A DNA stretch of 64,000 nucleotides from Brooklawnia cerclae (lineage in GTDB: Bacteria > Actinomycetota > Actinomycetes > Propionibacteriales > Propionibacteriaceae). Where the stretch lies: positions 1,426,001-1,490,000 of the forward strand of contig NZ_JAAMOZ010000001.1 in NCBI RefSeq assembly GCF_011758645.1. Direction: 5' to 3'. The notes below the pieces were generated by a model, which saw only the letters and a program-made list of their open reading frames with translations, was not told where the DNA came from and made no database searches. Position 1 is the first letter of the stretch. The number at the start of each line of letters is the position of its first letter. Position numbers and translations under genes: made by a program. Positions 1 through 64,000 of this stretch are shown here, piece by piece.

Positions 1-516
1 GGTGATCAGCGCCGCCACGGCTCCGGTGGCGGGCAGGACTCCGCCCATTCCCGGGCCCGAGGTATCGGGGTTCGTGGCGATGAAACGCGCCCCGCCGATG
101 ATGTGGTTGATCGCCTGGGTGATGGCCTCGAAGGAGTAGGTACGGGTCTCCCCGATCACCACGTAGTCGGGGTCGCTGTCGACCATGATGAATCCCGCAT
201 CGTGCAGAGCAGTGGTCAGACCGGCCTCACCGACCACGAAGACCTTGGCGCCGGGATGCTGGTCGGCGAGGAAATCGGCGGTGGCGAGCGCGGACGTCCA
301 CAGGTTCTCCTCCGGCACGATCAGACCTGCCTGATCGAGGCGGGCACTGAGGTCGCGGGCGGTGAAGCTGGAGTCGTTGGTGAGCACCAGAAAACGGCGC
401 GAGGTGTCCACCCAGCGATTGATCAGGTCGGACGCACCGGGGACGGGGGTCTCGCCGTGCACCAGGACCCCATCTTTGTCGGTGAGCCAGCATTCGATGT
501 CTCGGGGAGTCCTCAT
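1..516 (-). CDS. HAD-IIA family hydrolase (NagD-like), 3' end outside window
   Basis: Partial gene: it starts at an ATG and stays open for 172 codons to the left edge. Near the N-terminus is the HAD motif I, DKDGVLVHG (nucleophile and acid/base Asp), followed by motif II VLTNDSS about 35 residues later. This order, with the cap domain following, is the HAD-IIA (NagD/AraL/PGP) layout, so a sugar-phosphate or p-nitrophenyl-phosphate-type phosphatase is expected. The usual family motif is DxDGVL, so the Lys between the two Asp residues is tolerated. The exact substrate cannot be told. It is divergent from the small membrane protein downstream. Confidence 0.85.
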   Translation of the reverse strand, partial: MRTPRDIECWLTDKDGVLVHGETPVPGASDLINRWVDTSRRFLVLTNDSSFTARDLSARLDQAGLIVPEENLWTSALATADFLADQHPGAKVFVVGEAGLTTALHDAGFIMVDSDPDYVVIGETRTYSFEAITQAINHIIGGARFIATNPDTSGPGMGGVLPATGAVAALIT

Positions 517-615
517 GACCTCAAACCTAGAGGATGACAGGCGACGGCGCGTCCCCGACCCGTCCATCGGAGTAGGTGGGGTGCCATAGAATGGCGGACG
601 ACCACAGGAGGCAGG

Positions 616-1113
616 GTGAGGCGATCGCGGCTGCACGGCGTAGGAGGATCCGTCCTCCTCGCGCTGGCTGGGCTGCTCTGGCTCGGTTCCCCCTTGTCGA
701 GAAGCGTCCTGACGGGGTCCGTGCGAGCCTGCATCACCGAGTCCTCGGGCACCGCCTGGCTGGGGATCCATTTGCGGGTGCTCGCCGAAAGCTCCGCCTG
801 CCCTCAGGGGAGCTACGCCCCGGGCCCGCATTTCATCGAGGCCGCGCATGTCTCGATCGCGCTCTCGGGATCCACTCTCGTTGCCGCTGTGGTCCTGCTG
901 CTCTGGGCACTCGGTCTGGGCTTGTGGGTACGCCGGGCGTTGGAGACCGTGCGCGTGTGGGTCACCCGCCGCCTGGGCCTGACCGGATCTCCGGTACTGC
1001 CGATCACTCTTTCGCCGCGTGCACCGATGGAGGCCGTCGTCGCCGATCTCCGTGGTGCCGTCCTGGCGCATCTGCAACATCGTCGGGGTCCGCCGGCGCT
1101 GGTACCGGCCTGA
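616..1113 (+). CDS. small membrane protein of unknown function
   Basis: 165 residues from a GTG start that follows a good ribosome binding site (ggaggcagg, 607-615). It has an N-terminal hydrophobic helix (about residues 10-30, VLLALAGLLWLG), a central extracytoplasmic loop with two Cys (in ACITESS and SACPQG) and a second membrane helix (about 82-105). A basic cytoplasmic tail follows. I do not recognise the family. The two loop cysteines and the adjacent DsbA/VKOR pair make an exported, disulfide-bonded loop plausible, which is inference only. Confidence 0.6.
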   Translation: MRRSRLHGVGGSVLLALAGLLWLGSPLSRSVLTGSVRACITESSGTAWLGIHLRVLAESSACPQGSYAPGPHFIEAAHVSIALSGSTLVAAVVLLLWALGLGLWVRRALETVRVWVTRRLGLTGSPVLPITLSPRAPMEAVVADLRGAVLAHLQHRRGPPALVPA

Positions 1114-1200
1114 CGATTCCCCATCCCGCTCATCGATCGTGAGCGTTCGTCGGGCTTGTCCTCGTCCGCCCAACCCCGACCTCGAAAGCGAATCAGAACG

Positions 1201-1980
1201 ATGAGCAAGAACAAGCAGAATCTCTCCAGCCCACCATCAGGCGGCGCGAATCGCCGCGAACAACTCCGTCAGCAGCAGGCCCAGGCCGCACGGGAGAAGA
1301 AGGCCCGAACCGTGGTGACCTTCAGCGTCCTCGGCGTGGCGCTCGCGGTGATCGTCGGCGTCGTCGTCTGGGGCATCGCCAGCGCCACCAGGAACTCCTC
1401 GACGTCCCAGGCCCAGGCCAGTGGTGCCGCCACCGAGGACTACTCACTGGTCATCGGCGAGCAGGACGCCCCGGTCACGGTGGCCATCTACCAGGACTTC
1501 ATGTGCCCCTACTGCGGCCAGTTCGAGCGCACCAACCGCGACGATCTGGAGGCGCTGGTGGCCGACGGCACCACAAAGGTCGAGTTCCATCTGATGAACT
1601 TCCTGGACAGCTCGTCCCAGGGAACCAACTACTCCACCCGGGCTGCCAACGCGCTGGTCACGGTGGCCAAGTCGGAACCCGAACACGTGATGGCCCTCAA
1701 CGCCGCCCTCTACGACAACCAGCCCGACGAGGGGACGTCCGGCCTGAGCGACACTGAGATCGCGGACCTGGCCAGTGAAGCGGGCGTCAGCGATGCGGTG
1801 ATCTCGACGTTCGCGGATCTGTCCAACGCCGACTTCGTGGACGGGTCCAACGACGCCGCCGCTGCCGATGGGGTCACCAGCACACCGACCATCAAGATCA
1901 ACGGTGAGGAGTTCAGCGGTTCGCAGATCTACACCGCGGGCATGCTGAAATCAGCCGTGGAGGACGCAGCCGGCAGATGA
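1201..1980 (+). CDS. membrane-anchored DsbA-like thiol-disulfide oxidoreductase
   Basis: Introduces or shuffles disulfides in exported proteins. The start chosen is ATG 1201 (259 aa). A longer in-frame GTG at 1156 would add 15 basic residues and is less likely. A charged, Gln-rich N-terminus (REQLRQQQAQAAREKKAR) precedes one signal-anchor helix (about residues 45-65), followed by a DsbA/Thioredoxin_4 domain outside the cell. The active site is C102-P-Y-C105 and a cis-Pro loop is visible as TSTPTIKIN. It overlaps the VKOR gene by 4 bases, the common actinobacterial arrangement in which VKOR re-oxidises the DsbA partner. Confidence 0.9.
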   Translation: MSKNKQNLSSPPSGGANRREQLRQQQAQAAREKKARTVVTFSVLGVALAVIVGVVVWGIASATRNSSTSQAQASGAATEDYSLVIGEQDAPVTVAIYQDFMCPYCGQFERTNRDDLEALVADGTTKVEFHLMNFLDSSSQGTNYSTRAANALVTVAKSEPEHVMALNAALYDNQPDEGTSGLSDTEIADLASEAGVSDAVISTFADLSNADFVDGSNDAAAADGVTSTPTIKINGEEFSGSQIYTAGMLKSAVEDAAGR

Positions 1981-2597
1981 ACGACCTCCTGGACCGGATC
2001 CACCGATTCCGGCAGTCCGACGGCTGGATCTTCGGCTACATGCTGTTCTCCTCCTTGGTGAGTCTGACCGCGTCCTTCGTGCTGTCGGTGGACGCGATCG
2101 AACTGGCCAAGAACCCGGACGCGATCCTGTCGTGCGACATCAACTCGGTCATCAGCTGCGGAACCGTCGGCACGACCTGGCAGGCGAACCTGCTCGGTTT
2201 CCCGAACGCATTCCTGGGGTTGATCGCCGAACCGGTGGTGATCACGATCGCCGTGGCCAGCCTGGCCAAGGTGAGGTTTCCGCGCGGGTTCATGCTCGCC
2301 GCCCAGGTCGTCTACACGATCGGTTTCCTGTTCGCCTACTGGCTGTTCTACCAATCGATGTTCCACATCAACGCGTTGTGCCCCTGGTGCCTGTTGGTGA
2401 CGCTGTCCACCACTTTGGTGTTCAGTTCGTTGACGCATGTGAACATCCGCGACAACAACCTCTTCCTGCCGGCGCGGGTGCAGACCGTGCTGGCCTCGGG
2501 GCTGCGGATGGGGCTGGATGCGCTGATCGTGGTGGTGTGGCTGACCCTGATCGTGGTGTCGATCCTGGTCAAGTACGGAGCTGCGCTGTTCGCCTGA
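1977..2597 (+). CDS. VKOR family protein (quinone-linked disulfide-generating enzyme)
   Basis: 206-residue polytopic membrane protein of the vitamin K epoxide reductase family. VKOR replaces DsbB in actinobacteria: it oxidises the DsbA-like partner and passes electrons to quinone. The loop cysteines C53 and C61 (CDINSVISC) lie after the first membrane helix, and the redox-active C135-P-W-C138 lies near the end of a later helix, as the family requires. Four to five membrane segments are visible. The start overlaps the stop of the DsbA-like gene (ATGA), so the two are translationally coupled. A hairpin follows the stop. Confidence 0.93.
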   Translation: MNDLLDRIHRFRQSDGWIFGYMLFSSLVSLTASFVLSVDAIELAKNPDAILSCDINSVISCGTVGTTWQANLLGFPNAFLGLIAEPVVITIAVASLAKVRFPRGFMLAAQVVYTIGFLFAYWLFYQSMFHINALCPWCLLVTLSTTLVFSSLTHVNIRDNNLFLPARVQTVLASGLRMGLDALIVVVWLTLIVVSILVKYGAALFA

Positions 2598-2611
2598 CCG
2601 AGGACGCGGGC

Positions 2612-2643
2612 TCCCGGTATGCCCGGGAAGGGCGGTACCGGGA
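2612..2643 (+). terminator. hairpin terminator after the VKOR gene
   Basis: Arms TCCCGGTA (2612-2619) and TACCGGGA (2636-2643) pair perfectly. Inside them GCCC (2621-2624) pairs with GGGC (2630-2633). It begins 15 bases after the VKOR stop. No T-run follows, as is usual for actinobacterial terminators. Confidence 0.55.
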
Positions 2644-2715
2644 ACCGTAGCCTCTGAGAGGGACGACGGCCGGCGAGGCATCCGAGAGCGCCGCTGCCGG
2701 CGGCTACTTCGCCCC

Positions 2716-2806
2716 GCGTGACACAGTTCCTTCAAATCGACTCGCTCAGGGTCGCACAGGGCGATTCCACGGCGTGTCGAGCGGAATTGAAGGAACTGTG
2801 TCACGC
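2716..2806. repeat. palindromic dispersed element, copy A
   Basis: A perfect 20-bp inverted repeat (GCGTGACACAGTTCCTTCAA, 2716-2735, with its complement at 2787-2806) encloses a 51-bp interior that also has partial dyads. A second element with nearly the same arms lies at 41432-41540. No coding sequence is visible inside either copy. It looks like a small non-autonomous or REP-like element between the disulfide operon and the SOS cassette. Confidence 0.7.
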
Positions 2807-2862
2807 AGGGCAGCGGCCAGGAGGCGTGGAGCACCGAGCATCCGCGGGAGCTGTCCATCCTC

Positions 2863-2897
2863 TTGACCAAATCGAACACAAGTTCGATTATTGAACA
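2863..2897 (+). promoter_or_regulatory. LexA-controlled (SOS) promoter of the imuA-imuB-dnaE2 operon
   Basis: A perfect 18-bp palindrome at 2871-2888, core TCGAAC-acaa-GTTCGA, matches the mycobacterial/Gram-positive LexA box consensus. It sits between a -35 box TTGACC (2863-2868) and a -10 box GATTAT (2886-2891) with a 17-bp spacer, so LexA would cover the RNA polymerase site. The predicted start of transcription is at or next to the GTG start codon at 2898, so the mRNA is likely leaderless. Confidence 0.9.
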
Positions 2898-3593
2898 GTG
2901 TCCTTTCGTCCCGTACCCGCAGCGTCTCCGACTCCGGAGCTCGTGGGACGACTGCGCTCCCAGACGAACAGCCATACGGCCGACGCCCGGCAGCGGGTGT
3001 TCGCCGTGCACCCCGGGTTGGCCGGGCTTCTGCCGGATGCCGGTCTGCGAGCCGGGTCCGCCTATTCCCTGGACGCATCCGGAGCCCTGATGCTCGCTCT
3101 GCTGGCCGAGCCTTCCCGGGCCGGGCTCTGGTGCGGCGCGGTGGGCCTGCCGGAACTGGGCGCGGAGGCGGCCGGTCAGGCCGGAGTCGCCTTGGACCGG
3201 CTGGCGCTGGTCCCCAAGCCGGGGCAGCGCTGGCTGTCGGTGGTCGCCGCGCTGACCGAGGTGTTGAGCGTGATCGCTGTTCGTCCCGGCAGCGCGGTGC
3301 GCCCGGCGGATGCTGCCCGACTGGCGGCACGGCTGCGCGACCGGGAGGCGACGCTGCTGGTGGTCGGGGAGTGGCCGCGAGCTGAGGCGGTATTGCGGGT
3401 GGACGCGCCGCACTGGTCGGGTGTGGGCGAGGGCCACGGCCGTTTGACGGCGCGGGAGGTGACGCTGAGCGTCGTCTCCCGGCGTGCCCCGCGGCCGCGT
3501 AGCGTCCGGTTGCTGTTGCCCGGTCCCGATGGGCGGTTGGGCACGGTTGCGCCGTCGGTTCCCGCTGTCGGGCGGCTGGAGGCGGTGGGGTGA
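2898..3593 (+). CDS. imuA: ImuA-like (RecA-related) protein of the SOS mutagenesis cassette
   Basis: 231 residues starting at GTG 2898, immediately after the SOS promoter. It has weak RecA/SulA-like character (a degenerate core with LDRLALVPKPGQRW and ATLLVVGEWP strands) but no clear Walker A motif, as in actinobacterial ImuA'. In mycobacteria ImuA', ImuB and DnaE2 act together in damage-induced mutagenic translesion synthesis, ImuA' contacting ImuB. Identity rests mainly on position: it is first in the operon and overlaps imuB by one base. No ribosome binding site is visible before the GTG, which agrees with leaderless translation. Confidence 0.8.
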   Translation: MSFRPVPAASPTPELVGRLRSQTNSHTADARQRVFAVHPGLAGLLPDAGLRAGSAYSLDASGALMLALLAEPSRAGLWCGAVGLPELGAEAAGQAGVALDRLALVPKPGQRWLSVVAALTEVLSVIAVRPGSAVRPADAARLAARLRDREATLLVVGEWPRAEAVLRVDAPHWSGVGEGHGRLTAREVTLSVVSRRAPRPRSVRLLLPGPDGRLGTVAPSVPAVGRLEAVG

Positions 3594-5134
3594 TGACCGC
3601 GACCGACCAGCCGGTGCGCTGTTGCGTGCTGTGGTTTCCTGAATGGCCGGTGACCGCCTGGGCTCTGGCCGAGGGCGGTTACGCCGACGAACCAGTGGCA
3701 GTGGTCGAGGCCAATCTGGTGGTCTCCTGCTCCGCGGCCGCCCATGCCGAGGGGGTGCACAGCGGCCAGCGGCGGCGAGAGGCGCAGGCGTGCTGCCCGG
3801 CGCTGCGGGTGGCGCCCGCCGACATCGACCGCGACTACCGGATGTTCGCACCACTGGTGGACCTGCTGGAACAGGTCAGCCCGGGTGTCCAGGTGATCCG
3901 TCCGGGGCTCGTTGCGCTCCGGATGAGGGGCCCTGCCCGGTACTACGGGGGCGAACAGCCCGCCGCAGCTGTCTTGCTGGCCGCCATGACGCAGGCCGGG
4001 ATGGCTGGGGTGCGGGCCGGGATCGCCGACGGGATGTTCACCGCCGAGCAGGCCGCCTACGACTCCGAGCCGATCCGCATCGTGCCGCCCGGCGCGGCTG
4101 CCGCTTTTCTGTCGTCCCTGTCCGTGAACCGGCTCGGGGACGCGGAACTGGCCGAACTGCTGCCGAGGCTCGGCGTCCACCGGCTGGGGGATTTCGCGGC
4201 GCTCGACGCGGGGCTGATACGGGATCGCTTCGGTGAGCGGGGCGCGAGATTGCACGCTCTGGCACGTGGACGAGATCCCAGCGCCGTGCGGCCACGTACT
4301 CCACCGGTCGATCTGGCCCGGCAGATCGACTTCTCTCCACCGCTGGAGTTGATCGATCAGATCGCATTCGCGGTACGGGCGACCGCCGAGGAGTTCATCG
4401 CCGGGCTGAACGACCGGCAACTGGTGTGCACCGAACTGCGGGTGGGGCTGTCCTCGGAAGAGGGCGAGCATTCCGAACGGGTGTGGCTGCATCCCGCCGC
4501 GTTCGATTCGGCAGCGGTGGTCGACCGGGTGCGCTGGCAGGCGCAGGCCGCCGCGGGCAGCCAGCTCGGCAGCGGGGTGGTGCGGGTACGGCTGGAACCG
4601 GCCGCGGTGGATGCCGTCTCCCATCACGCCCCCGGGTTGTTCGGTACGGGGCCGGACGAACGCGTGCACCACGTCGTGTCCCGGGTGCAGGCGATGCTGG
4701 GGGCAGACGGCGTGGTCACCGCGGTGATCGGCGGCGGCCGTCGCCTGGTCGAGCGTCAGGTGCTCGTCAGCTGGGGAGACAGGGCGATGCCGCCTTCGCC
4801 CTCGGATCGTCCCTGGCCCGGGCACCTGCCGGCCCCCCTGCCTGCGACGGTGTTCGACGATCCCCGGGTGGTGGCCGTTGTCGATGCGGGAGGTGCCGGG
4901 GTCGGCGTGGACGAACGCGGCGTCCTGTCAGCTCCACCGGCCGTGCTGGTCGATGCCGGCCGCCGACGTCCGATCATCGCCTGGGCGGGGCCTTGGACGA
5001 TGGACGAACGCGGTTGGGATCCCGTCCGCCACCGGCGGGCCCACAGATTCCAGGTGGTCGACGACAGCCAGACCGCCTGGCTGCTGTTGTGCGACGACGA
5101 GGGGCAGTGGCAGGCCGAGGGGAGGTACGACTGA
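3593..5134 (+). CDS. imuB: ImuB, catalytically dead Y-family polymerase (mutasome adaptor)
   Basis: About 513 residues. The start is ATG 3593, sharing its A with the imuA stop; GTG 3590 is the alternative. It has the Y-family fold order: an N-terminal palm/fingers region (VLWFPEWPVTAWAL, VVSCSAAAHAEGVHSG), a thumb with helix-hairpin-helix-like repeats (LLPRLGVHRLGDFAAL) and a little-finger domain. The position that carries the DMDAF catalytic acidic residue in active enzymes reads LWFPEW here, so it should not polymerise, as known for ImuB. It is thought to bridge ImuA', DnaE2 and the sliding clamp. Confidence 0.9.
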   Translation: MTATDQPVRCCVLWFPEWPVTAWALAEGGYADEPVAVVEANLVVSCSAAAHAEGVHSGQRRREAQACCPALRVAPADIDRDYRMFAPLVDLLEQVSPGVQVIRPGLVALRMRGPARYYGGEQPAAAVLLAAMTQAGMAGVRAGIADGMFTAEQAAYDSEPIRIVPPGAAAAFLSSLSVNRLGDAELAELLPRLGVHRLGDFAALDAGLIRDRFGERGARLHALARGRDPSAVRPRTPPVDLARQIDFSPPLELIDQIAFAVRATAEEFIAGLNDRQLVCTELRVGLSSEEGEHSERVWLHPAAFDSAAVVDRVRWQAQAAAGSQLGSGVVRVRLEPAAVDAVSHHAPGLFGTGPDERVHHVVSRVQAMLGADGVVTAVIGGGRRLVERQVLVSWGDRAMPPSPSDRPWPGHLPAPLPATVFDDPRVVAVVDAGGAGVGVDERGVLSAPPAVLVDAGRRRPIIAWAGPWTMDERGWDPVRHRRAHRFQVVDDSQTAWLLLCDDEGQWQAEGRYD

Positions 5135-8100
5135 TGGGTTTCCACAACCCACCGATGCCGTGGTCCGACCTCGAGCGCACGCTGAGCGGCTCCGATCCGG
5201 CTCCGTCAGCCGTGACGGACGCCCCGCTATCCCGCAAGCGAGCCCCCTACACGGCTCCGCCGATCGAACGGCCGCGGGATGCCGTTCCGTACGCCGAGTT
5301 GCACATGCACTCGTCCTTCTCGTTTCTCGACGGTGTGTCCTCGCCGACAGACCTGGTCGTCGAGGCCGAACGGCTCGGGCTGCACGCGTTGGCTCTCACC
5401 GACCACGACGGGCTCTACGGGATCACCAGGTTCGCCGAGGCAGCCGAGCCGACGGGAGTGAAGACGGTCTTCGGCGCCGAACTGTCACTGGGCCTGTCCG
5501 CGCCGCAGAACGGCAGACCCGACCCGGAGGGCACTCATCTGCTGGTCCTGGCCGCCGGGGAGGCGGGTTATCACCGGTTGGCCGGGGCGATCACCGACGC
5601 CCAGCTCACCGGGGCCGAGAAGGGGCGTCCGATCTATGACCTGGCCGGATTGGCGAATGCCGCCGACGGGCACTGGGTGGTGCTGACCGGCTGCCGCAAG
5701 GGGGCGGTGCGCCAGGGGTTGCTCGCCGGTGGCGCCGCGGCGGCCGGACGGGAGCTCGACGCACTGACCGATCTCTTCGGTCGTCAGCGGGTGTACGTGG
5801 AGCTGACCGACCACGGCCATCCGCTGGACTCGACCCACAACGACATGCTGGCCTCGCTCGCCGCCGATCGCGGGCTGCCCACTCTGGCGACGGGGAACGT
5901 GCACTACGCCACTCCCGCCCAGCGTCTGCTCGCCCAGACGGTAGCCGCGATCCGGGCGAACCGGAGCCTGGACGATCTGGACGGTTGGCTGCCGGCCACC
6001 GGGATGGCGTTCCTGCGCTCCGGGGCCGAGATGAGCCGGTTGTTCGCGCGCTATCCCGGAGCCGTGGAACGCACCGTGGGACTCGCCGACGAGCTGGCCT
6101 TCTCGCTGCGCCGGGCCAAGCCTGCCCTGCCCAAGCAGGAGGTGCCTGAGGGGCACACCCCGATGTCCTGGCTCCGGGAGCTGGTCTGGCGGGCGGTGCC
6201 GGGGAAATATCCCCGGCTGGACGACGCCGGCCGGGCACGGATCGAGCGCGAACTCGCGGTGATCGAGGCCAAGGACTTCCCCGGCTACTTCCTGATCGTG
6301 CACGACATCGTCGCCGAGGCCAGGCGTCGCGGCATCCTGTGCCAAGGCCGAGGTTCGGCTGCCAATTCCGCGGTCTGCTACCTGCTGGGCATCACTGCGG
6401 TGGACTCCATCCGCTACGGCCTGCCCTTCGAGCGCTTCTTGTCGGCGCTGCGGGACGAGGAGCCCGACATCGACGTGGACTTCGACTCCGATCGTCGCGA
6501 GGAGGTCATCCAATGGGTGTTCGAGCGCTACGGGCGCGAGCGTGCCGCCCAGGTCTGCAACGTCATCCAGTACCGGCCGAAGAACGCCATCCGGGACGTC
6601 GCCAAAGCACTCGGCTATTCGCCAGGCCAGCAGGACGCCTTCGCCCGCCAGGTGGAGCACTGGTCGCTGCCGAAGCCTCCCGAGGCTGTCGGTTCTTCGG
6701 TCCCTGAGTTTGTTGGTTCTTCGGTCCCTGAGCTTGTCGAAGGGACGGGTTCTGGTGGCGGAGGTGCTCCTTTCGACAGGCTCAAGGAGCGTTCTGGGCG
6801 TGTTCCTTCGGTCCCTGAGCTTGTTGGTTCTTCGGTCCCTGAGCTTGTCGAAGGGACGGGTTCTGGTGGCGGGCGTGCTCCTTTCGACAGGCTCAAGGAG
6901 CGTTCTGGGCGTGCTCTTTCGGTCGGGGTCAAGAAGCCGGGGAAACCGGAGGACGAACAGCCGATCGACGTCCCGCAGGCCGTGCTCGATCTGGCCGCCC
7001 AACTGCTCAAGGCTCCCCGGCACCTGGGCATCCACTCCGGTGGGATGGTGCTCACCGAGCGTCCGGTGGGGCAGGTCGTGCCGATCGAGCACGCCCGGAT
7101 GCCCGGCCGGACGGTGATCCAGTGGGACAAGGACGATGCCGCCTGGATGGGGCTGGTGAAGTTCGACCTGCTCGGTCTGGGCATGTTGGCCGCGCTGCAG
7201 CACTGCTTCACCATCGTCCGGGACGCCACCGGCGAGGTCTGGGATCTGGCGAGCATTCCCAAGGAGGAGCAGGCTGTCTACGACATGCTCTGCCGGGCGG
7301 ACGCCATCGGGGTGTTCCAGGTGGAGTCCCGTGCCCAGCTGGGATTGTTGCCCCGGTTGCGGCCCCGGCGGTTCTACGACCTGGTCATCGAGATCGCCTT
7401 GATCCGGCCCGGCCCCATCCAGGGCGGAGCGGTGCATCCGTTCGTCCGCCGCAAACTCGGCACCGAACCGATCACCTACGCCCATCCCAAGCTGAAGCCT
7501 GTGCTGGAACGCACCCTGGGCGTGCCGATCTTCCAGGAGCAGCTGATGCAGATGGCGATGGCGGTGGGGGAGTGCAGCGGCGAGGACGCCGACCTGCTGC
7601 GCCGGGCGATGGGCTCCAAGCGGGGGATCGAGCGCATCGAGTCCCTGGAGCGCAAACTCTACGAGGGGATGGCTCGCAACGGGCTGACCGGTGATGCCGC
7701 AGACCACCTTTATGCCCAGATCAAGGCGTTCGCGAACTTCGGTTTCGCCGAGTCCCACTCGCTGAGCTTCGCGCTGCTGGTGTACGCCAGTTCGTGGCTC
7801 AAACTGCACTATCCGGCGGCATTCCTGGCCGGACTGCTTCGTGCCCAGCCGATGGGGTTCTACTCGCCTGCGACCCTGACCGCTGACGCCCGGCGGCATG
7901 GTGTCGAGGTGCGCCGGCCCGACCTGCAGCGCTCAGGGGTGGACGCCGGCCTGGAGCCGATCTCGTCGGTCGAGCCCGACGGATCCTGTCCGCCGGTTGA
8001 GCCTGTCGAAACCGGCAAGACCTTGCGGCCCCCCACCGGTCTCGATTCCTGCCTCGACCCCGAACAGCCGCCGATGGACGAGTTCGACCCCGACGCGCCC

Positions 8101-8838
8101 GACACCGGGGCACAGCATCGCCGGGACGGCAATCTCGCTGTCAGACTCGGTTTGGCGGGCGTCCGGGGGATCGGACGGAAAGTGGCCGAGCGAATCGTCG
8201 TCGAACGCGACGCCGATGGGCCGTACTCGTCCATGGAGGATCTGGCCCGGCGTGCCGGGCTGACCGAGGAACAGTTGTCGGCGCTGGCAACCGCCGGAGC
8301 ATTCGACGGCCTCGGCCTGGGACGTCGGCAGGCACTGTGGCGGGCCGGTACGGCCGCGTTGGACCAGGCGGAGAACCTGCCGGGCATGGTGGCGCCGCTC
8401 CAGCCGCCGCTGTTCGACGAGCCGACCGGCTTCGAGGTGCTCGCCGACGACCTCTGGGCGACCGGGATCGCGACGTCCGACCATCTGCTCGCCCATCTAC
8501 GGCAACGGCTGGACGAGCGCGGTGTGCTGAGCTCGGCCGCGCTGCGCACCGCCGAACCCGGTCGCCGGATTCGCGTCGCCGGGTTGGTCACCCATCGGCA
8601 GCGACCGTCCACCGCCACCGGGATCACCTTCGTCAGCCTCGAGGACGAGCACGGCATGATCAACGTCGTCTGCTCCGCCGGGCTCTGGACCCGTTACCGG
8701 CGACTCATCCGCGAAGCTCCTGGCCTGATCGTCCGCGGCATCCTCGAGCGTTCGCCCGAAGGGGTCACCAACGTGCTGGCTGACTACGTCGAGTCGCTCC
8801 CGGTCGCCGTCCATCACACCTCGCGTGACTTCCACTGA
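5134..8838 (+). CDS. dnaE2: DnaE2, error-prone DNA polymerase III alpha subunit
   Basis: 1234 residues, start ATG 5134 overlapping the imuB stop. It has an N-terminal PHP domain (YAELHMHSSFSF, ALTDHDGLYG), a C-family polymerase core with catalytic acids in PDIDVDFD (D445/D447), helix-hairpin-helix motifs (VRGIGRKVAERIV) and a C-terminal OB fold. DnaE2 proteins are usually near 1,050-1,120 residues. The excess is explained by two in-frame insertions: two 37-residue tandem repeats at residues 522-595, and a segment of about 35 residues near 943-980. Both are made of palindromic repeat DNA. The flanking enzyme is intact, so the insertions are probably surface loops. Confidence 0.93.
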   Translation: MGFHNPPMPWSDLERTLSGSDPAPSAVTDAPLSRKRAPYTAPPIERPRDAVPYAELHMHSSFSFLDGVSSPTDLVVEAERLGLHALALTDHDGLYGITRFAEAAEPTGVKTVFGAELSLGLSAPQNGRPDPEGTHLLVLAAGEAGYHRLAGAITDAQLTGAEKGRPIYDLAGLANAADGHWVVLTGCRKGAVRQGLLAGGAAAAGRELDALTDLFGRQRVYVELTDHGHPLDSTHNDMLASLAADRGLPTLATGNVHYATPAQRLLAQTVAAIRANRSLDDLDGWLPATGMAFLRSGAEMSRLFARYPGAVERTVGLADELAFSLRRAKPALPKQEVPEGHTPMSWLRELVWRAVPGKYPRLDDAGRARIERELAVIEAKDFPGYFLIVHDIVAEARRRGILCQGRGSAANSAVCYLLGITAVDSIRYGLPFERFLSALRDEEPDIDVDFDSDRREEVIQWVFERYGRERAAQVCNVIQYRPKNAIRDVAKALGYSPGQQDAFARQVEHWSLPKPPEAVGSSVPEFVGSSVPELVEGTGSGGGGAPFDRLKERSGRVPSVPELVGSSVPELVEGTGSGGGRAPFDRLKERSGRALSVGVKKPGKPEDEQPIDVPQAVLDLAAQLLKAPRHLGIHSGGMVLTERPVGQVVPIEHARMPGRTVIQWDKDDAAWMGLVKFDLLGLGMLAALQHCFTIVRDATGEVWDLASIPKEEQAVYDMLCRADAIGVFQVESRAQLGLLPRLRPRRFYDLVIEIALIRPGPIQGGAVHPFVRRKLGTEPITYAHPKLKPVLERTLGVPIFQEQLMQMAMAVGECSGEDADLLRRAMGSKRGIERIESLERKLYEGMARNGLTGDAADHLYAQIKAFANFGFAESHSLSFALLVYASSWLKLHYPAAFLAGLLRAQPMGFYSPATLTADARRHGVEVRRPDLQRSGVDAGLEPISSVEPDGSCPPVEPVETGKTLRPPTGLDSCLDPEQPPMDEFDPDAPDTGAQHRRDGNLAVRLGLAGVRGIGRKVAERIVVERDADGPYSSMEDLARRAGLTEEQLSALATAGAFDGLGLGRRQALWRAGTAALDQAENLPGMVAPLQPPLFDEPTGFEVLADDLWATGIATSDHLLAHLRQRLDERGVLSSAALRTAEPGRRIRVAGLVTHRQRPSTATGITFVSLEDEHGMINVVCSAGLWTRYRRLIREAPGLIVRGILERSPEGVTNVLADYVESLPVAVHHTSRDFH
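6697..6918 (+). repeat. two 111-bp tandem repeats of palindromic elements inside dnaE2
   Basis: The unit at 6697-6807 is repeated at 6808-6918 with few differences (for example gagttt versus gagctt). Each unit has two GGTCCCTGAGCTTG-type motifs, one being the palindrome GTCCCT-n11-AGGGAC, followed by an inverted copy (CCTTTCGACAGGCTCAAGG). It can therefore form a large hairpin. Each unit is 37 codons, so the frame is kept and reads SVPELVEG...PFDRLKERSGR. The sequence family is the dispersed CTGAGCTTGTCGAAGG repeat. Confidence 0.9.
7993..8015. repeat. second palindromic repeat type inside dnaE2
   Basis: The palindrome CCGGTT-n11-AACCGG contains the GAGCCTGTCGAA core, a sister of the repeat at 6697-6918. 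It lies in a low-conservation stretch (about 7955-8070) with further echoes such as CCGGTCTCGA. In the protein it reads PPVEPVETG. Confidence 0.7.
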
Positions 8839-8884
8839 GGGGGCCTGTGACTTTCTGTCAGAGCCCGGCCCTAGTTTGAGAACC

Positions 8885-11374
8885 GTGACACGTGAGCTTG
8901 TGGATTGGGTCGACGAGCAGATCACAGCGTCCGGCCTCGACGACGAGGTGGGATTGCTGATCCTGGCGGCGATGGAGGGCGACGACCAGCTGGATGTCTT
9001 CCTGAACAGCGGCGCCTCATCGACGCGGGTCCGTGGCTCGGTGCCGGATGCGGGTGTGACCGCGGGCGGGACGTTCCTGAGATCGATCGAGGTAGAGGGC
9101 TTCCGCGGGATCGGGGCGACCACGACCCTGCGTCTCAAACCGAAACCGGGCCTGACGATCGTGGCTGGACGCAACGGCTCGGGCAAGTCCAGTCTTGCCG
9201 AGGCCCTCGAGCTGGTGCTGACCGGAGACACCTACCGGTGGCGTGAGAAGAGCAAGTTCTGGAAGGACAAGTGGCGCAACCTCCACCACTCCCATGCCCG
9301 TATCGCGGTCGATGTCCTCGAGGAGGGAAGCGGCGCGATCACCGTGATGAGCTCGTGGCCGGACGACGCCACCGCCGTCGAGACGCGCATCACGAGGACG
9401 CAGCGAATCGTCGACGGCAAGACCCAGCCTCAGACCGACGGCATCGATGGCCTGGGATGGGCGCGTCCGCTCGAGCAGTTCCGGCCGATGCTGTCGTACG
9501 ACGAGCTGGGTGGGCTGCTCGCCGACGGGCCGAGCACGCTGTACGACGCGCTGGCCAGCATCCTGGGAGTGGATGAACTCACCGCTGCGCTCAAGCGGAT
9601 CCAGACTCGGCTGAAACAGCGGAAGGCGCCGATCAACGACGCGTCGACCCGCCGAAAAGAGCTGCGCGCACAAGCCGCCCACATCGCGGACGAGCGGGCC
9701 GCCAAAGCTGCTGATCTTCTGAAGAGGACGTCACCGGATTCGGCTGCGTTGCGCAGTCTGGCCACCGGAGGCGACGATGACCAGACCGGTCTGATCGCAG
9801 CGCTCAAGGCATTGGCCTCACTCTCGTCCCCGGTGACGGTGGAACAGGTGCTCACAACTGCCGAGAGGCTGCGTACGGGTGTGTCGGCGATCGCTGACAG
9901 CGTCACGGACCTCTCGCGGGTCGACCTGGAGCGGCTCGAGCTTCTCGAATCTGCATTGCGGCTGCACGCAGAACACGGCGACATGAGCTGCCCGGTATGC
10001 CAGAGGGGCACCCTGGACATCGCGTGGGCCGACGCGAGCCGGGTGGCCGCCGGGCGAGCACGACAGCAGTACGCCGCCTACGAAACTGCCAAGAAGGCTC
10101 TTGACGCCGCAGTGGCCGGGTTACGGAACCTTGTGTCGGCTCCGATTCCGGGTGTTCTGCGCAGTGCTCCTCCCGTACCCGAACTGGACGAGGCAGTGGC
10201 CTCGGCCCGACAGGCGTGGACCGAGTTCCTCGATGCCCCCGATGGGGGGAGCAACACGACACGTCTGGCGCAGGCCGATCACATCGAGCGCACCGTCGGA
10301 CCACTGCTCGTGGCTCTGGAGCACCTTCGCGAACGCGCCGCCGAAGAGGTCGGGCGGCGCAACGACGTCTGGCAGCCCTTGGCGTCACAGATCGCCGCGT
10401 GGTGCGACGCTTGTGATGCGGCTGCGGCCGACGTCCCCGTCGTCGACCGTTTGGCCAAGGCCGAAGAATGGCTCAAGGAAAACGACCGGGCGCTCAAGAA
10501 CGAGCGCCTGAGACCGATCACCGAGGGCGCGCGTCAGGCATGGAGCAGGCTCCGCCAGGAGAGCAACATCGAGCTCGGTGATCTGAGGCTCGAGGGGTCG
10601 GGTACGCGTCGACGCGTCCAGATCGATGCCTCCATCGACGGTGCGGACGCCGGCAACTTCGCCGTGCTCAGCCAGGGCGAGTTGCACGCGCTGGCTCTCG
10701 CGCTGTTCATCCCGCGTGCCACGATGGCTGAGTCGCCGTTCCGTTTCGTCGTCCTGGACGACCCCGTGCAGGCGATGGACCCGGCCAAGGTGGACGGCCT
10801 CGTGGACCTGCTCGGCGAACTCGCCCGGGAGCGGCAGGTGATCGTGCTCTCTCACGACGACCGTTTGCCGGCTGCCGTGCGCAGGTCGAGCGTGGACGCG
10901 ACCGTGCTCGAAGTGTGCCGTGGCAAGAACTCGAACGTGACCATCCGCACCCTCAGCGATCCGGCCGAGCGCTACATCGCCGACGCGTTCGGCATCGTCA
11001 AGGAGTGGGAGGACGAGCGGCTCGAGGAACTCGCCATCCGCAGGACCTTGCCCGGTCTGCTGCGGTTCGCCGTCGAGTCCGCAGCGAAGGACGCGTTCTA
11101 CGAACGCACGATCAAGACAGGTTCCGCGCTCGTAGATGTCGAACGGATCTGGGGAGATGCACACACCACCCGGTCGAAGGTCGCACTCGCGGTGGTGGGC
11201 GAGACAAGCGATCCCCGGGAGCTCGACGCCTGGCTCGGCGGCCGTCCGTACCGGAGGCCTGCGCTGAACGTCGCAGGCCCGGCGATGCACAACGGGCTCA
11301 GGGACGCCGTCCGACCACGCGACGCCGCCACGGACGTGAAGAAGCTCGTCGCAGACATCAGGAGCGCGGTGTGA
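8885..11374 (+). CDS. SMC/Rad50-like ATPase with CxxC hook, candidate defence protein
   Basis: 829 residues from GTG 8885; a GTG or ATG further upstream would overlap dnaE2. The ATPase is split as in Rad50/SMC. Walker A G95-RNGSGKSS is near the N-terminus. A helical middle carries C369-PV-C372, a possible zinc hook. The C-terminal half has the ABC signature L595-SQGE, Walker B VVLDDP (D625/D626) and the H-loop VLSHDD. About 130 further residues follow, including AMHNGLR. The gene overlaps the next small gene by 4 bases. It could act in DNA end processing or in anti-phage defence; no nuclease domain is recognisable. Confidence 0.8.
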   Translation: MTRELVDWVDEQITASGLDDEVGLLILAAMEGDDQLDVFLNSGASSTRVRGSVPDAGVTAGGTFLRSIEVEGFRGIGATTTLRLKPKPGLTIVAGRNGSGKSSLAEALELVLTGDTYRWREKSKFWKDKWRNLHHSHARIAVDVLEEGSGAITVMSSWPDDATAVETRITRTQRIVDGKTQPQTDGIDGLGWARPLEQFRPMLSYDELGGLLADGPSTLYDALASILGVDELTAALKRIQTRLKQRKAPINDASTRRKELRAQAAHIADERAAKAADLLKRTSPDSAALRSLATGGDDDQTGLIAALKALASLSSPVTVEQVLTTAERLRTGVSAIADSVTDLSRVDLERLELLESALRLHAEHGDMSCPVCQRGTLDIAWADASRVAAGRARQQYAAYETAKKALDAAVAGLRNLVSAPIPGVLRSAPPVPELDEAVASARQAWTEFLDAPDGGSNTTRLAQADHIERTVGPLLVALEHLRERAAEEVGRRNDVWQPLASQIAAWCDACDAAAADVPVVDRLAKAEEWLKENDRALKNERLRPITEGARQAWSRLRQESNIELGDLRLEGSGTRRRVQIDASIDGADAGNFAVLSQGELHALALALFIPRATMAESPFRFVVLDDPVQAMDPAKVDGLVDLLGELARERQVIVLSHDDRLPAAVRRSSVDATVLEVCRGKNSNVTIRTLSDPAERYIADAFGIVKEWEDERLEELAIRRTLPGLLRFAVESAAKDAFYERTIKTGSALVDVERIWGDAHTTRSKVALAVVGETSDPRELDAWLGGRPYRRPALNVAGPAMHNGLRDAVRPRDAATDVKKLVADIRSAV

Positions 11375-11724
11375 ACAGGCTCTTGACCATAGCGATCGCT
11401 CAGCTTCGTCAGGACGATCCGTATGCCAACCGCCGTGCGGCATGGTTCGCCCGGTCAGCCCTGGAGGACGTCATCGTCGAGCTGCTACATGCCAAGCAGG
11501 TCGATGCCGGCCCGCTGGCCAGCGGCCGCACCAAGCTCACATGCCTGGAATCCCTGTATCGCGAGGAGGATCCCGACATCGTCGCCCGGGCGCAGTACGC
11601 CTGGTCGCGGTTGAGCGAGGCCTGCCATCAGCACGCATACGAGCTCGCGCCGACGTATGTCGAGTTGGCGCACCTGGTTCGTCTCGTGATGGGGCTCTGC
11701 GGAGCTGTGCCGAACAAGGACTGA
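11371..11724 (+). CDS. small HEPN-like protein coupled to the SMC-like ATPase
   Basis: 117 residues from GTG 11371, overlapping the ATPase stop (GTGA), so it is translated together with the ATPase. It is all-helical with the pattern AARSALEDVIVELLHAK early and R80-LSEAC-H86 followed by QHAYELAP late. R-x5-H matches the HEPN ribonuclease motif R-x4-6-H, and the helix spacing also suits HEPN. Fold and activity are inference; no database match was possible. HEPN proteins paired with ATPases are common in toxin and defence systems. Confidence 0.6.
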   Translation: MNRLLTIAIAQLRQDDPYANRRAAWFARSALEDVIVELLHAKQVDAGPLASGRTKLTCLESLYREEDPDIVARAQYAWSRLSEACHQHAYELAPTYVELAHLVRLVMGLCGAVPNKD

Positions 11725-11826
11725 GTACTCACGGCGTAGCGCCGGGCTCCGCGTTCGCCAGCCTGCCGGCTTCGACCCGGGTAGGCTGACCAAGCGTTGG
11801 AAACCTCCGAGACAAGGAGCATCCCC

Positions 11827-12255
11827 ATGGCGAATTCCACCGTCAGCACCGCACGCACACACTGGACCGGCAACCTGTTCCAGGGCAAGGGCCAGACGAC
11901 TCTGGCCACATCAGGCGTGGCGACCTTCGACGTGAGCTGGGCCAAGCGCGCCCAGGCCGGGCAGGGCACCACCAATCCCGAGGAGCTGCTCGCCGCGGCT
12001 CTCACCACGTGTTACAGCATGGCGCTGAGCAACGCTCTGGCCGAGGACGGCCATGATCCCTCCAACATCGACACGGAGGCTGCCGTGACATTCGTGCCGG
12101 GGCAGGGGGTCACCGGCATCACCATCACCGTGAGCGGCGAGGTGCCGGGCCTGGACGCGGACGGATTCAGGGCCAAGGCCGAGTGGGCCAAGGAGAACTG
12201 CCCGATCTCGCAGGCGCTCAAGGCTGTCCCGAAGGAGTTGCGGGTCATCGACTGA
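11827..12255 (+). CDS. OsmC/Ohr-family peroxiredoxin
   Basis: 142 residues from ATG 11827, after aaggag (11814-11819). A TAGGCT -10 box lies at 11781-11786. OsmC-family proteins reduce organic or hydrogen peroxides with two cysteines. Here they are C62 (TTCYSMAL) and C125 (ENCPIS), in the right contexts. The N-terminal strand STARTHWTGNLFQGKG and the EELLAAALTTCY helix are typical of the OsmC rather than the Ohr branch. It stands as a single gene. Confidence 0.92.
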   Translation: MANSTVSTARTHWTGNLFQGKGQTTLATSGVATFDVSWAKRAQAGQGTTNPEELLAAALTTCYSMALSNALAEDGHDPSNIDTEAAVTFVPGQGVTGITITVSGEVPGLDADGFRAKAEWAKENCPISQALKAVPKELRVID

Positions 12256-12299
12256 TCCGGACGCGACGCATCATTCCGGGCATGTGACAGGCTGGACGC

Positions 12300-13223
12300 G
12301 TGACGATCGTCCCACCTGACCCCGGCGAGCCGCGCCGACCCTCCGGTCCACTCGATCCGGGTGACGCCTGGGTGGTGGCGCCGACGGGAGAGCGATATTG
12401 GGGCCGGTTCGGTGCAGCAGGGTTGCTGGCTGTGGATCCGAAGCGCGGCGTCCTGTTGCAGCATCGCGTGGGCTGGAGCCACTTCGGCGGGACGTGGGGG
12501 GTGCCTGGTGGTGCGCGACACGAGGGTGAGTCGGCTGTCGACGCCGCACTGCGTGAAGCGCGGGAAGAAGCCGGAGTCGCCCGGCACGTCGTCAGACCGC
12601 GGCTGCTCAGCCTGCTCGACCTGGACTGGTGGAGCTACACCACCCTCGTCGCAGACGTTCAGGTGCCGTTCGATCCCGTCGTCGGCGACCCTGAGAGCGT
12701 CGAACTGGCGTGGGTTCCGGTTGCCGACGTCGAGACATACCCGTTGCATCCCGGATTCGGGGAGTCATGGGTTCGACTGCGCGGGCTGCTGGTTGAAAGG
12801 CCCGTCGTCGTGGTCGACGCAGCGAACGTGGTCGGCGCGACCCCGGACGGTTGGTGGCGCGACCGGGCAGCAGCCGCCGCTCGGCTCATCGAGCGGATAA
12901 CAGCGCTGGCTGCGCACGGGATCGTCGCCTCGGAGTTGGGTCTCCCCGAAGACCGCTGGTTCCCGGAGATCGTCGTGGTGGTGGAGGGTGAGGCACGTGC
13001 GGTGCGTGATCCGGACGACCCGGCAGGTGGCGTGCGGATCGTCCGGGCGAGTGGGTTGGGTGACGACGCGATCGTCGCGGAGACCGAGCGCCTGGTTCGT
13101 GCGGGGGACGCGGTGACGGTGGTCACGAGCGACCGGGGTCTGGTCAGGCGAGTGGGCGAGGTCGGCGCGGAATCGCACAGGGTGCGCTGGCTGCTGGACC
13201 TGCTCGATCTTCTCGGGACGTAG
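12300..13223 (+). CDS. NUDIX hydrolase fused to a NYN/PIN-like domain
   Basis: 307 residues from GTG 12300. The N-terminal half is a NUDIX domain with a complete box beginning G71-ARHEG-E77 and ending REAREEAG (pyrophosphate hydrolysis of a nucleoside-diphosphate derivative). The C-terminal half begins PVVVVDAANVVG and ends VVTSDRGLVRRV. Those acidic strand ends are the hallmark of NYN/PIN-like ribonuclease folds. The combination suggests RNA or nucleotide-adduct processing. Both domains keep plausible catalytic residues. No partner gene is evident. Confidence 0.8.
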   Translation: MTIVPPDPGEPRRPSGPLDPGDAWVVAPTGERYWGRFGAAGLLAVDPKRGVLLQHRVGWSHFGGTWGVPGGARHEGESAVDAALREAREEAGVARHVVRPRLLSLLDLDWWSYTTLVADVQVPFDPVVGDPESVELAWVPVADVETYPLHPGFGESWVRLRGLLVERPVVVVDAANVVGATPDGWWRDRAAAAARLIERITALAAHGIVASELGLPEDRWFPEIVVVVEGEARAVRDPDDPAGGVRIVRASGLGDDAIVAETERLVRAGDAVTVVTSDRGLVRRVGEVGAESHRVRWLLDLLDLLGT

Positions 13224-13265
13224 GCGCAACTCAGCCGCCCGTGTGATTGCGGCCTATCGCGCGTC

Positions 13266-14213
13266 CTACTCGGACGTATGTTTCCTCAGCTTGACGACCA
13301 TGGCCCCCGACACACCGATGACCACGGCGACCGACAGGGAGAAGCCTGCGGTGCGCACATCGATGAGTTGGCCCGCGAACACCCGCCATGCGTATCCAGG
13401 TAGCTCGCTCGGCTGATGAAGTAGTGCGCGAGACCCAGCCACGCTCTGGACAGCCGTCAGGAAGGCGGGAAGCGTCCACAGGACGATCAGGCTGATGACC
13501 CCACCGGCGGTTCGCGATCGTGGGCCGATCCCGGCCCACGCGATCGCCAGACCGGTCAGGACAGGTGGGACCCAGGCGCCTGCGACAAAAAAGGCGGTGG
13601 CTTCCGGCGTCCAGGAGTCGATCAGGCCCACCACGTTGACGAAGGCCGTGATCCAGTAGCCGACGGCCACGGCGGCGATCGTGAGACCGACGACAGCTCC
13701 GGAAACGGCGGCCGAGCCGATCAGCCTCAGCACGAGTAGGCCGACGGCGATCGATGCCACGATCACCGCGAGCATCGCGGTCAGGTAGATCGCCGATATG
13801 GCGCTGGGCAGCAGGCCGTCTGCGACGGTGACCGTGGTCTGAAACGTCGCGGCGGCATGCACGATCAGCACGCCGATGCCCATGGCCGCCACGGCATGCT
13901 GGGGTGCCGTGCGGCGCATGCAGCGTCCGACCAGCCCCACGACTCCGTACCCACAGACCAGCAGCCCGAACAGCAGCGTGACCGCGTACTGATTGAGCGG
14001 CAGCAGGGCCAACGGCATGTCGCCCGGAAGCGTGGCCTCGGCCCAGAGATTCTGCAAGGGGAGCCGCATACCTGTGACAAGCCATGGGATCAGACCGATG
14101 ACAGCAGCGGCGACACCGATCAGGACGAACCAGCGAACCGGAAGAGTGCGCCGCGCGTCGTCGACCGGGGTTCGGCGGCTTCCGATGACGGTCTGTTCAC
14201 CTGCCACGGGCAC
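13266..14213 (-). CDS. polytopic membrane protein of unknown function
   Basis: 315 residues from a GTG start, with about eight hydrophobic segments from residue 27 on (VRWFVLIGVAAAVIGLIPWL, LIVHAAATF, AVIVASIAVGLLVL and others). No transporter signature or catalytic motif is visible and I do not recognise the family. It is convergent with the NUDIX fusion. It lies 69 bases downstream of the AlkZ-type gene on the same strand, so co-transcription is possible. Confidence 0.65.
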   Translation of the reverse strand: MPVAGEQTVIGSRRTPVDDARRTLPVRWFVLIGVAAAVIGLIPWLVTGMRLPLQNLWAEATLPGDMPLALLPLNQYAVTLLFGLLVCGYGVVGLVGRCMRRTAPQHAVAAMGIGVLIVHAAATFQTTVTVADGLLPSAISAIYLTAMLAVIVASIAVGLLVLRLIGSAAVSGAVVGLTIAAVAVGYWITAFVNVVGLIDSWTPEATAFFVAGAWVPPVLTGLAIAWAGIGPRSRTAGGVISLIVLWTLPAFLTAVQSVAGSRALLHQPSELPGYAWRVFAGQLIDVRTAGFSLSVAVVIGVSGAMVVKLRKHTSE

Positions 14214-14282
14214 ACCCTACTCGCCGTGGTTCGTGCGCAGCCCGGCGGCGTCTGCGGTCGGCGTCCTGGGGAAACGAAGAGG

Positions 14283-15332
14283 TCAACCGTGTGGCCATAG
14301 GGCGAGGGCGCGATCGATCGCGCGGTGTGCGCGGGGTGCGATCGGCTCCACGATCTCGGCCACGGGCATTCCGGGAACACCCGCTGATCGGGGGACCCGC
14401 CACGTACCGACGACCCTGCCGTCGAGGAGGATCGCAGGCCGGAAGATGCCGTTGCCTCCCGGCGTGAGCGCTTCGAGCACTGCCGGAGAGGCCACCAGCG
14501 ACCGGTCGGCGTAACCCAGGATCCACTCGTCGAATCCCGGCACGAGGGTCACACCACTCCGGTCGGGTATCTGCGGATCTCCGATGACCCATCCGGGGAC
14601 GTCGTCGATCCGTACGTCGGTGAGGTCGCCGACGGTGGAAGCCGCCCGCCGCAACACAGCCTTGGGCAGCTTCGTCCACCACGCGAGATCGGCTTCGGTC
14701 ACCGGCCCCCGTGCGGCGACGAAACCCCGCACCACCTCCGCGAGCGAGGCCTCGGGATCGGGCGGCTGGGGCAGGGAGGCGAGTGTGAGCAATTGCTCGG
14801 ATCCTGCCTCGTCGAACGGGCCCCAGCACGTGAGACCGTCGACCGACAGGTGTGCCAGCAGGTGGTATCCGCGTCCACCCGTCGTCGGGATGCCCGCTGC
14901 GTCCCATATCGCGAGCACCTGCGCTCTGCGCAGAGGACGATCGGCCAACGCGGCCCGCAGCAACTCCCGTGCCCGCTCGATCGCGTGGTCGGCGAGCCCG
15001 AGTTGGTGCCGACGACGGGCCGAGGCCCGGTGCGTGCGCTCCGCGGTGAAGTACAGCAACGTCGCCAGATGCTCCGGGGACGTGACGAACAGCGTTCCTC
15101 GCATCGGCCACGACCGCACCAGTTCACCGGCATCGAAGGACGCGCGCACCCGTGCGACCGTTGTGCCCGGCTCGGAGCGGATCGCCACGGCCCGCAGGGC
15201 GGCAGGTAGGTCCTGGCCCTGCAAAGCGACCGCACGACGGACGACCGCAGCCGGTGGAAGGCCGGAGCCTCCGAGCAACTGGGCCTGCCATCGCATCCGC
15301 CGAGCCTGCACGGTCGTGAGCTGAAGGGGCAC
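14283..15332 (-). CDS. AlkZ/YcaQ-type winged-helix protein (HTH_42 family)
   Basis: 349 residues. Family landmarks are visible in order: VALQGQD near residue 35, RSWPMRGTLFVTSPEHLATLL near 70-90, VPGFDEWILGY near 270 and NGIFRPAILLDGRVVGTW near 295. This family includes DNA glycosylases acting on bulky alkyl adducts and interstrand crosslinks, often self-resistance factors, alongside many uncharacterised members. Catalytic assignment within the family is not possible here. No biosynthetic cluster surrounds it. Confidence 0.85.
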   Translation of the reverse strand: MPLQLTTVQARRMRWQAQLLGGSGLPPAAVVRRAVALQGQDLPAALRAVAIRSEPGTTVARVRASFDAGELVRSWPMRGTLFVTSPEHLATLLYFTAERTHRASARRRHQLGLADHAIERARELLRAALADRPLRRAQVLAIWDAAGIPTTGGRGYHLLAHLSVDGLTCWGPFDEAGSEQLLTLASLPQPPDPEASLAEVVRGFVAARGPVTEADLAWWTKLPKAVLRRAASTVGDLTDVRIDDVPGWVIGDPQIPDRSGVTLVPGFDEWILGYADRSLVASPAVLEALTPGGNGIFRPAILLDGRVVGTWRVPRSAGVPGMPVAEIVEPIAPRAHRAIDRALALWPHG

Positions 15333-15409
15333 AGCGGCAACGGTAGTCGTCTGAGTACTCGTCCCCCGGCGTTGCCGATCAGCGGGTCACAGGACTGCGC
15401 CGGCCGACC

Positions 15410-16363
15410 TCACCCGCACACCGAGGTGCACGAGTCACAGCTCGCGTTGCAGTCGTTCACGGCGAAGTCGTGGAGCACCATGAACTCACTGCCCGGGATC
15501 GGCACCTCCAGTGAGACCTTGCCGTTGTCGAAGGTCACCGTGTCATCGGCGAAGGCGATGGTGATGGGCAGCCTGACAGGCGCGTCGTGGGTCAGCGCGA
15601 GCCGCGTCCGTGAGGAGAGGCGCTTGTCGCCCAGCTGAGGGCTGTGGACGATGGCATCGCCCGACGTCGACACCTGGCGGAGGTCCCCCGCACGGTCGAA
15701 CCGCACAGAGTTCTCGTCCGCGTTCATGCCGAGCGCATCGACGTCGTAGGCGACCACGGGGCCTATCGGGGTGTCGAGGGTGATCGGTTCGACGGGCTCC
15801 AGCGACTCGAGCTCCCCGCTGGGGTAGATGCGGAACCCGACGCGGGTCTCCATGGGCCCGATCGGTGTCTGCAGAGTCATGGTGTCGCCGGGCCAGAGCA
15901 GCACGCTCTTGATCTGACCGGTTTCGTAGAAACGGATCCCGGACACCGCCGCGGTCACGGTGCCGAACGCGAACTCGAACGAGAGCGGTTTGGCAAGGGC
16001 CCTCTCGTCGTCCTCGCTCCAGCTGTAGCTGATCTGCCCGTCGAGGGGGAAGACGCTGTCGACCTCACCGTTGCGGAAGAAGGTGACGCGCTCGGCGGGT
16101 AGCGGACCGATCGGCGTGAGGATCGTGGTCTGCTCGTCGAGGTAGACGCTGCGCAGCGCGCCGTCGGGGAAGAACGTCACCGACGACCGCGACTTGCTGC
16201 GGATGTCCGGTGGCGAGAAGCGCGGCACGAGGTCGCCGCATCGGGTGTGAATGACATTGCGCTGGTTCAGGCTGCACTCACGCAACGGGCCGTCGTCGCC
16301 GTACCGCGTGAACGAGACGATGCCTCTCAGGCTTGCGGACAGGATATGAGTCAGCGTCGGCAT
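15410..16363 (-). CDS. beta-rich repeat protein with C-terminal four-cysteine tail
   Basis: 317 residues from ATG 16363, after a ggag ribosome binding site; an upstream in-frame start is less likely. It consists of repeated units of about 40 residues containing TPIGP (TILTPIGPLPAERV, TLQTPIGPMETRV, TLDTPIGPVVAYD) preceded by G-x-L/I-x-S-V-x-L strands. It ends with C-x3-C-x2-C-x3-C-G (CNASCDSCTSVCG). There is no signal peptide or membrane helix. The repeats recall MORN/YwqK-like beta hairpins. Function is unknown; the tail could bind a metal or Fe-S cluster or be modified after translation. Confidence 0.75.
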   Translation of the reverse strand: MPTLTHILSASLRGIVSFTRYGDDGPLRECSLNQRNVIHTRCGDLVPRFSPPDIRSKSRSSVTFFPDGALRSVYLDEQTTILTPIGPLPAERVTFFRNGEVDSVFPLDGQISYSWSEDDERALAKPLSFEFAFGTVTAAVSGIRFYETGQIKSVLLWPGDTMTLQTPIGPMETRVGFRIYPSGELESLEPVEPITLDTPIGPVVAYDVDALGMNADENSVRFDRAGDLRQVSTSGDAIVHSPQLGDKRLSSRTRLALTHDAPVRLPITIAFADDTVTFDNGKVSLEVPIPGSEFMVLHDFAVNDCNASCDSCTSVCG

Positions 16364-16454
16364 GGTGGCTCCTTCGGTCGACTGTGAACACTCTCGGGTC
16401 GCCGGGAGACAACCCTCACGTCGCTCGGGCGGGAGCACTCCGGCCAGGGCGCAA

Positions 16455-16476
16455 CTTGGTTGAACGAACTACCAAG
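16455..16476. promoter_or_regulatory. possible operator upstream of the four-cysteine protein gene
   Basis: Inverted repeat CTTGGT (16455-16460) and ACCAAG (16471-16476) separated by 10 bases, about 92 bases upstream of the minus-strand start at 16363. The size suits a dimeric repressor. No other clear signal is seen in the non-coding stretch 16364-16610. Confidence 0.25.
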
Positions 16477-16610
16477 CGTCGGTGTTCACGAAGCTAACAC
16501 CGGTTCCGCGTCCACGGAACTGTCTCTCAGCCGCCTAACACACGTGTAACCAACCGGTTGTACGGATGAAACACGCGCACCGGGCTTCCGTCCCGGGCGG
16601 CAGTCGCCTT

Positions 16611-17903
16611 CTACAGCCAGCGGCGTCCCTTGAGCAGGCCGATGAGGTGGTCGATCACAGCGGTGTCCATCCGCAGCCCGTTGTGCTCGTACTCGCTGGT
16701 CACCCAGGTGCGGCAGTCGGGGAGCAGCGCGGCGGTCTCCAGTGAGAACTCCAGGGGGACGTAGGCGTCACCGTGATAGACGGCGGCCGCGACGGGCACC
16801 TCGGCCCTGGCGAGCCGCTCGGGGAAGTACAGCTGATTCCATTCGTGATCGGCCAGCAGGTCGGCCGTCTCGGCGAACGGCTTGAGCTCGGAGTCCTCGG
16901 CGAACAGGGTGCGGTGGAGATGCTCGCCTCCCAGGAGCGTGACGTCCTCGCGGACCCGGTCGGGCATCGTCCGGTCGGCCGACCAGCGGGTGGCGACCCC
17001 GTCGGCATAGCTGGACTCGTGCAGCACCGCGTAGATCGGGTTGCGGCCCGCGAAGGGCAATGCCGCGGCGAGGTCGTGCGCGAAGGCCGATGACTCGTGA
17101 TCGAGTTCCAGAAGATAGTGGATCTGCTCGATGCCGCCCTGCATGCCCAGCCGGTGGCCGATCGTGCGGAAGCGGTCGGGAGACACGAGGTCACCGTTCG
17201 GCAGGCTGATCCTGCCCTGCGCGCACAGCGCGCTGAGCTCACGTACGCGATCGCGGTCGTCCGGGAAACGACGGTAGAACCCCTCGGACTTGTCGATCAT
17301 GATCTGCCAGGTGGCCGAGTAGATGTCGTCGATCGGGTGCCGGACGGCACTCAGCCCACCGGTCAGCAGCGCCCCGGCGAGCGACTCGGGGTGCACCGAG
17401 AGGTAGTGCAGCGTGGTGAAGCCACCGAACGACTGGCCCAGCACCGTCCACGTCGGCACCCCGAGGGCCTCGCGCACCAACTCGCAGTCGTTGACGATCT
17501 CGTCGGCGCGCAGGTGCGTGAGATAGTCCGCCTGGGCCCGGGCACTGCGCCCAGCGAGTGGAGCGGCAACCTGCGCCTGGGTTCCGCCGTCATCAGTGAC
17601 GACGCCGGACGAGATGGGCGTCGACCGTCCTGTGCCACGCTGGTCGAGCATCACCACCTGGAAGTCCTCCAGCACCCGGGGGAGCCACGAAGGATTGGCC
17701 GGTATCAGGGTCGGACGAGGAGCTTCGGTTCCGGGCCCACCCTGGAGGAAGACGAGATAGGGCTTGCCGGCACCGCCCTCACCGGTCACGACGCGAGCGA
17801 ACACCTCGATCGTCCCCGCATCGGGGTTCGCGTGGTCGAGGGGAGCGTCCAGGGTGAGGTCGGTCAGGGTCAGGCCGGGAAGGGTCGAGGTCGTCGTACG
17901 CAC
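16611..17903 (-). CDS. alpha/beta hydrolase, prolyl aminopeptidase-like
   Basis: 430 residues from GTG 17903, with a TAGCCT -10 box a few bases upstream (probably leaderless). It has the peptidase S33 landmarks: an oxyanion stretch FLQGGPG near residue 53, DQRGTGRS near 90, and the nucleophile elbow GQSFGG near 158. It then has a helical cap and a C-terminal region with the expected Asp and His. Members cleave N-terminal proline or tripeptides. No signal peptide, so it is cytoplasmic. Confidence 0.85.
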   Translation of the reverse strand: MRTTTSTLPGLTLTDLTLDAPLDHANPDAGTIEVFARVVTGEGGAGKPYLVFLQGGPGTEAPRPTLIPANPSWLPRVLEDFQVVMLDQRGTGRSTPISSGVVTDDGGTQAQVAAPLAGRSARAQADYLTHLRADEIVNDCELVREALGVPTWTVLGQSFGGFTTLHYLSVHPESLAGALLTGGLSAVRHPIDDIYSATWQIMIDKSEGFYRRFPDDRDRVRELSALCAQGRISLPNGDLVSPDRFRTIGHRLGMQGGIEQIHYLLELDHESSAFAHDLAAALPFAGRNPIYAVLHESSYADGVATRWSADRTMPDRVREDVTLLGGEHLHRTLFAEDSELKPFAETADLLADHEWNQLYFPERLARAEVPVAAAVYHGDAYVPLEFSLETAALLPDCRTWVTSEYEHNGLRMDTAVIDHLIGLLKGRRWL

Positions 17904-18025
17904 GTCTGTCAGGCTATGCCCTGGCAGGAGCCTCGACCCGGCTGGGTTGATCCACTGACGGAGGCCACGAAGAGCCGAGGGAATCAGCTACGCGCGGTTC
18001 ATGCGCTGTGCGCGCCTCGGGATCG

Positions 18026-18724
18026 TCAGGAGATGACCCCGTTGCGGAACGCCCATGTGACGAGTTCAGCACGAGAGGAGAGCCCGAGCTTTGCCATGAT
18101 CCTCTTGAGGTGGCCTTTCACGCTGGCAGGTTCGATGTTCAGCCGTCGTGCGACGGCTTTGGTGGAGGAGGGGCCATCGGCGAGGGCGCGCATGATCTCG
18201 ACTTCGCGCGCAGTGAGCAGTCTGACATCCGGACTGATCGTAGAAGCCGGTCTTGTCGTGTGCGAGACGGCAGCGAGGACGCGCGGGGTCACTTGTGGTG
18301 AGATCATTCCCTCCCCGCGGGCTGCTGCGCGCACTGCGGTCGCATAGGTGTCGGGTGCACTGATCTTGAGCAGGAACCCGACTGCGCCCGCCTTGATCGC
18401 ACCGAATACATATTCGTCGATATCGAATGCAGTGATCGCCAGCACCGGGATGTTCCACGGAGGTGCGGTGAGTATCTGTGTTGCGGCGATCCCGTCGCCG
18501 TCGGGCATCCGCAGGTCCATCAGGATCACATCCGGTGCCTGACCATGGACCGCATCTATCGCCTCGGGTCCGGAAGCAGCCTCAGCGACGACCTCGATGT
18601 CCGCGTAGCGCTCAAGCATGTGCCGCAGACTTATGCGTACGGACGCCTGGTCGTCGACGATCAACACCCGAGTCATCTCAACCGGTCTGCCGCGGCGGTT
18701 CACATCCGTAGCCGAGTTCGTCAT
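18026..18724 (-). CDS. NarL/LuxR-type response regulator without a neighbouring kinase
   Basis: 232 residues from ATG 18724; ATG 18676 (MTRVLIVDDQ) is an equally good start for the receiver. It has a receiver domain with the acidic pair VDDQ, phospho-acceptor in LMDLRMPDGDG and the conserved Lys in GFLLK. A C-terminal LuxR helix-turn-helix follows (LTAREVEIMRALADG, then STKAVARRLNIEPASVKGHLKRIM). It lies 11 bases after the permease gene and is the last gene of the secreted-protein/ABC operon. No histidine kinase is nearby. Confidence 0.9.
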   Translation of the reverse strand: MTNSATDVNRRGRPVEMTRVLIVDDQASVRISLRHMLERYADIEVVAEAASGPEAIDAVHGQAPDVILMDLRMPDGDGIAATQILTAPPWNIPVLAITAFDIDEYVFGAIKAGAVGFLLKISAPDTYATAVRAAARGEGMISPQVTPRVLAAVSHTTRPASTISPDVRLLTAREVEIMRALADGPSSTKAVARRLNIEPASVKGHLKRIMAKLGLSSRAELVTWAFRNGVIS

Positions 18725-18735
18725 GAGTGGGATGG

Positions 18736-19899
18736 CTACGGGACGCGTAGCTCGGTGAGCGGGTCGCGGCGCGCGGCGATCACGGCCGGTACCAGCGCGG
18801 CGATCGCTCCGGTAATGATCGCGAGAAGGACGAGCGCGAGGGTGAAAGTCGGCCGCGGAACTGGGAAGTGCATGACGATCATGACGGCGTGTGCCGCGAA
18901 CGCGCCGACCGTGGCACCCCTCGTGACTACGGTGGTGGCTTGGGCGACAACGAGAGCGGCGATGAGTCGTTGAGATGCTCCGAGTGCGCGACGGCGTCCA
19001 TAGTCCTTGCGACGGAGCGCGACGGAGGCGTAGAGGGTGGCGGCGACGAGCACCGCGCCAGCCGTGATCGCTCCCGCGAGCATGCTGCGTGAGTAGACCG
19101 AGAGTTGGTCGTCGATGAGCCCGCGCAGGCGCGCGAACGCTTCGGATGTCTGCGCGGACACCGCTTCGCTGTCCGTCTCGCCCAGGACGGAGGTAACGGC
19201 GCGGGCGAGCGGCGCGACCAGGTTCGGGGCTTCGGCGACCACGACGATCAATGTGACAAGGTCGGCTCGTTTTGTCGGGTCGGCCGTGATGGTGCCGGTC
19301 GCGTCGATGATGCCGATGGCCGACGGCTGCCGGGGAACAAGGACAACGGGATCGAGGAACTGGAGGTAGTCGGGTAGCTCCGCCGTGCCTGTGACGAGGA
19401 CGTCGGCGTCATCGGCATCGCGTACCGGCCCGGCTCCGTCGACGAGCCCGAGTTGCTGCAGAGCCTTGGGGGTGGCCCAGGCGGTGGTCGCTCCGGACAA
19501 TTCGGCGGACGCCGAGGGCAGGCCGATGGCCGCAGTGTCGCGGGTGGTGATGGTGCGGGCCGCGACACGGGTGCCGTCTGCGACCACCGCGGAGTGAACG
19601 TCGGAGGCCTGTCCGAACGCTCCGGCCCAGGCGACTCCATCCAGCGCGTCGATGCGGGAGAGCACCGCAGTGGTGACCTGCGCGTTCGGTTGGAGGCGGA
19701 GGATGATGGAGCGGGTGCCGGCGTCGTCGATAGAGGCGACGATGTCGGTCTGCGCGGCCACAGTGCGTCCCACCGTGAGTAGGACGACCATGACCATGGC
19801 GGCGGACACCAGCGAGGTGAACACGGACAGCGCTGGTTGGGAGCGCGCGACAGCGATCGCCTCACGGTAGACGGCGACGGCGTATGCGAGCGGGGTCAT
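18736..19899 (-). CDS. FtsX/MacB-type ABC permease
   Basis: 387 residues from ATG 19899, overlapping the ATPase stop (ATGA). One N-terminal membrane helix (about 28-50) is followed by a roughly 200-residue extracytoplasmic domain. Then come three membrane helices with the cytoplasmic ALRRKDYGRRRALGASQRLI motif between the first two, which is the FtsX topology. Such permeases usually move no small solute. They work mechanically with an adaptor on lipoproteins, peptides or the cell envelope. The C-terminus ends ARRDPLTELRVP. Confidence 0.9.
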   Translation of the reverse strand: MTPLAYAVAVYREAIAVARSQPALSVFTSLVSAAMVMVVLLTVGRTVAAQTDIVASIDDAGTRSIILRLQPNAQVTTAVLSRIDALDGVAWAGAFGQASDVHSAVVADGTRVAARTITTRDTAAIGLPSASAELSGATTAWATPKALQQLGLVDGAGPVRDADDADVLVTGTAELPDYLQFLDPVVLVPRQPSAIGIIDATGTITADPTKRADLVTLIVVVAEAPNLVAPLARAVTSVLGETDSEAVSAQTSEAFARLRGLIDDQLSVYSRSMLAGAITAGAVLVAATLYASVALRRKDYGRRRALGASQRLIAALVVAQATTVVTRGATVGAFAAHAVMIVMHFPVPRPTFTLALVLLAIITGAIAALVPAVIAARRDPLTELRVP

Positions 19900-20543
19900 A
19901 GGGCGATCACCCGGGTACATCGTGAGATCAAGTAGGGGTCATGGGTTGCCACGACCACAGTGCCGCCTTCATGCGCAACGTGGTGGAGCACCTCGATCAC
20001 AATTTCCGCGGTGGCGTGATCGAGGTTTCCGGTCGGTTCATCGGCAAGCACGATCTGGGGTGAGGCGAGCAGCGCCCGGCACAGCGCCACTCGCTGCGCC
20101 TGACCTCCAGAGATCTGTCCCGGCCGATGCTCGGCTCGCAGGTCGACACCGAAGCGCGCCATCAGCTCCCGTGCTCGAACGCAGGCGGGGGCGCGGGGTG
20201 TTCGACGATAGAGCGCGGTCTCGGTGATGTTGTCGAGCACGGTCCGGGTCGCGTCCAAGCTCGCGTCCTGGAACACGAAGCCGAACTCGGACGCGCGCAG
20301 GCGAGCCCGGTCCGTGTCGGGCAGGTGTGCGACGGGGATGCCGTCGACGAGAACCTCGCCGCTGCGGGGGACGAGCATCAGCCCGAGTAGATACATCAGG
20401 GTTGACTTGCCCGCACCAGAGGGCCCGGTCACCGCCACGATCTCCCCAGCTTCGAACAAGGCCGACCATCCCTCCAGGACGACGACGTCCGGCGAATAGG
20501 CGAAACCGAGGCCACGAGCCTCGAGACGCGTGACCACGGTCAT
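19896..20543 (-). CDS. LolD/MacB-type ABC ATPase
   Basis: 215 residues from ATG 20543, overlapping the adaptor stop by 4 bases. Walker A is GPSGAGKST, Q-loop VFQD, signature ISGGQAQRVALCRALL, Walker B IVLADEPTGNLD and H-loop ATHD. Its short length and the TGNLD motif put it in the MacB/LolD/FtsE group, which pairs with FtsX-type permeases, as found in the adjacent gene. Confidence 0.94.
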   Translation of the reverse strand: MTVVTRLEARGLGFAYSPDVVVLEGWSALFEAGEIVAVTGPSGAGKSTLMYLLGLMLVPRSGEVLVDGIPVAHLPDTDRARLRASEFGFVFQDASLDATRTVLDNITETALYRRTPRAPACVRARELMARFGVDLRAEHRPGQISGGQAQRVALCRALLASPQIVLADEPTGNLDHATAEIVIEVLHHVAHEGGTVVVATHDPYLISRCTRVIAL

Positions 20544-21643
20544 CCCTCCCGTTCCGTGAAGGGCACGCGCACGCGCATCCCCTCGGGCACGCCCTCGACG
20601 ACGCTCATCCCCTGGGCCGAAGCCACGACCGTCACCGAGTGCTTGGCGCCGTCGTCGCCGACGACGACCGCTACGCCGCTTGCGTCGGTAGACACAGCCG
20701 CCGCGGGCACCGTCAACCCCGAGGTGTGCGGCACCAACGTGATCTGTGAGGAGAACAGCGTCGTCCCACTCGTGCCCACAGCCTCTGCACACTCGTCCCC
20801 GCACACCGGGGCCGAGTCACCCGTGCCGAGCGTGGCGACCGCCGCACCGTTCTCGTCGCGCTCGACCCGTTCGATGACCGCGCCCCACGGCTCGGACGGC
20901 CCTTGCACGACGACTGCGGCATCGGAGGGCACAAGTTCTGCTTGACGGTCGTCGAGTGCGATGGTGAAACGCGGGGCCCCCAGGCCGGTGATCGCCCGCT
21001 CCCCGCCGGAGAGGATAGCCCCGGTGTAGACGGTGTCGGGATCGATGCGGATGCGTATGGGCAACTCGGGCACGAACACAATGTCGCCGAGCGCCACGGC
21101 ACCACTGGGTTCGATCCCCTCACGGCTCTGCCACGAGCGCACCGCACCCACCGTGCCAACGTCAAACACCCCGTCCACATCCCCGGGCTCAAAGCCGACA
21201 GTGATGAGCATCTGTTGCAGTTGTGCCACATCGGGGCCGCTGGCGCCCAGCTGAAGATCGCGGTGCATCGGCGTGGTGCCCTGCGCGACATGTACTGGGC
21301 GGAGGTCGACGGAATACAGCTTCTGTCCCTGTGCCACTACAGCGCCGGACCTTACGTCGACGGAAGTGACGGTGCCGATCGCGCGATTGGCGACGCTGCT
21401 GGTTGCCTCCCACTCAGCGGAGGCGTTGAGCGTCAAGGATCGCGAGACCTCTCCTTGAGCCACCACTGCGGTGGTGTACGGCAGCTCTACGAGGGAGGCC
21501 TCTTCGGAGTGAAGCAACTCCGTCACCGCCCATCCGGCCACCCCGCCTACGACCAGCAGCAACACTGCGACGAGTAGAAACTCCGGCCGAGCACTCTTCC
21601 GTTCGGTCGGAGCGGGCAAGCTATGGGTAGCGGGCTCAGCCAC
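20540..21643 (-). CDS. membrane-fusion (HlyD-like) adaptor with peptidoglycan-binding domain
   Basis: 367 residues from GTG 21643. There is a single signal-anchor helix (about 24-45), then a barrel-sandwich entry strand (TTAVVAQGEVSRSLTL). A PG_binding_1 domain is inserted in the hairpin region (LQLGASGPDVAQLQQMLITVGF to WQSREGI), followed by the returning barrel and beta domain. Gram-positive adaptors of this type link ABC permeases to the wall. It overlaps the lipoprotein gene upstream by 8 bases. Confidence 0.88.
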   Translation of the reverse strand: MAEPATHSLPAPTERKSARPEFLLVAVLLLVVGGVAGWAVTELLHSEEASLVELPYTTAVVAQGEVSRSLTLNASAEWEATSSVANRAIGTVTSVDVRSGAVVAQGQKLYSVDLRPVHVAQGTTPMHRDLQLGASGPDVAQLQQMLITVGFEPGDVDGVFDVGTVGAVRSWQSREGIEPSGAVALGDIVFVPELPIRIRIDPDTVYTGAILSGGERAITGLGAPRFTIALDDRQAELVPSDAAVVVQGPSEPWGAVIERVERDENGAAVATLGTGDSAPVCGDECAEAVGTSGTTLFSSQITLVPHTSGLTVPAAAVSTDASGVAVVVGDDGAKHSVTVVASAQGMSVVEGVPEGMRVRVPFTEREG

Positions 21644-22151
21644 GGCGCGGGATGAAGTCGGCCTGCGGGCAGGCGGCTAGCGGGTCCACGCCTGGCGAGG
21701 GCGTGGACCCGACGATCACTCCCCACGGGGTCCACTGGTGCCCGCCGATCGTGTCCTCGATGAACACCTCCCGCGACGGTGCCTCCTGCACGTCGTAGCC
21801 GAGCTCCTGCAGGCATTCCGCTTCAGTGAGCACCTTCTGGTACAGCTCGTCCCACGATTCCTGCGACCACTCGTTCACCGGAACCGCCGCATCTCGAATG
21901 GGCGCGTTGCACGCCGACCAATCTGCATTGAACTGACCTGTCTGAGAGGCATCGCCCTCGGACAGGAGACCACCGTTCTCCGACGGCGTCACGTCCCACC
22001 CCTTGTTCACCATGCAGTCGTAGACGTACCGATCCAATTGCTCTCCAGTCATGGTCGAGAAGTCTGAATTCTCGTACCCGGGGGTTGCCGAGGCCGCGCA
22101 CCCTGTGAACAGGATCACCAAACTCAGCATGCTCGCAAAGATCAGACGCAT
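21636..22151 (-). CDS. secreted lipoprotein of unknown function
   Basis: 171 residues from ATG 22151; the frame is open further upstream, but this start gives a proper signal peptide. The lipobox is LFTG-C21, so the protein is lipid-anchored. The mature part is acidic, with EQLDRYVYDCMVNKGWDV near the start and further Cys pairs. No recognised family. Its place between the small secreted protein and the adaptor suggests it senses, guards or hands over the secreted product. Confidence 0.8.
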   Translation of the reverse strand: MRLIFASMLSLVILFTGCAASATPGYENSDFSTMTGEQLDRYVYDCMVNKGWDVTPSENGGLLSEGDASQTGQFNADWSACNAPIRDAAVPVNEWSQESWDELYQKVLTEAECLQELGYDVQEAPSREVFIEDTIGGHQWTPWGVIVGSTPSPGVDPLAACPQADFIPRRG

Positions 22152-22168
22152 CTCGCTGAGATCTCTCT

Positions 22169-22501
22169 CTAGAACCCGCAGCCGTATTGAGCGAACTCCA
22201 CACTGTCGGACGTCGACACGGTCGCCGCCGTCGAATTGAGATAGGTTGACCGGAAAGTCGTCGTCCGCACATAGGATACCCAGCGCTGAGAGTTCCGTTG
22301 GGAACTGGAACCGGAATAGATGACGTGCAGTTGATCTCCGGATGAACCCAACATGGTCGCCACGTAGCTCGCACCACAAGCGCGGGGCTCATTCCAGACC
22401 TTCTCCCCGTACGCGTGGGCGGCGGTGGCGCTCCCGAACATCAGCGCGACAGTGGCGCCGGTCCCGATAAGTGCGTTTCCAAGCATTCTTTTTCTGTTCA
22501 T
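22169..22501 (-). CDS. small secreted protein, candidate exported peptide of the ABC operon
   Basis: 110 residues from ATG 22501, with AAAGGCG ahead of the start. A signal peptide is clear (basic MNRKR, hydrophobic core TGATVALMFGSATA, cleavage after AHA). The mature chain is about 78 residues, Ser/Thr/Tyr-rich, with two Cys (RACGAS and the C-terminal YGCGF) likely to form one disulfide. It heads a six-gene operon with lipoprotein, adaptor, ABC and regulator, like small bacteriocin loci. It lacks the usual lactococcin-972 pattern. The local base composition is less GC-rich than its neighbours. Confidence 0.7.
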   Translation of the reverse strand: MNRKRMLGNALIGTGATVALMFGSATAAHAYGEKVWNEPRACGASYVATMLGSSGDQLHVIYSGSSSQRNSQRWVSYVRTTTFRSTYLNSTAATVSTSDSVEFAQYGCGF

Positions 22502-22787
22502 GTCTTGTTCATCGCCTTTCTGTTCGTCGTCGCTGTCGGTAGCGAATTGTGAAGCCGACGACTCATTCGTATCGTGCCGATAACACACGTCGATAGCCCC
22601 AAAAGGAGTAATCCCCAATGATGCGGTCAGCCGGCGCGGATAGGGCGGGATGAGTTGTGGGGAAGGGCATCGCGAGGCCGAGGACAACTCGTTGGCACAT
22701 GCTGGCGACCGCGGCGCGGGCGGCGGTACCGGCGAGCCGCTCGAGGACCGAACCCGAGCCGACGCCCAACCGGCGGGAGGGACCGAT

Positions 22788-23172
22788 GAACATCCTGGTG
22801 CCCGGTTCCGATTCGCTCACCTCGGACCTCAACGACGGCGCCCGCGCCGACGTGATCCGCGTGGGGCAACTAGGCGCGGATTGTGGCCGCATGAATCTGG
22901 TCTCGATTCGGTCTGGTCGGAAGGCCCCGTCGTGCTGGCCTATGCGCGCGAGCGCTACGGCTTGCCGAACGGTGACCTCGACCGAACCGAACGACACCGT
23001 GCCCGCCTGACTGGCATCGTTGATCGGCTCGCGCAGCGCGCCCGGGATATCCCGATCAGATGTTCGACCTAACGGCCCAGCTGTGGGCGCAGGATGCCGT
23101 CTGGCGTGCGACGCCCGCCGTCGTCCGGCTTTCGCCGGATCGTAAGGGGGTGCCGGATCATGAGGGGTAATG
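22788..23172 (+). pseudogene. possible decayed gene with frameshifts
   Basis: In the 714-base gap 22502-23215, protein-like text appears in successive frames. ATG 22788 (after gggagg) starts MNILVPGSDSLTSDLNDGARAD. A second frame gives VVLAYARERYGLPNGDLDR. A third gives MFDLTAQLWAQDAVWRATPAV up to a stop near 23172. Joined with two frame changes they read like one small protein. I do not recognise it. A hairpin TCCGGC-tttc-GCCGGA lies at 23124-23139. The rest of the gap shows nothing clear. Confidence 0.3.
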
Positions 23173-23215
23173 GCCATACCTGTCCGAGTGCCCGGGAATG
23201 TGGTGGGCTGTAGCC

Positions 23216-24229
23216 ATGTTCGGAGCCGTTATCCATGCCCCTGGGGACGTTCGCTACGAGGAGCGTCCCGATCCCACGATCCTGGAACCGACCGATGCAG
23301 TCGTCCGCACGGTTGCGGCCTGCGTCTGCGGCTCTGATCTCTGGCGCTACCGCGGTATCGCGCCGGTGCCGAAGCCGACGGCGATCGGCCACGAGTTCTG
23401 CGGAATCGTCGAGTCGGTGGGGGACGCCGTGACCGGCGTGGCGGCGGGGGATTTCGTCGTGGGTGGATTCAACCCGAGCGACAACACGTGTCCGGTGTGC
23501 CGCAAAGGAGCACAGGCGAACTGTCTGCACGGTGACCACTACGACGGATGTCAGGCCGAGAAGATCCGGATCCCGCTCGCCGACGGCACTCTGTTGAAGG
23601 TGCCGGAGCCTCCCGCCGACGACCTGATCCCGAGCATCCTGACGCTGTCCGACGTCATGTGCACCGGGTGGCATGCGGCGGTGAGCGCTGGTGTCGGCCC
23701 GGGCACCAGTGTCGCGGTGGTGGGCGACGGCGCCGTCGGCCTGTCTGCAGTGCTCGCAGCCCGTCAACTGGGGGCTTCCACGGTGATCGCGATGAGCAGG
23801 CACGCCGATCGGCAGGCGGTGGCGGTCGGGTTCGGGGCGAGCCATGTCGTCGCGGAGAGGGACGAGGCGGGCGCTGCTGCCGTGAAGGAACTCACCGAGG
23901 GAATCGGCGCGGATTGCGTGCTGGAGTGCGTGGGCACCGAGGGCGCTCGGTTGCAGGCCGCCGCGTGTGTTCGTGACGGTGGGAACATCGGCCTGGTCGG
24001 GGTGCCACACGGGGAACTGCCGCTGGGTGGATTGTTCTGGCGGAACGTCGGGATCAAGGGTGGCCCTGCTCACGTCCGGTCGTATCTGCCGCACTTGCTC
24101 GATCTGGTGCTCACACGCGCGATCAACCCCGGTGTGGTGTTCGATCTCGAACTTCCGTTGAGCCGGGTCGCCGAGGCCTACGCCGCGATGGACGAACGCC
24201 GCGCCATCAAGGTTTTGCTGCGGCCCTGA
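23216..24229 (+). CDS. zinc-dependent alcohol dehydrogenase family protein
   Basis: 337 residues from ATG 23216; ATG 23198 would add six residues. Medium-chain dehydrogenase layout: catalytic zinc ligands in ACVCGSD and GHEFCG, a structural zinc region CPVCRKGAQANC (fewer Cys than usual), and the nucleotide-binding fold VVGDGAVGLSAVLAARQLGA. The SRHADRQ end of the second strand suggests an NADP preference. It resembles threonine/sorbitol dehydrogenase-like oxidoreductases; the substrate is unknown. Monocistronic. Confidence 0.9.
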   Translation: MFGAVIHAPGDVRYEERPDPTILEPTDAVVRTVAACVCGSDLWRYRGIAPVPKPTAIGHEFCGIVESVGDAVTGVAAGDFVVGGFNPSDNTCPVCRKGAQANCLHGDHYDGCQAEKIRIPLADGTLLKVPEPPADDLIPSILTLSDVMCTGWHAAVSAGVGPGTSVAVVGDGAVGLSAVLAARQLGASTVIAMSRHADRQAVAVGFGASHVVAERDEAGAAAVKELTEGIGADCVLECVGTEGARLQAAACVRDGGNIGLVGVPHGELPLGGLFWRNVGIKGGPAHVRSYLPHLLDLVLTRAINPGVVFDLELPLSRVAEAYAAMDERRAIKVLLRP

Positions 24230-24273
24230 TCCCACGGCGACCAGATGAACCGCTGACCAGCGACAATGGGGCC

Positions 24274-24726
24274 ATGAAGAGGCCACACGCGCGTGTACTC
24301 CTCCGGGTCGCCATCGTCGGTGTTGTCGTCGTCCTGGCGGTGTGGCTGCTGATGACGTGGACCGGACTGGCCTTCTGGAACACGAAGAAGGTGCCCTACA
24401 CCACCGCATCGGTGACCCTCACCAGAGGAACCTGGCTGCTCGTCGACTTCGGGGTTATCAACTCGTCCGTCGGGGACGACTGGGTGCTCGTCTCCGAGCC
24501 CGACCCTGACGTGCTGGGGGAGCCGAAGACCGAAGGCGAGTATCTCGGCGAGAAGGGAAGCACCGGAGGCCGGAACACGCGCCTGTACAGGTTCGCCACG
24601 GTCGGGCCGGGCACGGCGGTCCTCGACTTCGAATACCGTTTCCGCGGCAATGTGCCCGATGACCAGGCGGAGCGGAAGACCGCGCACATCGTCGTGGATG
24701 TGGAGCCTCGCTGGCCGTTCCGGTGA
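24274..24726 (+). CDS. membrane-anchored protein, possibly chagasin-like
   Basis: 150 residues. One N-terminal anchor helix (about 10-30) is followed by an exported beta-rich domain. The text G-x-W-LLVDFGVINSSVGDDW and GGRNTRLYRFATVGPGTAVLDFEYRFRG resembles the I42 (chagasin) protease-inhibitor fold, where a G-rich loop precedes F-x-F and L-x-F-x-Y strands. The resemblance is weak. A GACAAT -10 box ends 6 bases before the ATG, so it is likely leaderless. Confidence 0.55.
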   Translation: MKRPHARVLLRVAIVGVVVVLAVWLLMTWTGLAFWNTKKVPYTTASVTLTRGTWLLVDFGVINSSVGDDWVLVSEPDPDVLGEPKTEGEYLGEKGSTGGRNTRLYRFATVGPGTAVLDFEYRFRGNVPDDQAERKTAHIVVDVEPRWPFR

Positions 24727-24755
24727 TGCGGGACGCGGTGCACCCGGGCCTCGCG

Positions 24756-26219
24756 TCACCCCAGTAGTGGGGCGATCTCCGCGTAGCCGTCGTCCACCAC
24801 GCCGACCGGGTCGGTGCTGCCCCCGATCAGGGCGACTCTGCGATGCTGCTCGTCCCATGCCGGCCAGTCGGGGCCGTCGCCGCGGACGAGGGCGAGGGCG
24901 GCGCCGTGGAGCGCGCTCGCCAACTCTCGCGGCGGGGCATCCCCGGTGAGCGCCGGCACATGGCCCTCGTCGAGGACATCCCAGAAGAACGGCAGATCGA
25001 GGCAGTGGATCGCGCCGCCCTTCGTCGGTGATTTCCACGCGAACCGATAGGCGCGAGTGGATGCGCCACCGGCCAGACGAGCCCGGGCCACGCCGACGAC
25101 CAGTCGCCGGAAGACACGGTCGGTGACGTCCTGGTCGAGCACCGCCTCGGCTCCTTCGACCCCGGACTGCCGCTGAGCGTCGCGGTAAGCGCGCAACTCA
25201 TGCCCATGCAGACCGGTGGCACGCAGGACGAGGCCGGACGGCACGAAGTGCAGCCAGGACGGGAGCGACTCCGCCGGGAGAACAATTTCGTTGTCGTTCG
25301 AGCCGATGACGAGGGTTGCCTGGCTTCCGACACCGTGGGACAGGGCGTCGAGTGTCGGCTCCGGCACGAGGTCGCCGTCGACGACCGGCGAATACGACGG
25401 GGAACGCTCGATGAGCGCCGACAAGGGGGTGCCGTGCGGACGCGCAGCGGCCATCTGCTCGGCGAGCACCCGGTGCTCGGGGACGGAGGCCAGCCCGTCC
25501 CGGGTCGCCGCGACCCCCAGCCGTTCGGCGAGCCGGACGGCCGCGTCCTCGGCCTCCGCCAGATCACGCACCGGCAGCGCGGGCGAACTAGCCCACACGG
25601 CGCGGAACAGCGACTGCGCGGCGGGCATCCCCAGCAGGGTCAGTACAGCCCCGCCACCGGCGGACTGCCCGGCGAGCGTCACTCGTCCAGGGTCACCGCC
25701 GAACGCCGTGATGTGCTCCTGCACCCATTCGAGGGCGAGCAGCCAGTCGCGTACGCCGCGGTTCGCCGGTGCGCCGGGGATCGCTCCGAACCCGTCGAAG
25801 CCAAGACGGTAGGAGATCACCACGGTGACGACGCCACCACGGGCGAAGGCGGCGCCGTCATACCACGGGCTCGCGGGCGAGCCGCCGATGTAACCCCCGC
25901 CGTGAATCCACACCATCACCGGCAGGCGCGCTGCGGGATCCACTGCGGGTGTGTACACCGAAACGGTGAGTACGTCGTCCCCGGGCACTGCCAGCTCGGG
26001 GACAAGGCCGGGGGTGGCCTCGCGCAGTGGGGTCGGGCCGGGGCGGGTCGCGGGTCGCACCCCATCCCAGGGACGGGCCGGCACGGGAGGCAGGAAACGG
26101 AGCGGGCCGACGGGCGGTTCCGCGAAGGGGATACCGAGAAACGCGTCATGCCCCTCGCGATGCACGCCGAGGACGCGGCCACTGGGTGTCGTCACGATCG
26201 GATCGTCCTGTTCGGCCAT
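24756..26219 (-). CDS. type-B carboxylesterase/lipase family protein
   Basis: 487 residues. The oxyanion motif is VWIHGGGYIGG near residue 107, the nucleophile elbow GQSAGGG near 187, and a Glu/Asp and late His complete the triad. The N-terminal GRVLGVHREGHDAFLGIPFAEPPVGPLRF is the family's opening block. There is no signal peptide, so it is cytoplasmic, and the ester substrate is unknown. It is a single gene. Confidence 0.92.
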   Translation of the reverse strand: MAEQDDPIVTTPSGRVLGVHREGHDAFLGIPFAEPPVGPLRFLPPVPARPWDGVRPATRPGPTPLREATPGLVPELAVPGDDVLTVSVYTPAVDPAARLPVMVWIHGGGYIGGSPASPWYDGAAFARGGVVTVVISYRLGFDGFGAIPGAPANRGVRDWLLALEWVQEHITAFGGDPGRVTLAGQSAGGGAVLTLLGMPAAQSLFRAVWASSPALPVRDLAEAEDAAVRLAERLGVAATRDGLASVPEHRVLAEQMAAARPHGTPLSALIERSPSYSPVVDGDLVPEPTLDALSHGVGSQATLVIGSNDNEIVLPAESLPSWLHFVPSGLVLRATGLHGHELRAYRDAQRQSGVEGAEAVLDQDVTDRVFRRLVVGVARARLAGGASTRAYRFAWKSPTKGGAIHCLDLPFFWDVLDEGHVPALTGDAPPRELASALHGAALALVRGDGPDWPAWDEQHRRVALIGGSTDPVGVVDDGYAEIAPLLG

Positions 26220-26337
26220 GAGATTCCCTTCCCTCGGTCAACTCAGGAGGCGTGGTGAGTTGCTGCAAGCGTAGGAGGGGATTCGGGAACGCGTCCGTCG
26301 TACTCGCGATCGTCGACCGTGGGCGCGTGGCACGAGG

Positions 26338-26747
26338 TCAGCCGCGGCTCGTGTTCCGCGCCCTCGAACGCAGGTGGCGGAGCATGCGTGCGTCGACGAA
26401 GCCCACGGCGTTCGCGGCGGATTCGACCGTGGCGCCGGAGGCGATGAGACCATCGCGCAGGCGATCTGGGACGCACTGTTCGGTCTGGATGCCCGCGATC
26501 ACGAGATCGGTCGCCCCGGCCGTTGCAGGTGCTGGGCGAGGTTGGTGGTCGTGAACGCGTTGCGTGAGGTCTTCGTCACCACGACGTCGCCGGGGTCCGC
26601 CGCGAGACCGTCCATGAGGCGCACAAACCCGGACGCCGGATCGAACGCGCTGCCGGTGCCCGGTTCGGCATGCAGCACCCACGCCACTTCGTGGCCGAGC
26701 GCTCGGGCCGTACCGACCAGCCGGTCCGCTCGCCTACACTCACCCCC
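26338..26747 (-). pseudogene. isochorismatase-family hydrolase, truncated and frameshifted
   Basis: One minus-strand frame gives VGTARALGHEVAWVLHAE and GDVVVTKTSRNAFTTTNLAQHLQR, then stops. The next frame continues ATDLVIAGIQTEQCV, the conserved cis-peptide and catalytic Cys block of cysteine hydrolases. The shift falls in a G/C run near 26515-26522. The N-terminal block with the catalytic Asp is missing, because the MOSC gene begins on the other strand at 26748. The region after TEQC no longer matches the family. So it is a relic, not a working enzyme. Confidence 0.75.
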
Positions 26748-27293
26748 ATGGGTCAGTTGCTCGCCGCGTGCGTCGTCCGCAGGCTTCACGACGATCCCGG
26801 CAAGGTCGGCACGACGGCGATCGACAAGGGTCCGGTCGAGGGGCCGGTGAAGGTCGGCACGCTCGGGCTCTACGCCGACGTCCAGGCCGACCGTCGGCAC
26901 CACGGCGGCGAGTCACAGGCGGTCTATGCCTACGCGGACGAGGACGCCGCATGGTGGGCGTCCGAGTTGGGCCGCGACATCCCGCCCGGCTACTTCGGCG
27001 AGAACATCCGGGTGGCGGGCCTGGAGGTCTCGAATGCGATCGTCGGGACGCGATGGCTCATCGGTGGGTCGGTCGAACTCGAGGTGACCAAACCGCGCAC
27101 GCCGTGCATGACCTTCGCACGGTGGATCGGGGAGGACGGCTGGGTACGGCGCTTCTCGGATGCCCGGCGGCTCGGGACCTACCTGCGCGTGGTCCGGACG
27201 GGAAGCATCAGCGCCGGTGACGCCGTCGAGGTCGTCCACATCCCCGAGGGTGCGCCGACGATCCTCGATCTCTACGACGGCGTGAAGGGCTGA
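26748..27293 (+). CDS. MOSC domain protein
   Basis: 181 residues from ATG 26748; TACACT (26734-26739) is a likely -10 box, giving a leaderless mRNA. The MOSC block is clear: ADRRHHGGESQAVYAYADEDAAWW, GYFGENIRVAGL and the conserved Cys in TKPRTPCMTFARW. These domains handle molybdenum-cofactor sulfur or reduce N-hydroxylated bases (YiiM-like, the nearer match by length). It faces the thiamine operon with a small CTCGC-ttct-GCGAG hairpin between (27300-27313). Confidence 0.88.
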   Translation: MGQLLAACVVRRLHDDPGKVGTTAIDKGPVEGPVKVGTLGLYADVQADRRHHGGESQAVYAYADEDAAWWASELGRDIPPGYFGENIRVAGLEVSNAIVGTRWLIGGSVELEVTKPRTPCMTFARWIGEDGWVRRFSDARRLGTYLRVVRTGSISAGDAVEVVHIPEGAPTILDLYDGVKG

Positions 27294-27333
27294 GCACGCC
27301 TCGCTTCTGCGAGTCGGCACCGGGGTGGTTCGA

Positions 27334-28767
27334 TCAGGACCGGCGCGTCGGAGCGAGGAAGAAGTCCAGTTCGTGGCGCATGGAGCGCTCGAATCCTGCC
27401 CGCATCCGTGCGCGCTGCTCGATGCCCGCGTCCTGGGCGGCCCGGTCGGTGATGGCGATGGCAGTTCTTGTCGCCTCGTCGAAGGCGGGATCCGCATAGG
27501 TGCGGAGCCAGTCGTGGTACGGGTGTGCCGCGTGGTCGGACGACACCATCCGCCGTCCGAGGTCGGCGTACAGCCAGAAACACGGCAACAGTGCCGCGAC
27601 GATCTCGGCGTAGGCGCCGGTGCCGGCGACGGCATGCAGGTGGTTGGTGTAGGCCAGCGTCGTCACGCCCGGTTCGTGCACGGCGCCGTCGAGGTAGGAG
27701 CGGTGCAGCTGGGTCTCGGTGGTCAGAGCGTTCTGGGCGCATTGTGCCCAGAACGCCTGTTCGGTGATCGTGGGCGCCAGCGCGCTGGCCCGTGCGAGCA
27801 CCCGGGAGTAGTCCGCGAGGTAGAGGGCGTCCTGTGCCAGATACCACCGGAACCGGGCTTGATCGAGTGAACCGTCCTGGAGGCCGCGGATGAACTCGCA
27901 CTCGTCGACCCGGGCACGGACGTCGTTCGTCAGCGCCCAGACGCCGTCGCACCAGCCCGCACCGGGCAGGTGCGGGCGAAGCTCGTGGAAATGATCGACG
28001 GGTCCGTTCCCGTGCCCGACGTGGAGGCTCTCACCGTGCTCGATCGCCCCGACGAGCCAGGCCTTCGCCCGGACGAGCGCGTCCGGCCACGACAGCCCGG
28101 ACGCTGCGAGGGTGGCCATCGCCGACGACAGGGAACAGCCGGTGCCATGGGTGGTGCTGGTGGGGACCCTCCGGCCGACGATCGTGGTCGTCCCGCTCGC
28201 GGTGACGATCGCGTCCGGGCAGTCGTCCGACGGAAGGTGGCCCCCCTTGAGCAGCACGGTCGTGCCGCTGCTCGACGCGAGCCCGGTCGCCTGGACGACG
28301 GCCTCGTCCCAGGTGGTCGCGGGCGTGGCGCCGGCCAGGACGGCGAGCTCGGGGATGTTGGGGGTGATCAGGTCGACCCGGGTGCACAGATCACGGATCG
28401 CATCCGTGGCCCGGCGGTCGATGAGCGCATCGCCGCTGGTGGCGACCATGACCGGGTCGAGGACGATGATCGGCGGTCTGGTGCGTGACAGCCAGTCCGA
28501 GACGACGGCGATCAGCGGGGCCGAATGGAGCATGCCCAGCTTGACCGCGTCGATCCGGACGTCGTCGCTCACCGCCTCGAGCTGCTCGGTCAGGAACTCC
28601 ACCGGCGGCACGTGCACGGCTCGGACGCCCTGGGTGTTCTGCGCGACGAGCGCTGTCACGACGGCCATGCCGTAGCCGCCGAGCGCTCCGATCGACTTGA
28701 GATCGGCGTGGATGCCGGCCCCGCCCGTCGGGTCGGTGCCGGCGATGCTCAGCACGCGCGGGATCAT
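27334..28767 (-). CDS. thiD: ThiD-TenA fusion: HMP(-P) kinase and thiaminase II
   Basis: 477 residues. Residues 1 to about 255 are ThiD, which phosphorylates hydroxymethylpyrimidine and its phosphate (SIAGTDPTGGAGIHADLKSI, DPVMVATSGDALI, and the anion hole STTHGTGCSLSSA). About 270-477 is TenA, which hydrolyses aminopyrimidine salvage products. TenA has the catalytic-Cys context ALLPCFWLYADLG and a final glutamate region MRHELDFF. The fusion couples salvage to phosphorylation. Its ATG overlaps the thiE stop. It is the last gene of the TPP-controlled operon. Confidence 0.94.
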   Translation of the reverse strand: MIPRVLSIAGTDPTGGAGIHADLKSIGALGGYGMAVVTALVAQNTQGVRAVHVPPVEFLTEQLEAVSDDVRIDAVKLGMLHSAPLIAVVSDWLSRTRPPIIVLDPVMVATSGDALIDRRATDAIRDLCTRVDLITPNIPELAVLAGATPATTWDEAVVQATGLASSSGTTVLLKGGHLPSDDCPDAIVTASGTTTIVGRRVPTSTTHGTGCSLSSAMATLAASGLSWPDALVRAKAWLVGAIEHGESLHVGHGNGPVDHFHELRPHLPGAGWCDGVWALTNDVRARVDECEFIRGLQDGSLDQARFRWYLAQDALYLADYSRVLARASALAPTITEQAFWAQCAQNALTTETQLHRSYLDGAVHEPGVTTLAYTNHLHAVAGTGAYAEIVAALLPCFWLYADLGRRMVSSDHAAHPYHDWLRTYADPAFDEATRTAIAITDRAAQDAGIEQRARMRAGFERSMRHELDFFLAPTRRS

Positions 28768-29432
28768 CGCGGAACCGCCTGCGCTGCGACCTGAATCCCG
28801 TCACGAAGATCCCGTGCCGCCCGTGTCGGGTCGTCTGCGTGGCAGATCGCCGAGACGACGGCGACTCCCGCGGCTCCCACCGCGCGGAGCACCGGCACGT
28901 CCGCCGGGACGATGCCGCCGATCGCGACACAGGGCAGGGGAGAGGCGGCCGCGAACGCGGCGAATCCGTCGACACCGAGCACCGGTGGATGGTCGGGTTT
29001 CGAATCCGTCGCGTGAATCACCCCGACCCCGAGATAGTCGACGGTCCCGGTCGGCATCGTCCTCGCTTCGGCCAAGTGGGACGCGGTGTTCGCGGTCCAA
29101 CCGATCAGCGCGGTCGGCCCGAGCACTCTTCGTGCGGTGGTGGGCGAGATGTCGTCCTGCCCGACATGGACGCCGTCGACCCTGGCACCGGCATCGATGG
29201 CGGCGAGTGCCACGTCGACGCGATCGTTCACGATCAGCGCGGCTCGTCCCCGAGTGATCTGTGACAACGCGCATGCCTGGGCGATCAGCTGCCGCGCGCT
29301 TGCGTGCTTTGCACGGAGCTGGACCACCGTGACGCCGCCGGTGAGGGCGTCGGCGACGACGTCGACGAGACGCGGGAACGGGAGTTCCTCGTCGGTGACC
29401 AGATGAAGCCCGAGATCGAACCGCCCGGTCAT
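28764..29432 (-). CDS. thiE: thiamine-phosphate synthase ThiE
   Basis: 222 residues from ATG 29432. Joins HMP-PP and thiazole phosphate to give thiamine phosphate. The TIM-barrel landmarks are [45 protein letters not shown]-type strand (here [12 protein letters not shown]), [13 protein letters not shown] and CVAIGGI. It overlaps thiM upstream and thiD downstream by 4 bases each. Regulation is by the TPP riboswitch before thiM. Confidence 0.93.
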
Positions 29433-30259
29433 CGCAGGGCCTCGATCGCCGAGGCATCGAGCGGATGCCGGACAACACGGCCGGGTTCTTCGAGCGAGGA
29501 CGGCTCGAGTGCCGCAAGCGCGTCGAGGAATCCCACGGCGAAGCTTCCCGGCCCGTCCGCGCGAGCGGCGGCTGTCTCCGAGGCCGCCGCGTACACGGCC
29601 GAAGCGGCGACGGCCGAGGACAGCGGCGTGCACACACCGAGGAAGGCGGCCATCACCGCCCCCAGCGAGCAGCCGCCCCCCGTCACCCGGGTCAGCAGGG
29701 CGTCGCCGCCGTGGACGCGGACGATCACAGCGCCGTCGGTGATGATGTCGACCGGGCCGGAGACGGCGACCACCGCACCCGACCGACGCGCGATCGTCGT
29801 GGCTGCCGCCAACGCGGTCTCGGGGGAGTCGGTCGCGTCGACGCCTCGTCCGCCTTCACCGGTTCCCGCGAGCGCGAGTATCTCCGAGGCATTGCCCCGG
29901 ACGATCGCGGGACGACCGGCCAGCAACTGCGAGGCCAGAGCGGTTCGCACGGGCAGGACTCCGATCGCGACCGGGTCGAGCACCCATCGACGAGTGGCGG
30001 CGGGTACCTCGGCCGCTGCCGCGCGCTGCTCCGAGGTGGGTGTTCCGAGGTTCACCAGCACCCCGTCCGCGATCGAGGCGAAGAGCCCCGACTCGGCGGG
30101 GATGTCGACCATCGCGGGGGTCGCCCCGAGTGCCAGGAGCACATTCGCCGTGAAGCCGGTGACCACCGAGTTGGTGATGCACTGGACTAGGGGGTTGTGG
30201 GCGCGGAGCAGGCTAAGGGCCTCACCCGGTGATGATGTGGACGATATGACAGCGTTCAT
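29429..30259 (-). CDS. thiM: hydroxyethylthiazole kinase ThiM
   Basis: 276 residues from ATG 30259. Phosphorylates salvaged thiazole. Landmarks are [29 protein letters not shown] near the N-terminus, [21 protein letters not shown] and the ribokinase-like anion hole [10 protein letters not shown]. It is the first gene of the operon and the riboswitch ends just upstream. Together the operon is a salvage route (ThiM, ThiD/TenA, ThiE), with no de novo thiC or thiG in view. Confidence 0.94.
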
Positions 30260-30267
30260 CGCTTGAC

Positions 30268-30345
30268 TTCCCTTCGCGAGTCCTAACTCGATCAGGTTCT
30301 ACGGGTGTGATCTCAGCCCCTGAACACGGGCACCCCGAATCAAAG
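30268..30345 (-). promoter_or_regulatory. TPP riboswitch (THI element)
   Basis: On the minus strand the conserved elements occur in order: GGGGTGCCCG, GGGGCTGAGATCACACCC and GAACCTGATCGAGTTAG. The element ends only a few bases before the thiM start. Given that spacing, thiamine pyrophosphate binding probably blocks translation initiation. Confidence 0.95.
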
Positions 30346-30435
30346 CGTCACTCTAGCAGCCCTCGCACCACGTGGAGCGCGGGGCGGTGTGCCGGGGGCC
30401 TGTCGGCGGCGACCGGTGCGCCGTAGACTCGGCGC

Positions 30436-31197
30436 GTGGCCACGACGGAGGAGATGTCGAGATCGTTCGGCCGTGCGGCCGAGGCGTACGAGTCAGGCCG
30501 GCCTGACTATCCGCGGGACGCGGTGGAGTGGATGCTCGAACCCGTCGCGGGGGAGGGGTCCCGTGTCCGGGTCGCCGATGTCGGTGCCGGCACCGGCAAA
30601 CTCACCAGGGCCGTCACGGCGTTGGGACACGATGTGGTCGCGATCGATCCCGACCCCCAGATGCTCGATGTGCTCGGACGCGTGGTCGCGGGTGTACGGG
30701 CCTTCGTCGGCTCGGCCGAGAGCATCCCTCTTCCCGATGCTTCGGTGGATGCTGTCGTACTCGGCCAGGCATGGCACTGGGTCGAACCTGTGACGGGTTC
30801 CAGGGAAGTCGCCCGGGTGTTGCGGCCGGGCGGGGTCCTCGGCCTGATCTGGAACATCCGCGACGGGACGACACCGTGGGTCAGACACCTGACCGACATC
30901 ATGGGCGGAAGCCACGCGGAGCGCATGCTCGCCGCGTCCCCGCCGGAGGTTGCCGAACCGTTCGGAGTGCTCGAATCGACCCAGTGGCGTTGGTCCTGGC
31001 CCGTCACGCGCCGCGGGATCTACGACCTGGCCCATTCGCGCAGTTCAGTCATCACCGCGCCGGAAGCCGACCGCGCGCGCATGGATGCACAACTCGGTGA
31101 GCTACTCGGCGACCTCGGGACGACCGAGGATGCGGCCATCGAGCTTCCGTACGTCACGACGGCGTTCCGCGCCGTGCTCCCGGGCGCCCACGACTGA
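30436..31197 (+). CDS. class I SAM-dependent methyltransferase
   Basis: 253 residues from GTG 30436, which follows a TAGACT -10 box (probably leaderless). It has the methyltransferase motif I VADVGAGTGKLTRAV, post-I acidic end AIDPD, motif II PDASVDAVVLGQAWHW and motif III LRPGGVLGLIWN. The QAWHW text is typical of the Methyltransf_11 proteins acting on small molecules. Target unknown. Confidence 0.9.
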   Translation: MATTEEMSRSFGRAAEAYESGRPDYPRDAVEWMLEPVAGEGSRVRVADVGAGTGKLTRAVTALGHDVVAIDPDPQMLDVLGRVVAGVRAFVGSAESIPLPDASVDAVVLGQAWHWVEPVTGSREVARVLRPGGVLGLIWNIRDGTTPWVRHLTDIMGGSHAERMLAASPPEVAEPFGVLESTQWRWSWPVTRRGIYDLAHSRSSVITAPEADRARMDAQLGELLGDLGTTEDAAIELPYVTTAFRAVLPGAHD

Positions 31198-31227
31198 GTC
31201 CCCTCGTGGTGCTCCGGTGGCTGTTCA

Positions 31228-31335
31228 CGCGGGCCGCGTGACCTCCCGCGGGTCGTGTCGCTTCCCGCGGGCCGTACATCACCTGCGTGAGTACGCGACG
31301 CCCGCGGGAGCCGGGGTCGCTGTTCCCGCGGGCCG
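31228..31335 (+). repeat. cluster of five CCCGCGGGCCG-like motifs
   Basis: CGCGGGCCG-type words begin at 31228, 31247, 31266, 31303 and 31327. The first three are spaced exactly 19 bases apart. They fill the gap between the methyltransferase and the DUF1345 gene, and several carry a CCGCGG palindrome. They could be protein-binding sites or a degenerate repeat. Confidence 0.45.
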
Positions 31336-31368
31336 CCTGGATACGCGGCCGCATCTACGCTGGGGCGT

Positions 31369-32025
31369 GTGAGCGAGCGAGCTTCGGCGTCCGGCATGGG
31401 GGTGAACCTCGCACGGATCGTGGTCATGGCCCTGGTGGGCGCCTGTACGGGGATCGCGGTCAGCAGGCTGCTCGACTGGCCGTTCGTGATCGTCGCGGGC
31501 TGGGGCGCCGGCTGCCTGGTGTACGTCGTGTGGGTCTGGGTCGCTGTGTGGGGCTTCGACGCCGAGCGGACGCGCAGTCATGCTCGGCGTGAGGAACCGG
31601 TGCGGGCCATCAGCGACGGCCTCATACTCTCGGCCAGCCTCGCCAGCCTTGTCGCGGTGCTGCTCCTGTTGCTGCACTCCTCCTCCCAGGCGGAGACGCG
31701 AGCCACCGCGGCGATCTTCGCCGTCACCAGCGTGGCGCTCTCGTGGGTGCTCGTCCACACCCTGTACGCGTTGCGCTACGCGCGGGAGTACTACAGCGAA
31801 CCGACCGGCGGCATCTCGTTCAACCAGGCCGAGCCGCCCCAGTACAGCGATTTCGCCTACCTCGCGTTCTGCCTGGGGATGACCTTCCAGATCTCCGACA
31901 CGAACCTGTCCAGCACGCGGCTGCGCAAGATCGTGCTGTCGCACACCCTGCTGTCGTACCTGTTCAACACGGTCGTGATCGCGGCCACAGTCAACCTGGT
32001 CATCAACCTCGCGACGGCGGTGTGA
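31369..32025 (+). CDS. DUF1345 family membrane protein
   Basis: 218 residues from GTG 31369, after a TACGCT -10 box at 31356-31361 (leaderless). Five or so membrane helices. The family's C-terminal signature is clear: YALRYAREYY, GGISFNQAEPPQYSDFAYLAFCLGMTFQISDTN and HTLLSYLFNTVVIAATVNLV. The family role is unknown. Confidence 0.88.
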   Translation: MSERASASGMGVNLARIVVMALVGACTGIAVSRLLDWPFVIVAGWGAGCLVYVVWVWVAVWGFDAERTRSHARREEPVRAISDGLILSASLASLVAVLLLLLHSSSQAETRATAAIFAVTSVALSWVLVHTLYALRYAREYYSEPTGGISFNQAEPPQYSDFAYLAFCLGMTFQISDTNLSSTRLRKIVLSHTLLSYLFNTVVIAATVNLVINLATAV

Positions 32026-32099
32026 CGGTCTCGGGTGCAGTGTCGCGTCCTGGTGCTCGGGAACGAGCCGGCTCGATCCCAAGGACGATCGACGCGGCG

Positions 32100-32468
32100 T
32101 CAGCCGAGGACGACGAGGAACCCCAGGACGGCGCTGACCACCGCGAGGACACCGAGCACGACGGCCGGGGTCGGCGCCTCCTTGCGGCGGAGATGCACCG
32201 CGACCGCACCCACCATGGTGATGGCGAGCCCGACCGCGGCCAGAGGCGTGAGGATCGGGGCAATACCCGTTGCCAGAGGAAGGACGAGTCCCAGTGCACC
32301 GAGGATTTCCGCCGACGCGATCAGCTTGATGACACCGGCGGAGAAGTCGTCCACCCAGGCCATTCCCGTGGTGCGCAGGGTCTCCCTGCTCCTGGTGAGT
32401 TTCGTGCCGCCGGCCATGAGGAAGGCGATCGCCAGCACGACATTGACTATCCACAACGCGATCTGCAT
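32100..32468 (-). CDS. DoxX-family membrane protein
   Basis: 122 residues from ATG 32468, with AAGGGGAA before the start. Four membrane helices. The opening VVLAIAFLMAGGTKLTRSRETL and KLIASAEILGALGLVLP blocks are typical of DoxX-like proteins. Some members assist thiol or redox balance, but the role here is unknown. It lies downstream of the ABC-F gene on the same strand. Confidence 0.85.
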   Translation of the reverse strand: MQIALWIVNVVLAIAFLMAGGTKLTRSRETLRTTGMAWVDDFSAGVIKLIASAEILGALGLVLPLATGIAPILTPLAAVGLAITMVGAVAVHLRRKEAPTPAVVLGVLAVVSAVLGFLVVLG

Positions 32469-32550
32469 GATGTGGTTCCCCTTGCCCTCGATCGCGGGAC
32501 TGCACTGACGCATGTCATTCCAGCACATGACGGACGAAACGCTAGCGGTT

Positions 32551-34173
32551 TCAATCATCTGCTCCCGTGTGCGCCTGTGAACAGCTGTTCCTGTCGAGTT
32601 CCAGCACCGTGTCGATACCGATCCGCCGGAGGAACGCATCGTCATGACTGACCACCAGGAGCGCTCCCCTGTACGCGTCGAGTGCCTCGGCCAGCTGCTC
32701 GACGCTGGTGAGGTCGAGGTTGTTCGTGGGCTCGTCCAGGACGAGCAACTGGGCGGGCGGGTCGGCGAGCAGCAGCCGGGCGACGGCGACCCGGAAGCGC
32801 TCCCCGCCCGACAACGTGCCCACCGGACGATCGACGCTGTCACCGCGGAGCAGCAGCCTGGCGAGCTGGTTGCGGACCGTCCCCGCCGGAAGCCCCGCCG
32901 CGACGGCTCGCACGTTGTCCAGGGCACTGGCCTGATCGTCCAGCCCGTCCAGTCGTTGGGGCAGGTAGCCGACGCGGTCGGTCAGCAGCGACCCCGACGG
33001 ACCGCCGGGCATGGGTGGCCGACCGTGGACGAGGTGCTCGATCAGTGTCGTCTTCCCGGAGCCGTTGGGGCCCGTGATGGCGACGCGCTCGGGTCCCTGG
33101 ACCACCACCACGCGGCCTGCGTCCCGGATCTCGGCCATCCGCCGCCCGCGTGGCACGCCGGGATCGGGAAGCACGAGGCGGATGTGGTCGTCCTCCCTCA
33201 CGCGCGCGTCGGCGGCGTCAAGCGCGGCCTGCGCAGACTGCACCTTGTCGTCCAGTGTGGAGCGCAGCGCGGCCGCTGACACCTGGGCCTTGCGTGCGAG
33301 GCTGCCCGCGAGGATGCGCGGCAGGCCGCCGTCCCGCTGTTGCTTACGCCCCGTGCGCTCCCGATGCGCCAGTTTCGTCTCGGCCTCGACGCGCTGGCGC
33401 TTCTCGGCCTTCAACGCCTGTTGGGCGGAGCGCGCCTGCTGGACGGCGGCAGCCTGCGCCTGGTCCAGATGTTCCTTCCAGGCGCTGTAGGGGCCACCGA
33501 ACGTCTCCAGGCGTCCGTCGTACAGTTCGGTCGTCGCGTCCATGTGTTCCAGCAGGTCGAGGTCGTGGCTGACGACGACCAGGGTGCCGGGCCAGTCGTC
33601 CACGAAACCGGCCAGCCGTGCCCGCGTGGGCCGGTCGAGGTTGTTGGTCGGTTCGTCCAGCAGCGTTGTCGGGGTGCGGCGGATGCGCAGGCCGGTGATG
33701 GCGATGAGCATCGCCTCGCCTCCTGAGACCTCCTGCACCCGGCGGTCGAGGTCGTCGGCGGTGAAGCCGATCTGTTGCAGGGACTCGTCGGCGCGGACCT
33801 CGATGTCCCAGTCGTCTCCGATGGCGTCGAAATGACGCTCGTCGGGATCACCGGCCTCGACGGCCCTGATCGCGCCGAGCACTCGGTCGATGCCGAGAAG
33901 CTGCGCGACAGTCGTGTCGGGCTGAAGGGTGAGCGTCTGCGGAAGATATCCGACCTCACCGCTGACCTCGATGCGGCCCCCGGTCGGGTGCAGATGCCCG
34001 GCGATCAGCCGGAGCAACGTGGACTTGCCGGAGCCGTTGCGTCCGATCAGGCCAGTGCGGCCGGTACTGAAAGTGCCGTCGACACGATCGAGCGCGACTG
34101 TGCCGTCGGGCCATTCGAATGTCAGGTCGCGCAACACGATCGAGGCGCGTGGAACGGGGGAGTTCATGGGCAT
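32551..34173 (-). CDS. ABC-F family ATPase (ribosome-associated)
   Basis: 540 residues from ATG 34173, after AAGGAG with suitable spacing. Two ATPase domains and no membrane segment. Domain 1 has GRNGSGKST, signature VSGGEAM and DEPTNNLD. Domain 2 has GPNGSGKTT, LSGGERFRVAVARLL and VLDEPTNNLD. A charged, Gln/Ala-rich linker (about 240-300, LDQAQAAAVQQARSAQQALKAEK) joins them. ABC-F proteins act on the ribosome, as translation factors or antibiotic-protection proteins. The long leader with a short reading frame (34414-34440) suggests drug-responsive control. Confidence 0.9.
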   Translation of the reverse strand: MPMNSPVPRASIVLRDLTFEWPDGTVALDRVDGTFSTGRTGLIGRNGSGKSTLLRLIAGHLHPTGGRIEVSGEVGYLPQTLTLQPDTTVAQLLGIDRVLGAIRAVEAGDPDERHFDAIGDDWDIEVRADESLQQIGFTADDLDRRVQEVSGGEAMLIAITGLRIRRTPTTLLDEPTNNLDRPTRARLAGFVDDWPGTLVVVSHDLDLLEHMDATTELYDGRLETFGGPYSAWKEHLDQAQAAAVQQARSAQQALKAEKRQRVEAETKLAHRERTGRKQQRDGGLPRILAGSLARKAQVSAAALRSTLDDKVQSAQAALDAADARVREDDHIRLVLPDPGVPRGRRMAEIRDAGRVVVVQGPERVAITGPNGSGKTTLIEHLVHGRPPMPGGPSGSLLTDRVGYLPQRLDGLDDQASALDNVRAVAAGLPAGTVRNQLARLLLRGDSVDRPVGTLSGGERFRVAVARLLLADPPAQLLVLDEPTNNLDLTSVEQLAEALDAYRGALLVVSHDDAFLRRIGIDTVLELDRNSCSQAHTGADD

Positions 34174-34221
34174 TGCCTGGGGTTCTCCTTCTGCCGCGGG
34201 TGGGCGAGGGACGCCGGCACA

Positions 34222-34244
34222 CATCGCCCCTTGTGCGGGCGATG
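34222..34244 (-). promoter_or_regulatory. stable hairpin in the ABC-F leader
   Basis: Perfect 8-bp arms CATCGCCC (34222-34229) and GGGCGATG (34237-34244) with a 7-base loop. They extend with ACAC/GTGT past a one-base bulge. It lies about 50 bases before the ABC-F start on the minus strand. No T-run follows. Confidence 0.5.
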
Positions 34245-34394
34245 GTGTGGTAGGTGAAAGGACGCGGAGCCGACGCGATCATCCGGGCGAGACCTCGGAG
34301 AAAGGGCGATACAGCGTCATGTGGTGACGGGCGCGCAGTGGGACGGAGAGGAGGGCCATCCACCGCGGCGTAGATCACGCTTCAACGGGTGGAG

Positions 34395-34452
34395 GCCACC
34401 GGCGATGCGGTGGCTAGATTCTGTCGACCTCGATCTCCATGCGGCGAGCCTA
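34395..34452 (-). promoter_or_regulatory. ABC-F promoter with leader peptide MEIEVDRI and hairpin
   Basis: On the minus strand the -10 box TAGGCT (34447-34452) is 6 bases before ATG 34440. That ATG opens an eight-codon frame, MEIEVDRI, with TAG at 34414-34416. The stop runs straight into a hairpin with 7-bp arms GCCACCG/CGGTGGC (34395-34414). The frame would be translated as a leaderless peptide about 240 bases before the ABC-F start. Short leader frames followed by alternative hairpins are known to control several ABC-F antibiotic-protection genes. Confidence 0.45.
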
Positions 34453-34546
34453 TCAGCCGGGGCGAGCCGGATGATGACGAGAGACCTCGACTCGGGGATC
34501 GGCAAGCGCATTCCAACCCCGGTGCGAGCCTTCCGAGACCTGCTGC

Positions 34547-34715
34547 TAGCCTGCTCAAGTCGGTCGCATCACCACGATGCAAGGGAATCCGGTGTGAATC
34601 CGGAGCTGGCACGCAGCGGTAAGGACGACGTCTGGCAGCACTACGCCACTGGAGAGATCTGGGAAGGCGCTGTCGGACGGATGACTCCGAGCCCGAAGAC
34701 CTGCCGACGACGTAT
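34547..34715 (+). promoter_or_regulatory. cobalamin riboswitch (with TAGCCT -10 box)
   Basis: The B12-box elements occur in order: GGGAATCCGGTGTGAATCCGG, the core ACGCAGCGGTAAGG, TACGCCACTGGAGAG, CTGGGAAGGCGC and CCGAAGACCTGCCG. A -10 box TAGCCT lies at 34547-34552. About 85 bases separate it from the first gene. Binding of adenosyl- or methylcobalamin should lower expression of the ABC operon downstream. Confidence 0.95.
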
Positions 34716-34799
34716 GGGCCGTGGTCACGTGAACTGACTGGAAGCCTCACCGAACCGACTCGTTCTGTGACTGCGGCGCCACTATGGAAGGACGTTGCC

Positions 34800-36392
34800 G
34801 TGGCGCAACTCGAATCACGAAGGTCCAGAGCCCGAATCAGACTGTCTGCCGCAATGGCCGCGGCCGTTCTGCTGATCACCGCCGGATGCGGCTCGTCCGG
34901 CACATCCTCGGACGCCGGCTCGCAATCCGGCGAGAGCCCCACGACGCTGACGTTGGCGACCGGGTTCAGCATCGACGACATAGATCCGCTCGACAACGGG
35001 TTCTGGGGCAACGAGTTCGGCTGGAGCGAACTGCTGATGCGGCCGGTGCTGGGCGGTGACCCCGAGCCGTGGCTGCTCGAGAAGCTGGAAAGCGTGGACG
35101 ACCTCACGTGGCGGCTGACGCTGAAGGACGGGATCAGGTTCCAGAACGGCGATCCGCTCGACGCGCAGGCACTTGCCGCCGTCATGGCCTACCAGCTGAC
35201 GGAGAACTCGGGGCTGGCGCCGATCGCGGACGCGACGGTCGAGGCGACCGGCGACCTGGAGGTGACGTTGACGACGTCCGCGCCGGCCCCCAACATGCCC
35301 TTCACGCTGGCCGACGAGTCCAAGTTCGTCATCTACGACCAGGACGCCTATGAGGGGGCGAAGGGAGACCCCGAGGCGCTGATCGCGGCCCAGATCTACA
35401 CCGGTCCTTACGTGGTGGAGTCCCTGGACTCGCAGGAGCTGGTCATGCCTGCGGACTCCGACTACTGGGGCGGCACACCCGCGCTGCAGGAGGTGACGGT
35501 GAAGTTCATCGCCGAGGAGGATTCCCGCATCCTCGCGGTGCAGAACGGCGAGGCCGACCTCGCACTGTATCCGCCCACCAAGGCCGCCAAGAATCTGGCC
35601 GGACGCGAGGACTCCTACTGGGTGACCGGCACCCCCAAGGGCCCCACCTTCCAGCTGAACCTGAACCAGAACCAGCCGGAACTCGCCGACGTGGACGTGC
35701 GCAAGGCAGTGCTGAACGGCATCGATTACCGGGAACTGGCCGAGGACGTCATGGGCGGGCTCTACCAGGTGGCCACCGGCATGTACTCGCCGAACGCCTC
35801 CTATGCGGTCGACATTCAGCAGACCGACCTGGACGCGGCGGCGTCCTACCTTGCCGCGGCCGGATACCAGAAGGACGACTCGGGCCGGATGGTGAAGGAC
35901 GGACAGCTCCTGACGCTGACGCTGCTCACCTACCCGAGTCAGCCCGACACGGACACGCTCGCGCTGGCGATCCAGTCGGAGCTCAAGGAACTCGGCATCA
36001 CCATCGAGATCAACCAGGTACCCGATCTGAGCGCGGCGATGAGCGATTCCGGAACCGACTGGGATCTGGCGATCGCCGGCAACGGCACCACGTCGTTCGC
36101 GGGCGATCCGATCAGCTCGCTGCAGAACTACTTCGCCAGCGACGGGCCCAAGAACTTCTACGGCATCGACGACCCGGAGCTCGACACGCTGATCGATCAG
36201 GTCGCCGTGGAGATGGACACGGACCAGCGCGACGAGTTGTTGCGCGAGATCCAGAGCAGGGTCGGTGACGGGGCGTACATGGGTTTCCTGGGCATGCGGA
36301 TTCCCGGCGTGGTCGCCGGACCGGCCTGGGCCGGCTATCAGGTGCCGACGGCGAACCTCTGGGTCGACGCCGACACCTCGGCCGACGCCTGA
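34800..36392 (+). CDS. substrate-binding lipoprotein, Opp/Dpp/Nik family, B12-regulated
   Basis: 530 residues from GTG 34800, chosen because GGAAGGA (34786-34792) precedes it; a start at 34767 is worse. The signal peptide has lipobox LITAG-C. The SBP_bac_5 block is clear (WRLTLKDGIRFQNGDPLDAQALAAVMAYQL) and residues 1-530 are full length. Family members bind peptides, nickel or metal-metallophore complexes. The cobalamin riboswitch just upstream and the FhuF-like gene at the operon end point to cobalt, a cobalt chelate or a corrinoid; this is inference. Confidence 0.9.
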   Translation: MAQLESRRSRARIRLSAAMAAAVLLITAGCGSSGTSSDAGSQSGESPTTLTLATGFSIDDIDPLDNGFWGNEFGWSELLMRPVLGGDPEPWLLEKLESVDDLTWRLTLKDGIRFQNGDPLDAQALAAVMAYQLTENSGLAPIADATVEATGDLEVTLTTSAPAPNMPFTLADESKFVIYDQDAYEGAKGDPEALIAAQIYTGPYVVESLDSQELVMPADSDYWGGTPALQEVTVKFIAEEDSRILAVQNGEADLALYPPTKAAKNLAGREDSYWVTGTPKGPTFQLNLNQNQPELADVDVRKAVLNGIDYRELAEDVMGGLYQVATGMYSPNASYAVDIQQTDLDAAASYLAAAGYQKDDSGRMVKDGQLLTLTLLTYPSQPDTDTLALAIQSELKELGITIEINQVPDLSAAMSDSGTDWDLAIAGNGTTSFAGDPISSLQNYFASDGPKNFYGIDDPELDTLIDQVAVEMDTDQRDELLREIQSRVGDGAYMGFLGMRIPGVVAGPAWAGYQVPTANLWVDADTSADA

Positions 36393-36396
36393 CCTG

Positions 36397-37347
36397 ATGG
36401 CTCGGATCGTGCTGCGGCGCCTTTGCGCCGCAGCCGCCACGCTCGTGATCACCAGCATCCTGGTCTGGGCCATGCTCATGCTCGCCCCGGGCGACCCGGC
36501 CGAGGGCGTCCTGCGGGCCAGGGGAGTACTGGAACCCGACCCGAACCAGGTGGCGGCGATGCGCGCGGAACTCGGGTTGGACGATCCTCCGGCGCTGCGG
36601 TACTGGAACTGGCTGGTGGCCTGGATGCATGGGGACTTCGGGATCTCGTGGAAGTCAGGCCGCCCCGTGGTGGAGGAGATCGCCAAGCGGCTCCCCGCCA
36701 CGGGCCTGCTGACCGGCGTGAGCATGGTCCTCGCGGTGGTGCTGTCGGCGGTGTTGGGGATCGCCGCCGCCAGCGCCCACCGGCGCCTGGCCGACACGCT
36801 GGTCCGTGTCGTCACGCTGGCCATGGTCATCGTCCCGAGCTTCCTGTTCGGTCTGCTCGTGCTCAATGTGCTCGTGCTTCGTCTGAAGTGGGGAGTGGTC
36901 GTCTCCGACGGCACGTGGCGCACTGTCGGGTGGCCCGCGATGACGCTTGCCTGCGGGTCGGCCGGTTATTGGGCGCGTGTGCTCCGGGCCGCGATGCTGG
37001 AGGCCAGGTCTGCCCCCTACATGCAGATCTGCCGCGCCCGCGGAGCCTCGTCGGCGCGCCAGCTGCTCGTCCACGGGCTACCCAATGCCTTGCCGCCCTG
37101 GGTGACGGTGGTCGCGATGGGCGCGGCGGGATTGCTGGGCGGGGCCCCGATCGTCGAGGCGGTCTTCACCTGGCCCGGCATCGGGGCGTACACGGTGCAG
37201 GCGATCAATGCCGGGGACGCGCCGGTGGTCGTCTGCTACACGATGCTGGCGGTCACGACCTTCGTCGTTGTCAGCGTGCTCACCGACATCGCGTTGACAC
37301 TGCTCGATCCACGGTTGCGGAAGGCACCCGGAGGTGTGGTCGCATGA
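36397..37347 (+). CDS. ABC permease 1, Opp/Nik type (DppB-like)
   Basis: 316 residues from ATG 36397, four bases after the binding-protein stop. Six membrane helices. The DppB-type opening is ARIVLRRLCAAAATLVITSILVWAMLML-type hydrophobic and APGDPAE, then LGLDDPPALRYWNWL and GDFGISW. An EAA-like loop follows (RARGASSARQLLVHGLPNALPPWV). It ends by overlapping the second permease by 4 bases. Confidence 0.93.
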   Translation: MARIVLRRLCAAAATLVITSILVWAMLMLAPGDPAEGVLRARGVLEPDPNQVAAMRAELGLDDPPALRYWNWLVAWMHGDFGISWKSGRPVVEEIAKRLPATGLLTGVSMVLAVVLSAVLGIAAASAHRRLADTLVRVVTLAMVIVPSFLFGLLVLNVLVLRLKWGVVVSDGTWRTVGWPAMTLACGSAGYWARVLRAAMLEARSAPYMQICRARGASSARQLLVHGLPNALPPWVTVVAMGAAGLLGGAPIVEAVFTWPGIGAYTVQAINAGDAPVVVCYTMLAVTTFVVVSVLTDIALTLLDPRLRKAPGGVVA

Positions 37348-38225
37348 GTGTGATTCTCGCCACCCTGGGCAGGAACATCGCCTGGGAGGAGAGCCGGACC
37401 AGTGGCCTGCTGGGACGCCTGCTGCACCATCGCGGTTTCGTGCTCGGCGCGGCCGGGGTGGTGGTGCTGGTGGGTGTGGCCGCATTCGGCCCGTCGCTGG
37501 TCGGCGATCCCGATGCGACCCGGTACTCGGAGCAGCTTCTGGCGCCTTCCCTGCAGTTTCCGCTCGGCACCGACTCCGACGGACGCGACGTGCTCGCCCG
37601 GACGATCTACGGGGCCCGGGTATCGATACTCGCCTCCCTGGTGGTCTTCGCGGTCACGACGACGATCGGCATCTGCCTCGGGGTGGGCGCGGGCCTGATC
37701 GGCGGTTGGGTGGATACCGTCGTCTGCCGCTGCTGCGACGTGATGCTCGGGCTGCCCTCGCTGGTCATGGCGCTGGCGATCGTCGGCGCGCTCGGCCCCG
37801 GGCTGACGAACCTCGTCCTCGCCATGTCGTTGACCGGATGGGCCGGCCTGGCGAAGCTGTGCCGTTCGCTGTCGCTCGAATCCCGTCACCGGGGCGACGT
37901 GATCGCGGCCCGGATGGCCGGGGTGAGCAGGGTCCGGACAGCCGCCGGGCACGTGTTCCCGTCGGTGCTCGTCTACGGGCTGATCTCGGCGACGCTCGGG
38001 TTGGGCGAGACCATCCTCGGGCTGGCAGGCATGTCGTTCCTGGGGCTCGGCGTCCAGCCGCCGACCGCCGAATGGGGGAGCATGCTCAACGAGAGCCGGA
38101 TCGACCTCAGTGTCGCTCCATGGCTGCTCATCGGCCCGGGCGTGGGCCTGGTCGTCGTGGTCACCAGCGTCACCCTGATCAGCGACGCACTGCGGGACTG
38201 CGCGGACCTCCGGGAGTTCTCATGA
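37344..38225 (+). CDS. ABC permease 2, Opp/Nik type (DppC-like)
   Basis: 293 residues from ATG 37344. DppC-type landmarks: LQFPLGTDSDGRDVLARTIYGARVSI, the EAA loop ARMAGVSRVRTAAGHVFPSVL, and GMSFLGLGVQPPTAEWGSMLNE near the C-terminus. An unusual CRCCDVML in the third helix carries three cysteines in place of the normal DVLLAIP-like text, which may interest metal-transport studies. Overlaps the ATPase gene (ATGA). Confidence 0.93.
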   Translation: MSVILATLGRNIAWEESRTSGLLGRLLHHRGFVLGAAGVVVLVGVAAFGPSLVGDPDATRYSEQLLAPSLQFPLGTDSDGRDVLARTIYGARVSILASLVVFAVTTTIGICLGVGAGLIGGWVDTVVCRCCDVMLGLPSLVMALAIVGALGPGLTNLVLAMSLTGWAGLAKLCRSLSLESRHRGDVIAARMAGVSRVRTAAGHVFPSVLVYGLISATLGLGETILGLAGMSFLGLGVQPPTAEWGSMLNESRIDLSVAPWLLIGPGVGLVVVVTSVTLISDALRDCADLREFS

Positions 38226-39694
38226 GTCTCCCGAACCTTCGAGTGACGGACCTTCGTGTCAGCTACCCCGGTGGGCACGAGGCGGTTCACGGGGTGAGCT
38301 TCACGGTGGACGAGGGCGAGAGCGTCGCGCTGGTCGGCGAGTCGGGGTGTGGCAAGACGTCCTGTGTGCGGGCCGTCCAGGATCTGCTCGATCCGCGCGC
38401 AAAGGTGTCGGGGAGCGTCCTGGTGTCGGGGATCGACCTCCTACGCATGCCTGGCAAGCAGCGCCGCAGGTTCAGCGCTCGCCAACTCGGTTATGTCGCC
38501 CAGGACCCCTACGGTGCCTACGACCCGTTGCGGACGGTCGGTCACCACGTCCGGGAGCCGTTGCTGATCCACGGCATGCACCCCGATCACCGGCAGCTGG
38601 CTGGTCAACTGCGAGACGTCGGCGTCCCCGAGGCGGAGCTGCGGCTCTCTCAGCACCCACACCAATGGTCCGGGGGAATGCTCCAGCGCGCGACCATCGT
38701 CGCCAGCACACTGCTCGATCCGCTCGTCACCATCGCGGACGAGCCGACCAGCGCGCTGGACGCCGACCTCGCCGACACCGTGATGGCAGTGCTTCGTGCC
38801 CGTAGCCGATCCCTCCTGTTCGTGACCCACGACCTGGCGCTGGCGGGCAGGCATGCCGATCGGATCGTGGTGATGCACGAGGGACGGATCGTCGAGCACG
38901 GCACTGTGGCGGAGGTGCTCGGCTCCCCGCGCCACGAGCAGACCCGGCTTCTCCTGGCTGCCGGCGTCCGTACGCCGCTGGCCCGCCGGGAGGCCCCGAA
39001 AGGGGCGCAGGTCGTCCGGGCGTCGGGGGTCACGAAGACCTACGAGGCGTCCGGGGTGAGGCACACCGCCGTCCGGTCCGCCGACATCGAGGTGTGCGGC
39101 GGCGAGATCGTCGGGGTGGTGGGACCGTCCGGATCAGGCAAGTCGACGCTGCTCCGGCTGCTCTCCGGGGCCGAGGCGCCCGACTCGGGAACCGTCGTGT
39201 GGGGTGACAGCGGGGCTCGCCGCCCGGGGGCAGGCAGCATCATGCCGGTCTTCCAGGATCCGGTGACGTCGCTGGATGCCAGGTGGCCGATCTGGCGTAC
39301 CATCACCGAGCCGCTGACGGTGGGACGCCGCATAGGTCGCTCCGAGCGTATGCATGCGGCCCGGGAATGCCTCGACCGCGTCGGACTCGAGGGCGTCGAC
39401 GTCACCGCGCATCCCAGGCAACTCTCGGTGGGGCAGGCTCAGCGCGTCGCGATCGCCAGAGCCGTCATCGCCGAGCCGGCGCTGATCGTCGCCGACGAGC
39501 CCACCGCCAGTCTGGACGTGAGGACCGCGCAGGCGATGATGCGTCTCCTGCGGGGTGTGAGCGACCGGCAGCACGTGGCCCAGATAGTCGTGAGCCACGA
39601 CGTCGCGCTTCTGAGCTCGGTCGCCGATCGTGTCCTGTTCATGCGCGACGGGCGGCTCGTGGGCTCTGGGAACGAGGGCTGTCATGACCGGTGA
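38222..39694 (+). CDS. two-domain ABC ATPase (fused DppD-DppF type)
   Basis: 490 residues from ATG 38222. Domain 1 has Walker A GESGCGKTS, signature WSGGMLQRATIVAS and DEPTSALD. Domain 2 (from about 270) has GPSGSGKST, LSVGQAQRVAIARAV and DEPTASLD. Two full domains in one chain replace the separate DppD and DppF proteins. It powers the two permeases upstream. The frame ends inside the FhuF-like gene start region (11-base overlap). Confidence 0.92.
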   Translation: MSLPNLRVTDLRVSYPGGHEAVHGVSFTVDEGESVALVGESGCGKTSCVRAVQDLLDPRAKVSGSVLVSGIDLLRMPGKQRRRFSARQLGYVAQDPYGAYDPLRTVGHHVREPLLIHGMHPDHRQLAGQLRDVGVPEAELRLSQHPHQWSGGMLQRATIVASTLLDPLVTIADEPTSALDADLADTVMAVLRARSRSLLFVTHDLALAGRHADRIVVMHEGRIVEHGTVAEVLGSPRHEQTRLLLAAGVRTPLARREAPKGAQVVRASGVTKTYEASGVRHTAVRSADIEVCGGEIVGVVGPSGSGKSTLLRLLSGAEAPDSGTVVWGDSGARRPGAGSIMPVFQDPVTSLDARWPIWRTITEPLTVGRRIGRSERMHAARECLDRVGLEGVDVTAHPRQLSVGQAQRVAIARAVIAEPALIVADEPTASLDVRTAQAMMRLLRGVSDRQHVAQIVVSHDVALLSSVADRVLFMRDGRLVGSGNEGCHDR

Positions 39695-40430
39695 GCCGGG
39701 CCAGGCCGAGGCGCTGACGCAGCAGGTGCTGGACCTCCTACCCGTAGCCGAGCGCCATTTCCTCGTTCTGCCCGACGATGCCCGCGCGGTGGCTGCCAGC
39801 AGCGTACTCGACGGCGATTGGCTGGACGAGCAGATCAGGTTGCGCGGTCTCATCTGGGGTATCGACGATCCGTTCGTGCTGGGCACTTTGTGGTGGTATT
39901 CGGCCAGCAACTGGATCGTCCTACCGACGATCGCCACCTGGTTCCTCGCCGAGCAAACACTCAGCCCGGCGCTCGCCGACATCCGGCTCCACTGGCGGGC
40001 GGACAGCCGCATCGTGGGTGCGACCTCGACCGCGACGGCCTCCGGCGCCCTCGGCCCGGGGATGGCGGACACGCTCGACCAGGTGATAACGCAAGTGGTG
40101 CGCGTCTGCGGCAGGGGAGAACGGCGGTTGTGGGCCATGGCGGTCGACTCGCTCGCGAACCGGCTGCTGTGGCTCGGCAAAGCCACGGGACAGGTGCCCA
40201 GGGCTCGGGAAGCAGCCGGGGAACTCGTGAACTCGCTCGGCCGTCCCGGCATTCCCATGCCGCGCTTCACCACGCTGCCCGATCTGCCTCCGGACGTGGA
40301 CTCGGTCTGGGTACGGCGCAATTCCTGCTGCCTGCTGTACAAGGTGCCGGGGAAGGCCAATTGTGCGGATTGTCCTCGGCTGAGACCCGAGGACAGGGAG
40401 CTGCGGTTGCGGGCGAGGACGGGCCACTGA
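39684..40430 (+). CDS. FhuF-like ferric/metal-chelate reductase (2Fe-2S)
   Basis: 248 residues from ATG 39684, overlapping the ATPase gene. The C-terminus has C215-C216-x10-C227-x2-C230, the FhuF-type 2Fe-2S ligand pattern. A mid-region WWYSASNWIVLPTIATWFLAEQ and a helical part fit the IucA/FhuF-associated fold. FhuF proteins reduce ferric iron in imported siderophores to release it. In this B12-regulated operon the likely task is releasing cobalt or iron from an imported chelate. It is last in the operon. Confidence 0.8.
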   Translation: MTGEPGQAEALTQQVLDLLPVAERHFLVLPDDARAVAASSVLDGDWLDEQIRLRGLIWGIDDPFVLGTLWWYSASNWIVLPTIATWFLAEQTLSPALADIRLHWRADSRIVGATSTATASGALGPGMADTLDQVITQVVRVCGRGERRLWAMAVDSLANRLLWLGKATGQVPRAREAAGELVNSLGRPGIPMPRFTTLPDLPPDVDSVWVRRNSCCLLYKVPGKANCADCPRLRPEDRELRLRARTGH

Positions 40431-40469
40431 GGCGTCGGGCACGCGGTCGCGGGGCTTTCGGGGCGCGAT

Positions 40470-41279
40470 TCACTGACGGGGTTCGGCGCTGACGCGCTCG
40501 AGCCAGTCGGTGACGAGCGCGGCGACGAGTGAGGCGCGGTCGAGGTGGACGTTGTGCCCGGCGGTGTCGAGCACGGCGAACGTGGCGCGCGGGTAGTGCT
40601 CCACGCTGGCCCACGCGTCCCGGTAGCCGACGACCTGGTCCTGGCGCCCGGTGACGATCAGCGTTGGACGCGTGAACGGCGTGAGCGAGGCCGTCTCGGG
40701 CTCTTCGGCCAGGTCGTATCGCTCCGAGATCCGGGCCAGCGCTTCCTGGTCTGCGGCCTCGAGTCCGGGTTGGATCCACTTGAGGAACGCCTGTGCGTTG
40801 TCCGCGCTCTGGACGACCGCCAACTCGGCGTACTCCTCGCCCGCGTTCCCGAGGGACTCGACGACCCGCGGTGCCTCATGCAGCACCGTTCGGTCGGGGA
40901 CATCACGGTGATCGTGATCGGCGACGAAGACACCTGCCAGCGTCGCGAGGCCGAGTGCCTGGTCGCGCAGGTCGTGGGCCACCCGGCGAGCGATCATTCC
41001 GCCGAAGGAGTTGCCCAGCACTGCGAACGGCCTGGTGCCTACGCGGGTGCGGATCTCGTCCTCGACCGCGGCGGCGACATCGTCCGCGCTGTTCACGTCA
41101 CCGACGGGCGTCCTCCCGTGGCCGGGAAGGTCGACGTAGAGGCGCTCCCAGTCGCCGGCCTGGTCGATGACCGTGTCCAGGGGCAGGAGGGCTCGGTGAT
41201 CGAGGCTGAACCCGTGGAGCAGGACGAGAGGCGTTCCGGTTCCGCGTCGGACGACATGCATGGCGTCGATGGTAGCCAT
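40470..41279 (-). CDS. alpha/beta hydrolase fold protein
   Basis: 269 residues from ATG 41279. Typical lipase/hydrolase elements: VLLHGFSLDHRALLP (oxyanion), DLPGHGRTP, nucleophile elbow GNSFGG, Asp in VTGRQDQVVG and His in DTAGHNVHLD. It looks like a small-ester or lactone hydrolase; the substrate is unknown. It is convergent with the FhuF-like gene. Confidence 0.9.
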   Translation of the reverse strand: MATIDAMHVVRRGTGTPLVLLHGFSLDHRALLPLDTVIDQAGDWERLYVDLPGHGRTPVGDVNSADDVAAAVEDEIRTRVGTRPFAVLGNSFGGMIARRVAHDLRDQALGLATLAGVFVADHDHRDVPDRTVLHEAPRVVESLGNAGEEYAELAVVQSADNAQAFLKWIQPGLEAADQEALARISERYDLAEEPETASLTPFTRPTLIVTGRQDQVVGYRDAWASVEHYPRATFAVLDTAGHNVHLDRASLVAALVTDWLERVSAEPRQ

Positions 41280-41431
41280 CCGCTGGGGACCGTTCCTGGT
41301 TCTGGCAGCGGGAAAGCCCACCCCCGACGTCCTCGCGAGTTTCTTCGACGACCGGATCGACCGAAATGCGCCAGATTCGGCCCGCAACTCGCCTGACACG
41401 CCCGAAGTGGAGGCGTGGCTCGACCCGTGCC

Positions 41432-41540
41432 CGTGACACAGTTCCTGCAATTTGGCCGATCCTGCGGCACTTCGCCACGAAAGGCGTAGTCAGCGAGCCC
41501 ATGCGCGGAGTGCCTCAGAATTTGAAGGAACTGAGTCACG
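41432..41540. repeat. palindromic dispersed element, copy B
   Basis: Arms CGTGACACAGTTCCTGCAA (41432-41450) and TTGAAGGAACTGAGTCACG (41522-41540) match those of the element at 2716-2806, with one change per arm, which leaves two mismatches in the hairpin. The interior is 71 bases and differs from copy A. It sits between the hydrolase and the TetR gene. Confidence 0.7.
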
Positions 41541-41621
41541 GCAATCAAGCCGGCCACGGGTTGTTGCCCCTTCGATCCGCAGATCTTGGCCCCAACATCC
41601 GTGACGCGGCTTTCGGCATCT

Positions 41622-41639
41622 GTACATACCAGTAGTTAC
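41622..41639. promoter_or_regulatory. probable TetR operator
   Basis: GTACATAC (41622-41629) and GTAGTTAC (41632-41639) form an imperfect 18-bp palindrome with a two-base centre. It ends 9 bases before the TetR ATG. The position points to autoregulation of the TetR-GAPDH operon. Confidence 0.6.
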
Positions 41640-41648
41640 AATGGAGGC

Positions 41649-42269
41649 ATGTCATCACGCGAACGACTCACCGAGGCGATGGCCTCCCTGTTGTGGGAGC
41701 GTGGTTACGCGGCCACCAGCCCGAAGGACGTGATGACGCGGGCGGGCGTGGGGCAGGGAAGCATCTACCACCATTTCGCGGGCAAACACGAACTCGCGGT
41801 CGAGGCCTTCAGTGCGGTGGTCGACGAGGCGGTGGGCAAGGCAGACGCTCTCGCCGGTGACGGTTCACCCGTCGACCGAATGGAGCGTTACCTGTCCAAG
41901 CCGCGCGAGGGTACGCGTGGCTGCCGTGTCGGGCGGATGACGCAGGATCCGCAGGTGGTGGCCGACTCCGAGCTGATCGAGATGGTCGACGGGGCTTTCG
42001 ACGCCATCGCCGACCGCTGGTGCGCGGTCATCGCCGAGGCTGTCGCCGACGGGGAACTGCCGGCGAGCGTCGTCCCGGAAGAGCTGGCCCGCACGCTCAT
42101 CGCGGTCATCCAGGGCGGTTATGTGCTCGCCCGTGCCCGGGGGTCCCAGGAGCCGATGGACGCTGCGATCCGGGGAATGATCACGCTTCTGGAGGCGGTC
42201 CGGGAGCCTCCGAGGGCGGCCGAGCCCGCACACGATCATCAATCACATCAACACAAGGAGAGATCATGA
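41649..42269 (+). CDS. TetR/AcrR family regulator
   Basis: 206 residues from ATG 41649 (GGAGG-like atggaggc just before). The N-terminal helix-turn-helix has the family pattern ATSPKDVMTRAGVGQGSIYHHFAGKHELAVEAF. The C-terminal domain contains CRVGRMTQDPQ and ends in a His-rich tail (HDHQSHQHKERS). It overlaps the GAPDH gene by 4 bases, so both share a transcript and, likely, the operator before it. Confidence 0.92.
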   Translation: MSSRERLTEAMASLLWERGYAATSPKDVMTRAGVGQGSIYHHFAGKHELAVEAFSAVVDEAVGKADALAGDGSPVDRMERYLSKPREGTRGCRVGRMTQDPQVVADSELIEMVDGAFDAIADRWCAVIAEAVADGELPASVVPEELARTLIAVIQGGYVLARARGSQEPMDAAIRGMITLLEAVREPPRAAEPAHDHQSHQHKERS

Positions 42270-43270
42270 CGGTTCGAGTTGGCATCAACGGTTTCGGGCG
42301 CATCGGCCGTAGCTACCTGCGAGCGGCATTGCGCAACGATGCCGACGTCCAGGTGGTCGCGGTCAACGACATCACCGACGTGAAGACGCTGGCGACTCTG
42401 CTCGAGTGGGACTCGGTGTCCGGTCATCTCGAGGGGGTGTCCGTCGACGAGGACAGCATCATCGTCGGCGATTCGCGCATTCGCGTCTTTGCTCAGCGTG
42501 ATCCCTCACTCATCCCGTGGGGAGAGGTCGGCGCAGACGTCGTCATCGAGTCCACCGGTAGGTTCACCGATGCGGACAGCGCACGCAAGCATCTCGTGGG
42601 CGGGGCGCGCAAGGTGATCATCTCGGCGCCCGCGAAGGGCGACGTGCCGGCGATCGTCCTGGGCGTCAACACCGAGGCCATCGCCGCGTCGGGTTCCGAC
42701 GTCTTCTCCAACGGGTCGTGCACGACGAACTGCCTCGCACCGATGGCGAAGGTACTCAACGACGCCTTCGGTATCGAGTCGGGTCTCATGACGACGGTCC
42801 ACGCCTACACCAGCGATCAGCGGCTCCAGGACGCCCCCCACAGCGATCTTCGCAGGGCGCGTGCTGCTGCCTTGTCCACGATTCCGACCTCTTCGGGGGC
42901 CGCGCGGACGATCGGCAAGATCATCCCCGAACTGGACGGCAAGCTCACCGGGTTCGCCCTGCGCGTGCCTGTTCCCGTAGGGTCGATCACCGACCTCACC
43001 ACCGTGCTGTCGAGGAAGGTCACCGTGGGCGAGGTCAACGAGGCATTCCGGGCGGCCGCGGTTTCGCCGGAGCTTTCGCGCTACCTCGAATACTCCGAGG
43101 CCCCGATCGTCTCCAGTGACATCGTCGGCAATCCGCATTCGGCCATCTTCGATGCCCCGCTGACCGAGGTCGTCGGCGGTCAGGTGAAGATCCTCGCCTG
43201 GTACGACAACGAGTGGGGCTTCTCCAACCGGCTCGTGGAACTCTCCCAGATCGTCGCGCAGACCCTGTAG
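42266..43270 (+). CDS. gap: glyceraldehyde-3-phosphate dehydrogenase (TetR-linked)
   Basis: 334 residues from ATG 42266, after AAGGAGAG. The NAD-binding fold starts VGINGFGRIGRSYLRAAL. The active-site cysteine is C152 in SNGSCTTNCLAP, and the substrate region includes HAYTSDQRLQDAPHSDLRRARAA and the C-terminal WYDNEWGFSNRLVEL. It is not near pgk or tpi, so it is probably not the housekeeping glycolytic copy. A regulated or inhibitor-resistant isozyme is possible. A long hairpin terminator follows. Confidence 0.95.
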   Translation: MTVRVGINGFGRIGRSYLRAALRNDADVQVVAVNDITDVKTLATLLEWDSVSGHLEGVSVDEDSIIVGDSRIRVFAQRDPSLIPWGEVGADVVIESTGRFTDADSARKHLVGGARKVIISAPAKGDVPAIVLGVNTEAIAASGSDVFSNGSCTTNCLAPMAKVLNDAFGIESGLMTTVHAYTSDQRLQDAPHSDLRRARAAALSTIPTSSGAARTIGKIIPELDGKLTGFALRVPVPVGSITDLTTVLSRKVTVGEVNEAFRAAAVSPELSRYLEYSEAPIVSSDIVGNPHSAIFDAPLTEVVGGQVKILAWYDNEWGFSNRLVELSQIVAQTL

Positions 43271-43276
43271 GTCTGC

Positions 43277-43321
43277 CCGCCACTGATGCGGTGAGGGGAT
43301 GCCTCGCCACATCAGTGGCGG
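43277..43321 (+). terminator. strong hairpin terminator after gap
   Basis: A 20-bp stem (43277-43296 with 43302-43321), outer part CCGCCACTGATG/CATCAGTGGCGG perfectly paired, one mismatch and one G-U pair further in, and a 5-base loop. No T-run follows. It begins 6 bases after the gap stop. Confidence 0.8.
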
Positions 43322-43437
43322 AGTCCGGTGGACCGGCCGCGAGCGTCCATGAGGAAGGCGTGCTGATTCCTTGAAGGCCTCGTATGCGTTCCGTACGGGC
43401 GGCCGCTCGTGCGGGTGGATCGTCGTAGACCCGAAAC

Positions 43438-43842
43438 ATGGGCATCGCCAAACTTGATCCTCCGGAGGCCACGCAATGGGCATCGCGGTTCGAGTGCATC
43501 GTGACGGGCGACCAACCATGGGGTTGGTCGCGTGCCACCGGTGCCTGTCACGGTGTATATGTCCGGGAGATCGAGGTGTATCCGCCAGGGACCGGAGTGG
43601 GCCAGAGATGGTTGCTCGCCGTGGACAGGGTCGCACCGGCAATCGGTGGCTTGATCGGGTTGGCCGTGGCCCTAGTGCTCGGGGCTGACGGCTTGGCTGG
43701 GTTCGGGTTCGCCGTGGCGGCTGCCGGCGCTTTCACGGCGCTGACGCATTGGCTGACCCGGCGCATACGGCGCAGGGTCGGGAGGATCGGAGTGGTCCGG
43801 AGCGTCCCTCGCGATGCGCCTGGCATCGGCCGGAGACAGTAG
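43438..43842 (+). CDS. small membrane protein of unknown function
   Basis: 134 residues. A soluble N-terminal part has WGWSRATGACHGVYVREIEVYPPG, followed by two membrane helices (about 68-105) and a very basic tail (RRIRRRVGRIG). The VYPPG block recurs in uncharacterised actinobacterial proteins, but I cannot name the family. A TAGACC box lies shortly before the ATG. Confidence 0.55.
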   Translation: MGIAKLDPPEATQWASRFECIVTGDQPWGWSRATGACHGVYVREIEVYPPGTGVGQRWLLAVDRVAPAIGGLIGLAVALVLGADGLAGFGFAVAAAGAFTALTHWLTRRIRRRVGRIGVVRSVPRDAPGIGRRQ

Positions 43843-43921
43843 CCCCCACTTTGCCGTGTGTCCGTGGCCCGTCACGGTTCTCACGAGCCGGGCAAGCAGG
43901 CGAGTGCCGTCGAGGGCGGCG

Positions 43922-44869
43922 TCACGACGGCTTCGCCGCGGGGCCGAGCCTTCGTCCGAGCCAGGAATGGGCCTGCTGCGTATATTCGCGTGCCACGGTC
44001 GTGCCGGAGGCGAGGGATTCGAAGGCGTGCGGGGCCCCGGGGACGACGTCGAACGTGCAGTCGACGCCTGCGGCACTCAGGGCATCGGCGTAGGCACGAT
44101 CCTCGGCGTAGAACAACTCGATGTCGCCGGCACCGATCCAGGTCGCCGGGAGTCCCTCGAAGTGCTCTCGTCTGCTCGGGGACGCGTAGGGCGGGACGGC
44201 CGCGCCACCGGGCTGGCGTCCCAGATAAGCGCTCCAACCAGTTCGATTCGAGCGGTTGTCCCACAGGAAGTGGTGCACGTCGTCCAGCCGCCGGTTCGCG
44301 GCGGTCCGGTCGTCGAGCATCGGGCAGAACAGCCACTGGGCGACGGGCTGGATGCCACCCTCGTCGTGGACGCGTTGGACCAGGCCCGCGGCCAGCCCGC
44401 CCCCGGCGCTCTGCCCACCGATGGCGATGCGCGTGGGGTCGACCCCGTAGTCGGCCGCGTGGGTGAGGAGCCATGTCCATGCCCGGTGGCAGTCGTCCAG
44501 CGGGGCGGGGAATCGATGCTCCGGAGCGAGCCGGTAGTCGACCGACGCGACCACGATCCCGAGTTCGCCGACGACGCGGAGGCACATCGAGTAGTCCTGG
44601 GCCGCTGATCCGATCACCATGCCACCGCCGTGGATCCACAGCAACGCTGCGTCAGGGCCGGGCGAGGTGGGTGCGAAGAGATGCACCCGCACGCCACGAC
44701 CCAGATCGACGCAGCCGTAACGGATGTCCGCCGGGACGGTCGGTTCGGGCAGCAATGCCACGCCCGCGCGAACGAGACGGCGTTGCCAGCGCCGTGCGAC
44801 TGGCGGGTTCGGCATGAGGCGATACACCCTGCGCAGCTCGGGATGCAGATCGGCCGACGTCACCCTCAT
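43922..44869 (-). CDS. alpha/beta hydrolase, hormone-sensitive lipase (Aes/HSL) type
   Basis: 315 residues from ATG 44869. The HSL-type HGGG oxyanion motif is WIHGGGMVIGSAAQDY, then VDYRLAPEHRFPAPLDD. The nucleophile is in GGQSAGGG, with late Asp and His in GAPHAFE. These enzymes hydrolyse short acyl esters. Its ATG overlaps the stop of the ACR3-like gene, an odd pairing for the two functions. Confidence 0.92.
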   Translation of the reverse strand: MRVTSADLHPELRRVYRLMPNPPVARRWQRRLVRAGVALLPEPTVPADIRYGCVDLGRGVRVHLFAPTSPGPDAALLWIHGGGMVIGSAAQDYSMCLRVVGELGIVVASVDYRLAPEHRFPAPLDDCHRAWTWLLTHAADYGVDPTRIAIGGQSAGGGLAAGLVQRVHDEGGIQPVAQWLFCPMLDDRTAANRRLDDVHHFLWDNRSNRTGWSAYLGRQPGGAAVPPYASPSRREHFEGLPATWIGAGDIELFYAEDRAYADALSAAGVDCTFDVVPGAPHAFESLASGTTVAREYTQQAHSWLGRRLGPAAKPS

Positions 44870-45837
44870 GCTGGCGTGTCCACCGATCGCGGTTGCCCCG
44901 GGGCCGCGATCAGCGCCGGGATCAGTCGGACGAAGACGACCATGACGACGAGTTCGACCAGGGTCTGGGTGACCACGACGAGCGGGGCGAGATCGAACTC
45001 GTCCGGGAGTGCGAGGGCCAGCGGCAGGACGACCAGGGAGTTGCGTGTCACCCCGCTGAATACGACCGCTCGCCTGCCGGGCACGTCCAGCCGAGCGACC
45101 TGACCGGCGGCCGACCCGATCGGGACCATGATCGCCGCGAAGAGGACGAAGAGCGGGATCGCCAGGGTCAGGGAGCCGATTCGGTGACCGACGCCGCCGA
45201 TCTGCGAGGCGACGACGATCGCCAGGGTGAGCATCATCAGCGGCACCATGGCTCCGAGTGTCGCCTGGCGGATGGCATGCACCGCACCCCAGCGGGCGTC
45301 GGCGTACTGGGTGAGGCCGGCCGCGGCGAGCGGTACGGCGATCAGGAACACGAACGCGTGGACGAACGGTGCGAGGTCGATCGCCTGGACGACGGCGGTA
45401 TCGACCATCGACCGCAGTTGCACGGGCAGCAGGAGCATCTGTCCCAGCATGAGGATCGGCGCTGCGGCCAGGAGTCTGTCGTTGGCGCCACCGGCCAGGC
45501 CGGTGAACACCATCACGTAGTCCACACAGGGGGTCAACAGGACGAGGAGGACTCCGACCAGCAACGCCTGGTCGTCGGCGACGACGCGGGACAACGCGAA
45601 TGCGACCAGTGGAACCAGGAAGAAGTCGACGACCACGACGGTCGTCAGGAACCGCCAGTCGCGGAGGGCTTGTCCGATCCGGGCGAACGGCACTCCCAGG
45701 AAGGTGGCGTACAAGAGCAGCCCCAGCACGGGATTGATCAGCTTCTCCAGGGGAGTGGAGATTCCGGGAACGGCGAGCCCGATGGCTGCGCCTGCGAGGA
45801 GTGCGATGAGATAGAGGGGCACTTGGTGCCTGTTCAT
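44866..45837 (-). CDS. ACR3/BASS-type transporter (arsenic resistance family)
   Basis: 323 residues from ATG 45837; a GTG eight codons further upstream is also possible. About ten membrane helices. The family motif TPCVDYVMVFTGLAGG and FSGVTRNSLVVLPLALALP are close to those of ACR3-type exporters, with the important Cys in TPC present. No arsR or arsC lies nearby, so arsenite export is only a family-based guess; the linked esterase suggests an organic-acid substrate. Confidence 0.85.
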   Translation of the reverse strand: MNRHQVPLYLIALLAGAAIGLAVPGISTPLEKLINPVLGLLLYATFLGVPFARIGQALRDWRFLTTVVVVDFFLVPLVAFALSRVVADDQALLVGVLLVLLTPCVDYVMVFTGLAGGANDRLLAAAPILMLGQMLLLPVQLRSMVDTAVVQAIDLAPFVHAFVFLIAVPLAAAGLTQYADARWGAVHAIRQATLGAMVPLMMLTLAIVVASQIGGVGHRIGSLTLAIPLFVLFAAIMVPIGSAAGQVARLDVPGRRAVVFSGVTRNSLVVLPLALALPDEFDLAPLVVVTQTLVELVVMVVFVRLIPALIAAPGQPRSVDTPA

Positions 45838-46090
45838 CCATCCCACGCTCGCTCGCACCACCTCAGTCTGACAGAGGAAGCGCGGTCGGCCATCATCTGC
45901 GTGGGTGTGAGGTCTCTCGGCCATACAGAAGCACCGGAGCAAGCCGTGCGATCCGAGGTCTTGGTCGGGTCGTCATCCGGGACGAGGACGACAAAACCTA
46001 GGTGGTCGTGAGGCGCGGAATGCGTGAACCGGAACGATACCGCGCGAGGGTGTTCCGGACGCGGCGACCGTCGTCGCTAGGCTGACGCGA

Positions 46091-46663
46091 GTGGATATGC
46101 ACGATCTCGGCACCCGAACCCTCACGACCGCACGTTTGAGCCTGCGGCGTCTCGCGGTGGACGATGCCGGACAGATGCACACGAACTGGGCCGGCGATCC
46201 CGAGGTCACGACCTACCTGACCTGGCAACCCCACGCGACCTGTGCCGACACCCGGGATTATCTGGCCTCGCGTGTCGCTGCGTATGCCGACCCGGCCACC
46301 TACGACTGGGGGATCGAACTGAGGGACACCGGTCAGCTGATCGGTGACATCAGCGTCGTCGAGGCCGACGACGCCATCGCCATGAAGACGATCGGCTACT
46401 GCCTCGGACGACCCTGGTGGCATCGGGGATATACGAGCGAGGCGCTCGCCGCCGTGATCTCCTTCCTGATCGAACAGGTCGGCGCGAACAGGGTCGCGGC
46501 GAGCCATGATCCGCGCAACGTGTTCTCGGGCAGGGTCATGGCCGCGTGCGGCATGCGATATGAGGGCACCTTGCGAGCAGGCGATCGGTCGAATCAGGGA
46601 CTGGTCGATTCTGCGGTCTATGCCATCCTGGCGGACGACTACTTCGCCGACCACACGGCCTGA
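46091..46663 (+). CDS. GNAT family N-acetyltransferase (RimJ-like)
   Basis: 190 residues from GTG 46091, after a TAGGCT -10 box (46078-46083), likely leaderless; ATG 46097 is the alternative. The GNAT core has LTTARLSLRRLAVDDA, IGDISVV, the acetyl-CoA loop region IGYCLGRPWWHRGYTSEALAAVISFL and ASHDPRNVFSGRVMAACGMRYEG. These features are typical of RimJ/RimL-type enzymes. The acceptor is unknown. Confidence 0.9.
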   Translation: MDMHDLGTRTLTTARLSLRRLAVDDAGQMHTNWAGDPEVTTYLTWQPHATCADTRDYLASRVAAYADPATYDWGIELRDTGQLIGDISVVEADDAIAMKTIGYCLGRPWWHRGYTSEALAAVISFLIEQVGANRVAASHDPRNVFSGRVMAACGMRYEGTLRAGDRSNQGLVDSAVYAILADDYFADHTA

Positions 46664-46695
46664 TTCGTCCCTGTTCCCCGGCCGGGGAAACCAGG

Positions 46696-47601
46696 TCAGT
46701 CCTGCGCCACCAAGGGCCCGTACTGTGCGACGCAACGGGCTGCCGTCTCGGCACCGAAACGACAGGCGGCCGCCAGGTCTGCTGTGGCCCGGTACTCGAT
46801 GGCCGCTGCACCCACGAAGGCATCACCCGCGCCTGTCGTGTCGACGACCGTCGTCGAAATGGCGGGAACGCGCCCGAAGGATCCGGCAGCGTCGAGGTAG
46901 GACGCGCCCTGCGCGCCAAGCGTCTGGATGACCGCCTGCGGCCCCAGGCTGCGCAGAGCTCTCAGCCCGGCTTCGCTGCCCGCGTCTGTTTCGGGCAGGC
47001 CGGACAACTCCGCTCCTTCAAGTTCGTTCACGACGAGAACGTCGACCAGCTCCAGGAGAGCACGATCGAGCTTGCGGGCAGGGGCTGCGTTGAGGAACGT
47101 CAGGGCCCCGTGGTCGCGGGCGGCGTGCAGGGCCTCGTCCACCCGTTCCACCTCGATCTCGAGCTGTGTGATCACTAGGTCCCGCGAGGTCAGCCCGGCC
47201 AGCTGCCCGGCCAGGAAGTCGCGATCGATCGCTCCGTTGGCCCCTGGTGCGACCAGGATGGCGTTCTCCCCGGACGGAAGGACCTGGATGACGGCCAGGC
47301 CGGTCCGCCGACCCACCGTCTGCAGACCTCCGGTGTCCACGTGGGAGCGCACGAGGTGGGCGCGTGCGTCGCGTCCTGCGTCGTCGTCGCCGACCGCGCC
47401 GATGAACGCCGTGGGCGCCCCGAGGGAGGCGACGGCTACCGCCTGGTTGGCACCCTTACCACCGACACTGCGTCCGAGATCGGAGCACAGGACGGTCTCC
47501 CCAGGCCTGGCCATCGCCTCGACACCCAGGCGGACGTCGATGTTGACCGACCCGACGACGAATACGCGACTTCTGCTGTCATCCCTCACTGGACACACCA
47601 T
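46696..47601 (-). CDS. rbsK: ribokinase (PfkB family)
   Basis: 301 residues from ATG 47601. PfkB motifs: VGSVNIDVRLGVEAMARPGETV near the start, GGKGANQAVAVASLGAPTAF and the anion hole and base in TTGAGDAFVGAA. Phosphorylates ribose to ribose 5-phosphate. Divergent from the LacI gene, with an operator before each, so it belongs to the nucleoside hydrolase module that would supply ribose. Confidence 0.92.
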   Translation of the reverse strand: MVCPVRDDSRSRVFVVGSVNIDVRLGVEAMARPGETVLCSDLGRSVGGKGANQAVAVASLGAPTAFIGAVGDDDAGRDARAHLVRSHVDTGGLQTVGRRTGLAVIQVLPSGENAILVAPGANGAIDRDFLAGQLAGLTSRDLVITQLEIEVERVDEALHAARDHGALTFLNAAPARKLDRALLELVDVLVVNELEGAELSGLPETDAGSEAGLRALRSLGPQAVIQTLGAQGASYLDAAGSFGRVPAISTTVVDTTGAGDAFVGAAAIEYRATADLAAACRFGAETAARCVAQYGPLVAQD

Positions 47602-47625
47602 TCTCTCTGCGGCGACGCGATCCCA

Positions 47626-47641
47626 AGTTACACGAACAACT
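47626..47641. promoter_or_regulatory. LacI-type operator O2, near rbsK
   Basis: AGTTACACGAACAACT shares GTTA, CGA and AAC positions with the operator at 47683-47700. It lies 25 bases upstream of the rbsK start. Its dyad is weaker than that of O1. Confidence 0.5.
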
Positions 47642-47682
47642 GAGTGTCCCTGCAACCTGAATGAAAAGTGGTTGCTGTAGTT

Positions 47683-47700
47683 AGGTTATTCGAGTAACCT
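47683..47700. promoter_or_regulatory. LacI-type operator O1, near the lacI-family gene
   Basis: AGGTTATTCGAGTAACCT is a near-perfect 18-bp palindrome around a central CG, with the form of a LacI/RbsR operator. It lies 27 bases before the regulator's ATG, so autoregulation is likely. Confidence 0.75.
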
Positions 47701-47727
47701 ACCGTTCAGACCAATGGAGGTTGCACC

Positions 47728-48780
47728 ATGAACAGAGGAACACCGACCCGCGCCGACGTCGCGAGGCTGGCCGGGGTGTCCGTGGCCGCCGTCAGCTACG
47801 CCTTCGACGAACGCAGCGGCAAGTTGTCCGACTCGACCAGGCGGAGGATCCTCGACGCCGCCGAGTCGATCGGCTACCGCCCCAACAAACTGGCCGGTGG
47901 CCTGCGGCGGGGGCGCACGGACCTCGTCGGGATGATGGTTCCCGACATCACGAACCCCTTCTTCGCGGAGCTTGCGCGCTCGGTCGAACGCCACTGTTTC
48001 GAGCGCGGTCTGATGCTCCTGCTCGCCAGCGTCGACAACGACCCTGCGCGGGAGGAGGAGTACATCCGGTCTCTCACCGACCTGCAGGTGACCGGCGTCA
48101 TCGTGACCTCGACGAACTTCGGGGGCATCTCGAAGAAGGCGCAGGCGCTCATCGAGGGTTCCGGTATCCCCTCGTCGCGGCTCGACCGCAACGGCGACGG
48201 CAGTGTCGCCAACACCATCGCGGTCGACAACCTGCTCGGTGCCAAGATCGCCGTCAAGCACCTGCTCAACCACGGTTACCGGAACATCTTCTGCATCGGA
48301 GGGCCCAAAGGGCTCTCTTCGGCCGATCTGCGCGTCGAGGGATATCGGGAAGCCTGCGCCGGAATCGACGGCGTGGCCGGCGACGTCGTCCGCGGCACGT
48401 TCCGGTTCGAGAGCGGCTACCGGATCGCGGCAGACATCGTGAAGAAGGCCGAGCACCTTCCCGACGCGATCTTCGCCTCGTCCGACGTCCAGGCGCTCGG
48501 TGCGCTCCAGGCGATCCAGGAGGCGGGGTTCCGCGTCCCCGACGACATCGCCGTCATCGGGTTCGACGGTGCGCGCGAGGGAAAGTACTCGCGCCCGAGG
48601 CTGACGACCGTCGCTCAGCCGATCGACAAGCTGGCGCGACTCGCAGTCGAATGCGTTGTCGAACAAGCCAACGGCAAGGCCCCCTCACCCACCCCGACTC
48701 TTCTGCCACCCCAACTCGTTCGCCGCAGTTCTTGCGGCTGCGTGTGGGACGAGCCCGTCGAGAAGGGGGAACCGCAGTGA
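47728..48780 (+). CDS. LacI family transcriptional regulator (RbsR-like)
   Basis: 350 residues from ATG 47728. The N-terminal helix-turn-helix is TRADVARLAGVSVAAVSYAFDERSGKLSDSTRRRILDAAESIGYRPN-like, followed by a periplasmic-binding-type sensor domain (GMMVPDITNPFFAELARSVE, IGFDGAREGKYSRPRLTTVAQP). It controls the divergent rbsK and its own operon; ribose or a nucleoside is the likely inducer, by context. Confidence 0.92.
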   Translation: MNRGTPTRADVARLAGVSVAAVSYAFDERSGKLSDSTRRRILDAAESIGYRPNKLAGGLRRGRTDLVGMMVPDITNPFFAELARSVERHCFERGLMLLLASVDNDPAREEEYIRSLTDLQVTGVIVTSTNFGGISKKAQALIEGSGIPSSRLDRNGDGSVANTIAVDNLLGAKIAVKHLLNHGYRNIFCIGGPKGLSSADLRVEGYREACAGIDGVAGDVVRGTFRFESGYRIAADIVKKAEHLPDAIFASSDVQALGALQAIQEAGFRVPDDIAVIGFDGAREGKYSRPRLTTVAQPIDKLARLAVECVVEQANGKAPSPTPTLLPPQLVRRSSCGCVWDEPVEKGEPQ

Positions 48781-48941
48781 CTTGCGTGGAGTGATCCTCC
48801 ATTTGACCGGCGTCGGAGAGCCGCGATCGGCTCGCCCGACTCAGGCGGCGCAGCACTATCCGTCTTGATAGGCCTTCACGCGATGGGGCGTGGACCTGGC
48901 TGCGGCGACGAAACCCACAGCACACGGATCTCGGAGAAAAA

Positions 48942-50297
48942 ATGCAGATCTTCCTCGTCATACTGACCCTGGCCTGCGTCGTCGCCGTCGCGGCGCTGAT
49001 CCTCAAACGCGTGAACCCGATCTTCACGTTCTTCATCTCAGGCGTCCTCATCCTGCTCGTCGCGACGCTGATCGACGGCGAGTCGGTGCTCGGCGACGAC
49101 ACACTCGGAAATGCTTTCCTCGATGTGTTCGGCGAGATCACCGCGTCCTTCAGCAGCACGGTCTCCGGCGTGGGGGCGATCATCATGACCGTCACCGGCT
49201 ACGCGGTCTACATGGCCCACATCAAGTCGTCCGACAAGTTGGCCTATGTGGCGACCCGGCCCCTCGGCAAGCTGAAGAACCCCTACCTCGTACTGAGTGG
49301 TGTCTTCGTCGTCGGTTGTTTCCTGAAGTTGGTCATCACGAGCCAGGCGGGCGTGGCCATGCTGCTGCTCGCCAGCACGTTCCCGATCCTCACAGCGATC
49401 GGCATCCATCCGCTCACGGCGGCGTCGCTGCTGACGCTCGTCTGCTTCGACTGGGGTCCCGTGGACGGCAGCACGCTCTTCGCGGCCAAGACAGCCGAAA
49501 TGGACGTCGTCGACCTGTTCGTCCGTTACCAGTTCAAGGTCGTCCTTGTCGCCATTGTGGTGCTCGCCATCCTCATCCCGATCTACTACAGCCGGGTCGA
49601 TCGCAGGGCGATCGAGCGTGGCGACGAGCAGCCGGTGGAGAAGACGACGCCGACGAACCCGGACGTGCCCGGGTGGTACGCACTCCTGCCCGCCCTTCCG
49701 ATCGTCATCGTGGTCGTCTCGTACTTTCTTCCGACCATCGATATCGACGTCGTCACCGCGAACTTCATCTCGCTACTGGCCGTCTTCGTCATCGAGATGA
49801 TCCGCCGCAAGGACTGGCGTCAGGTGCCCGGCGACATGGCAGTCGTCTGCAAGGCTATGGGCACGGCATTCGCGAACGTCGTCATGATCATCATCAGCGC
49901 GTCGGTTTTCGCGGCAGGCATCAACAAGCTCGGTGGCATCACGATCATCGCGGACGCGGCTTCGGATCTGAGGGGCGCGGCGGTCATCACCATCGTCCTC
50001 ATGGCCGTCATCTGCTTCGGTGCGGCGATGATCATGGGTTCCGGCGCGGCGTCGTGGTTCGCCTTCGGACCGCTGGCCCCCGGCATCGCGGCCAAGCTCG
50101 GTGTGGCCCAGATCGGCTTCCTCATCCCGATGGAACTCGGTGCCGCGATCGGCCGGGCAGCTTCCCCGGTCGCCGGTGCGACCATCGCCATCGCCGGCTA
50201 CGCCGGACAGGACGTCATGAGCGTCGTCAAGCGGACGCTGCCACTGCAGGTCATCTCGTTCGCGACCGTTCTCGTCGCGTCCCTCATCCTCAACTGA
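48942..50297 (+). CDS. DcuC/CitMHS-like membrane transporter, candidate nucleoside permease
   Basis: 451 residues from ATG 48942, after GGAG. Ten to twelve membrane helices. The text VCFDWGPVDGSTLFAAKTAEM and MIMGSGAASWFAFGPLAPGIAAKLG, with MELGAAIGRAASPVAGATIAIAGYAG, is typical of the DcuC/ion-transporter superfamily of C4-dicarboxylate carriers. Position between a LacI regulator and a nucleoside hydrolase suggests nucleoside uptake instead. This is inference. Confidence 0.8.
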   Translation: MQIFLVILTLACVVAVAALILKRVNPIFTFFISGVLILLVATLIDGESVLGDDTLGNAFLDVFGEITASFSSTVSGVGAIIMTVTGYAVYMAHIKSSDKLAYVATRPLGKLKNPYLVLSGVFVVGCFLKLVITSQAGVAMLLLASTFPILTAIGIHPLTAASLLTLVCFDWGPVDGSTLFAAKTAEMDVVDLFVRYQFKVVLVAIVVLAILIPIYYSRVDRRAIERGDEQPVEKTTPTNPDVPGWYALLPALPIVIVVVSYFLPTIDIDVVTANFISLLAVFVIEMIRRKDWRQVPGDMAVVCKAMGTAFANVVMIIISASVFAAGINKLGGITIIADAASDLRGAAVITIVLMAVICFGAAMIMGSGAASWFAFGPLAPGIAAKLGVAQIGFLIPMELGAAIGRAASPVAGATIAIAGYAGQDVMSVVKRTLPLQVISFATVLVASLILN

Positions 50298-50324
50298 CCT
50301 TTTAGAAGGGAAGGAATCCTCATC

Positions 50325-51359
50325 ATGAGCCCGATCAAGACAATCCTCGACTGCGACCCCGGCTCCGACGACGCGGTGGCGGTCATGCTCGCGGCGCTGT
50401 CACCTGCCATCGATCTCCTGGGTATCACCGTGGTCAACGGGAATCGCATTCTGCCGAAGACCCTGGAGAACGCCCTGCGCGTCGTCCAGTTCCTCGGGCA
50501 GGACATCCCGGTGTTCGCCGGCGCGGAGACCGCACTGGTCAGCGGCCTCATCAAGTCGCGTAAGCCCGATCTACCGCGCGTCACCCGCAACGACAGCCAC
50601 GGCGACTACCTGCAGCTACCGGAAGCGACCATCAAGCCTCAGCCGGTGAGGGCGGCCCAATGGCTGGTCGAGACTCTCATGGCCTCCGACGGTGACATCT
50701 CGATCGCAGCGGTGGGACCGTTGACCAACATCGCGTTGGCTCTTCGCCTCGAACCCAAGATCGAGTCGAAGATCAAGCAGTTGGTCATCATGGGCGGCGG
50801 TGTGGCCGGATCGAACGCGAGCGCCTCTGCCGAGTTCAACTTCTACGCGGACCCCGAGTCGGCGAAGATCGTCCTCGACACCACGATCCCCACGATGATC
50901 CTCCCGCTGGACGCCACGTGGCGTGCCTGCATCACTCTCGACCAGTGCACAGACCTGCGAGCGATCGGTACTCCGTGGGCCGACTACACCGCCGACCTCG
51001 TTGAACTACGCGTACGGGGTCTGCAGGTCAACGATCTGAGCGCCCACAACTCCGAGCTCCGGCATACCCCGGGTACCGTGTCGAGCACGCTCCTCTACCG
51101 GTACGAGAACGACATGGCACCGGTGCACGACGCGATGGCGGTCGCCTACCTGATCGATCCTGCCGTTGTCACCGAGTACATCGAGGCCAACGTCGACATC
51201 GACATCGCCGGTGGGATCGCCGACGGGCGTTTGGTCGTCGATCTCCACAACACCAAGAAGGGCGCAGCACCGATCAACGCCAACGTCGCGGTCAACTCGG
51301 ACGGGCAACGGTTCTACGAACTGATCTCGCGCACGTTCGCCGCCGACGGGGCACGATGA
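50325..51359 (+). CDS. nucleoside hydrolase (IunH family)
   Basis: 344 residues from ATG 50325, preceded by gaagggaagga. The N-terminal calcium-binding fingerprint DCDPGSDDAVA (DxDxGxDD) is complete. The AEFNFYADPESA substrate block and a late HDA are also present. The enzyme cleaves the N-glycosidic bond of ribonucleosides, giving base and ribose. Ribose can go to the divergent ribokinase. Confidence 0.93.
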   Translation: MSPIKTILDCDPGSDDAVAVMLAALSPAIDLLGITVVNGNRILPKTLENALRVVQFLGQDIPVFAGAETALVSGLIKSRKPDLPRVTRNDSHGDYLQLPEATIKPQPVRAAQWLVETLMASDGDISIAAVGPLTNIALALRLEPKIESKIKQLVIMGGGVAGSNASASAEFNFYADPESAKIVLDTTIPTMILPLDATWRACITLDQCTDLRAIGTPWADYTADLVELRVRGLQVNDLSAHNSELRHTPGTVSSTLLYRYENDMAPVHDAMAVAYLIDPAVVTEYIEANVDIDIAGGIADGRLVVDLHNTKKGAAPINANVAVNSDGQRFYELISRTFAADGAR

Positions 51360-51378
51360 TCCCGGAGGGAGCAATCGC

Positions 51379-52272
51379 ATGACATCGACACCACCACTGG
51401 CGGGGATCGTCCCGTACGTCCCTACGCCCATCAACGCCTCACATGTCGACGCTGCGAGCGTCCGCAGGCTCGTGGAGCACCTCCTCGCCGAGGGGGTGAC
51501 GGGCATCTCCCCGCTCGGGTCGACCGGTGAGGTCATGTACCTGACGCCGGAACAGCGGCTCGAGATGGTGCAGGCGGTCGTCGCGGCCGTCGCCGGGAGG
51601 GTCCCCGTGGTGGTGGGTGTCGCCGCGTTCTCGAGCGAGGACGTCACGGCCCAGATCCGTCGCTACGAGGACGCCGGGGCGGACGCGTTCGTCGTCATCC
51701 TGCAGCGGTATTTCCCGCTGACCGCCGATGAGCAGTACGCGTTCTTCGCGTCGGCGGCGCAGGCGACCGACGCTCCGATCGTCGTGTATTCGAACCCGCT
51801 GCTCGGGGCCGACATCACCGCCGACCTCGCGGTCCGCCTCTCGGGGATCGACAACATCCGGTACCTGAAGGACGCCTCCGGGAACACCGGGCGCCTCTAC
51901 TCGGTCATCGGCCGGGTCGGGTCTGCCATGAGCGTCTTCGCCGCCTCGGCCCATGTGCCCGCGCTGGTCTTCCAGATCGGGGGAGTGGGGTGGATGTCGG
52001 GCCCCGCGTGCGTCGCTCCCCGGGCGTCGGTCGCCCTGTACGACAGCTGGAAGGCGGGGGACCTCGACCGGATGTGGCGGATTCAGCGGGCGCTGTGGCC
52101 GCTCAACGAGCTCTTCGGCAGGTACTCGGCCGCGGCGTTCATCAAGTTCGCATTGAACGCGCAGGGGTTCGACGTGGGGGAGCCGTGCCCGCCGAAGGGG
52201 CCCCTTCCGCCGTCGGTCGGCGAGCGGTTCTCCGAGGTGATGCGGGGAATCGACGAGGCGCTGGCCTCCTGA
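51379..52272 (+). CDS. DapA/NanA-like class I aldolase family protein
   Basis: 297 residues from ATG 51379, with ggagggag before it. TIM barrel with SPLGSTGEVMYL (family GTTGE-type loop), the Schiff-base Lys in RYLKDASGN and VVYSNPLLG at the catalytic-Tyr strand. The family includes dihydrodipicolinate synthase, N-acetylneuraminate lyase and keto-acid aldolases. Lysine synthesis is unlikely here; a catabolic lyase is more probable in a nucleoside operon. Confidence 0.85.
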   Translation: MTSTPPLAGIVPYVPTPINASHVDAASVRRLVEHLLAEGVTGISPLGSTGEVMYLTPEQRLEMVQAVVAAVAGRVPVVVGVAAFSSEDVTAQIRRYEDAGADAFVVILQRYFPLTADEQYAFFASAAQATDAPIVVYSNPLLGADITADLAVRLSGIDNIRYLKDASGNTGRLYSVIGRVGSAMSVFAASAHVPALVFQIGGVGWMSGPACVAPRASVALYDSWKAGDLDRMWRIQRALWPLNELFGRYSAAAFIKFALNAQGFDVGEPCPPKGPLPPSVGERFSEVMRGIDEALAS

Positions 52273-52343
52273 GGCGACTCGGCGCGGGTGCGGTCGGATC
52301 GGCTCGCTCGGAGGAGGTCCCTGTCGCGACGGATCCGTCGGTC

Positions 52344-52379
52344 CTTACACCACTTTATTAGTATAAGGTGGTGTAAGAT
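52344..52379 (+). promoter_or_regulatory. 34-bp palindrome over the fic promoter
   Basis: CTTACACCACTTTAT (52344-52358) and ATAAGGTGGTGTAAG (52363-52377) pair at 14 of 15 positions around TAGT. The -10 box TAAGAT (52374-52379) overlaps the right arm, and the start codon is 6 bases beyond it. AT-rich sequence here contrasts with the GC-rich surroundings. Confidence 0.75.
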
Positions 52380-52385
52380 AACCGT

Positions 52386-53705
52386 GTGGACCAAGAACGA
52401 GGTGGGTACTACTCCGAGTTTGTCGTCGGCCGGGAGACCTATCCCTGGGACTGCGAACCGGATCATTCCGCGTCGCGCCGCCAGCGACTGTCAGCCCGGG
52501 GCCCCTACCAGGCGGTTGTGCCCGCCGTGATCGCTGGGGTCACAATTCAGATTGACGCTGGGCTCCAGGCGGAAGCGGAGGACGCGGTTCGCGAGATCAC
52601 CCGCTTCGACGCAGAAGTCACCGCTGTCGCGGAGCATCGCGTCGGCCACGAGAGCAACGAGGTAGTCGCTGAACTCGCTCCACTGGCGTCGGTGCTGTTG
52701 CGCACGGAATCGGCATCCTCATCGGAGATAGAAGGCGTGACGGCTGGCGCACGCGCGCTGGCGATGGCTGCCATCGACGCGCAAACCGGTTCGAACGCCC
52801 GATTGGTGACCGCGAACGTCGCCGCTATGAAGCGGGCGGTTGAGTTGGCCGACGGCATCAGCGTCGCTGCCATCCTCGCTGCTCATGAGGCACTGCTCGA
52901 TCGACATGCGTACGCCACTCCCGGGAAGCTGCGGGACCAGCAGGTGTGGATCGGCAGCAACGCTCTCAGCCCTCATACGGCGTCGTTCGTCCCACCGCAC
53001 CACACGCGGGTCCCGGCGGCGCTCGATGATCTCATTGCTTTCCTGCATCGGGTCGACCTGCCGGTGCTTGTGCAGGTGGCGATCGCGCACGCGCAGTTCG
53101 AGACGATCCATCCCTTCAACGACGGCAACGGTCGCGTCGGCCGCACGCTGATCCATGCGATGCTGCGCCGCTCCGGCGCCGCGCGCACCTTGACGATTCC
53201 GGTCTCAGCCGGGCTTCTGACAGACACGTCCGGTTACTTCCGCGCGCTGGCCGACTATCGCGAAGGGTATGTCGAGACGATCGTCCGACAGTTCGTCAAT
53301 GCCTCCTTCCGTTCCATCAGTAATGGGCGGCAACTCGTTGACGAACTGGAAGAGGTCTATGAGGGCTGGAACGAGCAACTGCCGTCACGGCGTGGGTCGG
53401 CGGCCAGACGACTCCTGCCGCACCTGCTGAACCAGCCAGCAGTGAACATCGCCCATGTCGAAGCCGTCACAGGCGTCGCGCTATCGGCGGCCCAACGGGC
53501 CGTCGAACAGTTGGAGGAGGCAGGAATTCTGAGACGCGCAGGCGGAGGACGACGGAACCGGGTGTGGATTGCCCAAGACGTCGTCGACGCACTCGATTCC
53601 TTCGCCGAACGCGTCGGCCGCCGCGACCTTGGCACACACAGCGGCACGGCTGCGGCATCGGCGGAGATTCCCGCGCGCCAGAGATCCTCAACGGGCGGCG
53701 GGTAG
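52386..53705 (+). CDS. fic: Fic family AMP-transferase with C-terminal winged helix
   Basis: 439 residues from GTG 52386, a leaderless start behind the palindromic promoter. An N-terminal Fic_N-like helical part holds the inhibitory motif S112-SEI-E116-G117, which blocks the active site in cis (class II). The catalytic loop is H242-PFNDGNGRVGR, complete. The C-terminal domain (LLNQPAVNIAHVEAVTGVALSAAQRAVEQLEEAGILRR) looks like a winged helix, so the protein may bind its own operator. No separate antitoxin gene is seen. The 3' end overlaps the racemase gene on the other strand by 18 bases. Confidence 0.93.
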   Translation: MDQERGGYYSEFVVGRETYPWDCEPDHSASRRQRLSARGPYQAVVPAVIAGVTIQIDAGLQAEAEDAVREITRFDAEVTAVAEHRVGHESNEVVAELAPLASVLLRTESASSSEIEGVTAGARALAMAAIDAQTGSNARLVTANVAAMKRAVELADGISVAAILAAHEALLDRHAYATPGKLRDQQVWIGSNALSPHTASFVPPHHTRVPAALDDLIAFLHRVDLPVLVQVAIAHAQFETIHPFNDGNGRVGRTLIHAMLRRSGAARTLTIPVSAGLLTDTSGYFRALADYREGYVETIVRQFVNASFRSISNGRQLVDELEEVYEGWNEQLPSRRGSAARRLLPHLLNQPAVNIAHVEAVTGVALSAAQRAVEQLEEAGILRRAGGGRRNRVWIAQDVVDALDSFAERVGRRDLGTHSGTAAASAEIPARQRSSTGGG

Positions 53706-54362
53706 GACGGCTCCCGGCATCCGCCGAGCGAGAAGCCTGATCGCCGCGTCCAGGCCCGCGGCAATCGGTTCGATGACGTCCGCGCCCGTCCGCTCGCGGA
53801 CTGTAGGAGCGAGGGCAGACATCGTCGCGCACCCCAGCACGGTGGAGCGGATGCCGCGCGCGACCATGCCGTCCACGATCGCGGTGAGGTCTGCCGCAGC
53901 TGCGGGGCTCGCGGTCTCGTAGTCGTTGCGTCCCGCTCCGACAAGGTAATCTGGCGCACCCAGCCCGTACCGGACGGCCTGCCCGATCTTGTCGTCGGCG
54001 ATGGCGGGGCTGATGCAGATCACGCCCCAACTGCCCGTGGACGCCGCTGTCGCCATGGACGCCCACCCCACCCCGACGACGGGTATGGACGAGTCCTCCC
54101 TGCCGACCGGCAGCCCGGGGTCGCCGTGGCAGGCGACGACCATCGCGTCGAACCCGAGCGCCGGAAGGTCTCGGATCTGCTCGCGGACACGGCCGGCGAC
54201 GGCGTCCGAATCGTCCTGCGTGACCAGGAGTTCGGGGGCACCAGGCAGATACCGCGTCACCACGGTGCACCCGGGATGTTCGTGTGCCCAGGAGTCGGCG
54301 ACCCCGCGGATCACATCCGTGGTGGTCGCCGACCCGTTGGGGTTGAGGCACAGGAGCCTCAC
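53688..54362 (-). CDS. hydantoin/aspartate-glutamate racemase family protein
   Basis: 224 residues from GTG 54362, overlapping the amidohydrolase stop (GTGA). The racemase pattern is LLCLNPNGSATTTDVI at the start, with the two catalytic cysteines in VVACHGDPGLP and VLGCATMSA. In a cluster with a hydantoinase and an N-carbamoylase, the hydantoin racemase role (interconverting D- and L-5-substituted hydantoins) is the best fit. The fic gene ends within its 3' end. Confidence 0.88.
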   Translation of the reverse strand: MRLLCLNPNGSATTTDVIRGVADSWAHEHPGCTVVTRYLPGAPELLVTQDDSDAVAGRVREQIRDLPALGFDAMVVACHGDPGLPVGREDSSIPVVGVGWASMATAASTGSWGVICISPAIADDKIGQAVRYGLGAPDYLVGAGRNDYETASPAAAADLTAIVDGMVARGIRSTVLGCATMSALAPTVRERTGADVIEPIAAGLDAAIRLLARRMPGAVLPAAR

Positions 54363-55639
54363 GCGCGTCCCGCCAGGCTGAGCGCGCAGTGCAGCAGCAC
54401 GTTCACGCCGTCGGCGCATGCCTCGGGGGTGGAGTACTCCCTCGGATTGTGGCTGATGCCGTCGTACAGGCCGGGGACGAACACCATGCCGGTGGGGCAG
54501 ATGGCCGCCATCTCGCCGGCGTCGTGGCCGGCCCCCGACATGATGCGCCGGTTGTTCATACCCAGTTCCCCTGCCGTCTGCTCGACCAGGTCCATCATCT
54601 CCGGGGCGAAATTGGCCGGGGGAGTGTGGGCGGTGGTGACGGCCTCGATCGTGACCCCGGTGCGCTCGGAGACCTCGCGGCAGTAGCGGCCGAGTTCGTC
54701 GCGGGCGGCGAGGATGGCCTCCTCCTCGGGATTGCGCAGGTCGACCGTGATCAGTGCCTCCGCGGCGACGATGTTGACCAGATTCGGCGATGTCTCGAAG
54801 CGGCCGACGCTGGCCCGCAGCTCGCCGAAGCGTCCCGACTTGACCATGTCGTCCAGATGCACGGTGACCAGGGACGCGGCGAGGGTGGCGCTGCGCCGCA
54901 ACTCGTCCGGGGTGGTGCCGGCGTGGGCGGCGCGCCCGTGGAAGGTGAGACGCTGCCACAGGATCGCCTGGACGCCGGTCACCACCCCGATGCGGTATCC
55001 CTCCGAGCCGAGGATCGGCCCCTGCTCGATGTGGCATTCCAGGTAGCCGGCGGGGGGATCGACCGGGACGGCGACCGGGCCGACCAGTCCATGGCGGTCG
55101 AGTTCCTCGCCGACGCTGATGCCTGCGGCGTCCGTCAGGGCCCGCGCGTCGGGCTCGGTGATGCGTCCTGCGGCCACGGCGCTGCCGAGCATGTCGGTGC
55201 CGAAGCGGCAGCCCTCCTCCTCGGTCCACACGGCCAGTTCGATCGGCCGCCGGGTACCGATGCCCTCGTCGTTCAGCGTCCTGATCACCTCGAGGCCGCC
55301 GAGCACGCCGAGGCAGCCGTCGAAGCGTCCGGCCGTGGCGACACTGTCGAGGTGTGATCCCAGGACGATGGGCGCCAGGTCGGGCTGCGCCCCCTCACGG
55401 CGTGCGCGCACGTTTCCCATGCGATCGAGCCGCACTGCCAGACCGGCTTCGCGCATCCATCCGAGCGCCAGCTCGCGTCCGGCGACGTCCTGGTCGGTGA
55501 GAGCGAGCCTGCGGACCCCGACGAGGCCGGTCTCCTCGTCGAGGTAGGCGCCGATCTTCCCGAGTGCCTCCAGGGAATCCCAGAGTCTGCCGCCGTCGAT
55601 CTTCAGGGTCCCGGACGACGTCGCTTGCGTGATGGTCAC
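54359..55639 (-). CDS. M20-family N-carbamoyl-L-amino-acid hydrolase / allantoate amidohydrolase
   Basis: 426 residues from GTG 55639, after GGAGG. The metal sites are VLGSHLDSV (His, Asp), WTEEEGCRFGT and HIEQGPIL, and a late GHDAGEMA. This pattern belongs to the HyuC/AmaB/AllC group, which cleaves N-carbamoyl amino acids or allantoate and releases ammonia. The central dimerisation domain is FHGRAAHAGTTPDELRRSA. It lies between the racemase and the ammonia-lyase. Confidence 0.9.
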   Translation of the reverse strand: MTITQATSSGTLKIDGGRLWDSLEALGKIGAYLDEETGLVGVRRLALTDQDVAGRELALGWMREAGLAVRLDRMGNVRARREGAQPDLAPIVLGSHLDSVATAGRFDGCLGVLGGLEVIRTLNDEGIGTRRPIELAVWTEEEGCRFGTDMLGSAVAAGRITEPDARALTDAAGISVGEELDRHGLVGPVAVPVDPPAGYLECHIEQGPILGSEGYRIGVVTGVQAILWQRLTFHGRAAHAGTTPDELRRSATLAASLVTVHLDDMVKSGRFGELRASVGRFETSPNLVNIVAAEALITVDLRNPEEEAILAARDELGRYCREVSERTGVTIEAVTTAHTPPANFAPEMMDLVEQTAGELGMNNRRIMSGAGHDAGEMAAICPTGMVFVPGLYDGISHNPREYSTPEACADGVNVLLHCALSLAGRA

Positions 55640-55649
55640 TTCTTGCCTC

Positions 55650-56798
55650 CTAGTTCCCGTCGACGATGCGGCGGTGGTTGATCGGATCTGTGGGTCCTTC
55701 GGTGACGACGACGAGGACGACGTCGGTGGGACGCAGTTCCAGGACGTCGGCGTGGGCGAGCAGCCCGGCGAGGCCTGCGGCGCCGCTCTCACCGGCATCG
55801 ATGCCGTCGCGGTGCAACAGGCGCATCGCCTCGGCCGCGGCCTGGTCGTCGATCACACTCATCGCGTCGAACCCGGCACTGACATCGGGCCAGGCGATCG
55901 CCGACGGGGTACCGCAGTTGAGGCCCGCCATGATCGAGGTCTGGGGTCCCGGGCTGGTGACGATGTGCCCGGCCTCCATGCTGGCCGTGACGCAGTCGGC
56001 CGAGGTCGGTTCGACCCCGACGAGCAGGCGGGCAGGACGGGCCGCGAAGCCCCGGGCCACTGCGGCGGCGAGCCCCCCGACGCCGATCTGGGCCGTGACG
56101 ACGGTGGGCTCGGGAATCAGCCCGCCGTCGATCGCCTCGACGACCTCGGCCATCATCGTGGCGTAACCCTCGATCACGTCGGCGGGCGCCCGGGTGTACC
56201 CCTCCCACGAGGTGTCGGAGATGACGGCATGAACGCCGTCCTCCATGGCCGCTGCCTGCGCGACCGTCTGGTCGTAGTCGCCCGTGGTCTCGATGACCTG
56301 CGCACCCTCGGAGGCGATGCCCTCCTTGCGTGCGGCGACCGTCCCGGCGGGGACGAGGACGATCGACCGGAGCCCGAGGAGCCGGGCCATGCGTGCGACG
56401 GCGCGTCCGTGGTTGCCGTCGGTGGGTGCGACCAGGACGAGCTCGGGGTGGGCTGTCGCAGCGTCCTTCAGTTGCGGGAAGCCGACCCCGGCGGCGTCCC
56501 CGAGATTCCAGCGGTGCGCCAGTTCCCTGCAGACCGCCCACGAGGCGCCGAGGATCTTGAACGAGGGCAGCCCCAGGCGTTCGGTCTCGCGCTTCACCAG
56601 GACGCGAGCGACCCCGAGCTGCTCGGCGGCTCCAGGGGCGTCGTCCACCGGGGTCGCCGCGAAGCCCGGCAGCGACGCGTGGAACGCGACGCAGCGTGGT
56701 GCGGCCGGCTGGACGCGGCCGCGGTCCACCAGGGGGTTGGCGATGAGCCGCGCGCCGGCGGCTTCGGGGCGGGTGCCGGGGTCTGTGGGCTGGTCCAC
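55650..56798 (-). CDS. diaminopropionate ammonia-lyase-like PLP enzyme
   Basis: 382 residues from GTG 56798, chosen because AAAGGG has a better spacing than for GTG 56810. The PLP lysine is in RLGLPSFKILGASWA, and the phosphate-binding loop is QIGVGGLAAAVARG. APTDGNHGRAVA and ISDTSWEGYT are characteristic of DpaL. It converts 2,3-diaminopropionate to pyruvate and ammonia. It is divergent from gntR, over a shared operator. Confidence 0.85.
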   Translation of the reverse strand: MDQPTDPGTRPEAAGARLIANPLVDRGRVQPAAPRCVAFHASLPGFAATPVDDAPGAAEQLGVARVLVKRETERLGLPSFKILGASWAVCRELAHRWNLGDAAGVGFPQLKDAATAHPELVLVAPTDGNHGRAVARMARLLGLRSIVLVPAGTVAARKEGIASEGAQVIETTGDYDQTVAQAAAMEDGVHAVISDTSWEGYTRAPADVIEGYATMMAEVVEAIDGGLIPEPTVVTAQIGVGGLAAAVARGFAARPARLLVGVEPTSADCVTASMEAGHIVTSPGPQTSIMAGLNCGTPSAIAWPDVSAGFDAMSVIDDQAAAEAMRLLHRDGIDAGESGAAGLAGLLAHADVLELRPTDVVLVVVTEGPTDPINHRRIVDGN

Positions 56799-56819
56799 GG
56801 GTGTGATCACCCTTTCAGG

Positions 56820-56838
56820 TTAGTTGTAGGATAACTAA
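56820..56838. promoter_or_regulatory. probable GntR operator between divergent genes
   Basis: Inverted repeat TTAGTT (56820-56825) and AACTAA (56833-56838) with a 7-base spacer, continued by a second AGTAACT half-site at about 56841-56847. AT-rich compared with the flanks. It lies between the ammonia-lyase and GntR genes. Confidence 0.6.
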
Positions 56839-56929
56839 TGAGTAACTGGATTGCGGTCCGACAGTGAAAACGATCCGGCGTCTCGGTGGGCCTAGAATCA
56901 TCGAAACGCCCCAACCCCGAGGAGCCCTG

Positions 56930-57697
56930 ATGTCGTTGCACGATGGTCCGAACGCCGTCAGGTTGCGTACGCGGCTGCCCCTTCAGGTGGAGATCCGCAA
57001 TGCGATCCTCGAGGATCTGATCTTGTCGGGGCAGGTCGCGGCGGGCGACAAGCTGCCGTCCGAGGGCGAGCTCTGCGAGACCTACGCCGCCTCGCGCGTG
57101 ACCATCCGCTCGGCCCTGCAGTCGCTGCAGGAGCAGGGATACATCCGCACCGTCCGGGGATCCGGCTCGGTCGTCCTTCCCCAGTCGCAGGCCATCCATT
57201 CCAGGCTCACCCGCCTCGTCTCGTTCGACGCATTCGCCGAACAGTCCGGCGAGGCGTTCTCGACGCTCGACGCGATCATCGACGAGTGTCCCGCGGACGA
57301 CCCGGTACGACTCCAGTTCCCCGAGGACGACCGGGACGCCATCACCCGCATCAGCCGGGCCAAGACCCGGGGGGACAAGAGGGTCGCATGGATCGTCGAC
57401 TATGTGCCGGCCGCGATCATCGGCCGTGACGAGCTCACCGAGGAGTTCGCGCGGTACGGGTCGGTCCTGGACGTGCTGATCGCGCGCGACCGCGCCCAGT
57501 ACTCCGACTGCACCATCACGCCCGTCGTGGCCGATCGCGAGCTGTCCCGGCACCTCGACGCGCCGCGGGGATCGGCCGTGCTCCACATGAGCGAGTTGAC
57601 CAGGGACGTCGAGGGTGGGCTCGTCGATTGCAGCGAGTCGTGGTTCCTGCCGGGGGCTTTCACCTTCTATCTGCGGCGCAACCGCGACTCGCACTGA
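56930..57697 (+). CDS. GntR/HutC family regulator
   Basis: 255 residues from ATG 56930, after gagga; a TAGAAT -10 box is at 56894-56899. The N-terminal winged helix is LQVEIRNAILEDLILSGQVAAGDKLPSEGELCETYAASRVTIRSALQSLQEQGYIRTVRGSGSVV-type. The C-terminal chorismate-lyase-like (UTRA) sensor domain ends SWFLPGAFTFYL. It probably controls the ureide/hydantoin genes on both sides. Its stop and that of the hydantoinase are 5 bases apart. Confidence 0.92.
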   Translation: MSLHDGPNAVRLRTRLPLQVEIRNAILEDLILSGQVAAGDKLPSEGELCETYAASRVTIRSALQSLQEQGYIRTVRGSGSVVLPQSQAIHSRLTRLVSFDAFAEQSGEAFSTLDAIIDECPADDPVRLQFPEDDRDAITRISRAKTRGDKRVAWIVDYVPAAIIGRDELTEEFARYGSVLDVLIARDRAQYSDCTITPVVADRELSRHLDAPRGSAVLHMSELTRDVEGGLVDCSESWFLPGAFTFYLRRNRDSH

Positions 57698-57702
57698 TCC
57701 GG

Positions 57703-59112
57703 TCACCTCGACCGGTCCGCGAGCGGCTGCGACTGCCCGCAGGCCACGAAACCGCCGACGGGGCCCGCCTCGGTCAGCCTCCCGTCATCGACCGCCAATC
57801 TGCCGCGGACCAATACCTGCCGCACCCTGCCCTCGATCCGGAAGCCTTCGTAAGGGGAGTAGTCGACGTTCTCCAGCAGGTCGTCGTGGCGCACGGTCCA
57901 CGTGCCGCGCGGATCGTAGACGAGGACGTCGGCGTCGCTGCCAGGTGCCAGCACGCCCTTGCGTGGGTAGAGGCCGAAGTACTTCGCCGCGTTGGTCGCG
58001 TTCACCTGCGCGTATCGCTCCAGACTCAATCTCCCGGGCACCACGCCGTAGGTGTACAGCAGCGCCATGCGCAACTGGATGCCCGGGGCGCCGTTGGGGA
58101 TGTGGCGGAAGTCATTGCCGCCCTTGTCCTTCTGACCGTCCAGGTTGAAGGGACAGTGGTCGGTGCCGATGAACTGGATGCCGCCGTCCGCCAGGGCAAC
58201 CCACAGCGCGTCCTGATTCGTGCGCTCGCGCAGCGGGGGGCTGATGACGAAACCGGCGGTCTCCCGCAGGTCGCTGTCGGGCCGTCCGTAGCTGCCGGCG
58301 TCCAGCAGCAGGTACTGGGGACAGGTCTCGGCGACCATCGGGGCGCCGAACTGCCGGGCCCGGTTCACCTCGGCCAGGCCGTCGGCGCTGCTGAGGTGGA
58401 CGACATAGCAGGGCGCGTCGTCGGCGAGATGGCTGATCGTCCCCAGACGGTTGATCGCCTCACGCTCCACCTCCACCGGATGGGTGTGCTGGTGGTAGTA
58501 CGCGGAGACCTCGTCGTGGGCGACCCGATCGCTGGTCAACTCGTCGATGAGGCGGCCGTTCTCGGCGTGGAGGCCGATGGTGCCGCCGAAAGTCCTGGTG
58601 GCCTGGAGCGCCTGCATGATCTCGTCGTCCTCAACCATCATCGCGGGCCGGTAGGCCATGTACATCTTGAACGAGGTGACGCCCTGGTCCGCGATGGCGG
58701 CGATCTCGGCGGCCCGTCCGGTCGGCCATTCCAACATCGCCAAGTGGAAGGCGTAGTCACACCACGAACGTCCGTCAGCCTTCGCATGCCAGTTGGCGAG
58801 TCCCTCGGCCAGCGTCTCGCCCTTCTGAGCTGTGGCGAAATCCATCACCAGGGTGGTGCCCCCGGCGACGGCTGCCCGCGTGCCGGTGGTGAAGTCGTCG
58901 CTGGTCACTGTGCCCTGGGTCGCGAGGTCGAGGTGCGTGTGCGTGTCGATTCCACCGGGCAGGACCAGGCATCCCGTGGCATCGATGACCTCGTCACCCG
59001 GCTCGGGTGTCACATGGCCGACGGCGGTGATGCGTTCGCCGTCGATGCGCAGATCGGTCGTCTCCGTCCCGTGCTCCGCGACGACGGTGCCATTGGTGAT
59101 GATGGTGCTCAC
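57703..59112 (-). CDS. dihydropyrimidinase / hydantoinase
   Basis: 469 residues. Binuclear-metal amidohydrolase. The first His pair is GIDTHTHLD, the carbamylated lysine is in TSFKMYMAY, and HAEN, HLSSA and GTDHCPF give the other ligands and the catalytic Asp. It hydrolyses the cyclic ureide of dihydropyrimidines or 5-substituted hydantoins to N-carbamoyl amino acids, the substrate of the M20 hydrolase encoded upstream of it in the same region. Confidence 0.94.
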   Translation of the reverse strand: MSTIITNGTVVAEHGTETTDLRIDGERITAVGHVTPEPGDEVIDATGCLVLPGGIDTHTHLDLATQGTVTSDDFTTGTRAAVAGGTTLVMDFATAQKGETLAEGLANWHAKADGRSWCDYAFHLAMLEWPTGRAAEIAAIADQGVTSFKMYMAYRPAMMVEDDEIMQALQATRTFGGTIGLHAENGRLIDELTSDRVAHDEVSAYYHQHTHPVEVEREAINRLGTISHLADDAPCYVVHLSSADGLAEVNRARQFGAPMVAETCPQYLLLDAGSYGRPDSDLRETAGFVISPPLRERTNQDALWVALADGGIQFIGTDHCPFNLDGQKDKGGNDFRHIPNGAPGIQLRMALLYTYGVVPGRLSLERYAQVNATNAAKYFGLYPRKGVLAPGSDADVLVYDPRGTWTVRHDDLLENVDYSPYEGFRIEGRVRQVLVRGRLAVDDGRLTEAGPVGGFVACGQSQPLADRSR

Positions 59113-59124
59113 GATGTCCTTTCC

Positions 59125-60708
59125 TCAGCGCACGACACGACCGGGCAGGTTGCCGGTCGGTCCTGTCACACCGGTCGACCCGGTTCCGTCCCATACCTTC
59201 TGGCCCGCCACCCACACGCCACGCACACCCGCGGTGAACTCGCAGGGATCGGCGAACGTGGCCCGGTCGACGAACTCGGCCGGGTCGAGGACGACCAGGT
59301 CGGCGCGCAGCCCGCGGGCGATGCGGCCCCGGTCGGGCAGATGCAGCACCTCGGCGCTGCGCTGCGTCATTCGTTCGATGGCCTCGGACGGTGTGACGTG
59401 CCCGTCCCGGATGGCGAGTCGTCCGAGGAACCGGCCCGTCGACCCGTACAACCGGGGGTGCGGCGAGGGATTGAACACCCCGTCGCTGCCGAGCAGCGAC
59501 CCCGACTCACGGTAGATGGCGGCCACGACGTCCTCACTCGCGTAGTGGTCGATCATCGCCGAGTCGAGTCCGGTGCGGTCGAGGATGTCCATCACTGCCA
59601 GCGCCGGGTCGGTGCCCAACCGGTCGGCGGCCTCGGCCAGCGTCTGGGCCTCGAACTCGGGAGCCCCGACCGCCTGCGTGATGGTGATGTTCTCCGCGCC
59701 GCAGGAACCGAAGATGTTCTCCCAGCCCGCGAGGCCCTTGTGCATGTCGGTGGCCATGCGCCGGCGGTCGTCGCGGTCACGGCAGCGTGCCAGCGCTGCC
59801 GACGGTCCGCCGTCGTTGGCCCACGGGGGAAGCAGCGCCGACAGCACAGTGCTGCCCGCGCCGTAGGGGTACTGGTCGACCGTGAGCGGTATCTGCCCGG
59901 CGGCCCCGGCCAGCAGTGCGAGCAGGGGTTCGAGCAGGTGGGCGTTGCCGATGAGCTTGAGATGTGAGACGTGAAGCTGCGCGCCCGTTGCCCGGCACGC
60001 GTCGATGAACTCGGTCATCGCGGCCAGGCATTCGGACGCCTCGTTGCGCACGTGGGGCACCAGTGGCACACCCCACTTCGCGGCGACCTGCGCCATGGCC
60101 TGCAGTTCGGGCTGTCGCGCATACAGGCCGGGTGCGTAGATCATGCCGAAGCTGATCGCCCTGCCGCCCCCGGCGAGGCTGCGGTCCGCCAACTCCTGCA
60201 TACGGACGAGTTCTTCGGCAGTCGGGGCGCGGTCGTCGTCACCCATGACGACCTGGCGGACGGCGCTGTGGGGCACGCAGGCGGCCATGTCGCTCGCCGG
60301 GTGGCAGGCGTCCAGGTCGGACAGGTATTCGTCGAAGCCGCGCCATCCCCACCGGGGCGATTCGGCGGGCTCGAGGCCGGCGAGGTAGCTGCGTCGCGCG
60401 GTGAGATGTGCGTCGTCCACCGGGGCGGGCCCGAGCCCGTCCGGGCAGATCAGCTGCGTGGTGAACCCCTGGGAAAGTTTGGCCGCCATGGTGGGTTCGT
60501 CGAAGGCGCGAAGGGCGCAGTGCGCGTGGAGGTCGATGAAACCGGGTGTCACCCATGCTCCGGAGGCCTCGACCTGCTCCGCGTCGTCGACGGGGGCGCC
60601 GCGGGGCACGAGGTCGGCGATGCGTCCGTCGGCCACGACGAGATCGGCGCCGACGAAACCTTCGGGGGTGAAGACCTCGGCGTTCCTTATCACCAGGTCA
60701 GCCGACAT
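59125..60708 (-). CDS. D-aminoacylase / N-acyl-D-amino-acid deacylase family amidohydrolase
   Basis: 527 residues from ATG 60708. The amidohydrolase motif is TPGFIDLHAHCALRAF, with a Cys in place of the second Asp-His position, as in D-aminoacylases. VPHVRNEASE, LHVSHLK, and SLLGSDGVF follow. It may release amino acids from N-acyl or N-carbamoyl derivatives in the same pathway. It overlaps the downstream half of the ECF ATPase gene by 11 bases. Confidence 0.85.
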   Translation of the reverse strand: MSADLVIRNAEVFTPEGFVGADLVVADGRIADLVPRGAPVDDAEQVEASGAWVTPGFIDLHAHCALRAFDEPTMAAKLSQGFTTQLICPDGLGPAPVDDAHLTARRSYLAGLEPAESPRWGWRGFDEYLSDLDACHPASDMAACVPHSAVRQVVMGDDDRAPTAEELVRMQELADRSLAGGGRAISFGMIYAPGLYARQPELQAMAQVAAKWGVPLVPHVRNEASECLAAMTEFIDACRATGAQLHVSHLKLIGNAHLLEPLLALLAGAAGQIPLTVDQYPYGAGSTVLSALLPPWANDGGPSAALARCRDRDDRRRMATDMHKGLAGWENIFGSCGAENITITQAVGAPEFEAQTLAEAADRLGTDPALAVMDILDRTGLDSAMIDHYASEDVVAAIYRESGSLLGSDGVFNPSPHPRLYGSTGRFLGRLAIRDGHVTPSEAIERMTQRSAEVLHLPDRGRIARGLRADLVVLDPAEFVDRATFADPCEFTAGVRGVWVAGQKVWDGTGSTGVTGPTGNLPGRVVR

Positions 60709-61558
60709 GGCGCATCTCCTCTCCGGCACCGACGACGCGCCGCCACTCGGCCAGCAGTTCCTCGGCGAACAGCGTCGTACCACTGAACCGGTCGTCGGCC
60801 AGGCCCTGGGCCAGCTGGGTCACCAGCGGTGGCATGAGGTCGGCCTGAGCGATGACGTCCGCGCGGGTCAGCACTTCGCGGGTGGCCCCGTCGAGGAGGA
60901 TGCGGCCACCGGTCATCGCGATGACCCGTTGTGTGTATTCGGCGACGATCTCCATGTCGTGGGTGATGACGATGATCGTGTGCCCGGCCGTCTCGTTGAG
61001 CATCCGGAGGAAGTCCATGACCTCACGCGATTGCCGGTAGTCCTGACCGGTTGTTGGCTCGTCCACGATGATCACCTTCGGGCGCAGCGACAGGATCGAG
61101 GCGATGGCGATGCGCTGCCGGATGCCCTTGGTCTGGAAGAAGGGGTGATCGTCGAAGAGCCGTTCGGGGATGCCGGCGATTCGCGCGGCTTCACGCACTC
61201 GTGAATCCACATCCTCGGCTGCGAGATGCAGATTGCGTGGCGCGTAGGCGATCTCGTCGTAGATGCGGTTGTTGAACAGCTGATGGTCCGGGTTCTGGAA
61301 GACGTACCCGATCGACTTGATGAGCTGCGCCGACCTGGTCGAGGGCCCGATCGTCAGGCCGTCGACGACGACGGCCCCGCCGGTGGCCTTGAGGATGCCG
61401 TTGAGGCATTTCGACAGCGTCGTCTTCCCGGAGCCGTTGGTGCCGATCAGGGCGACGAACTCGTGCGGCTGGATCGTGAACGAGACGTCCGACAATGCCT
61501 GTGTCCCGTCCTCGTAGCGGTAGTCGAGTCCGGTGACCTCGATGATGGGTTCGGCCAC
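60698..61558 (-). CDS. ECF transporter ATPase (EcfA2-like)
   Basis: 286 residues from GTG 61558, overlapping the stop of the first ATPase gene. Walker A GTNGSGKTT, Q-loop QNPDHQLF (the ECF-type HQ pair), Walker B VIIVDEPTTGQD and H-loop ITHD. The signature region is TKGIRQRIAIAS rather than LSGGQ. This is a degenerate form of the SKGQRQR seen in some ECF ATPases. It couples ATP hydrolysis to the EcfT protein. Confidence 0.9.
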   Translation of the reverse strand: MAEPIIEVTGLDYRYEDGTQALSDVSFTIQPHEFVALIGTNGSGKTTLSKCLNGILKATGGAVVVDGLTIGPSTRSAQLIKSIGYVFQNPDHQLFNNRIYDEIAYAPRNLHLAAEDVDSRVREAARIAGIPERLFDDHPFFQTKGIRQRIAIASILSLRPKVIIVDEPTTGQDYRQSREVMDFLRMLNETAGHTIIVITHDMEIVAEYTQRVIAMTGGRILLDGATREVLTRADVIAQADLMPPLVTQLAQGLADDRFSGTTLFAEELLAEWRRVVGAGEEMRHVG

Positions 61559-62460
61559 TATGCGCTCCTCAGTGTCTGTCGGCAGGTCGAGACGATGTCG
61601 TCGAGGCGTACCCCGGGGTGCCGCATGGACACGGGATCGGCCAACGCGGACTCCGCGAACACGACGGTGCCCGGGATGCGGATGGACTCGCGCGCGGTGG
61701 CGTCGAGTTGCCCGAAGAAGGCATCGAGGTCGGCGTCGACGACGACCCGGCCGCCCGCGACCATGAACATCCGGTCGCAGACCTCGACCAGGCGCTCCAC
61801 GTTGTGCTCGATCACGACGATCGTCATGTCGAGGGTCTGCTTCAGATGTTGGAGCAGCGAGAACACCCCGGCTTTCGAGACCGGGTCGAGCATCGAGGTG
61901 GGCTCGTCCAGGATCATCACCCGGGGACGCATCGCGAGCACACTGGCAATGGCCACCCGCTGCTTCTGCCCGCCGGAAAGTTCGAAGGGCGATTTCGCGA
62001 GCAGTCCTTCCAGGCCGGCGAGTTCGACCACCCAGTCCAGGCGGCGTCCGATCTCGTCGGTCTCGATACCGAGGTTCTCCAGGCCGAAGGTGATCTCCTC
62101 CTCGACGCTCATGGAGGTGAACTGGGCGTCCGGGTCGGAGAAGACCAGACCCACCAAGCCCGCGCACTGTGCGGCGTCGTAGTCGCGGATGTCCTTGCCG
62201 AACAACTCGACCGAGCCGTGGTAGATGCCGTTGAAGCTCTGCGGGATGATGCCCTTCATCGCGCTGGCCAGCGTCGTCTTGCCGGACTCGTTGGGGCCGA
62301 CGACACCCACGAACTCGTGGCTCCGGATGGTCAGGTTGATGCCGTCGAGGGCGTCCTTGTCGCCCCCCTCGTAACGCCAGGTGAGGTTCGTGACCGTGAT
62401 GGCGGGCTCGCCGCGGTCGGTGGCGGACGCGTCGATGGGGATCGGAGCCGAGCCGGTCAT
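61558..62460 (-). CDS. ECF transporter ATPase (EcfA1-like)
   Basis: 300 residues from ATG 62460. Walker A is GPNESGKTT (Glu replaces the usual Gly/Ser). Other motifs are VFSDPDAQF, signature ELSGGQKQRVAIASVLA and MILDEPTSMLD. With the next ATPase it forms the usual heterodimer of the ECF module. Its start overlaps the EcfT stop (ATGA). Confidence 0.92.
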   Translation of the reverse strand: MTGSAPIPIDASATDRGEPAITVTNLTWRYEGGDKDALDGINLTIRSHEFVGVVGPNESGKTTLASAMKGIIPQSFNGIYHGSVELFGKDIRDYDAAQCAGLVGLVFSDPDAQFTSMSVEEEITFGLENLGIETDEIGRRLDWVVELAGLEGLLAKSPFELSGGQKQRVAIASVLAMRPRVMILDEPTSMLDPVSKAGVFSLLQHLKQTLDMTIVVIEHNVERLVEVCDRMFMVAGGRVVVDADLDAFFGQLDATARESIRIPGTVVFAESALADPVSMRHPGVRLDDIVSTCRQTLRSA

Positions 62461-63389
62461 CGCAGCACCTCCAGCAGGCCACGGTTGATGACGGACTGGC
62501 CCAGCCCGAGCCAATCGGTGGTGAGGCGGATCGCCGCGATCGCCACGAGCAGGACGATCATGCCGGCGATCACACCCCAGTCACGCGCGCGCATCGAGAA
62601 CTTCTGCCTGAGCCAGTCGGGGCGCGGCTTCCCGTTGGCCTTGTTGCTCACCCGCACGCCCTTGGCGTACAGGCCCATGCTGATGTCCTCGCTGCGCCGG
62701 ATCGACAGCGCGAACAGGGGAATGAGGTTCATGGCGAAGTGCTTGACCTTGCCGACCAGCGACAGGTCGCGCGTGTCGAGGCCGCGGGCGACCTCGGCTT
62801 CTTTGATGACCGCGTAGTCCTCCAGGAAGATCCCGACCGATCGCAGCGCGAGGCCGATGAAGTACGACACCACGAAGGGCACGCCCACCGATCTGAGGCC
62901 GACGAGGATGTCGCTCTCGCGGTTGGTGCTGAAGTAGAAGATCGACGCCAGCACCAGCGCGATGATGCGGCAGTAGGTGGTGAACGCCCACATGACCGAG
63001 GCGAAGTAGACGTTCACCGGCCCCCAGTGCGCGGCCGGGGACGACATGTCCTCGGCGCGAGGGAAGCAGACGTAGGTCAGGTTGAGGATGATGAAGACGG
63101 TCACGAACATCGGCAGGAACATCTTGAGCCGGCCGAGACGCACGTTCGCCAGCCGGAACATCACCAGGGTGACGACGATGACGAGCAGGTTGACCTCCGG
63201 CCGTTCGATGAACAGCGGAACCACCGAGGTCACCAGGTAGATGACCAATCGCGTGGCCGGATGCAGCGCGTACATGGGCGATGTCGTGGGGACGTAGCCC
63301 ATGATCGTCTTCTGCATCGCCGGACGCGTGGTGCGCGTCCGGGACGCGTTCACCATCGTCGGGGGCGGACTGGCGATCGCGAAGGCCAT
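62457..63389 (-). CDS. ECF transporter T component (EcfT)
   Basis: 310 residues from ATG 63389; a shorter start at 63317 is possible. Five to six membrane helices. The coupling-helix motifs are AEVARGLDTR and LYAKGVR (ARG and AKG), which contact the two ATPases. The ATG is 48 bases after the S-like gene's stop. It links the ATPases to the substrate-specific subunit. Confidence 0.92.
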   Translation of the reverse strand: MAFAIASPPPTMVNASRTRTTRPAMQKTIMGYVPTTSPMYALHPATRLVIYLVTSVVPLFIERPEVNLLVIVVTLVMFRLANVRLGRLKMFLPMFVTVFIILNLTYVCFPRAEDMSSPAAHWGPVNVYFASVMWAFTTYCRIIALVLASIFYFSTNRESDILVGLRSVGVPFVVSYFIGLALRSVGIFLEDYAVIKEAEVARGLDTRDLSLVGKVKHFAMNLIPLFALSIRRSEDISMGLYAKGVRVSNKANGKPRPDWLRQKFSMRARDWGVIAGMIVLLVAIAAIRLTTDWLGLGQSVINRGLLEVLR

Positions 63390-63437
63390 GAGGTCAACCT
63401 GCTCTCTGTTGTGTGGGGACGACGCGTGCTGCCGGGA

Positions 63438-64000
63438 TCAGGCCCAGACGCGCTTGACGAAGGCCTTGCTGCGAAGGACGATCGGCGAGATGAACTTCAG
63501 CATGACGACGCCGAGCACCCAGGACGCGATCGAGTTGCCGAGGAACCAGCCGATGAAGGTCACCCAGAAGGCGCCGCTCGTGATGAGCCCGAAGACGATC
63601 AGCACCCCGGAGCCCCACAGTGCACCGATGAGGTTGGAGACGATGATCGCGAAGATCGTGAAGATCGTCCAGTCGCGGCCGCTCCGCAGGCGCGGATCGG
63701 CCTTGAAGAGCCTGAACGCGAGGCCGCCGACGACGCTCTGAGCGAGGTTGCCGGGAATGTAGGCCAGCGAGATGGGTAGGGGAGCGGACCCTGCGATGGC
63801 GTTGGAGATGATCGGGAACGCCGCGCCTGCGATGCCGCCCCATCCGCCGTACCAGATGCCGCCCACCGTCTGAATCGCCTGGCCGGGCCAGAAGGCGGTG
63901 ATGTAGCCGAGGGGAATCGCGAGGCTGCCGAACGTTCCCACGACGATGCCGATGCCGGTGAACAGTGCCGTCATGACGAAGTGCTGGAGGCCGGGCTTAC
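63438..64000 (-). CDS. ECF-type substrate-binding (S) membrane component, 5' end outside window
   Basis: The frame runs open to the right edge (KPGLQHFVMTALFTGIGIV), so the true start may lie outside. ATG 63974 is the only internal candidate. Five or six membrane helices, with a glycine-rich loop GQAIQTVGGIWYGGWGGIAGAAFPII. No conserved S-component residue lets the ligand be named. It is probably the first gene of the S-T-A-A transporter, next to the hydantoin/ureide enzymes. Confidence 0.8.
   Translation of the reverse strand, partial: KPGLQHFVMTALFTGIGIVVGTFGSLAIPLGYITAFWPGQAIQTVGGIWYGGWGGIAGAAFPIISNAIAGSAPLPISLAYIPGNLAQSVVGGLAFRLFKADPRLRSGRDWTIFTIFAIIVSNLIGALWGSGVLIVFGLITSGAFWVTFIGWFLGNSIASWVLGVVMLKFISPIVLRSKAFVKRVWA

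Follow-up and report, generated by a model that had tools for sequence, protein, structure and literature searches.

Lactococcin 972 is exported by the Sec pathway and has companion ABC genes. It is an unmodified bacteriocin with a beta-sandwich fold, and its family (PF09683) is reported to be common across Firmicutes and Actinobacteria (PMC9964109, PMC8538875). In Bacillus, SDP is a 42-residue secreted toxin with one intramolecular disulfide, against which YknWXYZ protects (PMC4887032); MacAB-TolC has also been implicated in enterotoxin secretion (PMC4887032). Nisin producers are guarded both by the lipoprotein NisI and by the ABC transporter NisFEG (PMC8538875). Among propionibacterial bacteriocins, propionicin T1 / thoenicin 447 is Sec-processed, has 65 mature residues and is followed by an ABC transporter gene for which a role in resistance has been suggested (PMC5756557). 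Finally, in polymorphic toxin systems, strings of immunity genes have been described as remnants of replaced toxins (PMC3482391).

Here we analyse an operon in a 64,000-nucleotide stretch of Brooklawnia cerclae DNA, referred to as the window, whose first five genes encode a small secreted protein (PEP), a lipoprotein (LIPO), an adaptor (ADAP), an ATPase (ATP) and a permease (FTSX). SDP, the Ykn proteins and propionicin T1 are compared with it by description. The operon resembles SDP/YknWXYZ in combining a small secreted putative toxin, predicted to hold one intramolecular disulfide, with a MacAB-like ABC pump that includes a candidate MFP adaptor (PMC4887032). However, the fourth part of the Ykn pump is the Yip1-family protein YknW (PMC4887032), whereas here it is a lipoprotein, and the adaptor of the window carries a PG_binding_1 domain. 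It shares with LanI/LanFEG the pairing of a lipoprotein with an ABC transporter (PMC8538875), but the transporter is of the FtsX/MacB type with an adaptor and LIPO belongs to no Pfam or NCBIfam family; no lanthionine modification enzymes were found among the eight genes scanned. Propionicin T1 differs in that its excerpted account mentions one ABC protein and no lipoprotein (PMC5756557). As in polymorphic toxin systems, the putative toxin part appears to be swapped together with its putative immunity gene and candidate immunity genes occur in tandem, but polymorphic toxins are mostly large and multidomain (PMC3482391), whereas PEP is one small domain placed directly behind a signal peptide.

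Membership of PEP in the lactococcin 972 family is ruled out by sequence. PF09683 matched none of 33 PEP sequences up to E 1, and hhalign of PEP against eight PF09683-matching proteins gave a probability of 0.1; the PF09683 model itself does find targets in the family, 17 places spread over 14 of the 197 genomes, with no hit in the B. cerclae genome. Lactococcin 972 itself is described as lacking cysteines (PMC8538875), whereas PEP has two. ATP reached 160.1 bits against the cut-off of 254.85 of TIGR03608, the model for the lactococcin 972 partner ATPase. The solved lactococcin 972 structure was not among the matches listed for the PEP fold, an absence that excludes nothing. Among the open-licence papers listed by literature searches, none was seen to describe this gene set; a description may be in print elsewhere.

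Layout and products of the operon

The sequence-only reading had proposed a six-gene operon, which is confirmed: all six genes lie on the minus strand, in the order PEP, LIPO, ADAP, ATP, FTSX and the regulator RR from 22501 down to 18026 (Table 1). The widest gap, between PEP and LIPO, is 17 bp; LIPO and ADAP overlap by 8 bp, ADAP/ATP and ATP/FTSX by 4 bp each, and 11 bp separate FTSX from RR. GC content dips at the 5' genes of the operon. The Pfam and NCBIfam scan covered eight genes.

Table 1. Genes of the operon, with positions in the window
Gene	Product	Position	Strand	Remarks
PEP	secreted two-cysteine protein, 110 aa	22169..22501	-	no Pfam/NCBIfam match
LIPO	lipoprotein, 171 aa, lipobox Cys18	21636..22151	-	proposed cognate immunity protein
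ADAP	adaptor, GTG start	20540..21643	-	PG_binding_1 E 7e-12; weak MFP-family matches
ATP	MacB/LolD-type ABC ATPase	19896..20543	-	NCBIfam matches below curated cut-offs
FTSX	FtsX/MacB-type permease	18736..19899	-	PF02687 E 4e-8
RR	NarL/LuxR-type response regulator	18026..18724	-	PF00072 + GerE; looks orphan

The signal peptide of PEP, delimited by eye and with a simple rule, spans about 30 residues and points to Sec export. The mature form has 80 residues rather than the 78 first proposed; its two cysteines, as proposed, are present (Cys12 and Cys78, one toward each end). The statement that the protein matches no known family holds for Pfam and NCBIfam, and comparison with sequences of solved structures returned nothing up to E 10. 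At E <= 0.01, a single-sequence search with PEP matched 10 of 198 genomes. One match was the window; the other nine were weak, with E no better than 9e-5. Eight of these fell in long other frames or in frames with stops, and the ninth, in an ORF of about 100 residues (L002), had no module around it. A PEP scan of the genome contigs gave no match. The AlphaFold model built from the PEP alignment is a seven-strand beta fold (pLDDT 93.3 for the mature protein), for which Foldseek returned no match at E <= 0.001. VIA reached a best Z of 6.4 with a mixture of jelly-roll, carbohydrate-binding and other beta folds, matches that stand at the level of common arrangements. Carbohydrate-binding beta sandwiches are among these weak matches.

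Five cysteines of LIPO, that of the lipobox and Cys 46, 81, 113 and 161, are invariant in a 39-row alignment. The predicted model (pLDDT 86.6) had no Foldseek match at E <= 0.001 and a best Z of 4.7 in VIA, so that these fold searches found no PDB relative; sequences of solved structures gave 32 weak matches (best E 0.03), and family and fold searches yielded no known immunity fold.

By eye, ADAP has one hydrophobic stretch, at its N-terminus, and a large stretch of FTSX separates its first hydrophobic segment from the later ones. The C281-x3-C285 motif of ADAP is invariant in 13 rows, and its membrane-fusion matches (TIGR01730, E 1e-7; Biotin_lipoyl_2, E 0.0016) are both under cut-off. ATP is a MacB/LolD-class ATPase, as expected for a MacAB/YknXYZ-type pump; its best NCBIfam matches, LolD (170 bits) and MacB (169 bits), both with E ~1e-49, lie below their equivalog cut-offs, as do FtsE (167 bits) and TIGR03608 (160 bits) below their curated ones. 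FTSX is an FtsX-type permease (PF02687, 33.8 bits against a cut-off of 25.5). Compared with known anti-phage systems, the operon gave matches only of ATPase, response-regulator or helix-turn-helix type.

RR looks orphan, as had been suggested: none of the eight HisKA_3 kinases of the genome lies within the window, and the nearest is ~120 kb from the window start.

Recurrence and divergence in relatives

The sequence-only reading had named unlinking of the first two genes from the ABC genes in relatives as evidence against it; the opposite was found. In 63 of 77 loci LIPO had ADAP no more than 6 kb away. Directly upstream of 32 of 86 LIPO matches stood a secreted protein of ~80 residues with two cysteines; for other ORFs of the same loci the count was 6 of 738 (Fisher p 2e-28). 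Because this peptide-lipoprotein-pump linkage recurs, the gene set stands above chance. When LIPO alone served as query, 15 of the 16 other matches were accompanied by homologues of ADAP, ATP and FTSX inside one 8-13 kb stretch; the remaining match sits on a 4.4-kb contig. ADAP alone, run against named genomes, gave 22 loci with long matches, of which 20 had LIPO and 12 a PEP next to it. This set is partly redundant (L156 and L171 are apparently L032 and L043, and L167 duplicates L166), and without the three duplicates the counts are 17/19 and 11/19; L165 and L169 are 99% identical. Of the 39 adaptor rows with the best E values (E <= 1e-69), coordinates compared by eye placed LIPO within 6 kb in 38; the one left over, G156:C305, begins 1.3 kb away from the end of a contig.

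PEP, LIPO, ADAP, ATP and FTSX recur, and RR does not: a similar regulator directly behind FTSX was seen in 1 of 51 loci (only RR-similar regulators were sought), so that RR is a local addition and its place in the recurring core is rejected. The claim that all six genes form one unit therefore holds for their spacing here and fails for RR.

The distribution of the module is patchy. Both LIPO and a PEP accompany ADAP at all three of its loci in the B. cerclae genome. None of seven congeners had an ADAP match; one congener (G053) had a LIPO match with no ADAP nearby. The module also occurs on a Clavibacter plasmid. The named set holds 43 further loci (L177-L219), most of which match the peptidoglycan-binding domain alone. 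Any LIPO match was present in 9 of them, and none of these 9 had a PEP beside it. Nine of the 43 are Streptomyces contigs (L177-L185) with ADAP and ATP; in seven of these a weak LIPO match precedes ADAP, and none has PEP beside LIPO. A Streptomyces plasmid gave the same picture.

The PEP detector consisted of home-made rules fixed after the first examples had been seen. One differently built, lipoprotein-like candidate (L031) was omitted from the alignments and is counted in the 32/86; identical peptides (L084/L086) were entered once, and for a few rows the start of the mature part was placed by hand. ADAP-positive loci hold 38 distinct PEP-type sequences with a mean pairwise identity of 25% and little in common beyond the two cysteines.

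Two close pairs combine 88-93% identity of signal peptide and pump with 32-43% identity of the mature PEP, and the LIPO beside PEP diverges as well. Between L098 and L103, nucleotide identity is 87.0% over the 300 bp upstream, 90.5% in the signal peptide, 48.5% in the mature PEP, 64.5% in the adjacent LIPO, 77.7% in the second LIPO and 90.3% in ADAP. In the Schaalia pair, protein identity is 93.1% for the signal peptide, 43.0% for the mature PEP and 91.9% for ADAP; the 300 bp that precede PEP agree at only 63.6%, and three of five LIPO counterparts are 60-71% alike whether or not they adjoin PEP. L101 and L103 share 73.4% of the mature PEP and 78.4% of LIPO. Co-divergence of PEP and LIPO is thus suggested by four close pairs from two genome groups, a pattern that rests on few genomes; over 703 pairs, the Spearman correlation of PEP with LIPO identity was 0.10, and that of ADAP with PEP 0.11. 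The two Schaalia loci hold one PEP each with five and six same-strand LIPO genes, and L087, L098 and L103 hold two LIPO each. The Schaalia arrays are like polyimmunity loci, an analogy in which LIPO would itself be the immunity protein.

A putative bacteriocin locus and competing readings

We consider it probable that the operon encodes a hypervariable, Sec-exported bacteriocin together with its cognate immunity lipoprotein and a pump of the MacAB/Ykn kind for self-protection. PEP would start as a preprotein that Sec exports; outside the cell it would fold into a small beta protein, held closed by a disulfide that links the N-terminal to the C-terminal cysteine, and would attack close competitors at the cell surface. 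LIPO, lipid-anchored on the outer face of the membrane, would bind its cognate PEP or the target site of PEP and protect the maker, as NisI does for nisin. ADAP, ATP and FTSX would form a pump of the MacAB/YknXYZ type, which the peptidoglycan-binding domain of ADAP would fix in the wall; this pump would clear PEP from membrane and wall and be common to successive PEP types. The mature PEP would be exchanged together with the neighbouring LIPO behind a conserved signal peptide, older LIPO genes being left behind as arrays, and RR would probably tune expression at this locus.

The earlier suggestion of a bacteriocin/immunity or envelope-stress module is supported in its first half by the comparison of relatives; the second half draws on the 32 of the 63 ADAP-positive loci that have no detected PEP. 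In that alternative, which we judge unlikely, LIPO and the pump would detoxify foreign peptide antibiotics or relieve envelope stress, PEP being no toxin but a decoy, a sensor ligand or a wall protein that supplies this system. The peptidoglycan-binding domain of the adaptor suits such a role, as do the Streptomyces loci, where a weak LIPO match occurs together with adaptor and ATPase and one locus adjoins a kinase/regulator pair; because these have no PEP beside LIPO, the lipoprotein and pump may have another main job. However, a decoy or sensor ligand would have no need to vary in its mature part while the signal peptide stays conserved, arrays of LIPO beside just one PEP are left unexplained, and PEP-free loci would equally fit immunity retained after toxin loss.

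We also think it rather improbable that PEP is an extracellular effector or signal (a pheromone, protease inhibitor or adhesin-like domain) released through the pump, with LIPO as loading chaperone. The reported part of MacAB-TolC in enterotoxin secretion (PMC4887032) and the carbohydrate-binding folds among the weak PEP matches would suit it, but with a signal peptide of its own and one membrane to cross PEP would presumably need no pump for release, a pheromone ought to be conserved among members of one group, and the fold matches are only those of common arrangements. That PEP-type genes are a neighbourhood artefact, small ORFs that by chance have a signal peptide and cysteines and lie next to a genuine lipoprotein-ABC operon, is already disfavoured and very improbable: the sequences share little and the detector is home-made, but the excess over control ORFs is large, the 12/22 of the ADAP-led set is independent of rule-making, the PEP alignment gives a confident model, and the PEP stop overlaps the start of the LIPO ORF by a few bases in L035, L098, L101, L103 and L107.

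Beyond this operon, our reading, held at slightly better than even confidence, is of an unnamed class of small bacteriocins across Actinomycetota, in Actinomycetes and Acidimicrobiia at the least. Its members would be beta proteins closed by a disulfide and would follow the logic of polymorphic toxins in miniature, the whole mature domain and its cognate immunity lipoprotein being swapped behind a conserved signal peptide, with one wall-anchored MacAB-like pump serving all variants and discarded lipoproteins piling up as polyimmunity arrays. If so, these genomes would conceal a reservoir of natural antibacterial proteins, with 38 distinct sequences in this sample, which sequence searches miss because each resembles an orphan, and the conserved lipoprotein and adaptor would offer a handle for finding them. 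The family would also provide a clear test case for the joint exchange of toxin and immunity genes, and would give the peptidoglycan-binding adaptor/FtsX pumps of Gram-positive actinobacteria a role.

Gene order and surroundings of the operon

The sequence-only reading proposed a compact six-gene unit, and this anatomy proved right: a small secreted two-cysteine protein (PEP), a lipoprotein (LIPO), an adaptor (ADAP), an ABC ATPase (ATP), a permease (FTSX) and a response regulator (RR) were all located on the minus strand, separated in that order by 17, -8, -4, -4 and 11 bp. Searches of Pfam and NCBIfam to a limit of E 1 returned nothing for PEP and just two matches for LIPO (E 0.14 and 0.17). 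GC content dips at the 5' end of the operon, to 0.57 over 22000-22600 against 0.677 window-wide (s.d. 0.029, 500-bp windows).

Features located in the window
Feature	Coordinates	Strand	Description
PEP	22501-22169	minus	
LIPO	22151-21636	minus	
ADAP	21643-20540	minus	one PG_binding_1 domain, E 7e-12
ATP	20543-19896	minus	MacB/LolD-class
FTSX	19899-18736	minus	PF02687
RR	18724-18026	minus	NarL/LuxR-type regulator
342-residue ORF product	15410-16438	minus	similar units repeated (by eye); short cysteine-rich end
Small protein	24274-24726	plus	hydrophobic stretch at N-terminus; sequence possibly resembling chagasin-type (I42) protease inhibitors

The regulator is a local extra of this operon: an RR-like gene accompanied one of the 51 LIPO matches having FTSX on the same strand. 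A search for HisKA_3-type kinases identified eight in the genome, none inside the window, the closest (C1:1304519) lying about 120 kb ahead of the window start.

Linkage of lipoprotein, pump and peptide in other genomes

Used alone as a query, PEP returned no convincing relative from 198 family genomes or from the genome-contig scan, and at first sight it is thus an orphan. LIPO gave 17 matches in 15 of the same 198 genomes. Leaving out the window's own match, 15 of the remaining 16 had homologues of ADAP, ATP and FTSX in the same stretch; the exception is located on a 4.4-kb contig (L035). At E <= 1e-8, LIPO profiles matched 43 of 391 genomes in an order sample and 14 of 394 in a class sample overlapping it. 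Our locus set comprised 78 loci, the window included, with 86 LIPO matches (E < 1e-7) across 77 of them; ADAP was encoded within 6 kb of LIPO in 63 of these 77, ATP in 60 and FTSX in 51. Eight of the 14 ADAP-free loci, including one from a congener (L135, G053), have flanks no shorter than 3.9 kb on either side, so contig ends do not explain those eight. Conversely, 38 of the 39 top ADAP matches in 197 family genomes (E <= 1e-69) had LIPO no more than 6 kb away, in a search not fully independent of the first because the ADAP profile was made from LIPO-found loci. The family-mate G126 carries the module on a 415,735-base contig, as does the Propioniciclava soli record (L156).

A small ORF encoding a signal peptide and a mature part with a cysteine near each terminus often stands directly upstream of LIPO. 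We defined such peptides by a mature length of 50-140 residues, two to five cysteines (the first at most about 25 residues from the start, the last at most 16 from the end) and a position -520 to +230 relative to the LIPO ORF start, rules set after the first examples were known. A rule-fitting ORF accompanied 32 of 86 LIPO matches. For comparison, the remaining ORFs of these loci with 170 residues or more gave 6 of 738 (Fisher p 2e-28), and the remaining 750-bp windows 7 of 982. The 38 distinct peptides from ADAP-positive loci have mature lengths of 72-91 residues (median 80), and 33 contain exactly two cysteines. Global alignments gave mean pairwise identities of 25% among mature PEP and 29% among LIPO sequences; for ADAP, aligned locally, the mean was 38%. 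At 32 of 63 ADAP-positive loci the detector found no peptide; these may be immunity-only loci or carry peptides of another build, or the pump may have a second role.

In the window's own genome ADAP occurs at three loci, all of which also encode LIPO and a PEP-type peptide, the further copies being L041 (C1:269500-281900), where the peptide follows its LIPO, and L099 (C1:392700-405900). A peptide profile containing these three peptides found nothing further in this genome below E 0.1, and none of seven congeners searched yielded an ADAP match at E <= 1e-25. L041 also carries several extra lipoprotein copies, some broken or partial, together with a lipoprotein-peptide pair encoded on the other strand from the pump.

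Named genomes, which had no part in making the peptide rules, were scanned with ADAP only, giving 65 loci. Among the 22 with long ADAP matches (L155-L176), 20 contained LIPO, which is not always on the ADAP strand and in L160 stands some 6 kb off; in 12 a peptide adjoined LIPO on its strand. Three of the 22 are repeats, and excluding them leaves LIPO in 17 of 19 and the peptide in 11. The peptide-bearing loci are those of Microbacterium kunmingense (two peptides), Oerskovia enterophila, Cellulomonas septica, C. algicola, Xylanimicrobium pachnodae, Schaalia canis, Schaalia sp. Marseille-Q2122 and five metagenome-assembled genomes, two titled Acidimicrobiia or Acidimicrobiaceae. In M. kunmingense (L155, 5615-6390, minus) one lipoprotein is preceded by a tandem of two different two-cysteine secreted ORFs, encoded on the other strand from the pump. 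A Clavibacter sp. A6099 plasmid (L107) encodes ADAP, ATP and FTSX followed by peptide and LIPO; its ADAP, peptide and LIPO ORFs (5698-6948 and 8967-9832) are absent from the PLSDB gene table, a table with known gaps. Nine Streptomyces contigs (L177-L185) all carry ADAP and ATP, seven with a weak LIPO match before ADAP (E 7e-9 to 3e-5) and none with a peptide beside LIPO, a pattern shared by a Streptomyces plasmid locus.

Divergence of peptide and lipoprotein relative to the pump

Four close pairs were compared: three within a trio of genomes, the fourth between two further genomes.

Identity (%) between close pairs of loci
Pair	Level	300 bases before PEP	Signal peptide	Mature PEP	LIPO	Second LIPO	ADAP	ATP	FTSX
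L098/L103 (G026/G039)	nucleotide	87.0	90.5	48.5	64.5 (beside PEP)	77.7	90.3		
L098/L103	protein		89.3	31.6	55.6	69.7	91.2		
L098/L101			60.7	34.7	56.8		87.0		
L101/L103			71.4	73.4	78.4		88.4		
Schaalia canis/Schaalia sp.		63.6	93.1	43.0			91.9	87.6	89.6

Mature PEP changes fast, following a signal peptide that two of the four pairs conserve. The LIPO next to it has diverged further than the pump, and a different peptide is accompanied by a different LIPO. This is the pattern of toxin and immunity genes. The Schaalia loci (L173 and L175) contain five and six same-strand LIPO genes around a single peptide gene: two away from the peptide have best counterparts in the other species at 93.0 and 92.3%, the other three at 59.5, 64.5 and 71.1%, and the LIPO genes directly behind the two peptides are only 32% alike. 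PMC3482391 describes additional immunity genes standing in a row as what is left of toxins since replaced. Across the full set of 703 pairs, almost all of them too distant, PEP and LIPO identities correlated weakly (Spearman 0.10), no more strongly than those of ADAP and PEP (0.11), and we do not use this correlation as support.

Predicted structures and proposed function

AlphaFold2, given mature PEP from the window and 31 relatives, returned a best model of mean pLDDT 93.3 and pTM 0.82 (the other four, 93.0 to 80.7), with seven strands and no helix. In this model Cys12 lies behind the first strand and Cys78 at the end of the last, a placement that makes a Cys12-Cys78 bond plausible. For PEP, fold searches matched nothing closer than widespread arrangements of the beta-sandwich or jelly-roll kind. 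The LIPO model (pLDDT 86.6) is mainly helical, and fold searches found no solved structural relative for it; four cysteines besides that of the lipobox are invariant in a 39-row alignment.

In sequence tests PEP did not qualify as a lactococcin 972. Separately, lactococcin 972-type matches (G025:C14:47603 and G026:C46:122292) lie about 14 kb from peptide-lipoprotein-pump loci on the same contigs (L151, L154), as if bacteriocin genes cluster there.

The module would work in the manner of three known systems, which are parallels and not families to which we assign it. YknWXYZ, a MacAB-like pump with an MFP, protects Bacillus from the disulfide-bearing toxin SDP (PMC4887032); NisI with NisFEG combines a lipoprotein and an ABC pump (PMC8538875); and propionicin T1 of propionibacteria is a Sec-processed bacteriocin followed by an ABC gene with a suggested role in resistance (PMC5756557). 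With a signal peptide of its own, PEP should need no export pump in a one-membrane cell, which would make self-protection the natural role of the pump. Most likely, then, PEP is a bacteriocin exported by Sec, LIPO would be its cognate immunity protein and ADAP-ATP-FTSX would act as the pump clearing it.
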